DNA of 36,163 bases from Candidatus Nitrosocosmicus sp. (GTDB lineage: Archaea; Thermoproteota; Nitrososphaeria; Nitrososphaerales; Nitrososphaeraceae), in assembly GCA_025934495.1 (NCBI GenBank), contig JAICXY010000025.1, forward strand, positions 1 through 36,163. Reading direction: 5' to 3'. Below are positions 1-36,163 of the stretch, in pieces. Under the pieces are notes generated by a model that worked only from the letters and a program-made list of their open reading frames with translations, made no database searches and was not told the origin of the DNA. The position numbers were made by a program, and so were the translations under genes. Positions within the stretch are counted from its first letter, which is position 1; each line of letters opens with the position of its first letter.

Positions 1-141
1 CAACCACAACCTTCAACATCCGAACCACAAATACAACAACCACAATCACCAACACAACAACCACAACCTTCAACATCCGAACCACAAATACAACAACCAC
101 AATCACCAACACAACAACCACAACCTTCAACATCCGAACCA
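1..141 (+). repeat. 57-bp in-frame tandem repeat, about 2.5 copies
   Basis: Copies start at 1, 58 and 115. Copies one and two are essentially identical over 57 bp; the third breaks off at about 141 and is followed by a partial echo (TQQPQ). Each unit encodes 19 residues beginning QPQPSTSEPQIQQPQ. Because the first copy starts at the window edge, the array probably extends further left. The near identity at nucleotide level points to recent slippage or unequal exchange. Confidence 0.9.
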
Positions 142-285
142 ACACAACAACCACAAGATCTATCAAATATGAATTTTGCAAATACTTTACAAAATCCTGT
201 GGAAAATTCTGAAAATGATATTTCTAATAATTTGACTAATACCGATCACAAAGAAAAAAAAGAATCCAAAGATGAAGATGTGTAA
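1..285 (+). CDS. C-terminal Q/P-rich tail of an upstream protein (probably exosome subunit Rrp4), 5' partial
   Basis: An open frame enters from the left edge and stops with TAA at 283-285, three bases before the rrp41 start. The visible 94 residues are a low-complexity tail: tandem units rich in Gln, Pro, Ser and Thr, then an Asn-rich linker and a charged end (KEKKESKDEDV). No folded domain is visible. In archaea the gene directly before rrp41 is usually rrp4, the S1/KH RNA-binding cap subunit of the exosome, so Rrp4 with an unusually long disordered tail is the likely identity. This rests on gene order alone; the diagnostic domains lie outside the window. Confidence 0.6.
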   Translation, partial: QPQPSTSEPQIQQPQSPTQQPQPSTSEPQIQQPQSPTQQPQPSTSEPTQQPQDLSNMNFANTLQNPVENSENDISNNLTNTDHKEKKESKDEDV

Positions 286-288
286 AAA

Positions 289-1026
289 TTGAGAGAATTA
301 ATGTTAATAGATGAAAATGGAAAGCGATCTGATAATCGGGGTATTGATGATCTAAGACAGATTAAAATTACTGTAGGTGTTGTTAAGAATGCTGATGGAT
401 CAGCTTTTATTGAATTTGGAAAAAATAAAATAATCGTTGCTGTTTATGGACCACGAGAAGTACATCCAAAACATATGGCTCTTCCAGACCGTTGTGTTTT
501 GAGATGCAGATATCATATGTCACCTTTTTCAACCGATACTCGAAAAAATCCTGCCCCTTCAAGAAGGGAGGTAGAAATATCAAAAGTAATACGAGAGTCT
601 TTGGAACCATCGTTGATATTAAGTGATTATCCTCGTGCAGTTATTGATGTATTTGTGGAAGTTTTACAAGCAGACGGTGGATCAAGATGTGCGGGTATAA
701 ATGCAGCATCTGTAGCCTTGGCCGATGCAGGAATAAATATGCGTGATTTAGTATCTGCATGTGCAGCTGGGCGTTTAGGGGATAATATTGTATTAGATAT
801 AAATGACCAGGAAGACAAAGAAGGCGATGCAGATATGCCGGTTGCATATTTATCCAATGCGGATCAAATCACTTTACTTCAGCTTGATGGAAGGTTATCT
901 CCGACACAATTTAGTGAGTGTTTGAATAAAGCAATTCATGGTTGTAAATTGGTATATGAAATACAAAAAGAAGCACTAATGAAAAAATATTTTGGTGATG
1001 AAGTGGAGTTGAAGGAAGAAGTATGA
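289..1026 (+). CDS. rrp41: Exosome complex catalytic subunit Rrp41 (RNase PH fold)
   Basis: Phosphorolytic 3'-5' exoribonuclease subunit of the archaeal exosome, which forms a hexameric ring with Rrp42 and trims or tails RNA in the cytoplasm. The 245 residues show the family opening (LIDENGKRSDNRG), the basic RNA- and phosphate-binding stretch (CRYHMSPFS, then RREVEISK), and the acidic active-site region (NIVLDINDQEDKEGDADMP, about residues 169-187). Length is normal. The listed start is TTG at 289, three bases after the upstream stop; an in-frame ATG at 301 giving MLIDENGK is an equally good start. The stop overlaps the rrp42 ATG (ATGA), so the two subunits are translationally coupled. Confidence 0.95.
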   Translation: MRELMLIDENGKRSDNRGIDDLRQIKITVGVVKNADGSAFIEFGKNKIIVAVYGPREVHPKHMALPDRCVLRCRYHMSPFSTDTRKNPAPSRREVEISKVIRESLEPSLILSDYPRAVIDVFVEVLQADGGSRCAGINAASVALADAGINMRDLVSACAAGRLGDNIVLDINDQEDKEGDADMPVAYLSNADQITLLQLDGRLSPTQFSECLNKAIHGCKLVYEIQKEALMKKYFGDEVELKEEV

Positions 1027-1847
1027 GCTCATCAAAACGTTCTACAATAATAGTTGAACAATTGCGTAAACAACAAATGATAGAAGCTCTATCGAGAGGA
1101 AAACGGTTAGATGGTCGTAATTTTGAATCTTATAGAGATTTAGAAATAGAAATAGGTATTATTGACAAAGCTAATGGTTCTGCAAAAGTAAAATTAGGCA
1201 ATACAGAAGTCTTGGCTGGTGTCAAAGTAGAAACCGGAGAACCATTTGAAGGATTGGAAAATAAAGGTGCTCTGATAATGTCTGCAGAGGTATTGCCCAC
1301 AGCTTCGTCTCATGTAGAACCTGGACCTCCTGATGAAGAAGCAATCGAATTATCAAGAGTTGTTGATAGAGGAGTAAGGGAATCTAAAATGCTTGATTTA
1401 GATAAATTAGCATTGATCCCTGGTAAAATAGTTTATACTATTTTTGTTGATTGTAGTATTATTAATAGTGATGGTAACCTGTTAGATGCTACTTCTTATG
1501 CCGTAGTTGCTGCTTTATTAACTTGTAAATTACCAATTTTTGTAGTCGAAAATGATAGGGTAATAGATACGGGCAGCATTATGCCCCCTCCAATAACAAC
1601 TATCCCTGTTTCTGTAACAGCTGTTAGAATAGGTGATTCAGTTTTACTCGACCCTACTATGGAGGAAGAAGCATGTATGGACGCACGAATAACCATCACT
1701 ACACAATCCGAAGGCGATTTAGTTGCATTACAAAAAGGATATACCGGTCCATTCTCAGTAAACCAGATACTTCGTTCTGTAGAAATAGCAAGAAATAAAG
1801 GAGAGGAAATACGCTCTAGAATAAAGGGGTTGAATGGAACTGGCTAA
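1023..1847 (+). CDS. rrp42: Exosome complex non-catalytic subunit Rrp42
   Basis: Structural RNase PH-fold partner of Rrp41 in the exosome ring; it contributes to RNA binding but is not catalytic in known archaeal complexes. The 274 residues include the family N-terminus (GKRLDGRNFESYRDLEIE), the central segment around PGPPDEEAIELSRVVDRG, and a second half with LDPTMEEEACMDARITI, where the catalytic acidic pattern of Rrp41 is absent as expected. The ATG at 1023 overlaps the rrp41 stop by four bases, and its own 3' end overlaps the next gene by 14 bases, so this is part of one polycistron. Confidence 0.95.
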   Translation: MSSSKRSTIIVEQLRKQQMIEALSRGKRLDGRNFESYRDLEIEIGIIDKANGSAKVKLGNTEVLAGVKVETGEPFEGLENKGALIMSAEVLPTASSHVEPGPPDEEAIELSRVVDRGVRESKMLDLDKLALIPGKIVYTIFVDCSIINSDGNLLDATSYAVVAALLTCKLPIFVVENDRVIDTGSIMPPPITTIPVSVTAVRIGDSVLLDPTMEEEACMDARITITTQSEGDLVALQKGYTGPFSVNQILRSVEIARNKGEEIRSRIKGLNGTG

Positions 1848-2076
1848 GAGAAGAAAAGGGACTACAGCATTAAAAGGTCTTGGTGTAAAATTTGGTGCTA
1901 CTGTAAGAAAAAGATACGGTAAAGTCTATAGAACATTAAAACAAAAAAGAAGATGCCCTAGCTGTACCTCGTTAAAATTTCGAAGAATAGCAATTGGAAT
2001 ATGGAAATGTAATAAATGTGAATATAAAGTTGCAGGAGGAGCGTACGATATAAACCTTGGAAAATTACAAGGCTAA
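1834..2076 (+). CDS. rpl37Ae: Large ribosomal subunit protein eL43 (L37Ae)
   Basis: An 80-residue basic zinc-ribbon protein of the large subunit. A C-x2-C pair (CPSC) near residue 41 and a second pair (CNKC) near 59 form the zinc site, preceded by the typical GLGVKFGATVRKRYGKV segment. Length matches the family. It starts inside the end of rrp42 (14-base overlap) and its own end overlaps the following KEOPS-like gene by 20 bases. The exosome - eL43 - Pcc1 - prefoldin order is a conserved archaeal arrangement. Confidence 0.95.
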   Translation: MELAKRRKGTTALKGLGVKFGATVRKRYGKVYRTLKQKRRCPSCTSLKFRRIAIGIWKCNKCEYKVAGGAYDINLGKLQG

Positions 2077-2356
2077 TTTCTGTATTTTTTTCAATGAATT
2101 AGATATACATTCAAAAAATGATTCTTTAGAGAATAAGGATCGTTTTAAAAAATTATTAAATGCTATTTATGTTGCTATAAAAGGTGATATTTATTCTTCT
2201 CCAAATTTTGACACTCATGTAAATATTTCTATCATGGATGAATGCTATATAGTTTTATGTATTTCTGGCAATGATCAATCTAAATTTCGTGCTTCTATTT
2301 TATCATATTTAAAAATAATCGATCTTGTGTACACCACTATTTATACCAATAGTTAA
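2057..2356 (+). CDS. pcc1: Pcc1-like subunit of the KEOPS complex
   Basis: A 99-residue protein fitting Pcc1, the small dimerising subunit of KEOPS, the complex that with Kae1 makes t6A37 in tRNAs reading ANN codons. The recognisable part is the second half: strand ISIMDECYIVLCISG, then helix KFRASILSYLKIIDLVYT, matching the family pattern of Asp ... [LF]RA-x3-SYL-x-I. The start at 2057 lies inside rpl37Ae and would be coupled to it; no good start lies between the genes. Position between eL43 and prefoldin beta matches Pcc1 in other archaea. Sequence conservation is weak, so the assignment leans on both fold pattern and context. Confidence 0.75.
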   Translation: MENYKANFCIFFNELDIHSKNDSLENKDRFKKLLNAIYVAIKGDIYSSPNFDTHVNISIMDECYIVLCISGNDQSKFRASILSYLKIIDLVYTTIYTNS

Positions 2357-2407
2357 TCCTATCATAACAATTTTTATCTTGGTATTTATTTAATACTTGT
2401 ATATACA

Positions 2408-2830
2408 ATGAGCGAACAAGAGCTTCCTCCATGGCTAAAAGAACAACTTGCTAGACTGCAACAGTTACAACAAAATCTCCAAGCAATAATGATGCAAAAA
2501 CAACAAGTAGAAATAGAAAAAGTTGAAACAGAAAGAGCTTTGGATGAATTAAAAAAAACAACTTCTGATGATACTGTCTATAAACTTGCTGGTCCGTTAT
2601 TAGTAAAATCCAATCGTGATGACTTAATAAAAGATTTAGATGAAAAAAAAGAGTTATCCAATACTAGGATTGTTGTATTAGGCAAACAAGAATCAAGGGT
2701 TAAAGAAAACTTAAAAGAAGTTGAAAATAAAATTAATCAAATGGTACAAATGGCGCAATCTGGATCTTCTGGCAATAATGCCTTTAATCCATCATCATCA
2801 TCGCCATCGCATTCACTACCACCAAAATAA
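2408..2830 (+). CDS. pfdB: Prefoldin subunit beta
   Basis: Beta subunit of the archaeal prefoldin hexamer (two alpha, four beta), a holdase that passes unfolded proteins to the thermosome. The 140 residues show an N-terminal coiled-coil helix (about 10-50, rich in Gln/Leu), the beta-hairpin centre (DDTVYKLAGPLLVKSN, about 54-70), and a second coiled-coil helix (about 75-118). The last 20 or so residues form a Ser/Pro-rich disordered tail, longer than in most beta subunits. The ATG at 2408 follows a 51-bp gap with an AT-rich stretch (TATTTATTTAA, from about 2383), so it may have its own promoter in addition to read-through. Confidence 0.9.
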   Translation: MSEQELPPWLKEQLARLQQLQQNLQAIMMQKQQVEIEKVETERALDELKKTTSDDTVYKLAGPLLVKSNRDDLIKDLDEKKELSNTRIVVLGKQESRVKENLKEVENKINQMVQMAQSGSSGNNAFNPSSSSPSHSLPPK

Positions 2831-2849
2831 TGATGTCTCTGTTATTTCT

Positions 2850-2880
2850 CCATTTTTTTAGGTAACATTTTATTTTTTCT
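2850..2880 (+). terminator. T-rich termination signal after prefoldin beta
   Basis: Two oligo-T runs (seven T at about 2853-2859, six at about 2873-2878) fall 20-50 bases after the pfdB stop. Archaeal RNA polymerase stops at such U-rich tracts without a hairpin, so this is a plausible end of the exosome-prefoldin transcript. No stem is visible. Confidence 0.4.
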
Positions 2881-2916
2881 TAATCTTAATTAAGAATATA
2901 TTCAATTACTATATCA

Positions 2917-3669
2917 TTGACTATTCGTATCGTTGTTGATGAACGAGAAAAAAATAGTCAAGTACCTGACTTGCTTAGAATGATGGGAGTATTTGTAGAT
3001 TATGAACAACTTGCGGTTGGGGATTATATTGTATCATCGGAAACTATAGTTGAAAGAAAGACAATTCATGATTTAATAAATTCTGTTTATGATGGACGTC
3101 TATTTATACAATGCTCGGATCTAATCAATCATTATTCAAAACCTTTTATCATTATAGAGGGTAATATTACAGATCTGGATAAAAGAGAAAAAATGGACCT
3201 TGATTCTAAAGTAATCGTGGATAAAATACAGGTAGCCTATGATACCTTAATAAAAATAGCACTTGAATTTCGGATACCTATTTTATACACACCTTCAATA
3301 TATTATACTGCTGAACTATTGATACATTTAGCATCCAATCCTTCAAAGAATAAAAACGATGGTCCTCTTTTAAAAAAAATAAAAAAGTCAAATCCATTTT
3401 ATATTCAACAATTATATGTACTTACATCATTGCCTGGAATAGGCACAAAATTGGCTACGCGCTTATTAGACAAATTTCATTCGCCTAAAAACGTATTAAA
3501 TGCATCAATAGCAGAGCTTGCTCGAGTACCGGGTTTAGGTAACATGAGGGCTGAAAAAATTAGAAAAATATTGGATACCTCTTATATATCAAATGATTTA
3601 GTAACCAATTCTCAAACTAGGTTGATTGTAAATACTAATGATAATGATAATGATGATGAGATTGCTTAA
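2917..3669 (+). CDS. xpf: XPF/ERCC4-family structure-specific nuclease (short, helicase-free form)
   Basis: DNA repair nuclease that cuts 3' flaps and branched structures as a dimer, normally with PCNA. Residues 1-135 are the ERCC4 nuclease domain with VDEREK near the start and the metal motif ERKTIHDLINSVYDGRLF (GDx(n)ERKx3D). Residues about 160-225 hold two helix-hairpin-helix units (TSLPGIGTKLATRL and ARVPGLGNMRAEKI). The 250-residue length without a helicase domain is the form found in Crenarchaeota and Thaumarchaeota, in contrast to euryarchaeal Hef. The start is TTG at 2917, directly before the conserved TIRIVVDE. No clear PCNA-binding box is visible at the Asp/Asn-rich C-terminus. It converges with hisC. 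Confidence 0.92.
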   Translation: MTIRIVVDEREKNSQVPDLLRMMGVFVDYEQLAVGDYIVSSETIVERKTIHDLINSVYDGRLFIQCSDLINHYSKPFIIIEGNITDLDKREKMDLDSKVIVDKIQVAYDTLIKIALEFRIPILYTPSIYYTAELLIHLASNPSKNKNDGPLLKKIKKSNPFYIQQLYVLTSLPGIGTKLATRLLDKFHSPKNVLNASIAELARVPGLGNMRAEKIRKILDTSYISNDLVTNSQTRLIVNTNDNDNDDEIA

Positions 3670-3759
3670 ATATATGGATAGGTTGGATTTGATTGCTCTA
3701 AAAATTAATTATTATTGTTTCTAAATAAAATTGCCAAAAATTTAATTTATTGGAATGTA

Positions 3760-4827
3760 TTATTTTGTAGCTTTTTCTAATGCCAATACCAATTTGTCAT
3801 TCATCTCTTTTGTCCCTATTGTTGCTCTCATCGCTCCTTTATAATTTCCTATATCTCCAAAATCTTTAATTAATATTTTTTCTTGGAATAGTATCTCCCT
3901 TATTTTATTAAAATAATCGAATGTTTGAAAGAAAAAGAAATTAGCATCAGAACCATATATTTTTATATTGTTTAATTGATTTATTTTATTATACACTGTA
4001 TTTCTTTCTTGTTTTATAATTTCTATACTTCTTTTAGTCATTTTGATATTTTCAAGTGCTTCTATTGCTAATTGCATGGAAAAACTACTCAATGGATATG
4101 GTAGTTGTATGTATTGGTTGAAAATATTTATAATTTCTTCATGAGCTAAAATATATCCAATTCTTGCACCAGCCAAACCAAATGCCTTTGAAAACGTTCT
4201 CATTATTATCAAGTTGTTATGTTTATTTACAAGATTTGATAAAGAATAATCGGAAAATTCAACATATGCTTCATCTATAATTATTAACTTGTTTTTTGAA
4301 ACTTCAATCAAATTGATTACATCTTCGATTTTAAATTGGTTACCTGTCGGATTGTTTGGAGATGCAAGATAAATTATATCTTTATTTTTTGATTCGTTAA
4401 TGAAAGATTCAAAATCCAGAGAATTATCTAAAGTTGATAAATTAATTAATTTGACCGGTATTTTATACATATTACATCTATCTATGAAATAGGAAAAAGT
4501 GGGGTTAATTGTAATAGCGCTTTTTTCTTTACAAATGGTTGATAATAAAAGATCCATTATTTGATCCGACCCACTTCCTATACCTACATTTTTTGTGTCT
4601 AGGTTTGCATATTTTGCTATTTTATTAAACAATAATTCAAAATGCTCTAGCGGGTATTCTCTAAAATCATTGTCATTAATGGATTTTAATGCTATAGCCC
4701 TGATGAATCTTTTATCTAATACTATATTTTCATTAGAATCTAATTTATAATAGTCTTGTTGTTTTCGGGGTCTTTTATAGGGACTATGATCTTTTATACG
4801 AGATAATTCTTTACTTATCCAGTCCAT
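3760..4827 (-). CDS. hisC: Histidinol-phosphate aminotransferase HisC
   Basis: PLP enzyme converting imidazole-acetol phosphate and glutamate to histidinol phosphate. The 355 residues follow the fold-type I layout: N-terminal KLDSNENIV, cofactor phosphate loop (GSGSDQIMDLLL), ASPNNPTGN, the DEAYVEF segment with the PLP-ring Asp, and the Schiff-base lysine in RTFSKAFGLAGARIGYI; the C-terminal arginine falls in MRATIG. The ATG at 4827 overlaps the end of hisD by 17 bases. It is the last gene of the hisG-hisD-hisC run and converges with xpf. Confidence 0.93.
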   Translation of the reverse strand: MDWISKELSRIKDHSPYKRPRKQQDYYKLDSNENIVLDKRFIRAIALKSINDNDFREYPLEHFELLFNKIAKYANLDTKNVGIGSGSDQIMDLLLSTICKEKSAITINPTFSYFIDRCNMYKIPVKLINLSTLDNSLDFESFINESKNKDIIYLASPNNPTGNQFKIEDVINLIEVSKNKLIIIDEAYVEFSDYSLSNLVNKHNNLIIMRTFSKAFGLAGARIGYILAHEEIINIFNQYIQLPYPLSSFSMQLAIEALENIKMTKRSIEIIKQERNTVYNKINQLNNIKIYGSDANFFFFQTFDYFNKIREILFQEKILIKDFGDIGNYKGAMRATIGTKEMNDKLVLALEKATK

Positions 4828-6118
4828 TGTTTATTCTTCCATTAGCTGCTTCATAGTGATTGGATAGTCCTTCCATCAAAGTAATTTCTTTTAGCATTGG
4901 TGAAATTTGTTCAAGTGTTTCCTTGTCTATCTCTATAGTATTAATTATTTTAACAAAATCTAAAACAGATAGCGAAGATCTAGATTTTGCAAATTTATAT
5001 GTTGGCAGTACATGATTTGAACCTAAACAATAATCACTCGCTGATGATGGTGTATAATTTCCTACTAATATTAAACCTGCACTATTTATTCCTTTTATAA
5101 TTTCTATTTCGTTATTGTCAAATATTTCAAGGTGTTCAGGAGCAAATTCATTAATGAATTCTATTATTTTTTCATTGCCATCACATATAGCAATAAAACC
5201 ATTTTGATCTAAACTTTTTTTTACTATTTCCTTTCTGGCTATATTACCAAAATTAATAATTTTATCTGTTTCTTCGGTTATTTCTTTTGCAATCGATTTT
5301 GAACTCGTTACTACTCCACATAAAGTGTCTTCACTGTGTTCTGCTTGGGAAATTAAATCTAATGCAATAATTCGAGGATCGGATTTTTCATTTGCATAAA
5401 TTAATAGTTCTGTTGGCCCGGCTATCATATCAATTGCTATATCTTTTGATACTATTGATTTGGCAACTGAAACATATACACCTCCAGGGCCTACAATTTT
5501 ATCTACCTTTTTAATAGTTTTTGTACCATATGCCAATGCTGCAATTCCGTGTGCTCCTCCAATCTTATAAAATTCATCCACTCCACATATATCTGCAGCA
5601 ACCAAAGTGAATGGGTCGATCTTACCATTTTTCATTGGTGGTGATATGGCTACTATTTGTTTTGCTCCTGCCACTTTTGCTGGTATTGTACACATTACAA
5701 CAGTACTTGGATATCTGGCTTTTCCGCCAGGAATATAGCAACCTATTCTAGAAATTGGTACTACCTTTTTATTTATTTTTATATCGTCCGAGTCTATGTT
5801 GATATTTTTAAGGCTATTTATTATAGCTTGTTCGCTTTTCTCTAACTTCGATTTCATATATTTTATAGTTTTTATTTGATCCAAAGTTACATTTTCATAT
5901 GCTTCTTTTACCTCGTCTTTTGTAACAATGAAAGAGTCCAGTTTTACAGAGTCGAATTTGTCGATAAACTTTAATAAAGCCGCATCCCCGTCTTTTTTGA
6001 TTTCATCAATAATTGCTATTATGTTTTTTGTAGGAGTTGATATATCTTTATTCCATGCTTTTTCTCTTAATTCATTAGCATCTTTTATTGGTTCTTTGAT
6101 ATTAATTATATTTATCAA
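4811..6118 (-). CDS. hisD: Histidinol dehydrogenase HisD
   Basis: Zinc- and NAD-dependent enzyme that oxidises histidinol to histidine in two steps, the last reaction of the pathway. The 435 residues show the family blocks: PGGKARYPSTVVMCTIPAKVAG, IGGAHGIAALAYGT, VDKIVGPGGVYVSVAK, IDMIAGPTELLI, SQAEHSEDT with the zinc-ligand region, and FAPEHLEI with the catalytic Glu-His. Length is normal. It overlaps hisG by four bases upstream and hisC by 17 downstream, so the three are clearly coupled. Confidence 0.95.
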   Translation of the reverse strand: MINIINIKEPIKDANELREKAWNKDISTPTKNIIAIIDEIKKDGDAALLKFIDKFDSVKLDSFIVTKDEVKEAYENVTLDQIKTIKYMKSKLEKSEQAIINSLKNINIDSDDIKINKKVVPISRIGCYIPGGKARYPSTVVMCTIPAKVAGAKQIVAISPPMKNGKIDPFTLVAADICGVDEFYKIGGAHGIAALAYGTKTIKKVDKIVGPGGVYVSVAKSIVSKDIAIDMIAGPTELLIYANEKSDPRIIALDLISQAEHSEDTLCGVVTSSKSIAKEITEETDKIINFGNIARKEIVKKSLDQNGFIAICDGNEKIIEFINEFAPEHLEIFDNNEIEIIKGINSAGLILVGNYTPSSASDYCLGSNHVLPTYKFAKSRSSLSVLDFVKIINTIEIDKETLEQISPMLKEITLMEGLSNHYEAANGRINNGLDK

Positions 6119-7104
6119 TTTTCAACTTCATCGTCTATAATAATATTTTCTAATGATAAAATTTGACTTGGTTCTAATGTGACTAAACCTTGTGCGAGTT
6201 TTCTAATATGCGGAATTAGTCTTATATAATCTTGTTTGTTTATTATTGTGTTAACGCTGTACCATCCCTCCTCACTTAAGTTGCTTACTGTTGGACCCTT
6301 CAAAGATGGAAGAATCTTTAATAACTTTTCAAGATTTTCTTTATTTACATTCACAAATATATGCAGTTTCTTTCTAGCTTCTACTACACCTCTTAATAGT
6401 ACAATCATGTCTGATATTTTCTCCTTTTTTATGGGATCTTTTAATGATTCTTTATTTGCAATAAATACTGCAGTGGATTCCATTACCTCGTCTATAATCT
6501 TTAAATTATTTTGAGTCAACGTAGTACCAGTTTCTGTAATATCAAAAATTGCCTCTACATCTTCTGGAGGTTTGGCTTCTGTTGCCCCAAACGATAAAAA
6601 TATTTCTACATTCTTATTATTTCCTATTCTGAACCATGGGGTAATTATTGTAGGTTCTAGTTCCCCATAATATTTTTTATAACTTTGTGTTGATTTTATA
6701 TATTTAGAAGCTGATTTAAGATATTCTGTTGAAAATCGTAATAATTTATTGTTCTCAGCAAAATGTGCAATCATTTCATCCAGATTATTAAATTCAAAAG
6801 ATTCTGGAATCGCAATAACTTGCTTAACTTTGCCATACTCTAAATCAAGCAATACTTTGATATCTGCATCTGTTTCCTTTATCCAATCTTTACCTGTTAT
6901 TCCGACATCATGAAATCTTTCTTGAACATAGGTAGGAATTTCCTGTGGTCTTAAAATTTTAACTTCTATGTCTGGATCAGATATTTTAACTCTATATGTT
7001 CTACCTCTTCCACTGACTCTTCCTTGCCATGCTTGCTCTATAATTTTAAATGTAGCCTCTTCCATAGTGCCTTTGGGCACTACAAATTTTACAATACCCG
7101 CCAT
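6115..7104 (-). CDS. hisG: ATP phosphoribosyltransferase HisG, long form
   Basis: First enzyme of histidine synthesis, joining ATP and PRPP. The 329 residues include the substrate region (VPKGTMEEATFKII at the N-terminus, DVGITGKDW near residue 70), the PRPP loop region FDITETGTTL (about 187-196), and a C-terminal ACT-like regulatory domain (about 245-325) that marks the long, HisZ-independent form, normally feedback-inhibited by histidine. The start follows the HMG-CoA reductase stop by 14 bases, so transcription probably begins upstream of hisG rather than at it. Confidence 0.94.
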   Translation of the reverse strand: MAGIVKFVVPKGTMEEATFKIIEQAWQGRVSGRGRTYRVKISDPDIEVKILRPQEIPTYVQERFHDVGITGKDWIKETDADIKVLLDLEYGKVKQVIAIPESFEFNNLDEMIAHFAENNKLLRFSTEYLKSASKYIKSTQSYKKYYGELEPTIITPWFRIGNNKNVEIFLSFGATEAKPPEDVEAIFDITETGTTLTQNNLKIIDEVMESTAVFIANKESLKDPIKKEKISDMIVLLRGVVEARKKLHIFVNVNKENLEKLLKILPSLKGPTVSNLSEEGWYSVNTIINKQDYIRLIPHIRKLAQGLVTLEPSQILSLENIIIDDEVEN

Positions 7105-7118
7105 ATTTGTTACCTATG

Positions 7119-8423
7119 CTAAATAAAGTAATTATTGTGTTGTTTATTTGTTTTATTTATGCTCTCTATAATTTCTCTAGCTCTTGATACAGAAATATTT
7201 TCTTCATTAATCATTTGCTGGGCAATCCTTTCAATTTGATCATTTAAAGCTCCTGCTATTTTTGCAATATTTTTAGAGTGGAGTTTCATGTGTCCTTTTT
7301 GAATTCCTTCATCAGATAGAGCTCTAATTGCTGAAAAATTCTGTGCTAATCCTGCCGCAGCTATTATCATTGCTAGTTCTTGTGAACTTGTAATATCAAG
7401 TATTTTTAAACAGGTCTTTACAAGTGGATGTATATTTGTAATTCCTCCAATTATTCCAACTGCGAGAGGTATCTCTATTTCGCCTACCAGGTCCCCCTCT
7501 GAATTTTGATACCATTTAGTTAATGATCTATATTGACCATCTTTACAAGCATATGCATGACATCCTGCTTCGATCGCCCTAAAATCCTGTCCAGTAGCTA
7601 TTGCTACACTGTCGATTCCATTCATAATTCCTTTATTGTGGGTTACTGCTCTGTAAACATCAGAATAAGCAAACGCGTAGGAAAATAAAATTCTTTTCAG
7701 AACTTTATCTCCGCCAATTAATGCTTTCGGAAAAACTCCTTTGCATTTTACCAAACGTTTTGTTGCATAATTTGATAATATCTTTAGTATTACTTGACCT
7801 TCTGTTAACGATTCTATTTTTGGTGCAACAGCTTCACACATTGTGTTTATAACATTTGCTCCCATTGCGTCTTTTGTATCTACAAAAATTTCTATTATTA
7901 TCATCGACCCAAGGTTATTAATGCTTTCATCATAAAGTTGCCTTATATGTATGTCCACACATTGAGCAAATTTACTTTTGGTATTTGCAAGTTTTATTAA
8001 TTCTAATTTGTTTTTTATGATTTTTTTTATTGATTTATCTATGTTTATGTTATGATTATCATCTAAAGAAACTAATTGAATCTGTCCTATCATAATTGAT
8101 TTATCTGCTTTAGCTTTAAATCCGCCTGCTTCCTTAGCTATTTTTGCGGCATTGCTTGCTGCTGCTATTACAGAAGGCTCTTCAATTGCCATCGGTATTA
8201 AATATTCTTTATCGTTAATAACAAAATTGTTTGCTATTCCTAAAGGTATTTGAAAAACTCCAACTGCATTTTCTATCATCTTATTTATATCTTCGAATTT
8301 AAAAATTGAAGTATCATTAAATAATAGAATTTCCTTATCATCAATCTTTGTTTTCTTTTTAATATATTCTAGTCTTTCTTTCTGATTCATATTTCTAAAT
8401 TTTTTTTCTTTTAAATTAGTCAT
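7119..8423 (-). CDS. hmgA: Hydroxymethylglutaryl-CoA reductase, class II-like sequence
   Basis: Makes mevalonate from HMG-CoA for archaeal isoprenoid lipids. All catalytic residues of the family can be placed: Glu in IEEPSVIAAASNAAK, Lys in HNKGIMNGID, Asp in TGQDFRAIEAG, and the late His in GHMKLHSKNIA. The nucleotide-binding DAMGAN motif is present. The 434-residue protein lacks membrane segments, starts with a class II-type opening (RNMNQKERLEYI), and carries VGVFQIPLGIANNFVIN, all closer to the Pseudomonas mevalonii (class II) type than to the usual archaeal class I enzyme. The start codon overlaps the end of the sugar dehydrogenase gene by eight bases, and hisG follows 14 bases later. 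Function is certain; the class is inferred by eye. Confidence 0.92.
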   Translation of the reverse strand: MTNLKEKKFRNMNQKERLEYIKKKTKIDDKEILLFNDTSIFKFEDINKMIENAVGVFQIPLGIANNFVINDKEYLIPMAIEEPSVIAAASNAAKIAKEAGGFKAKADKSIMIGQIQLVSLDDNHNINIDKSIKKIIKNKLELIKLANTKSKFAQCVDIHIRQLYDESINNLGSMIIIEIFVDTKDAMGANVINTMCEAVAPKIESLTEGQVILKILSNYATKRLVKCKGVFPKALIGGDKVLKRILFSYAFAYSDVYRAVTHNKGIMNGIDSVAIATGQDFRAIEAGCHAYACKDGQYRSLTKWYQNSEGDLVGEIEIPLAVGIIGGITNIHPLVKTCLKILDITSSQELAMIIAAAGLAQNFSAIRALSDEGIQKGHMKLHSKNIAKIAGALNDQIERIAQQMINEENISVSRAREIIESINKTNKQHNNYFI

Positions 8424-9516
8424 TTTTAATTATTTTTAAAAGTTTATCCGATCCTGTGTTTTGATAAAAATCCTTATTTCCTGTTATTATATACAATGAT
8501 CCTCCCTTATCTTCTGTCACATCTTTTAATTTTCCAAATCCTGTTAATATTATTGATTGTTCTTTAGATTTAGGATCAATTATTCTTAAATGCTCGCCGT
8601 TTAACGTGGCAACTATTAATTTGCCCTCATAACCAAGCTTGGTAGAATTGCTGATTGTCATCCCTGACGGATAAATCGAAGGTGTAAAGCAAAATTCTGG
8701 CTGTGTAAATCGACTTTTTTCCAAATTCCCGCATTGTTCGACAGGCCAACCATAGTTCTGCCCTGGTTTAATTATGTTGATCTCATCATTTCCTGTTGCT
8801 CCAGCCTCACTTTCATATAATATTTTATTATTAAAATCCCATGCTAAACCAACTCCATTTCTATGTCCATATGAATAAATCGCTGAATTCTTAAAGGGAT
8901 TATCATGAGGAATTGTCCCATCATCATTAATTCTAAGAACTTTACCTCTTAAGCTTGAAAGGTTCTGGGCAGATTCTGAGATTGTATTATCTCCAACTGT
9001 TACATATAATTTTCCATCCGGACCAAATTTTAATACTCCGCCATTATGCAACTGGGAAGCTGGAATCCTGTCCATTACTGTTTTTTTATCAATTATTGTA
9101 TTGTTTTTTTCTTGTAGTCTTACTATTTTATTAAATATTTTATCATTGTTTTTGTATGTATAATAAATATAAAAATAACTATTCTTATCAAATTTTGGAG
9201 AAATAGTTAAACCTAAAAGACCTGCACCTTCATTAAAATAATTATCATTTAGTTTGTATTTGTTTAATACCGTTCCATTGTTATTAAGAAATGTTATATT
9301 TCCTTTTTGTTCTGCAACTAGTATTCTACCATCAGGCAAAACACCTATGCTTGTAGGAAAATCGAGTTTATCTGACAATGTCTTTAATGGCGATTCTTTT
9401 TTTTCAGTAAATGGGCTGGGTAATAATATTGTAGTATCAGAGGGAGTATTCTTTATTGTTATTATGCTTATCCCTATTATTATAATTCCTATAATTATTG
9501 CGGTGGCTTTTTTCAT
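8416..9516 (-). CDS. Membrane-anchored PQQ-type sugar dehydrogenase (GSDH family)
   Basis: A 366-residue six-bladed beta-propeller of the soluble glucose/aldose dehydrogenase family. An uncleaved-looking N-terminal hydrophobic segment (about residues 4-21, ATAIIIGIIIIGISIITI) would anchor the domain outside the cell. Family marks are FPTSIGVLPDGRILVAEQ, NEGAGLLGLTISPKF, the active-site His in QLHNGGVLKFGPDGKLYVTVGD, GHRNGVGLAWD and NYGWP. Homologues oxidise aldoses using PQQ; whether this organism makes PQQ cannot be judged here. It is the first gene of the five-gene minus-strand unit that continues with HMG-CoA reductase and hisGDC, and is divergent from the CBS-HPF gene. Confidence 0.85.
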   Translation of the reverse strand: MKKATAIIIGIIIIGISIITIKNTPSDTTILLPSPFTEKKESPLKTLSDKLDFPTSIGVLPDGRILVAEQKGNITFLNNNGTVLNKYKLNDNYFNEGAGLLGLTISPKFDKNSYFYIYYTYKNNDKIFNKIVRLQEKNNTIIDKKTVMDRIPASQLHNGGVLKFGPDGKLYVTVGDNTISESAQNLSSLRGKVLRINDDGTIPHDNPFKNSAIYSYGHRNGVGLAWDFNNKILYESEAGATGNDEINIIKPGQNYGWPVEQCGNLEKSRFTQPEFCFTPSIYPSGMTISNSTKLGYEGKLIVATLNGEHLRIIDPKSKEQSIILTGFGKLKDVTEDKGGSLYIITGNKDFYQNTGSDKLLKIIKND

Positions 9517-9570
9517 ACTGTTCTATAAATTGCAAAAGGATTTTAAGTTATTATAAAATACTACTTTATA

Positions 9571-10674
9571 GTGATTAATAAAGTAAACTTGATACGAAAA
9601 GAAGTCCCCACTCTTTCATTAGAGGATTCCGTCTCAAAGGCTATTAATTTAATGTATATCCATTCCATCAAACAAATTCCAGTTGTTGATTTAAATGACA
9701 AATATTATGGAATGATATATTATAAGGATTTTATTAATACTCATTTTCAACCTTCATCAAAAATAAAACATTTTACATCCAATGGTGCTCATATTTTAAA
9801 ACCAAATGATGATTTGCAAATATGTATTAATTTTATGATAAATACTGGAAAAACTGGACTTCCTGTTGTAGAGAATGAAGAATTTATTGGTCTAGTTATT
9901 GATAAAGATCTTGTGTTGAATGTTGAACTCGAAAATTTAAAAGTCAATGATATAATGTCTAACCCTATAGTTATAGATGAAAATTCTAATTTAGATAATG
10001 CATTAAGTTTAATGAGGAAAAATAATATTTCTAGGTTACCTGTTGTAAATGATAAACATCTAGTTGTTGGCGTTATCTCTTTACTTGATATATTAAAAAT
10101 TACCTCAATTCCGAATGAAAAAGATTCGCACGCTCCTGCTCCTGGATCTAAAGAAAAATCTGGCTCTGTTCTCATAAAAGATATAATGAAAAATGCTTTC
10201 ACTATTGAAAGCGGTTCATTTGTTAAAAATATGGTTGATAGTTTTAAAAATAGTGATGAGTTAATAATTATATCTAATGATAAACCTGTAGGTATTATTA
10301 CCTCCAAAGATATATTGGAATCATCTATTTCAAAAAAAACTGATTCTATAGTTTATACAGCAAATTTTGATGACGAAAACATTCGTAACGAAATAGCTCA
10401 AAAAATGGAGAAATATATTAAAAAAATAGAAGGAAAACTGGACAATATACAATCTGTTGTAATATATTTTGAGAAACATAAAACACTTTGTTCAATTAGG
10501 ACCCGACTAATTACAAAAAACCAAGTAATTCATACACACTCTGATGATTATGATCCATTAAAAGCCTTTAAATCTGTTCTTGAAAAATTAGAGAGACAAA
10601 TCACAGAGTTACATTCAAAAAATGTAGAAAATAAATCTAAACAAAAATTATTTAGCGCAGATGAGGAGATTTGA
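9571..10674 (+). CDS. CBS-domain tetrad fused to an HPF/RaiA-like ribosome hibernation domain
   Basis: The 367 residues begin with four CBS motifs (about 5-55, 60-118, 124-180, 200-255), each showing the pattern of a helix followed by a short strand pair such as IKQIPVVD, KTGLPVV, ISRLPVVN and KPVGIITSKDIL. CBS pairs bind adenine nucleotides. The last 110 residues match the beta-alpha-beta3-alpha layout of ribosome hibernation factor HPF/RaiA: helix ENIRNEIAQKMEKYIKKIEG, strand SVVIYFEKHK, strand CSIRTRLIT, strand QVIHTHSDD, then helix DPLKAFKSVLEKLERQI. The inferred role is energy-sensed ribosome silencing. The start is GTG at 9571, 54 bp from the divergent sugar dehydrogenase. The final 19 bases overlap the antisense tRNA-Ser gene. 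Confidence 0.75.
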   Translation: MINKVNLIRKEVPTLSLEDSVSKAINLMYIHSIKQIPVVDLNDKYYGMIYYKDFINTHFQPSSKIKHFTSNGAHILKPNDDLQICINFMINTGKTGLPVVENEEFIGLVIDKDLVLNVELENLKVNDIMSNPIVIDENSNLDNALSLMRKNNISRLPVVNDKHLVVGVISLLDILKITSIPNEKDSHAPAPGSKEKSGSVLIKDIMKNAFTIESGSFVKNMVDSFKNSDELIIISNDKPVGIITSKDILESSISKKTDSIVYTANFDDENIRNEIAQKMEKYIKKIEGKLDNIQSVVIYFEKHKTLCSIRTRLITKNQVIHTHSDDYDPLKAFKSVLEKLERQITELHSKNVENKSKQKLFSADEEI

Positions 10675-10703
10675 ACTCCTGCTCGCCATACGGCGAATCG
10701 GCT

Positions 10704-10728
10704 TACTTTTAATCCACCTTGGCGTTAC
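10704..10728 (-). other. Canonical-position (37/38) tRNA intron, 25 nt
   Basis: The anticodon-loop segment between stems TCGGC and GCCGA is 32 nt instead of 7. Removing 25 nt leaves CTTGAGA, a normal loop with anticodon TGA. A relaxed bulge-helix-bulge can be drawn: CTT pairs with AAG, a TAA bulge holds the 3' cut, a GAGG bulge holds the 5' cut, and TAA/TTA continues the inner helix. Exact ends could shift by one base. Confidence 0.65.
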
Positions 10729-10745
10729 CTCAAGGCCGACGCAAT

Positions 10746-10775
10746 ATTGTAGTCCTAGTATTTTTAACTTAGGAT
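10746..10775 (-). other. Probable non-canonical D-loop intron of tRNA-Ser, about 30 nt
   Basis: The D-loop between GCA and TGC is 40 nt where tRNA-Ser has about 11. The insert forms a hairpin with a 5-bp stem TCCTA/TAGGA. Taking out about 29-30 nt restores a normal D-loop beginning GAGTGGTC. Splice sites cannot be fixed from one sequence; the flanking bulges are only approximate. Confidence 0.55.
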
Positions 10776-10984
10776 GACCACTCTGCCACATCTGCACTAA
10801 AATTACTTATTATTTTCCCCTCTATTATATTTTGATACTCGTTTAATTGAAATTTGCCTATTATACTAGCAAGTCTGTATTATCATTAAATTTGCAAATG
10901 ATAATTTGTTTTTGAAAATAATGAAAATGAACATCAAACTAAAATATTTGTTGGCTTTAGATCAAAAATTTCTATATGATTGTC

Positions 10985-11765
10985 TTAAAATTTTTCTATT
11001 TCTATCCTTAATATGTCAAATTGTCTTTTATATGATAATTCTTCTTTTGCATGAGGACAAATTAAATATGATGTTTTAGTTTCAAGGATAATATAACATT
11101 ACTAGTATGTATATGTATAATATGTACTATATCTCCACCACAAATAGTAACTGGTGGTTTCTCATTTTCTTTTGATGTATTGGATAGAAATCTTTCTCTT
11201 AACGTCACAAAAATATAGTATATTTCTTTTTTTGATCTGCTTATTCCACCCTACATATTTCCTTATTTTCGAACTGGATGTCTGTTATCCAGTCGGGCCA
11301 TTTTAATTCACAACCGAATTTGAGTTGATTTTCATTTCTGAATAAAAAATTCAGATTATTATCTTTTATGTGAAACAACTTTCTGGCTGTGTTCTCCTTG
11401 TATCTTATCATTTATCACTTTGTTGCTCGAGTTCTTTTAATACTCCTGGTATTGATTTTATATATTAGATCTCTTGCAAAATAGGACCATTAGAAAAATT
11501 TCTAATAATAGAATACATTTTGATCGTAATCAGTAAATTAAAATGTAAATTACATAATTTCATCGATAGCCTCAAATTTTGATAGGCGTCTAATTTTGCG
11601 AGATCTATTGTATTTCTTGATAAAAACCAGTGAAATGGATATAAAGTATACTATGTTCTCAGATTCTGCCCTCTTTTTATCTAAATATTTTATTATAATT
11701 GAAAACGGAATATTTGCTTTTTCCTTAAATTCAAATACTGTATAACTTAAACTTCTAATTTTCTG
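10985..11765 (-). pseudogene. Decayed minus-strand coding region, several frame breaks
   Basis: This gene-free stretch contains protein-like minus-strand reading in shifting frames. Pieces are: a 71-codon open frame from the transposon edge at 11765 to a stop at 11550-11552 (contains FKEKANIPFSIIIKYLDKK); a 56-residue ORF from ATG 11411 to stop 11241 (contains LKWPDWITDIQFENKE); a 63-codon frame 11250 to 11062 (contains ENEKPPVTICGGDIV); and a last piece ending at 10985 (contains TSYLICPHAKEELSYKRQFD). Open runs this long are unlikely in DNA this AT-rich, and compositions look like soluble proteins. I recognise no family. One or two genes ruined by frameshifts is the best reading; a cluster of real small ORFs is possible. 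Confidence 0.5.
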
Positions 11766-12298
11766 GCTCTGTTAACAGTATATAAAGAATGCTATATGTT
11801 CTTCTGTAAACTAATAATACTGCTTGTTTTCATCTGCAAATTATTGTTGTATTTTTTAATATTCTCTAGTTTTAATAATTACCAAATCTAAACAAGCACA
11901 TTCTGCCTACATTAAAGATTATATGTATTTATATGACTATTAACAATTCTGTAAATTGTATTCTATGTTTTCCTGTAAGATAATGTGGTGTTTGTTTAGA
12001 TATCCTAATATCTTTAAATTGCCACTCTTAACTATGACGATCAATCAGCAAGTGGACGAATATATCTAATAAAAATCATGTCAGAGAAACAATCACAATA
12101 TTTTACAATAGAATATACCTTTGTGTTTACACAGCTGTTAACTTGATGATTTTATCAATCTTTTTAATTTATCAACTAGTTTTTTCTCTACAATTATTTT
12201 TCAATGATGTCTGTTAATTTGGATAAAATCAGGTAAACAATTTATTTTGCCATTATAATCAACATTTAAAATAAAATATTTTTCAAGTCAACAGAGCC
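11765..12298. mobile_element. 534-bp transposon-like element with GGCTCTGTT terminal repeats
   Basis: The left end GGCTCTGTTAAC (11765-11776) is mirrored by GTCAACAGAGCC at 12287-12298. The flanks AATTTTCT (11757-11764) and AATTTCCT (12299-12306) match at 7 of 8 positions, as expected for an old 8-bp target duplication. No intact transposase ORF lies inside, although minus-strand fragments such as LKILGYLNKHHIILQENIEY look coding. A second inward-facing end (CTGTTAACTTGATG from 12135) suggests a composite or nested structure. The right end lies only about 50 bp from the DegT gene start. Confidence 0.65.
12135..12205 (+). repeat. 71-bp repeat, inverted copy at 22166-22238
   Basis: This segment, starting CTGTTAACTTGATGATTTTA, recurs in reverse orientation at 22166-22238 with one substitution and a two-base difference in a poly-T run. 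It begins with the same CTGTTAAC core as the element ends, so it is probably a sub-terminal part of the same mobile element family. Confidence 0.8.
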
Positions 12299-12317
12299 AA
12301 TTTCCTGTATTTACTAA

Positions 12318-12325
12318 TTTTTATA
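12318..12325 (+). promoter_or_regulatory. TATA box of the DegT-type aminotransferase gene
   Basis: TTTTTATA is centred about 29 bases upstream of the ATG at 12351. That spacing fits a leaderless archaeal transcript beginning at or next to the ATG, and supports this ATG over the GTG at 12327, which lies within the expected promoter-to-start interval. Confidence 0.45.
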
Positions 12326-12350
12326 TGTGATAATTCTTATAACAAGAGAA

Positions 12351-13472
12351 ATGCTCCCTATAAATAAACCTTGGCTAGGTGATGAAGAAAAACAAGAGAT
12401 ATTAAATATACTTGAAGAAAATGTATTAACTTCTCCTGCTAACGATGGAGGGAAACGAGTTCAAGAATTTGAAAATATTTTACAATCGTACGTTGATGTT
12501 AAACATGTAATTGCTGTTAATTCTGGTACTTCCGCACTTCATGCATCTTTGTTATCTATTGGTATAAAACAAGGAGACGAAGTTATGTTGCCTTCTTTTA
12601 CTTTTGTTGCTACTGCCAATTCTGTAATGGCTACGGGAGCTAAACCAATTTTCGTAGATATCAACAAACAAGATTATACTATTGATATTCTTGATGTGAA
12701 AAAGAAGATTAGTAAAAACACCAAGGCCATAATTCCTGTTCATCTTTACGGTCATCCTTCCAATATGAATGAAATTAATGATATAGCAAGAGCGCATTCT
12801 ATATATGTTATAGAGGATGCCTGCCAATCGTTAGGATCTACTTATTTTCAAAAACAAACCGGAACCTTGAGTGATATAGGTTGTTTTAGTTTTTATGCAA
12901 GTAAAGTGATTACAACGGGAGAAGGAGGAGCTATTGCTACTAATAATGATGATTTTGCTGAAAAATTAAAAATGATCCGAAATCATGGCATGATACATGG
13001 ATATGATACTACATTATTTGGTCTAAATTTAAGATTGCCTGAATTAAGTGCTGGTATTGGGAAAATTCAAATGAAAAAACTAGATAAAATGCTAAATATT
13101 AGGCGAAATAATGCAAATATTTTATCAAACGGATTAAAAAAATATGAACAAATACATTCTATTATTAATTTACCCCAGGAAACTATAGATAAAAAATTTA
13201 ATTGGTATTTATTTACTGTTGGTTTTAAAGATAAAGATAAGAGAGAACTGGTTAAAAACCATCTTATTAAGGAGGGTATAAGTGCCGTAGTATACTATGA
13301 TCCGCCAGTACATAAAACTCCTTATTATAATAGTTTAGAATCCCAGTCTGATGATGATGTTTTACCGAATACTATCTGGGCTTGGCATCATGCTTTATCA
13401 TTACCAGTTCATCCTTTGGTAACAGAAAATGATCTTTACAAAATTATAAAAACATTTGAAATTTGTATATGA
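12351..13472 (+). CDS. DegT/DnrJ/EryC1/StrS-family aminotransferase
   Basis: PLP enzyme of the family that aminates nucleotide-linked keto-sugars for surface glycans. Visible marks are the N-terminal LPINKPWLGDEEKQEIL, the cofactor-binding AVNSGTSALHASL, PSFTFVATANSV, the IEDACQSLGS segment with the PLP-pyridine Asp, and the Schiff-base lysine in FYASKVITTGEGGA. With the ATG at 12351 the protein has 373 residues, normal for the family; an upstream GTG at 12327 would add eight. No glycosyltransferase or sugar-nucleotide gene is next to it, so the substrate is unknown. It stands directly downstream of the 534-bp element. Confidence 0.9.
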   Translation: MLPINKPWLGDEEKQEILNILEENVLTSPANDGGKRVQEFENILQSYVDVKHVIAVNSGTSALHASLLSIGIKQGDEVMLPSFTFVATANSVMATGAKPIFVDINKQDYTIDILDVKKKISKNTKAIIPVHLYGHPSNMNEINDIARAHSIYVIEDACQSLGSTYFQKQTGTLSDIGCFSFYASKVITTGEGGAIATNNDDFAEKLKMIRNHGMIHGYDTTLFGLNLRLPELSAGIGKIQMKKLDKMLNIRRNNANILSNGLKKYEQIHSIINLPQETIDKKFNWYLFTVGFKDKDKRELVKNHLIKEGISAVVYYDPPVHKTPYYNSLESQSDDDVLPNTIWAWHHALSLPVHPLVTENDLYKIIKTFEICI

Positions 13473-13569
13473 TTTTTAAAGCATATATTATTATTTATAG
13501 TAGGACTCTAACCCTTTAATCTTTTTGAAAATATATTTTATATATGTGATATTTTAACGATTTTATATA

Positions 13570-14109
13570 ATGATTTTGACCGTCGAAAGGGATGAATTGC
13601 TTTCTAGACGATTTTACCTAGTTGTTTTTTATATTTGTGCGTTGATAATGGCAGTAATTACATTTTATTCTATTTATGTAAGTCTAAATGAATATTTGAC
13701 TAATGGAAAGGTAATAATTGGTCAAGTTTTGGTTAATACTGAATTTCCTTTTAAAGGGCTTTCAAAATTAGTAACATATCTTATGATTGTATCTGTTGTC
13801 GGTTGGTACTGTGTCACTAAATTGGGCGGAGATAAGGTAAAAAACATTCCAAAGAGTATAAAAACTGTACTTCAGTTAGTTGTTTTGGTTATACTTATAA
13901 TTTCAATATACGAATTCTTTTACAATTTTATTATCTGGAATGCTTTAATTACTGCAGATTTACTTCATGGACATCTAAAGTTAGATAACCTTTACATGCC
14001 TTATCCCAATCCTAATACTCCATGGAATTTGGTATTTGCTACAAAAATGTCTTTAGCCGCATTAATTATTTCATCTCATGGATTCTATGTTATTTCAAAA
14101 AAGACATAG
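13570..14109 (+). CDS. Unknown four-helix membrane protein
   Basis: I do not recognise a family. The 179 residues show four hydrophobic segments (about 17-39, 65-84, 99-122, 154-175) separated by short loops, with charged residues at the N-terminus. A conserved-looking loop before the last helix (DNLYMPYPNPNTPWNLVFATKM) is rich in Pro and Asn and includes Trp. The ATG at 13570 follows an AT-rich stretch that could hold a promoter (TATATGTGATATTTT, from about 13540). It lies about 100 bp after the DegT gene on the same strand but nothing ties their functions together. Confidence 0.7.
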   Translation: MILTVERDELLSRRFYLVVFYICALIMAVITFYSIYVSLNEYLTNGKVIIGQVLVNTEFPFKGLSKLVTYLMIVSVVGWYCVTKLGGDKVKNIPKSIKTVLQLVVLVILIISIYEFFYNFIIWNALITADLLHGHLKLDNLYMPYPNPNTPWNLVFATKMSLAALIISSHGFYVISKKT

Positions 14110-14187
14110 TAATCAAATTCAATTATACATTATTACCAATTTTAATCGATATTTTAGATTATGTGTATGTATTGTCTGTAAATAGAA

Positions 14188-14195
14188 TTTTATTA
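14188..14195 (+). promoter_or_regulatory. Candidate TATA box for the 51-residue ORF
   Basis: TTTTATTA is centred about 26 bases before the ATG at 14217, the spacing of a leaderless archaeal promoter. This supports the short ORF over the longer frame that would begin inside the upstream gene. Confidence 0.35.
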
Positions 14196-14216
14196 CAGAT
14201 CATAAAAAATTTCATT

Positions 14217-14372
14217 ATGGATAATACTGATAAAAAGAGTATTTTATTGAGTACAAAAGAATGGCAAATAGTTTTGGACTCTTTAAGTAATACTATTTTT
14301 AATGAAGAGATTACTGAAGAAGCACGGAAAAATGCTAAAGAATTATATCTTAAGATAAATAAAAATGTTTAA
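14217..14372 (+). CDS. Small acidic protein of unknown function, 51 residues
   Basis: The ORF starts MDNTDKKSILLSTKEWQIV and continues with two predicted helices (about 13-24 and 31-46, the second containing EEARKNAKELYLKINK). Amphipathic helices, a mix of Lys and Glu, and no low-complexity make it look like a real small protein. The open frame can be extended upstream to 14022, but that part overlaps the membrane protein gene in another frame and reads as a shadow. Function unknown. Confidence 0.5.
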   Translation: MDNTDKKSILLSTKEWQIVLDSLSNTIFNEEITEEARKNAKELYLKINKNV

Positions 14373-14548
14373 ATATATATAGTTATTATTTTTGTTTGTT
14401 AAATATTTTTATAGTTATCTGATTTCATTTGCTTTTATCGATTAGTATATAAAATCATTATATATTCTAAAGCAGGGATTAGCAATACATCAAAATATCC
14501 AATTTGTTTACTGTATTAGTAAAATTATGGTTTCTGATTCCATCGTCT

Positions 14549-15418
14549 TTATATCACATTTCTAATTTGTTGTATTAATTCTAAAATTTTATCAATATCT
14601 TCGGCCTCGGGATTTAACTCTATATATTTGTAAAAACTTTTTAATGCTTGGTTAAATTTTTTATTTCTGTATGATATTATTCCATTGTCTCTTATTGCTT
14701 CAGGATTAAAATTATCTAATGATAATATCATTTCATTGATCATTTCAATCTTGTTTATGTCATCTACTTCCATATATCCATTCTTTAAATTGTTTAATAT
14801 TCTAATTAAAATTTGGGATGTACTCGCTTTCTCTAGTGTGCTATTGGATATCGAAACTTTCAATCTGGGATTTACTTTATTTAATAAATCCTGAAGGATA
14901 TAATCATCCATAATTCTACCTTTGTTAAATGGATCAATTATTATGTATTCATTTGAATCTTTATCGAGTATATATTTTACTAAAAAATGTGAGGGAAAAT
15001 TAACTGGTTCCAATTCGAAATTTAAAAAACTTGCCAAATGGATATAAATTATAGATAATGTTATTGGAATTCCTATCTTTTTTTCTAAAACTATGTTTAA
15101 GTAATTATTGATGGGATTGTAATAATCATTTATGTTTGGATGAAATTTTTTATCATCAAAAAAAAACTCGTTAAATTTTTCAATGATGTGGGTAGGTCTC
15201 ATAACCTTTGGATTTTTTATTTTTCCTTTTAGCTCTTCACCTATTTCTTCAATTTGTTTCATATAATAATCAATACTAAGGTCGGGATAGCTGATAACTT
15301 TTGCAATATAAAGAACATACTCTGAAATTTCTTTAATATTTTCTTTTTCATTTAATTTTATTACTACGTTTTTTTTCCAATCTTTTATAAGATAGTTATC
15401 GTGATATTCAAATTCCAA
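14549..15418 (-). CDS. SirB1-family protein (transglutaminase-like domain plus TPR)
   Basis: A 289-residue protein matching the SirB1/YchA family. The central transglutaminase-like domain is marked by YLNIVLEKKIGIPITLSIIYI, then VNFPSHFLVKY and IIDPFNKGRIM. The C-terminal part (about 245-285) resembles a tetratricopeptide repeat (YRNKKFNQALKSFYKYIELNPEA). The canonical transglutaminase Cys is replaced by Thr or Ser in this region, as is common in SirB1 proteins, so protease or transferase activity is doubtful. The cellular role is not known. It is transcribed in the same direction as the M20 peptidase, separated by 50 bp. Confidence 0.85.
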   Translation of the reverse strand: MEFEYHDNYLIKDWKKNVVIKLNEKENIKEISEYVLYIAKVISYPDLSIDYYMKQIEEIGEELKGKIKNPKVMRPTHIIEKFNEFFFDDKKFHPNINDYYNPINNYLNIVLEKKIGIPITLSIIYIHLASFLNFELEPVNFPSHFLVKYILDKDSNEYIIIDPFNKGRIMDDYILQDLLNKVNPRLKVSISNSTLEKASTSQILIRILNNLKNGYMEVDDINKIEMINEMILSLDNFNPEAIRDNGIISYRNKKFNQALKSFYKYIELNPEAEDIDKILELIQQIRNVI

Positions 15419-15468
15419 TATAAATAAAAACTCGTTTCATACTTATAAGTAAAATACTATATCATAAA

Positions 15469-16839
15469 TTAAATTTTTGAAATGTCATTAATGATTGTTA
15501 TCATACACTTGGTAGTTTTTTCAAGTAGATCAATTCTGGCATATTCGTTAGGTGAATGAATTCTAGAAAAAATATATGTTCCGCCTATAGATATACAGGG
15601 TGCTTTTAATAATTTTATAAATTCATACATAGGACCAGTGCCTGCAGAGGATACGGAAATTATTGAATCTCCGAAAACTCTGTTTGCAGATTCTTGAATT
15701 AATTTTACATAGGGATTATGTATTTCTGTTCTACCAGACGCTTCTCCATTAATATAGGCGATTTGGATGTCTCCAAATCCCTTTTTTTCCATATGTTTTT
15801 TCAATCTTTCAAATTGAAGATACGGATCCATATTGGGCACTAATCGAAAATCTATTTTGGCAGATGCTTTGGATGGTATTATAGTCTTGGCCCCCTCGCC
15901 TATATATCCTGAAATTAACCCTGTAATATTGCAGGTGGGTTCGTTTATCAATGCTTTTTTAATATCTTTTCCATTAATGTTGTTAACAAATTTATTGATT
16001 CCGTATTCTTTTTTGAAACTAGCTTCATCAAATAATTCGTTTTCTATTAATTTAATTTCTTCTTCTGTCAATGCTTTAATTTCTTTATACCAGTCTTCAA
16101 CCAATATCTTCCCTTCTTTATCGACTAATGTTGATAGTGCTTGAACTAATTTCCAGGCGGGATTTTCAATTAATACTGCCAGGCTTGAATGAACGTCTCT
16201 GGATGGGCCTATTGCAGTCAATTCTATATATAATAATCCTTTCATGCCTAGACTTATTATCGGATGATTGTTTTGGTCGATATATCCAAATTCCCATATA
16301 ACTAAATCTGTTTTGAATTTATTTCTGTATTTATTTATGTAATTTGAAATATTGTTACTTCCATTCTCTTCTTCACCTTCCACTAAAAATTTTATATTGA
16401 TCGGTACATCTCCTGTCTGTTTTAACAAATATTCTACTGCGTATAATCTTGTTATTAGTTCCCCTTTGTCATCCGAAGCGCCTCTTCCAAAAATTTTATT
16501 ATCTTTAACTATTCCTTCAAACGGATTATATTCCCATAAATCCAATGGTTCTTCTGGTTGAACATCATAATGATTATAAAATAATATCGTTTTTCCATTT
16601 GGATTTGATTTTGATTTTACTTCTCCATATACTATTGGTGGAACAGAGTTCGGGTTATCTTTATCTATATATATTAGTTCTGAAAAAATTCCAATTTCTT
16701 TCATAATTTTCACAATTTCTTTGGCACATTCTTCGAGATTTTGTTTTTTTGCTGAAACACTTGGGAATTTGATTAATCTTTGAAGATCTCTTATCAGTCT
16801 ATCAGTATCAATTTTTAGGCTTGGTTCATTTATGGTCAT
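15469..16839 (-). CDS. M20-family metallopeptidase (dipeptidase/carboxypeptidase type)
   Basis: Di-zinc hydrolase of about 456 residues, normal for the M20 carnosinase-like group. The zinc ligands can be seen in order: His in FYNHYDVQPEEP, the bridging Asp in FGRGASDDKGE, the catalytic Glu pair in VEGEEENGS, and the last His in RIHSPNEYAR. The dimerisation domain lies at about 200-330 (GPSRDVHSSL marks its start). Likely substrates are small peptides in the cytoplasm, since no signal peptide is present; the exact substrate cannot be read from the sequence. Divergent from the acyl-CoA synthetase gene. Confidence 0.9.
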   Translation of the reverse strand: MTINEPSLKIDTDRLIRDLQRLIKFPSVSAKKQNLEECAKEIVKIMKEIGIFSELIYIDKDNPNSVPPIVYGEVKSKSNPNGKTILFYNHYDVQPEEPLDLWEYNPFEGIVKDNKIFGRGASDDKGELITRLYAVEYLLKQTGDVPINIKFLVEGEEENGSNNISNYINKYRNKFKTDLVIWEFGYIDQNNHPIISLGMKGLLYIELTAIGPSRDVHSSLAVLIENPAWKLVQALSTLVDKEGKILVEDWYKEIKALTEEEIKLIENELFDEASFKKEYGINKFVNNINGKDIKKALINEPTCNITGLISGYIGEGAKTIIPSKASAKIDFRLVPNMDPYLQFERLKKHMEKKGFGDIQIAYINGEASGRTEIHNPYVKLIQESANRVFGDSIISVSSAGTGPMYEFIKLLKAPCISIGGTYIFSRIHSPNEYARIDLLEKTTKCMITIINDISKI

Positions 16840-16922
16840 TTAATGTTTTGGTAATAGTATATTAGTATAAAAACTAAATTTTTTGTTAATATTTTTATAA
16901 CCATCTAATAATAAATTTTTTA

Positions 16923-19040
16923 TTGAGTACTACGAATTTAAAAAATATTTTTCTTTCACCCACATCTATTGCAATAGTAGGAGCTTCTGAAAAGCCTGGG
17001 GTAGGAAAAGCCATTTTTTTAAATATATTAAATGGTTACAAAGGAAAAATTTATCCTATTTCACCTACTAGTTCTTCTATATTTGGGATAAAAGCGTACA
17101 AAAGTGTTTTAGATGTAGATCACGATATAGATCTTGCAGTTGTGGCAACTCCAAGTAAAATTGTACCATCTGTTATGGAAGAAATAGGTAAAAAGAAAAT
17201 CAAAGCCTCGATAATTGTTTCAGCTGGTTTTAAAGAAGTGGATGAATCGGGTGCTAAACTTGAGCAAATAATTGGTGATATAGGGAGACAATACGGAATC
17301 CGAATAATTGGACCGAATTGCCTTGGAATAATGAGTTTGACCGAACAAAACCTTGTGAACCTCACATTTTTAAAAATTACTCCTAAATATGGTGAGATTG
17401 CATTAGTTTCTCAAAGTGGTGCTATTTGTGCAGCTACTGTGGAAGACGCAATGGCCCAAGGAATAGGTTTTTCGAAAGTAATTAGTATGGGGAATAAAGT
17501 CGATATGGATGAAAATGATATTCTTGAACTGCTCGAAGATGATCCTTTTACAAAAGTAATTGTGATGTATTTGGAGGATATTCATGATGGCCGTAGATTT
17601 ATGAATATTGCAAAAAGAATTACTCTTGAAAAAAGAAAACCAATAGTTGTTCTAAAAGCTGGTAGAACTCCTGAAGGGGCCAAAGCGGCTATGTCTCATA
17701 CAGGTGCGTTGATGGGATCAGATGAAATATATGAATCTGTTTTCAAACAATCTGGAGTAATTCGAGTTGATACTATGCAAGAATTATTTGAATTAGCTAC
17801 TGCTTTTTCAAAACAACCTTTACCTGTAGAGAATAAAGGTGTTGCTATTGTTTCTAATGCGGGAGGACCTGCAATTATATCGACTGACGCCTGTTCGAAA
17901 TATCAGATACAAATGGCGGACATTTCTGATTCTAAAGATTTTATCTCAACAGTTATTCCTCCGCATGGCTCTTCAAAAAATCCTGTTGATATTGTAGGGG
18001 ATGCTGATTTTAACCGATTTGAAAAGGTTCTCCAAGAAATACTATCAAATCCTAATGTTGGCTCTGTAGTTACAATGTGTACTCCATCTGCAACTTTGGA
18101 TTATAACGAATTAGCAAAAACAATAATCCGAACATCTAAAAATACTGGTAAAACTATGTTGGCAGCTTTGATGGGTTTAGCTGAAGGATTAGAAAATAAA
18201 CAAATATTGTCAGAAGGTGGTGTACCACATTTTATGTATGCAGAACCTGCTATACGAACACTCGAATCTATGTATAGATTTAGTAAATGGTTAAATTATA
18301 AAAACGAGCCTATCACATCCTATTCTGTTGACAAATATAAAGTCAAAGATATTTTGTCTGATGTAAAAAAACAAGGACGTTCCAATCTTTTAGAAGATGA
18401 GGGCTATGAAGTACTTGAAGCATATGGCTTTCCTGTTCCTAAAAGTGTGCTTGTAAATAATGAAAATGATGCAATTAATGCCTCAAATAAAATTGGTTAT
18501 CCTGTAGTAATGAAAATATCTTCTAAAGATGTTATACATAAATCAGATTCTGGAGGTGTAAAAGTTGGAGTAAAAGATGCTGCTGAAGTAAAAGATGCTT
18601 TTAACCTTATATTATCTAATGTAAAAGCACGTCATCCTGATGCGGATATTAAGGGTATTCTTGTCCAAGAAATGATAACTCAATCAAGAGAAACAATTCT
18701 AGGTGCTAAACAAGATAAATTATTTGGACCATTATTGTTGTTTGGTTTAGGTGGTATTTATGTAGAGATTCTAAAAGATGTAATTTTTAGATTGGCCCCT
18801 ATTTCTGAATCAGAAGCAAGAAATATGGTTGAATCTATAAAAACCATTGGTTTATTAAAAGGCGCTAGAGGTGAAAAATATTCTGATATATCATCCGTAG
18901 TTGATTGTTTATTAAGATTGTCACAGCTGGTAGTTGATTTTCCTGAAATTGAAGAATTTGATATAAATCCGCTACTGGTTCTGGAAGAAGGAAAAGGTTC
19001 GAGAGTGGTAGATGTAAGGATTAAAATTAAAGATAATTAA
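16923..19040 (+). CDS. ADP-forming acyl-CoA synthetase, fused alpha and beta subunits
   Basis: Converts an organic acid, CoA and ATP to acyl-CoA, ADP and phosphate. Residues 1-460 are the alpha part: CoA-binding Rossmann domain (SIAIVGASEKPGVGKAIF), then the ligase domain with the phospho-accepting His in AAMSHTGALMGSD. Residues 480-705 are the beta ATP-grasp part with the second His in VIHKSDSGGVKVGV and the tail EFDINPLLVL. Thaumarchaea use such enzymes to activate 3-hydroxypropionate and 4-hydroxybutyrate in carbon fixation; acetate activation is the alternative. Sequence alone does not decide among them. The start is TTG at 16923, in the normal position for the family, with an AT-rich promoter region before it. 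Confidence 0.9.
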   Translation: MSTTNLKNIFLSPTSIAIVGASEKPGVGKAIFLNILNGYKGKIYPISPTSSSIFGIKAYKSVLDVDHDIDLAVVATPSKIVPSVMEEIGKKKIKASIIVSAGFKEVDESGAKLEQIIGDIGRQYGIRIIGPNCLGIMSLTEQNLVNLTFLKITPKYGEIALVSQSGAICAATVEDAMAQGIGFSKVISMGNKVDMDENDILELLEDDPFTKVIVMYLEDIHDGRRFMNIAKRITLEKRKPIVVLKAGRTPEGAKAAMSHTGALMGSDEIYESVFKQSGVIRVDTMQELFELATAFSKQPLPVENKGVAIVSNAGGPAIISTDACSKYQIQMADISDSKDFISTVIPPHGSSKNPVDIVGDADFNRFEKVLQEILSNPNVGSVVTMCTPSATLDYNELAKTIIRTSKNTGKTMLAALMGLAEGLENKQILSEGGVPHFMYAEPAIRTLESMYRFSKWLNYKNEPITSYSVDKYKVKDILSDVKKQGRSNLLEDEGYEVLEAYGFPVPKSVLVNNENDAINASNKIGYPVVMKISSKDVIHKSDSGGVKVGVKDAAEVKDAFNLILSNVKARHPDADIKGILVQEMITQSRETILGAKQDKLFGPLLLFGLGGIYVEILKDVIFRLAPISESEARNMVESIKTIGLLKGARGEKYSDISSVVDCLLRLSQLVVDFPEIEEFDINPLLVLEEGKGSRVVDVRIKIKDN

Positions 19041-19048
19041 TAGCCTGA

Positions 19049-19849
19049 TTACTCTAATTTTTTTCCACATTCTTCACAGAACATTGCCTCAATATCATTT
19101 TTGTAGTTACAATTTATACATATCTTGGAATTCTGGTTTTTATCTATTGTCTTATTACTCTTCAAATTTTTTTCTTGTAAAATAATTATATCTCCAATCT
19201 TATCGATATTATCCCAGGTAATTTCTATAATTTCTTTTTTTGGATTGATTATTTTAAAACTGAATTGGGCTTTTCCTTTCACATTTTTTCTTAAACCTAT
19301 TTCGTTAACTTTACCAACCAGTTGTGCATTATTATTATAAGTAGGCATACCTATTATTTCTTCAATGGAACTATACTCCGGTTCTAAATCGTTTTTAGGA
19401 AAATTATTTATAGTCGGGTATATTTCCATATCTTGATCACCTTGCCCTAATTTCAAAGATTCTTTTTTAATGTCGCCTCTTCTATCTATGTCATTGCTAT
19501 TTGATGGGTGAGCATTATTCTCCTTTATATCGTTAAATTTTCTATACTGTGCAATAGTATAATCACATAGTTTGCATTTGTATTCTCCTTTCTCAATCAG
19601 TATTATATTTTCGCCTAAATCTTCATTCGGATTTTCGTATTGGATATTTGGAGCTCCTTCATAACCTTTTTCACATTTATTGCAATAATATTTAACAAAT
19701 CTTTCAGTTTCCAGCCTTCCTAACCCAGCTAAAAATAATTCCGGTCCTCCTAAATTTGCCATTTTTTGTTCATCATCATTGATTTTGGCTATGGCATATC
19801 CACCAGAGCCCCTCAATTTTTTCTCAATAAAAATACCTTCTTTGTACAT
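19049..19849 (-). CDS. Zinc-ribbon and PRC-barrel-like protein of unknown function
   Basis: The 266 residues hold three parts. An N-terminal region (1-105) contains two Cys pairs (CNKC and CKLC) that could bind one zinc. A hydrophilic linker (about 106-155) follows. A compact domain (about 160-228, starting SSIEEIIGMPTYNNNAQLVG) looks like a PRC barrel, a fold used for RNA processing and division proteins. The C-terminus is a second zinc ribbon (CINC ... CEEC, about 243-262). The thaumarchaeal CdvA also has a PRC barrel but lacks the zinc ribbons and has a coiled coil, so this is not CdvA. It converges with the acyl-CoA synthetase, eight bases apart. Confidence 0.65.
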   Translation of the reverse strand: MYKEGIFIEKKLRGSGGYAIAKINDDEQKMANLGGPELFLAGLGRLETERFVKYYCNKCEKGYEGAPNIQYENPNEDLGENIILIEKGEYKCKLCDYTIAQYRKFNDIKENNAHPSNSNDIDRRGDIKKESLKLGQGDQDMEIYPTINNFPKNDLEPEYSSIEEIIGMPTYNNNAQLVGKVNEIGLRKNVKGKAQFSFKIINPKKEIIEITWDNIDKIGDIIILQEKNLKSNKTIDKNQNSKICINCNYKNDIEAMFCEECGKKLE

Positions 19850-20847
19850 GGTTATAAGGTATATTAAAAGGTAAGATTAAATAATATATAGGTATCTTAG
19901 TTTTAGAAGATTATTATATTTTGGCTATTTCGATATTGTGATGGTCTACAAAAAGATTCATCGCCTTTATTGCTTGCTTTAGTTGCATTTCCATAAAGAA
20001 TAATCATTAACTTCTGTTCTTATTTCTCAATTCTCAGTAGTATTCTGGTTTCATAAACTTATTTTAGACATTATATTCTGCTGCTATTTAGAGGGTTGTA
20101 GAGGATTTTTGTCGAGTTTTGACCAGTTTAAATGATCTATCCACTCGAAATAAATGTGTAGAGATCTATCAATACACTGATTCCAATTGAATCCTTTTTT
20201 ATGGATTCAAATACGATCTATATTTAAATGAACTTAACCGGTATTAATGGCTCTGTTAACTTAAGGAATTTTTCCATCATATCTGCTATCAATGATAAAA
20301 TAAATTTCTACAAATTTTTGTAAATTAGATTGATTATATTGTGCTCAAAATATCATGATTTTATTGAAATTGGGTGAAAATAGATATTTTGAATAACCTA
20401 ACTATTCTAGAAAAACCTTAAGTTAACAGAGCCGTATTAATTGCTATCTCGTTTTTATACACTTAATTCTTATTTCACTATATAGTTACCTTAAGATTGT
20501 ACTATTATGTCCTGTTTTATATCAAAAAGTGTTGTATTTAATAAAATAATATAGTTTCTAAGGGTGTTTTCAATGGTATCTAAAAAAATTGTATATTTTA
20601 AACCAATGTTGTGAATTGATGTTTCTGGATTCTGAAAGGAAATAGGTGATCTTTTGCTTTGTTGCATTATTCAAAAAATAGTTAAAATAGTGTAGAATAG
20701 AAAGCAAATCGTATTCAAATGCGATATCAATTCTGTTAACAATGATAAAACGTCAACAAAAACAATTTAAAATAGTCATACAATAAACTTCTTCAATCTG
20801 AATTTTAGTCATGCGAACAGAGGCCTTTTATACATTTTATCATATTA
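19850..20847. other. Gene-free stretch of about 1 kb
   Basis: Apart from the miniature element at 20249-20433 I see no intact gene. Minus-strand remnants look weakly coding: a 40-codon open run with stop at 20084 (contains YFEWIDHLNWSKLDKNP) and a 26-residue piece with stop at 19914 (MEMQLKQAIKAMNLFVD). A hairpin with an 8-bp stem (TTGAATCC/GGATTCAA, 20187-20210) lies just before the element. From 20442 to 20847 nothing stands out. Confidence 0.5.
20241..20441. mobile_element. 185-bp miniature inverted-repeat element with perfect 8-bp target duplication
   Basis: The element spans 20249-20433. Its ends, GGCTCTGTTAACTTAAGG and the exact reverse complement, form an 18-bp perfect terminal inverted repeat. 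It is flanked by identical 8-bp direct repeats GTATTAAT (20241-20248 and 20434-20441). The interior has no ORF. The GGCTCTGTT start and 8-bp duplication are like the IS6 family, so it is probably mobilised in trans by an IS6-like transposase encoded elsewhere (inference). The perfect repeats indicate a young insertion. Confidence 0.92.
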
Positions 20848-21306
20848 TTAGTCGGGTCCTACAATAGGCAATGCCTTGTTTGAAGGAAATGTTATGACCT
20901 TGTCTTGTGTATCTTTTTCTATTTTTTCAAATTCGATCGTTATTTCAATAGGTGCATTATATCTTGAACTTAATTCTTCTGCTAGGTTTATTATAGATTG
21001 TTTATCTGCAAATTCTTTTGAGCCTTGCAAAAATGCTCTTGTTTGCCTATAGGCTATTTTTCCTCCATACTTTGATTTAAGAAAATTAGCTATATCTTCA
21101 ACCGTATTTAAAGGTATATCATTATAATAAAAACATATTCCATTAACAGGTTCTTTGTCAAATGGAGTTCCGTATTTATACCAGAATACTCCAAAATGCT
21201 CGTATTCCCCTTGCAAGCATTTTATCTCCCAATGATTAGCATTTTCTATAGGATATTCACCATTTTTTAAATCATCGAAATTAAGTCTCCAATATCTTAC
21301 ACGCAT
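20848..21306 (-). CDS. Conserved-looking hypothetical protein, 152 residues
   Basis: I do not recognise the family. The ORF starts with MRVRYWRLNFDDLKNGEYP and has a mixed alpha/beta pattern: strands and turns rich in Trp/Tyr over 1-60 (GVFWYKYGTPFDKEP), a helix at about 66-80 (TVEDIANFLKSKYGG), another at about 101-116, and a final strand (APIEITIEFEKIEK). No signal peptide, membrane segment or metal motif is seen. Codon use and composition look like those of real genes nearby. Divergent from the HEAT-repeat gene, 90 bp away. Confidence 0.7.
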   Translation of the reverse strand: MRVRYWRLNFDDLKNGEYPIENANHWEIKCLQGEYEHFGVFWYKYGTPFDKEPVNGICFYYNDIPLNTVEDIANFLKSKYGGKIAYRQTRAFLQGSKEFADKQSIINLAEELSSRYNAPIEITIEFEKIEKDTQDKVITFPSNKALPIVGPD

Positions 21307-21396
21307 TATATTTCTTTAAATAATTAGCTATATTTATTATTTGTAAAAATCTTCATAACAAACCATTATAAATGATTCATTATTTTGATAAAATAA

Positions 21397-21873
21397 TTGG
21401 ATAATAGAATACAATTATTAGTAGATATGGAAAAACACTTTGATATCCAGGATAATTCATTTTTTGAAAAATTATTAAAACATGATGATTATATCATAAG
21501 AACAAGAGCTGTGTGTATCCTTGCAGATATCTCTGGTGAAAAGGCAGTAGAATTAATCGGAGATGTTTTATTAAATGATATAGATCATTTGGTAAGACAT
21601 GAAGCAGCTTTTTCACTTGGACAATTAGGCTATACTAGTGGAATAAACGTTCTCACAAAAGCCGTTTTAGCCGATCCAAGTTTTTTTGTAAGACATGAAG
21701 CAGCTATTGCTTTAGGAGTTATTGGATCTGAACTATCTAGAGATGTCTTAAAACAAGCTTTAGATGACGAACATCAAGAAGTACGAGAATCAGCTTTTGT
21801 TGCTCTTGCTAACCTGGATTATATTTCTTATGTAAAAAGAAACAATAAATTTACAAAATTGACTGGTGGTTAA
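21397..21873 (+). CDS. HEAT-repeat protein resembling half of deoxyhypusine hydroxylase
   Basis: The 158 residues form about four HEAT-like repeats (roughly 22-50, 54-80, 85-112, 116-142). Two repeats carry an RHEAA motif: VRHEAAFSLGQLG (His68-Glu69) and VRHEAAIALGVIG (His100-Glu101). Paired His-Glu motifs about 33 residues apart, in just this HEAT setting, bind the di-iron centre in eukaryotic deoxyhypusine hydroxylase, which has two such pairs in about 300 residues. This protein has one pair and half the length. PBS-lyase-type HEAT proteins without HE motifs are the alternative class. The start is TTG at 21397; an ATG at 21427 would shorten it by ten residues. Confidence 0.75.
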   Translation: MDNRIQLLVDMEKHFDIQDNSFFEKLLKHDDYIIRTRAVCILADISGEKAVELIGDVLLNDIDHLVRHEAAFSLGQLGYTSGINVLTKAVLADPSFFVRHEAAIALGVIGSELSRDVLKQALDDEHQEVRESAFVALANLDYISYVKRNNKFTKLTGG

Positions 21874-21895
21874 TAAATTTGTTATTGTATTTTAA

Positions 21896-22242
21896 GGCTC
21901 TGTTAACTATTATGTAAATATATTGGTAATATTTGATGTAAATATTTGTTGTAGTTGTTTTCCTTGATACATTTTTTACATAATTATTACAATAAACTAT
22001 GGCCCATTTATTTTGTTTGTGAAAAACAATCACTAATATTTTACAAATTCAGCTAATATTCTTATACGTAACTGTTAATTTAAAAAATATTTTAGTTCAA
22101 ACATCGAGGTTTGTAGTCTACAAATTGTTCATGTGATTTTCAGTTTCAATTCAACTTAATATATTATTGAAAAATAATTGTAGAGAAAAAAAACTAGTTG
22201 ATAAATTAAAAAGGTTGATAAAATCATCAAGTTAACAGATAC
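21896..22242. mobile_element. Degenerate copy of the GGCTCTGTTAAC element
   Basis: The left end GGCTCTGTTAAC is intact at 21896-21907. The proposed right end reads GTTAACAGATAC at 22231-22242, three bases off the expected GTTAACAGAGCC. Flanking 8-mers do not match, so the insertion is old or rearranged. The interior has no ORF of note. Its right 73 bp (22166-22238) is the inverted copy of 12135-12205 in the 534-bp element. It fills most of the gap between the HEAT-repeat and pentapeptide-repeat genes. Confidence 0.55.
22166..22238 (-). repeat. 73-bp repeat, inverted copy of 12135-12205
   Basis: Reverse complement of 12135-12205 with one substitution and two extra bases in a homopolymer run. 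It ends in GTTAACAG, the inner part of the element's terminal repeat. Confidence 0.8.
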
Positions 22243-22322
22243 TTTTGACTTTGCAATTTGATATATTATTTTATATATTTTGGCAGTCAACAAATTAATA
22301 TTGATAAGATGAAATTTATGAT

Positions 22323-22808
22323 ATGTCTGAGTCAAAACAAGCCGAGGGATTGTTATTGCTCCAAAACGAACATATTGATAAATTTAATCAATGGAGATTA
22401 AAAAATCTTAATGCAAAGTTAAAATGCGATGGAAATGATTTTTCTAATAAAGATATATCTAATGCATTTTTAAATGGAGTTACCTTTATTAATTGTAACT
22501 TTTCAAATTCTAAACTTAGAACTACAAATTTGGTTCAATCCATTTTAATGAATTCTAATTTTAATGGTGCAGATTTATCTAATGCAATAATGATGTTTGC
22601 TGATTTAAAAAATTCTATTCTAACTAAAAGTAATTTAGATAATACTAATTTTATGGGTAGCGATTTACAAAGATCCGATCTTCGTGAAAGTATATTAAAT
22701 AAAACAATATTTGTTGAGGCAAACTTAATTGATGCTAATACTTATGGTTTAGACAAAAATAGAGCATTTTTAAAATTTTCTAAATTAAAAGGAACGACTT
22801 GGGAATAA
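22323..22808 (+). CDS. Pentapeptide-repeat protein
   Basis: A 161-residue protein whose residues about 40-150 are built of five-residue units of the A(D/N)LxX type, for example FSNSKLRTTNLVQSILMNSN and GADLSNAIMM. Such proteins fold as a right-handed quadrilateral beta helix. The N-terminal 35 residues are helical (LLLQNEHIDKFNQWRLKNLN). Roles differ widely in this superfamily; no enzyme domain is attached here and none can be inferred. The ATG at 22323 is preceded at the right distance by an AT-rich box (AAATTAATATT, about 22291-22302). It stands alone between a decayed element and the sulfur island. Confidence 0.88.
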   Translation: MSESKQAEGLLLLQNEHIDKFNQWRLKNLNAKLKCDGNDFSNKDISNAFLNGVTFINCNFSNSKLRTTNLVQSILMNSNFNGADLSNAIMMFADLKNSILTKSNLDNTNFMGSDLQRSDLRESILNKTIFVEANLIDANTYGLDKNRAFLKFSKLKGTTWE

Positions 22809-23029
22809 TAGTTTTATTATTTGCTTTGTTGCCCACCTAAATTTTTTGTAATCCTTAGATAAATCAGATTTGACTCCATCTATTGTAAATTTAAATTCAT
22901 ATCATAAAAATGATAATTTACTAATTAAATAACGAATTTCATATTAGGGAACAAACCCTTATTTTCTACTTTAGTTCTTTATACAGTTCTTTTCCTATAT
23001 GAATTAAATTAAATTATTGATTATTCTAC

Positions 23030-24382
23030 TTACTTTTTATTATTAAAAATAATACCCTTGGTTCCACTTTTTCCTATCCTTCCAATAACTCTTGGGTTAA
23101 ATTTATTTTTATTTAATTCGTCAATAACCGTAGAACACAATTCTTTGGATATCAGTATTATGTTAGTATTGGATGTTGATGCTGTAGGATTCGATATCAA
23201 ATATTCTCTTGATACAAAGTTTGCAATATCGCTATCAATCAAAGGGATGTCGTTTATAATTAATTCCTTGTTGATTAGTTTTGAAATTTCATATAGAGCT
23301 GAAATTCCATTTTTTGAAATAGGATGTGTAGCTATTATATGTGATTGAATGTCAAATTCATTTTCAAAGTCTGGTAAAAACTTTGTAATTAATTTGCCTA
23401 ATGATGGCCTTGGTTCAGTTAAATTTTTGATAGCTAGGTCTTTTAATTGATTTAATCTATTTTCCTGTATGCCATATTTGTTTAATTTTTCAAATAATTT
23501 TTCATTTAAAGTTGTAATTATGTATAGACTAAGGCATGTTAAAAGACCTAATTTGTCAGTAATTATTATCTGCGTATTTTCGTTTATCAAATCATATCTA
23601 TTTGGTAGTTCTTTATGGCTACTACCCGTTGCAGTTGTGCCAAAAAAGAGTCCGCCTAATTTTAATGAGCTATAATCTTCGAATGAATAGTTGTATTTTA
23701 TTGTGAAATTATCGATATTTTTTCTAATTCCATCCAGAATATCATCATTAGGTGCATCATAAATGGGAAAAAGCTTTATATCGATTGAACATCCTAATAA
23801 ATTTAATAAATTAATAGACTCGGTAAGAGATATTTCCATATGAATTGGTGATTCTATGTTTTGACTTACATCCGTAGCTTGAGTATTGGAATTAGTAACG
23901 ACAGTATATCCAGTTATATTTCCTCTTTGAACTTTGATATGATCAAATAATGTGAATTGAAATTCTTCTCTACTGTTTGTTGGTATGATGGATATTTTTT
24001 CTATTTCTATTTTTGTTTTCAGTTGTTCTGAAATTCTTTTTATCTTTCTTATTAAAAGATTGTTATCATAAACAATTTTCTTATCCCATTTTATTATTGA
24101 AAGAGCTTTTTTTGTTTTTAGATCTTCTGATTTTAATTCTTCATTCGATTTATAAAGCCTTCTTATTATTTCTATATTTTTTTTTTCAGGATAATGAAAA
24201 TAACTGTAAAAATGTGGGCTAATTTTTAAACTATTTCTTTTCAGTTGTTCAGATAAAATGTTTAGCCTGTTGTATTTTACCTCGTTAGAACATTCTGGTA
24301 ACCATCTTAAAGGATCAAATCCTAAATCCTGATATTTTGTAAATAATTTCCATTTGTTTTCTGATTCCAGGCTTTTCACCAC
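23030..24382 (-). CDS. SelD-related (AIR synthase-like) protein, putative sulfur metabolism
   Basis: The 450 residues look like a divergent member of the PurM/SelD ATP-binding superfamily. The N-terminus (GFDPLRWLPECSNEV) has a Cys at the place where SelD carries its active-site Cys. The middle (about 140-300) resembles an AIR-synthase N-domain with glycine-rich GGLFFGTTATGSSHKELP, and the last 110 residues the C-domain (IIATHPISKNGISALYEI ... GRIGKSGTKGIIF). The family is weakly conserved here and many canonical motifs are absent, so it need not make selenophosphate. It is divergent from APS reductase and near ATP sulfurylase, which suggests a role in handling sulfur (inference). Start codon is GTG. 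Confidence 0.6.
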   Translation of the reverse strand: MVKSLESENKWKLFTKYQDLGFDPLRWLPECSNEVKYNRLNILSEQLKRNSLKISPHFYSYFHYPEKKNIEIIRRLYKSNEELKSEDLKTKKALSIIKWDKKIVYDNNLLIRKIKRISEQLKTKIEIEKISIIPTNSREEFQFTLFDHIKVQRGNITGYTVVTNSNTQATDVSQNIESPIHMEISLTESINLLNLLGCSIDIKLFPIYDAPNDDILDGIRKNIDNFTIKYNYSFEDYSSLKLGGLFFGTTATGSSHKELPNRYDLINENTQIIITDKLGLLTCLSLYIITTLNEKLFEKLNKYGIQENRLNQLKDLAIKNLTEPRPSLGKLITKFLPDFENEFDIQSHIIATHPISKNGISALYEISKLINKELIINDIPLIDSDIANFVSREYLISNPTASTSNTNIILISKELCSTVIDELNKNKFNPRVIGRIGKSGTKGIIFNNKK

Positions 24383-24521
24383 GAGATTTATTAACTACTT
24401 TATACTTATTAATAAACTATAATATATAACATAAAAAATATCTTTTAAAAGGATTTTTACTTTAAACGATTATAATTTTTATGCAATAATAGTTATATGA
24501 TCTACATAATATATTTATGGT

Positions 24522-25262
24522 ATGCTAAATCAAGATAAAAAAGTCAATCTTATAAAATCATTCTCTATGGATTTTGATGAATTAGACACAAAAAATGCTA
24601 AGGATATCTTATCGTGGTCGTTGGAAAAGTTTTCTCCAAGAATCGCATTTGCATCTAGTTTTGGTGCTGAAGATGTTGTTGTAATTGATTTGATGATCAA
24701 GATCAATAAAAATAATAGCCGCATATTTACTTTAGATACCGGTAGACTGAATCCAGAAACTTATGAGGTTATGGATCAAATACAAAAAAAATATCAAATA
24801 TCTATAGAGACCTTATTCCCCGATTATTTAGACGTTGAAAAAATGGTATATGAAAAGGGCATAAATTTGATGTATCAGAGTATTCAAAATAGGAAACTTT
24901 GCTGTGAAATTCGAAAAATTCATCCTTTGAGAAGAATTCTAGAATCCTTGGATGCTTGGATAACTGGTTTGAGAAGGGATCAAACTTTTACAAGAGCAAA
25001 TGTTAAAAAAGTAGAAATAGATTCATCTAATAATGGTATTATTAAAATTAATCCATTGGCAGACTGGACAAATGATCAGATTTGGGATTATATAAAAAAG
25101 AATGATATACCTTACAATAAACTACATGATAGGGGTTATCCCAGTATTGGTTGTGCTCCATGTACTAGAGCTATATTACCTGGTGATGATTTACGATCAG
25201 GTAGATGGTGGTGGGAAAATGACCTACATAAAGAATGTGGATTACATTGGAATAAAAATTAA
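24522..25262 (+). CDS. cysH: Adenylylsulfate (APS) reductase, assimilatory, Fe-S type
   Basis: Reduces APS to sulfite and AMP with thioredoxin-like electrons. The 246 residues show the family fold: SSFGAEDVVVIDLM, the nucleotide region FTLDTGRLNPETYE, then RKLCCEIRKIHPL and GCAPCTRAILPGDD. The CC ... CxxC set is the [4Fe-4S] signature of enzymes using APS rather than PAPS. The C-terminal catalytic Cys lies in KECGLH. Length is normal. ATG at 24522; the ATP sulfurylase gene follows after 47 bp on the same strand, so the two likely form an operon. A divergent promoter region is shared with the SelD-like gene. Confidence 0.92.
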   Translation: MLNQDKKVNLIKSFSMDFDELDTKNAKDILSWSLEKFSPRIAFASSFGAEDVVVIDLMIKINKNNSRIFTLDTGRLNPETYEVMDQIQKKYQISIETLFPDYLDVEKMVYEKGINLMYQSIQNRKLCCEIRKIHPLRRILESLDAWITGLRRDQTFTRANVKKVEIDSSNNGIIKINPLADWTNDQIWDYIKKNDIPYNKLHDRGYPSIGCAPCTRAILPGDDLRSGRWWWENDLHKECGLHWNKN

Positions 25263-25309
25263 AAAGAGTATACTAGAAAAAAAGAAATAACCTTTATTAT
25301 TTTGTAAAT

Positions 25310-26437
25310 ATGATGTCTAAACCACACGGTGGTAATCTTGTAAATAGTTTTATCGATTCGTCTAAAATTGATAATGATTTGTTTATATTGGATGTAGATC
25401 TTAGATTAAGAAAAGAAGTAGAAAATATTTCTTTTGGTGCCTTTAGTCCTTTAGAGGGATTTGTAAGCGAAGAAGATTTTCTTAGTATTTTAAAAAATGG
25501 CCGTCTTAATAACGGTTTGCCCTGGACAATTCCTATTGTATTAGATATTGATAATGATTTTGCCAAAAAAATTAAAGATATGTCTGAAGTTGCTTTACGG
25601 AATAATGGTAAAATTTTTGGAATATTATATATCAAAGATCTATATAGATTTGATAAATTGCAATCAGCAAAGTCAATCTTTCAAACCGATGATCGTTCTC
25701 ATCCTGGGGTATATAGTTATCTTACAATGAAGGACACTCTTGTGGAAGGACAAGTCAAAACTCTAAATCCATATAATTCAGATGATAAAAAACGGTTAAC
25801 ACCAACACAAGTTAGAGACGAAATTACTAATCGTGGATGGAAAAATACTGTAGCATTTCAAACTAGAAATGTTCCTCATGTCGCACATGAGATGTTACAA
25901 AAGGCAGTACTGAATATTTATGATGGTTTATTTATTAATCCTTTGATAGGGAAAAAAAAGGCTGGAGATTTTAAAGACGAGGTAATTTTAGAATCATATC
26001 AATCCCTAATAAATAACTATTATCCAATATCAAAAATAATTTTCTCTACTTTACATACCGAAATGAGATACGCAGGTCCAAGGGAAGCGATTCATCATGC
26101 TATTATTCGTAAAAACTATGGTTGTTCTCATATTATAATAGGAAGAGATCATGCAGGTGTGGGTAATTATTATACTCCATTTGCTTCTCATGATATTTTT
26201 AAAGAGTATCCTGATCTTGAGATAGAACCAATATTTTTTCCTGCTTTTTATTATTGTAAAAAATGTTCACATTTTGCAAATGAACGGATATGCCCTCATG
26301 ACTCAAATTTCAAAGAAGAATTAAGTGGTACTAAAATGAGAAAAATGTTTTTGTCCGGAGTGGAGCCGCCTCATCATCTTATGCGTTCTGAAATATCTAA
26401 AGTTATCTCATCATATAAAAATCCATTTGTTGAGTGA
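25310..26437 (+). CDS. sat: Sulfate adenylyltransferase (ATP sulfurylase)
   Basis: Forms APS from sulfate and ATP, supplying the reductase encoded just upstream. The 375-residue protein starts with the family N-terminus (SKPHGGNLVN), and carries the active-site motifs QTRNVPHVAHE (QxRN and HxxH), GRDHAGVGNYYTPFASHD and GTKMRKMFLSG. A Cys-rich zinc site typical of archaeal and bacterial single-domain enzymes is visible in YYCKKCSHFANERICPHD. There is no APS-kinase domain. Two adjacent ATG codons (25310, 25313) are both possible starts. With the Fe-S APS reductase this points to assimilation rather than respiration, as no Apr or Dsr genes are present. Confidence 0.94.
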   Translation: MMSKPHGGNLVNSFIDSSKIDNDLFILDVDLRLRKEVENISFGAFSPLEGFVSEEDFLSILKNGRLNNGLPWTIPIVLDIDNDFAKKIKDMSEVALRNNGKIFGILYIKDLYRFDKLQSAKSIFQTDDRSHPGVYSYLTMKDTLVEGQVKTLNPYNSDDKKRLTPTQVRDEITNRGWKNTVAFQTRNVPHVAHEMLQKAVLNIYDGLFINPLIGKKKAGDFKDEVILESYQSLINNYYPISKIIFSTLHTEMRYAGPREAIHHAIIRKNYGCSHIIIGRDHAGVGNYYTPFASHDIFKEYPDLEIEPIFFPAFYYCKKCSHFANERICPHDSNFKEELSGTKMRKMFLSGVEPPHHLMRSEISKVISSYKNPFVE

Positions 26438-26470
26438 AAATATGTATTATTTGTATAATGTGAATTTTAC

Positions 26471-26479
26471 AAATATATA
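26471..26479 (+). promoter_or_regulatory. TATA box for the surface protein gene
   Basis: AAATATATA is centred 28 bases before the ATG at 26504, as expected for a leaderless archaeal promoter. It separates this gene's transcription from the sulfate assimilation genes upstream. Confidence 0.5.
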
Positions 26480-26503
26480 CGTGCTTTAAAAAGAAAGATT
26501 AAG

Positions 26504-27235
26504 ATGATCATTTATAAGCACTTTTCTTTTTCTTGTTTTCTCTTCCTTTTTTTATTTTTAACATTAAGCATTATATATTATCCTAGTCTAATCTTCTCTC
26601 AATCAAATGATGCCCCTAAATCTCAAGTATTAAAAAAAGATACGGATGTAAGAATCACCTTTCCATACACTGCTTCTAATCATGATCGAAAGAACCCATC
26701 TGAATATGTATTTACAAAACCTATACCAAATGATTGGAATGTATTTATATATAATAAAATATCCTATTCTAATAATCCTGAGGCAAAAACCGTAATACAA
26801 TTGAAAGAGCCATATCCGAGTGAGAAATTTGTTGAACTAACGATGTTCGGGGACAAATCCAAAAAATACTCTGTTGCAGTAAATACCAAAGAAAGTGGAC
26901 GATTGGAATTATATCAAAATCCTTTTAATGGTTGGTCTTTGGATAATCCCATTGTTGTAACTAGTGGTGTTGACCAGGGAATATCTGTTACCGATGGTAA
27001 AAGAATAATCGTTGATAAACTATCACTAAATGGATTTAATCTTGGCTCGATTAATGTTTTTGGAAAAGATGAATCCAACTTGCCAGATAGCGCCTTAAAA
27101 GGATCTATTCAATTTGAAACTATATTTGGGCATCCTACTCAATCTTTTATTTATTATATGCCATTAATAGTGATGATTGGTGTGGGAGGGATATTGTTAT
27201 ATTTAATAAAAGTAAAAAAAAGAGACCCTTCATAA
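26504..27235 (+). CDS. Membrane-anchored extracellular protein of unknown function
   Basis: Not recognised by family. The 243 residues start with a hydrophobic signal segment (about 8-32, ending near IFSQS), followed by a beta-rich exported domain of about 180 residues with repeated short strands (VFIYNKISYSN, KFVELTMFGD, YSVAVNTKESGRLELY), and end with one transmembrane helix (about 214-234, IYYMPLIVMIGVGGILLYLI) and a basic cytoplasmic tail KVKKRDPS. Topology is thus outside domain, inside C-terminus. No cysteines or obvious metal ligands are seen. It has its own promoter, and converges with endonuclease III. Confidence 0.75.
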   Translation: MIIYKHFSFSCFLFLFLFLTLSIIYYPSLIFSQSNDAPKSQVLKKDTDVRITFPYTASNHDRKNPSEYVFTKPIPNDWNVFIYNKISYSNNPEAKTVIQLKEPYPSEKFVELTMFGDKSKKYSVAVNTKESGRLELYQNPFNGWSLDNPIVVTSGVDQGISVTDGKRIIVDKLSLNGFNLGSINVFGKDESNLPDSALKGSIQFETIFGHPTQSFIYYMPLIVMIGVGGILLYLIKVKKRDPS

Positions 27236-27256
27236 ATTGCCGGTATTTCTAAATAT

Positions 27257-27922
27257 TTAATTACTATTTATTTTTTCCTTATAATATTTACAATTTTCAG
27301 TTAATTTACAGTGGTTACATTTGGGTTTTATTGGAAGACAAATATTTTGTCCATATCTTACTACTATGGAATTTAGTCTTATCCAGTATTTTTTATCTAA
27401 AATATTTGATAGTATTTCTTCCGTAGCAAATGGATCCTTTGTTTTTATTATTCCTAATCGGTTGAAAATTCTATGTACATGCGTATCGACGGGAATTGCA
27501 GGTATCTTAAATCCATAAACTAATACACAATTAGCAGTTTTTCTTCCAACACCTGGCAACTCTAATAAGTCCTTAGTATTGTTTGGCGTTTTACCATGAT
27601 ATTGCTTATTTATGATGTCTGAAACTTCTTTTATTCTCCTAGATTTGATGTTATAGAAGCCTACAGACGATATTACTTTTTTGATATCTTCTAAATTTGC
27701 ATCTGCAATATCTTGTGAGTTCTTGTATTTTGTAAACAGTTTTGTTACTGCCTTAGTTGTTTGCTCATCTCTTGTTCTAGATGAAAGAATTGTTCCAATT
27801 AATACCTTAAATGGGTCTCCCTCTTCTTGTTCTCGTAATTGGTCAAGAGCAGTTAATCTTACAAACTTATTATTCTTTAATGCAGTTTCCATATCTTCAA
27901 GTATGTTGACCAGATCTGCCAT
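27257..27922 (-). CDS. nth: Endonuclease III (DNA glycosylase/AP lyase)
   Basis: Removes oxidised pyrimidines in base excision repair. The 221 residues contain the helix-hairpin-helix with catalytic Lys (LELPGVGRKTANCVLVYG), the catalytic Asp in IPVDTHVHRI, and a C-terminal iron-sulfur loop C-x6-C-x2-C-x5-C (CLPIKPKCNHCKLTENC). Length and order are normal. It follows rpl2 on the same strand with a 32-bp gap, which may be simple read-through. Confidence 0.94.
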   Translation of the reverse strand: MADLVNILEDMETALKNNKFVRLTALDQLREQEEGDPFKVLIGTILSSRTRDEQTTKAVTKLFTKYKNSQDIADANLEDIKKVISSVGFYNIKSRRIKEVSDIINKQYHGKTPNNTKDLLELPGVGRKTANCVLVYGFKIPAIPVDTHVHRIFNRLGIIKTKDPFATEEILSNILDKKYWIRLNSIVVRYGQNICLPIKPKCNHCKLTENCKYYKEKINSN

Positions 27923-27954
27923 AATTATAAAAAATAAAAAAAATTTTCTATATT

Positions 27955-28686
27955 TTATTGTCTCTTTTTGATCCTGGACCTACCTGTCTTTCTTGGTGCG
28001 ATATTACCTACTTTTGCTCCGGGCGGTGTATTTCTCCCAACAGATGATGGATGACCAATATGTTGGTGTCTTCCCCCTCCATGAGGATGATATACAGCTG
28101 CTTGCGCAATTCCTCTAACCACAGGATACAATCTTCCTCTTGATTGCATATATTTTGCTTTATTTCCCGCTTTGAGAAATGGTTTCTCTTTTTTTCCTCC
28201 ACCAGAAATAATTCCGATCATTGCACGGCACTTGGGATTCATATTTAATATGCTTCCTGATGGAAATTTTATTTTTACACTATCTATTGAGTGTGAAAAA
28301 ACTATTGCAGAGGAACCTGCTGCCTTGATAAGTTTACCTCCATCCCCGATATTTTTTTCTATATTGCAAATGAGCGTTCCATCTGGAATTGATTCTAAAT
28401 CAAGGATATTTTTAGATGATGGATTTGCACCATTTCCCATCTCTATCTTGTTTCCAACTATAGTACCCTCGGGTGCTGGAACATATGAATAAAGCCCATT
28501 ATCAAATTTAATTTTAGCTACTGGTGCATCTCTTCCACGCTCATGTATTATATCCATTATAACACCATGATGTAGTTCCTCAATCTTAAAATTAGGATAT
28601 TTAGTGGGAGCTATTTTTCCAACGATTATTGCTCTAAATTGCTTTCCTCCTCTTCCTCTTCTTCGTACTAGTGTCCTTTTCCCCAA
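27955..28686 (-). CDS. rpl2: Large ribosomal subunit protein uL2
   Basis: Core ribosomal protein required for the peptidyl-transferase centre. The 243 residues have the archaeal opening GKRTLVRRRGRGGKQFRA and the family signatures IHERGRDAPVAKIKFDNG and the conserved C-terminal loop HPHGGGRHQHIGHPSSVGRN with the functionally important His, then the basic tail KTGRSRIKKRQ. The gene stands outside the main ribosomal clusters in this window, with endonuclease III as its only same-strand neighbour. Confidence 0.97.
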   Translation of the reverse strand: MGKRTLVRRRGRGGKQFRAIIVGKIAPTKYPNFKIEELHHGVIMDIIHERGRDAPVAKIKFDNGLYSYVPAPEGTIVGNKIEMGNGANPSSKNILDLESIPDGTLICNIEKNIGDGGKLIKAAGSSAIVFSHSIDSVKIKFPSGSILNMNPKCRAMIGIISGGGKKEKPFLKAGNKAKYMQSRGRLYPVVRGIAQAAVYHPHGGGRHQHIGHPSSVGRNTPPGAKVGNIAPRKTGRSRIKKRQ

Positions 28687-29156
28687 TTAAATCTAAATAT
28701 TAGTCTAAGAAACCCGCTTTTAAATTTATTCTATTTTTCATGAGACATGTTAAGTTAAGGCGATAGATCTATAGATGTCGAGGTACCGATACGTTCTATG
28801 GTCATAGTTGGATGCCAAAGGACATCTATAAAGATGTATATGTATGCTTTATACTTATTTCGTAGGCTTGTTTCAGAAATACATTCTAGCTAGAGCTTCA
28901 CAGTCGTTTGCAGAAAAAAAGTCAATGTAGTAATATTAGAAAGAGTACAAAAGTTAGATTCAAACAGGTCTATCCATGTAAGAATAGGATAGATGTATTC
29001 TGATTGATGAAATATATACAAAATAGGTGGTACTGAAGCATGGACATCAAATTTAAATTGCTAAATCGTTTGAATGAAGTTAACCGTTAAGTTAACAGAT
29101 CCAGTATAAATGTTATATAAAAGTCGTTTTTCAAAAGAAAAACTAGTTAAGTAATA
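28687..29156. other. Gene-free stretch with a possible element relic
   Basis: No intact gene is seen. A candidate degraded element runs from 28742 to 29102. Its right end GTTAACAGATCC (29091-29102) matches the element family at all but one position, and the left end, ACATGTTAAGTTAAGG, is more divergent. No target duplication remains. The plus-strand frame 28781 onward reads RYRYVLWS then LDAKGHL across stops, which only vaguely recalls a transposase core. Confidence 0.35.
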
Positions 29157-29414
29157 TCATTCTTGAAGTGATTTGGATTCGATTAAATCTTGGATTTCTT
29201 CATTCATTTTTAAAAAGCGAATACCTTTTTCAGTAGTTCGGTACTTTCCACCATCTTCTAATTCAAGTAAATTGTTCTCTAAAAGCATAGGCAAATATTC
29301 CTTAATTTGAGCATAAGACAAAAATGCCTTGTACATAATTTTTGTTTTAGATGCACTTCCATTAGCTGCATATAAAATATTAGATATTATTTCGGGCCTA
29401 TTACGATATTTCAT
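29157..29414 (-). CDS. Winged-helix DNA-binding protein (archaeal regulator type)
   Basis: An 85-residue single-domain winged helix-turn-helix protein of the type abundant in Thaumarchaeota. Helix 1 is PEIISNILYAANG, the turn and recognition helix follow in ASKTKIMYKAFLSYAQIKEYLPMLL, and the wing is ELEDGGKYRTTEKGIRFL. The C-terminal helix (NEEIQDLIESKS) is probably for dimerisation. It is divergent from the histidine cluster, 141 bp away, with palindromes between the two, so regulation of that cluster, its own gene, or both is plausible. Confidence 0.85.
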   Translation of the reverse strand: MKYRNRPEIISNILYAANGSASKTKIMYKAFLSYAQIKEYLPMLLENNLLELEDGGKYRTTEKGIRFLKMNEEIQDLIESKSLQE

Positions 29415-29452
29415 ATGCTAAATATAGAAGAAAGTATTATATAACTTATATT

Positions 29453-29509
29453 ATGCATTGTACTATAACAAATATGCATATTTAATAATACAATCGATTG
29501 AATATGCAT
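29453..29509. promoter_or_regulatory. Three ATGCAT palindromes between the regulator and the histidine cluster
   Basis: The palindrome ATGCAT occurs at 29453-29458, 29474-29479 and 29504-29509; the last two are extended to ATATGCATAT or nearly so. Centres are 21 and 30 bases apart, about two and three DNA turns, so all lie on one face. This is what a cooperative repressor or activator site looks like. AT-rich DNA makes some chance palindromes likely, so the case is suggestive. Confidence 0.45.
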
Positions 29510-29555
29510 ATAGAAAAATCTAATAAGTATAACATTTATTCTTGTTATCTATATA

Positions 29556-30521
29556 TTGCAATATAAGGAAAATATTAATTATGATACATATGAAGCAATA
29601 ATTTTTGACATTGATGGAGTTTTAATCGATGTTATTAAATCATACAATCAAACAATTATAAAAACAATAGAACATATTTTAACTAATAATTTCAATATAA
29701 ACCTAATCGATTTTCCAATAGAGCAACTAATTACTAAATTTAGACATACTGGAGGATTCAATAATGATATCGATACAACATATTCAATGATTTTAACAAT
29801 TGTATATTGTAAATTAATAAATAAAAATGATATAAATGAGATTTTTGATTTTTTTACTGAACTATTAGATAAAATAGATGATAAGGGAATACTTTCTGTT
29901 GAAAAGGAACTTGAAAGATTAGGTAGAATTGAAAATATTAAAAACCAGTTAGGGTATCCTAAAGATGACAACATCATTTCAACAGTTTTTAATGAATTTT
30001 TCTATGGTCCTGATCTTTTTAGGAAACAATTTAACAAAGATCCAAAATATTATTTTGATAAACCTTTAATAAATAATGATAAATTAATAATTAAAGAAAA
30101 AACAATAAAAGATCTTTCAAAAAAATTTAATGGGAAATTAATTTTAATTTCAGGAAGAAGCAAAATAGCAGCAAATTTTACATTACAGAAGCTTTTGAAT
30201 TATTTTATAAAAGATGCATGTATTTTTTTAGAAGATGAAAAAAGAGAATACTCAAAACCTAATACCTATGCTATACACAGAGTTTTTAATCAGTTAAAAT
30301 TGAAAAATGCCATTTATGTTGGAGATTCTATAGAAGATCTTTTAATGGCAAAAAAATTCAGAGACGAAACAAATGGAGAAAAAATTATTTTCTGTGGAGT
30401 ATATGGAAAAAATACAAATTCATCGAAAAATTTAAAGAGACTATTTGAATTAAAAGGGGCAGACATTATTGTCGAAAATGTAAATGATATACCAAATATA
30501 TTAAATAATACAAAAAAATAA
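29556..30521 (+). CDS. HAD-superfamily phosphatase, candidate histidinol-phosphatase
   Basis: A 321-residue HAD hydrolase. Motif I is FDIDGVLID near the N-terminus (nucleophile and acid Asp), motif II the Ser in LILISGRSK, motif III a Lys around EDEKREYSKP, motif IV the Asp in AIYVGDSIEDLLMA. The large insert between motifs I and II (about 60-190) is the cap. It is the first gene of the cluster with hisB, hisH, hisA and hisF, eight bases before hisB. Histidine synthesis needs a histidinol-phosphatase and no other candidate is in the window, so that role is inferred. The start is TTG at 29556; there is no ATG in a better place. Confidence 0.75.
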   Translation: MQYKENINYDTYEAIIFDIDGVLIDVIKSYNQTIIKTIEHILTNNFNINLIDFPIEQLITKFRHTGGFNNDIDTTYSMILTIVYCKLINKNDINEIFDFFTELLDKIDDKGILSVEKELERLGRIENIKNQLGYPKDDNIISTVFNEFFYGPDLFRKQFNKDPKYYFDKPLINNDKLIIKEKTIKDLSKKFNGKLILISGRSKIAANFTLQKLLNYFIKDACIFLEDEKREYSKPNTYAIHRVFNQLKLKNAIYVGDSIEDLLMAKKFRDETNGEKIIFCGVYGKNTNSSKNLKRLFELKGADIIVENVNDIPNILNNTKK

Positions 30522-30529
30522 AATCTCTG

Positions 30530-31129
30530 TTGATAAAAGAGGCTAAGGAACGCATAGCCCTTCTGGAAAGAAGAACAAGAGAAGTATCGATAGAGTCCAA
30601 TGTTAATCTCGATGGGACAGGAAAATCAGAAATAAAAACAAACATACCATTTTTAGATCATCTTATAAATGCCTTTGCAAGATATAGTAATATTGATATA
30701 AATTTGATAGCAAAGAGCGAAGATCTGATAAAACATCATTTGATTGAAGATATTGGTATAGTTTTAGGTCAATCTATAAATAGAGCATTAGGAGATAGAG
30801 AAAAAATATCTCGTTTTGGTTATTCGTTAGTTCCAATGGATGAATCTATTTCGAAGGTTGCAGTAGATTTAATAAAAAGACCGTATTATCATATAGACTT
30901 AAAATTAGAAAGAGAATCTATTGAAAATATTTCAAAAGAAGACATAGTACATTTTATTCAATCATTTGTTTCAAATTTAAACTGTTGTGTTCATCTTGTG
31001 GTAGAATATGGAATAAATGATCACCATAAAATAGAAGCTACGATGAAAGCTTTTGCAATAGCATTAAAAATAGCTATGAAAATAGATTCAAGTAATGAAG
31101 AAAAACCATCTACAAAAGGAATGATGTAA
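30530..31129 (+). CDS. hisB: Imidazoleglycerol-phosphate dehydratase HisB
   Basis: Makes imidazole-acetol phosphate. The 199 residues have both manganese-binding repeats: FLDHLINAF with KHHLIEDIGI, and HFIQSFVSNLNCCVHL with NDHHKIEATMKAFA. It is the dehydratase domain alone, without the phosphatase fusion found in gamma-proteobacteria, which agrees with a separate HAD phosphatase gene just upstream. The start is TTG at 30530, giving the usual N-terminus with RRTREVSIESNVNLDG. Four bases separate it from hisH. Confidence 0.95.
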   Translation: MIKEAKERIALLERRTREVSIESNVNLDGTGKSEIKTNIPFLDHLINAFARYSNIDINLIAKSEDLIKHHLIEDIGIVLGQSINRALGDREKISRFGYSLVPMDESISKVAVDLIKRPYYHIDLKLERESIENISKEDIVHFIQSFVSNLNCCVHLVVEYGINDHHKIEATMKAFAIALKIAMKIDSSNEEKPSTKGMM

Positions 31130-31133
31130 AGGT

Positions 31134-31754
31134 ATGATTAGAATATCCATATTTGACTATGGTGCAGGAAATATCTTTAGTTTGGAATCATCACTAAAAA
31201 GAAATGGTGCAAAGGTTTCAGTAATAAATGACTTTAATAACGTAGTTGAAGATTTCGATGGAGTGATTTTACCGGGTGTTGGAAATTTTGATCCGGCACT
31301 AATATCAATAAATAAATGTAAAAGAAAGTTTTTAAATTGTATTGAAAAAAACATTCCCATATTGGGAATATGTTTAGGTATGGAGATGCTATTTGAAAAA
31401 AGCGAAGAAGGTAGTCTAGAGGGTCTAAAAATTATTAACGGAGAGGTCTTATCACTACCAAAAAATAGGATAAAAATTCCCCATATTGGATGGAATAATT
31501 TAGACATAGTTAACGAGAAAAGTAAACTATTTGAAGGAGTACCAAATAATTCGTGGGTATATTTCGTTCATTCATATTACACAATGCCTAAAGATGCAAA
31601 TATAATTACAGCAAGATCAAATTATGGAATATCCATTCCTGCATCTGTTGAAACAAACAATATTTATTGCACACAGTTTCATCCAGAAAAATCAAGTAAA
31701 ATTGGTGAAAAGATGATAAAGAATTTTGTTAAAATTTGTACACAATCGAAATGA
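31134..31754 (+). CDS. hisH: Imidazole glycerol phosphate synthase subunit HisH (glutamine amidotransferase)
   Basis: Class I glutaminase that supplies ammonia to HisF. The 206 residues show FDYGAGNIFSLESSLKR at the N-terminus, the oxyanion and nucleophile region ILGICLGMEMLFEKSEEG with the active Cys, VYFVHSYY, and the catalytic His-Glu pair in TQFHPEKSS. The stop overlaps the ATG of hisA (ATGA), so the genes are coupled. Confidence 0.95.
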   Translation: MIRISIFDYGAGNIFSLESSLKRNGAKVSVINDFNNVVEDFDGVILPGVGNFDPALISINKCKRKFLNCIEKNIPILGICLGMEMLFEKSEEGSLEGLKIINGEVLSLPKNRIKIPHIGWNNLDIVNEKSKLFEGVPNNSWVYFVHSYYTMPKDANIITARSNYGISIPASVETNNIYCTQFHPEKSSKIGEKMIKNFVKICTQSK

Positions 31755-32467
31755 AAAGTATTGCTGCAATCGATCTAATAGATAAACAAGTAGTAAGGCT
31801 TGTTAAAGGCAAATTAGAAAATAAGACAGTATACAGCAATGATCCTATAGAAACTGCAAAAAAATGGGAATCTGAAGGTATAGATGGACTTCATATAGTA
31901 GATCTAGACTTAGCTTTGAATACAGGGAAAAATAATACAGGTTTAATTTTAAAAATCGCTGATGTAGTTAATATTCCTATTCAAATTGCAGGTGGAATTA
32001 GAACCATAAATACGATAAATAAGATGCTGGAAAAGAACATATTGATAAACGTTGTTTTGGGAACAATAGCATTTAAAGAGCCAGAAATCCTTAAAAAAAT
32101 ATCTAAAAAAAAACTTTGTCGTATAATACTCGCAGTCGATCATAATAATGGGAATATAATGATATCAGGATGGAAAGAATTTTCAGGTTTAAAACTTTTT
32201 GACGCAATTAAATTATATCAAAAATTAGGTATTGATAATTTTTTATTAACAAATATAAATAAAGACGGCACTTTGGAGGGAGCAGATATAGATACGCTTG
32301 TAAGAATAAATAACGTATTTAAAGATATCAAAATCATATCTAGTGGTGGAATAAGCAATATAATAGACATAATTAGATTAAGAAATACTAATTGTCATGC
32401 AGTAATACTCGGGAAGGCATTGTATGATAAACAAATAACAATAGATCAAGTACAAAAAGTGATTTAA
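31751..32467 (+). CDS. hisA: Phosphoribosylformimino-5-aminoimidazole carboxamide ribotide isomerase HisA
   Basis: TIM-barrel isomerase of histidine synthesis. The ATG at 31751 gives MKSIAAIDLIDKQVVRLVKG, the normal family start with the catalytic Asp in AAIDL; the frame is open upstream to a TTG at 31736 but that would extend into hisH and is not needed. Phosphate-binding ends are visible in IQIAGGIRT and IISSGGISN, and the second catalytic Asp region in NINKDGTLEGAD. The protein is 238 residues. Confidence 0.94.
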   Translation: MKSIAAIDLIDKQVVRLVKGKLENKTVYSNDPIETAKKWESEGIDGLHIVDLDLALNTGKNNTGLILKIADVVNIPIQIAGGIRTINTINKMLEKNILINVVLGTIAFKEPEILKKISKKKLCRIILAVDHNNGNIMISGWKEFSGLKLFDAIKLYQKLGIDNFLLTNINKDGTLEGADIDTLVRINNVFKDIKIISSGGISNIIDIIRLRNTNCHAVILGKALYDKQITIDQVQKVI

Positions 32468-32469
32468 AA

Positions 32470-33270
32470 ATGCCGCTTGCAAAAAGAATTATTCCATGTC
32501 TTGATGTCAACAAGGGAAGAGTAGTAAAAGGCATCAATTTCAAAGAATTAAAAGACGCAGGAAATCCGGTAGAGTTAGCAAGGAGATATAGTGAAGAAGG
32601 GGCAGATGAGTTAGTATTCTTAGACATAACTGCTGCAGAAGAACATAGGGAAATTATGAAAAATATTGTTAAAAATGTGGCAAGTGTGATAAATATTCCT
32701 TTTACAGTTGGCGGAGGAATAAAAAATTTAGAAGATGCCAGAAATATTCTATTAAGTGGTGCAGATAGAGTTTCAATAAATACCGCGGCAGTAATAAAAC
32801 CCGAATTAATTCAAGAATTAATGTCTATTTTTGGTAGACAATGCATAGTTGTTGCATTAGATGTCAGAAGGAATTATAATAAAGAAGGTAAAAACATTTT
32901 TTTTAAAGATGGAAAAAATTATTGGTTTGAAATTAAAACCTATGGCGGTAAAAAATCAACAAAAATTGATGCAATAGAATGGGCAAAAAAAGTAGAAAAA
33001 CTCGGAGCAGGTGAGATATTATTAACTAGTATCGATACAGATGGTACAGAAAATGGTTATGATATAGAGTTGATCAATGCAATTTGTAATAGAATAAATA
33101 TTCCTGTAATTGCCTCGGGAGGGTGCGGATCGCAAAAAGATATATTAAATGTTTTTAAAGAAACACAAGTTGATGCAGCTTTAGCGGCTTCCCTTTTTCA
33201 TTTTGAAAAGGCAAGACTAAATGAAGTTAAAGAATATTTATCGGAAAACAACATATTGATAAGATCATAA
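32470..33270 (+). CDS. hisF: Imidazole glycerol phosphate synthase subunit HisF (cyclase)
   Basis: TIM-barrel cyclase that with HisH makes imidazole glycerol phosphate and AICAR. The 266 residues open with [20 protein letters not shown], which contains the catalytic Asp, and include [12 protein letters not shown], the VALDVRR segment, [12 protein letters not shown] with the second catalytic Asp, and the phosphate site [11 protein letters not shown]. It begins two bases after the hisA stop and is the last gene of this cluster; hisI and hisE do not follow. Confidence 0.96.
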
Positions 33271-33499
33271 TATACACACACATTATTTGTAACTTGAAAT
33301 AACAAATAATAATTAACTTTGATTTAACAATTATCTTATTCACCGATCTATATCAATCAAATTTGATTGTCATTTAAATGATATTTATTGACTTTGAATT
33401 CAATTATAAGATAAAAAATGTTTTATGCTCATCAAAATATTCAATAGTGAAGGTTTCTTAATTCCTTCAATATACATTTCTATGTACAATTACAAAAGA

Positions 33500-33784
33500 T
33501 TAGGCAGTTTTTATGATTTGAAAATCAGAATATTCATTTTTAAAAGGCTCATTTATAATTTCGGTATTTCTGACTATCGCATCTTTAGGGCCCTGCTTAC
33601 ACCAATTCAACAGTTTATTTATATTTGTTTTTTCACCTTCAAATACAGCTTCTACCCGACCATCTTTCAAATTTCTTATCCATCCTGATACATTTAATTC
33701 CTGCGCTTTAAAGGCAGTATTTTGTCTAAAATAGACTCCTTGAACCTTTCCCGTAATAAATATATGTACTCGAAAATATTCCAT
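33500..33784 (-). CDS. acyP: Acylphosphatase
   Basis: A 94-residue small alpha/beta enzyme hydrolysing acyl phosphates. It shows the phosphate loop with catalytic Arg (GKVQGVYFRQNTAFKA) and the catalytic Asn in SGWIRNLKDGRVEAVFEG. Length is normal. The ATG at 33784 is preferred; a TTG one codon upstream is also open. It lies about 40 bp after the decarboxylase gene on the same strand. Confidence 0.92.
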   Translation of the reverse strand: MEYFRVHIFITGKVQGVYFRQNTAFKAQELNVSGWIRNLKDGRVEAVFEGEKTNINKLLNWCKQGPKDAIVRNTEIINEPFKNEYSDFQIIKTA

Positions 33785-33825
33785 CAATTATCATCGCCGA
33801 GATTGTTCCAAAATGTTAAAAAATA

Positions 33826-35181
33826 TTATGCTATTTGGCCACCTTCTTCAATAAATAATTCTTCATAAGATGTACCTTTTCTAATTAATTTGAAATCATT
33901 ATCGATCGTCTTCATCAAAACAGGAGGTTTTGTTTGACAGTGAAATGGCATATTAAATACTAAAGAATAAGCACCTATATTATAAAATAAAACATAATTT
34001 CCTATAGTCGCACAAGAGAGATCAGATACTTTAGAAATCGGAAAAACATCCAATGTATCACACAATCTCCCTGCAAGATGTATATTTTTTACAGAAGGGT
34101 TACCTTTACTTTCAATGTTCATTTTATAGATATCATTTTTACAAGGTATTGCTTCTTGTGGATATTGTTGTTTGAGTAACGCTGCATCTAATAATAAATG
34201 ATATCCAGTATCTAAAATAATTATTTTATGATCATTATATTCTTTGGTATTTACAATCTTCGATATCAATATTGAAGATTCTGCAACAAGAAATCGTCCA
34301 CTCTCAATCATCAAGGTAAAATTTCCATGATTAGATACCAAATTGTTTAGCTTTTGTATATATATCGATGCTATTTCATCTGGAGCAGGGACAGGATGAT
34401 TATAAAATACTGGAGTTCCTCCACCGATATCCAAAGTAGTTATTGAAAAATTATTGATTACTTTTTTTAATTTATTTATAAGGGAGTTAAGTCTCTCTAA
34501 AGCATTCACGTAGCATATAAAATTAGTTATTTGAGAACCAAGGTGAAAATGGAACCCTTCAAAGTCCAATAAAGGGTTACTAAATATGGATTTAACAATA
34601 AAATATGCTGAATCTATTTTTCCACCATTAAAAGGCACACCAAATTTTCCATTTTTATAAGATGCACGAACTCCTGCTTTAACACCTACTTCAGGGTTTA
34701 TACGTACCATTATTTTTGGACGAATATTTACAATACTCGCAGCTTTTGATAAATTGACAAACCCATAATAAGAACTAACTACTATCCTTCTAATTCCGTT
34801 TTTTAATACTTCTATATATTCATCTAATTCTTCTGTAACGCTTGTATAAATTATATTTTCCGGGACTCCGTTCAATCGTTTTATAAAATACAATTCACCA
34901 AGAGAAGTAAGATCAAAAGTTATACCATCTTTCATAAAAGTCTTTAGAACTGACGGATTAAAATTGGCTTTGACAGAATAGGCAATTTTTACATCGCCTT
35001 GAAATTTTTTATAAGCATGATGAAGTTCTACTAATTTATCATGCAGAGTTTTTTCATCTATAAAATATAAAGGCGTACCATATCTTTCTGCCAAGATATT
35101 AATTTCTTCATTTGAAAGGAAACGCTTTGTTTGAGGTAACGTTACTTTGTTTTGAAATACCTGTAATACATTTTCGACCAT
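33826..35181 (-). CDS. PLP decarboxylase of the LysA/Orn-DAP-Arg group (fold type III)
   Basis: The 451 residues follow diaminopimelate decarboxylase: the Schiff-base Lys in AYSVKANFNPSVL, HFHLGSQI, the glycine-rich DIGGGTPV, the ESGRFLVAES phosphate-binding segment, the partner-site Cys in GRLCDTLDVF, and the late Tyr in AYSLVFNMPFH. Most DAP decarboxylases have Cys-Glu-Ser-Gly-Asp at the partner site; here it is Cys-Asp-Thr-Leu-Asp, closer to the ornithine decarboxylase pattern. Thaumarchaea are generally credited with the LysW lysine route, which does not need a DAP enzyme. Annotation as lysA would be the default, but the substrate is open. Neighbours (acylphosphatase, CDC48) give no clue. 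Confidence 0.85.
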   Translation of the reverse strand: MVENVLQVFQNKVTLPQTKRFLSNEEINILAERYGTPLYFIDEKTLHDKLVELHHAYKKFQGDVKIAYSVKANFNPSVLKTFMKDGITFDLTSLGELYFIKRLNGVPENIIYTSVTEELDEYIEVLKNGIRRIVVSSYYGFVNLSKAASIVNIRPKIMVRINPEVGVKAGVRASYKNGKFGVPFNGGKIDSAYFIVKSIFSNPLLDFEGFHFHLGSQITNFICYVNALERLNSLINKLKKVINNFSITTLDIGGGTPVFYNHPVPAPDEIASIYIQKLNNLVSNHGNFTLMIESGRFLVAESSILISKIVNTKEYNDHKIIILDTGYHLLLDAALLKQQYPQEAIPCKNDIYKMNIESKGNPSVKNIHLAGRLCDTLDVFPISKVSDLSCATIGNYVLFYNIGAYSLVFNMPFHCQTKPPVLMKTIDNDFKLIRKGTSYEELFIEEGGQIA

Positions 35182-35344
35182 TCTTTTTGTGAAATTTATT
35201 CATATAAATATAACTTAAAAACATTGCCATTTAAAATATTTTTATTTTGTTTATTTTATTAATTTATTTATAAAATGTATTGTTTATGAAATGTAAAAAA
35301 TGATATAAAAATAGATTTTTTATAATAAAAATGAAAAAAGTGAA

Positions 35345-36163
35345 TTATCTATAATATGGGACTGTCAATTTTTCACCAGATCTATTTTCTTTTTGTCCTT
35401 TAATCTTTTTAATTGCATCTTCAAAATTCTTCATTGTAACATGGGCTTCTGAAGCATGTTTGGTAGCATCTTCGGGACTGCTATATGTTTGAAGATACTC
35501 GTGTAAAACTATTGATACAGCAGTATTAACAACGGAACTTACATCTGCTCCACTAAATCCTTCTGTAAGTTCAGCTATTTTCTCATAATCAATATCTTTT
35601 GAAATAGGCTTATCAGAAGAATGAATTTCTAGTATTTTCTTCCTTGTATTTTTATCTGGTAATGGCACATACACTATTCTATCAAATCGTCCAGGCCTCA
35701 ATAGCGATGGATCAATCATATCTGATCTATTGGTAGCAGCAATGGTAACTACACCATTTAAAGAATGAATCCCATCCATTTCAGTGAGCAATTGTGAAAC
35801 TACACGTTCGGTCACCATACTATCGCCACCAAGCCCTCTTATTGGCGCAATCGAATCCACTTCATCAAAGAAAATAACACAGGGAGCTGCTTGTCTGGCA
35901 CGTCTGAATATTTCCCTAATGCCACGTTCAGATTCGCCAACCCATTTGGAAAGAAGCTCTGGCCCCTTAACACTTATAAAATTAGCTTCAGACTCTGTTG
36001 CTACTGCTTTGGCAAGCATAGTCTTTCCAGTACCTGATGGACCATGCATAAGAATTCCTTTAGGCATCGTATGATCTAGCTGTGTATAAAGATCAGGATA
36101 TCTCAAAGGCCATTCTACAGCTTCTTGTAATTCTCGTTTAACTTCATCAAGTCCACCAATATC
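35345..36163 (-). CDS. CDC48/VCP-type AAA+ ATPase, C-terminal (D2) part, 5' truncated by window edge
   Basis: The open frame continues unbroken to the right edge, so the N-domain, D1 and the start lie outside. The visible 272 residues begin [19 protein letters not shown], the start of a D2 ring module, then Walker A ([15 protein letters not shown]), the pore loop region [15 protein letters not shown], Walker B ([12 protein letters not shown]), sensor 1 ([10 protein letters not shown]), and the arginine finger segment [16 protein letters not shown]. The C-terminus ends PYYR, a hydrophobic-Tyr-X pattern like the proteasome docking tail of archaeal CDC48. It presumably unfolds proteins for the 20S proteasome. 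Confidence 0.93.

Follow-up and report, generated by a model that had tools for sequence, protein, structure and literature searches.

A HibA-family gene in a Nitrososphaeraceae genome and a candidate second CBS–HPF line in ammonia-oxidising archaea

The window analysed here is a 36,163-nucleotide stretch of DNA from Candidatus Nitrosocosmicus sp. (contig JAICXY010000025.1), and the gene of interest in it, hibA, encodes a protein of four CBS domains followed by an HPF/RaiA domain (Table 1). The start codons of orthologues with 77–80% identity lie at the place matching its GTG start, and these orthologues, together with low dN/dS values (0.11–0.19 for the whole gene and 0.06–0.10, around 0.07, for the HPF part, the most constrained region), establish hibA as a real gene under purifying selection. 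A tRNA gene is convergent with hibA and overlaps its 3′ end by approximately 20 nt; the final six residues of the protein (SADEEI) and the stop codon are the complement of this tRNA gene. ARAGORN found the tRNA gene when introns were allowed but not in its bacterial (default) mode, and an Rfam search of the window at gathering scores gave no match. ARAGORN called a Phe anticodon, which cannot be trusted given the long variable arm of this tRNA; a Leu or Ser identity is likelier. Beyond the tRNA gene, about 1.5 kb (positions 10800–12320) contains no open reading frame of at least 100 aa and separates the tRNA gene from a DegT/DnrJ-type aminotransferase gene. Elsewhere in the window, positions 16923–19037 (+) encode an ADP-forming acyl-CoA synthetase close to the 4-hydroxybutyryl-CoA synthetase of Nitrosopumilus maritimus (8wzu); its presence is expected, given the carbon-fixation pathway that ammonia-oxidising archaea use.

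Table 1 Features of the hibA locus, in window coordinates.
Feature	Position	Strand	Details
Glucose/sorbosone dehydrogenase-like gene	8416..9516	-	Divergently transcribed neighbour; flags the empty site where hibA is missing
hibA (HibA-1) coding sequence	9571..10674	+	367 aa; GTG start; TGA stop included
CBS1	9586..9744	+	Residues 6–58; ribose motif degenerate (GMIYYKD); boundaries approximate
CBS2	9784..9924	+	Residues 72–118; motif GLVIDKD, Ser lost; boundaries approximate
CBS3	9940..10101	+	Residues 124–177; motif GVISLLD intact; boundaries approximate
CBS3–CBS4 loop, place of the Pyrococcus PTC loop	10102..10170	+	
CBS4	10171..10326	+	Residues 201–252; motif GIITSKD intact
HPF/RaiA (S30AE) domain	10342..10620	+	Residues 258–350; Pfam, model and Foldseek
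tRNA gene	10655..10795	-	Long variable arm; anticodon-loop intron (~50 nt); ARAGORN with introns allowed; conserved position

Pfam detected four CBS stretches (PF00571; 124.2 bits, E 2.6e-36) and a Ribosomal_S30AE domain (PF02482) at residues 274–350 (31.2 bits; cut-off 23.7), the single S30AE match in the window genome, which is 95.7% complete; no specific NCBIfam family scored above its cut-off. An AlphaFold2 model of residues 258–358 (pLDDT 84.6) has the order strand-helix-strand-strand-strand-helix, and in a Foldseek comparison with the PDB its first 38 matches were all HPF, RaiA, YfiA or pY proteins, the best being 4hei_A (E 4e-7, TM 0.75/0.82). These results bear out the preliminary description, made from the sequence alone, of four CBS domains joined to an HPF-like domain. 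That description had assigned the HPF fold to the C-terminal 110 residues; the fold stands, and the length shrinks to about 93 residues, with the last ~17 residues of the protein forming a variable tail beyond the domain. A full-length AlphaFold2 model from a two-sequence alignment was poor (pLDDT 51) and was used for local elements only, and the CBS module is presumed to pack as in its homologues. The C-terminal domain is alike in fold to bacterial HPF/RaiA/pY, but bacterial HPF and RaiA have no CBS module; compared with bacterial long HPF, the window protein lacks the C-terminal dimerisation domain and carries its HPF domain at the C terminus, after the CBS domains.

A fusion of this kind is already known. 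The HibA family, published in April 2026, joins four CBS domains to HPF/RaiA and is present in 47% of archaeal genomes; HibA was seen by cryo-EM on 70S ribosomes from stressed Pyrococcus abyssi and inhibits translation in vitro, and its deletion in Thermococcus barophilus delayed recovery and lowered 70S levels (PMC13324472). The earlier hunch that the CBS-containing ribosome factors reported in archaea might include the family of the window protein was therefore right, that family being HibA (PMC13324472). In phmmer, residues 21–346 of the window protein aligned to P. abyssi HibA (chain 9sr9_H) with E 2.6e-20, and the profile of its family, here called HibA-1, matched the same chain over positions 1–345 with E 3.2e-36. 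Identity to P. abyssi HibA is only ~24%, but the architecture is that of the Thermococcales proteins (PDB 9SR9 and others), the alignment spans the full length and the T-x-x-D motif of CBS4 is common to both. The best PDB match by E-value, for the window protein and for the HibA-1 profile alike, was 9l96_a (406 aa; PDB 9l96, 9l98, 9l9c and 9l9v), which shares the CBS–HPF architecture at ~25% identity and has a longer CBS3–CBS4 loop; a literature search for an accompanying paper found none. Two other proteins with CBS modules solved on archaeal ribosomes, Dri (9e6q) and Methanosarcina acetivorans Sri (9znf, 9zng and 9zni), lack an HPF domain, and Dri consists of two CBS modules (PMC13324472), that is, eight CBS domains, whereas the window protein has one four-CBS module plus HPF. 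The window protein is a securely placed, if ordinary, member of HibA.

Within Nitrososphaeraceae, HibA-1 orthology is also positional. In every full-length HibA-1 locus sampled from this family, the gene converges on a tRNA gene of one kind, with an intron, and in many of these loci the dehydrogenase gene lies on the other side. Among 15 genomes of the window genus, hibA is intact in three (G000, G013 and G015), broken in one (G014) and missing from 11; in ten of these 11 both neighbours lie on one contig, 193–275 bp apart, and no coding remnant of HibA was found at the ten empty sites. In G014 the gene is spread over several frames across two contig ends (L003, L082 and L095) while HibA-2, a second family described below, is intact, and the broken copy is probably a gene caught in decay. 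Horizontal gain of hibA in the window genus was considered and rejected: the position beside the tRNA gene, often with the dehydrogenase gene, is common to other genera, and the empty sites keep both neighbours. The pattern is therefore one of loss, not of recent gain.

Low-scoring matches in genomes lacking HibA-1 led to a second family, for which we coined the label HibA-2, leaving HibA-1 for the window type. Its members, from G007, G008, G051, G055, G057 and other genomes (L109–L146) and from Nitrosopumilaceae loci (L147–L157), are proteins of 373–427 aa with four CBS domains and a C-terminal domain of ~96 residues. The family occurs in Nitrososphaeraceae, in Nitrosopumilaceae and in families related to them. 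In profile comparison, this C-terminal domain matched the HPF domain of HibA-1 with 95% probability (E 2.7e-8), and the full-length profiles of the two families matched over 352 columns (E 1.8e-32); searched against the PDB, the full-length HibA-2 profile had P. abyssi HibA as its top match (E 4e-36). Three of the four best PDB matches of the C-terminal profile were bacterial ribosome hibernation promoting factors, at weak E-values of 0.026–0.08, and nine of 26 HibA-2 members reached PF02482 at E≤1 (best 1.7e-6). Compared with HibA-1, column-shuffled or reversed profiles reached no more than 21 where the real profile scored 45.9; compared with canonical HibA, they reached no more than 16.5 where it scored 33.7. 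Chance similarity was therefore rejected. The C-terminal domain of HibA-2 thus appears to be HPF-like, yet so divergent that HPF and HibA profiles largely miss it. In the tree, HibA-1, HibA-2 and canonical HibA each form one clade (100/100, 100/98 and 97/94), and HibA-1 plus canonical HibA split from HibA-2 at 100/98 (midpoint-rooted, without the standalone CBS-module families CM-1 to CM-6). HibA-2 has the same layout as HibA-1 but is a separate clade, and the window genus is a long branch (0.78) inside an otherwise tight Nitrososphaeraceae HibA-1 clade. Shorter HibA-2 forms of 271–293 aa (L164 in G154; G281; G324), all from the genus to which N. maritimus belongs, stop where the CBS module ends and have no HPF domain.

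The two families are distributed almost exclusively of each other. Among 70 Nitrososphaeraceae genomes, 32 carry HibA-1 only, 26 HibA-2 only, two both and ten neither (Fisher p 5.6e-9, a value that overstates the evidence, since the pattern is clustered by genus, with g1, g9 and g12 mixed, and reflects few independent switches). Genomes without HibA-1 usually carry HibA-2, and co-occurrence is rare; at E≤1e-20, no HibA-2 was found in the window genome. This near-exclusive distribution points to one job shared by HibA-1 and HibA-2. At E≤1e-40, HibA-2 was also found in 86 of 250 Nitrosopumilaceae genomes, spanning 14 of 22 genera (56 of the 131 high-quality genomes), with most matches full length and a few CBS-only or partial; at the same threshold there was none in N. 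maritimus (G113). That our family f2 is Nitrosopumilaceae follows from G113, in which Nmar_0206 of N. maritimus, the enzyme in PDB 8wzu, is encoded at 305 of 305 residues (PMC11494057). Nitrosopumilaceae have been listed as one of the few lineages in which no hibernation factor could be identified, and the question was raised whether such lineages do without one or rely on a factor not yet recognised (PMC13324472); our literature search on hibernation in Nitrosopumilus or Nitrosocosmicus found no published work. We lean towards the view that HibA-2 is an unrecognised second CBS–HPF hibernation line in ammonia-oxidising archaea, one that would have replaced HibA-1 within Nitrososphaeraceae and may be the missing factor of many Nitrosopumilaceae.

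For the window gene itself, the HPF fold, the four CBS domains and the full-length similarity to P. abyssi HibA uphold the original proposal of a candidate hibernation factor, and we put at roughly 0.86 the probability that its product is the Nitrososphaeraceae orthologue of HibA, acting as an archaeal ribosome hibernation factor. Orthology rests on position within Nitrososphaeraceae and on the full-length similarity; ribosome binding and its effect in this organism we infer from homologues. By homology, the HPF/RaiA domain would sit in the 30S mRNA/decoding channel, and the CBS module with its four domains would occupy the empty tRNA space of the 50S subunit, on the PTC, uL5 or L1-stalk side. 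Idle 70S ribosomes would in this way be kept joined, inactive and shielded until the cells grow again.

A stronger version of the proposal, in which ribosome binding is turned on or off directly by AMP or ATP occupying the CBS module, we consider unlikely. The preliminary description had taken the N-terminal CBS motifs as nucleotide-sensing, which fits CBS3 and CBS4, where the S/T-x-x-D ribose motif is intact, but not CBS1 and CBS2, where it is degenerate (the CBS2 motif reads GIVSETD in other genera). In the P. abyssi HibA structure, ATP lies at the CBS3/CBS4 interface (PMC13324472). One adenylate site at CBS3/CBS4 is therefore plausible for the window protein, whereas a four-site sensor is not, as judged from these motifs. 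In favour of energy gating, the motifs of CBS3 and CBS4 are intact, T244 and D247 of CBS4 do not vary among HibA-1, P. abyssi HibA and 9l96, and the CBS module of P. abyssi HibA binds AMP (12 µM; 65 µM for ADP and 113 µM for ATP; PMC13324472). However, 5 mM AMP or ATP did not clearly change the binding or the conformations of P. abyssi HibA, and native HibA–ribosome complexes carried no nucleotide (PMC13324472). Because these published nucleotide data reveal no clear effect on ribosome binding, the direct gating originally suggested found no support; a nucleotide-driven on/off switch of HibA is possible but unsupported, and regulation through the amount of protein expressed, or through a partner, is no less likely.

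Several features of the window protein depart from the Pyrococcus model and count against a HibA-like role. The HPF domain of P. abyssi HibA carries two insertions, described as archaeal-specific, that touch uS19 and uS12 (PMC13324472). At these sites the window protein has gaps of three and six residues, and its lineage, like bacterial HPF/RaiA/pY, lacks both insertions, an absence newly noted here; deletion of the insertions in P. abyssi HibA left translation inhibition unchanged, and they lie outside the authors' definition of the family (PMC13324472). The CBS3–CBS4 loop matches the P. abyssi PTC loop in length (24 aligned residues), its sequence is dissimilar, and the closest relatives have a loop ten residues shorter (14 aligned residues). 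The long branch, the absence of hibA from 11 of the 15 genomes of the genus and its breakage in one more point the same way. Together with the shorter loop of close relatives and with pull-downs that tie Thermococcales HibA to DNA replication and recombination proteins (PMC13324472), the branch and the losses could mean that in this fast-evolving genus the protein has drifted to another role, as a nucleotide-sensing regulator or with another partner, its ancestral function having passed largely to HibA-2. We find this distinctly improbable, given that the HPF part is the most constrained by dN/dS (0.06–0.10) and keeps its fold, and that the window genome yields no HibA-2 match at E≤1e-20. The CBS part also resembles MJ1225, SSO3205 and AMPK gamma, but it is scarcely credible that the protein is a lone four-CBS adenylate sensor like AMPK gamma or MJ1225 whose tail is unrelated: Pfam and the fold both identify that tail as an HPF domain, and HibA matches over the full length.

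The HibA orthologue described here extends a newly described family to soil ammonia oxidisers, and HibA-1, having no archaeal-specific HPF insertions, offers a natural experiment on whether the contacts they make are important. What is new is the tRNA-side position with its empty sites, HibA-2 and its presence in Nitrosopumilaceae, and the missing HPF insertions; of these, the replacement pattern and HibA-2 matter more than the window protein's own membership in HibA. The occurrence of HibA-2 in 14 of 22 Nitrosopumilaceae genera, but not in N. maritimus, suggests that hibernation capacity differs between genera of this family, and its presence in 86 of 250 genomes makes the question of their hibernation factor directly testable.
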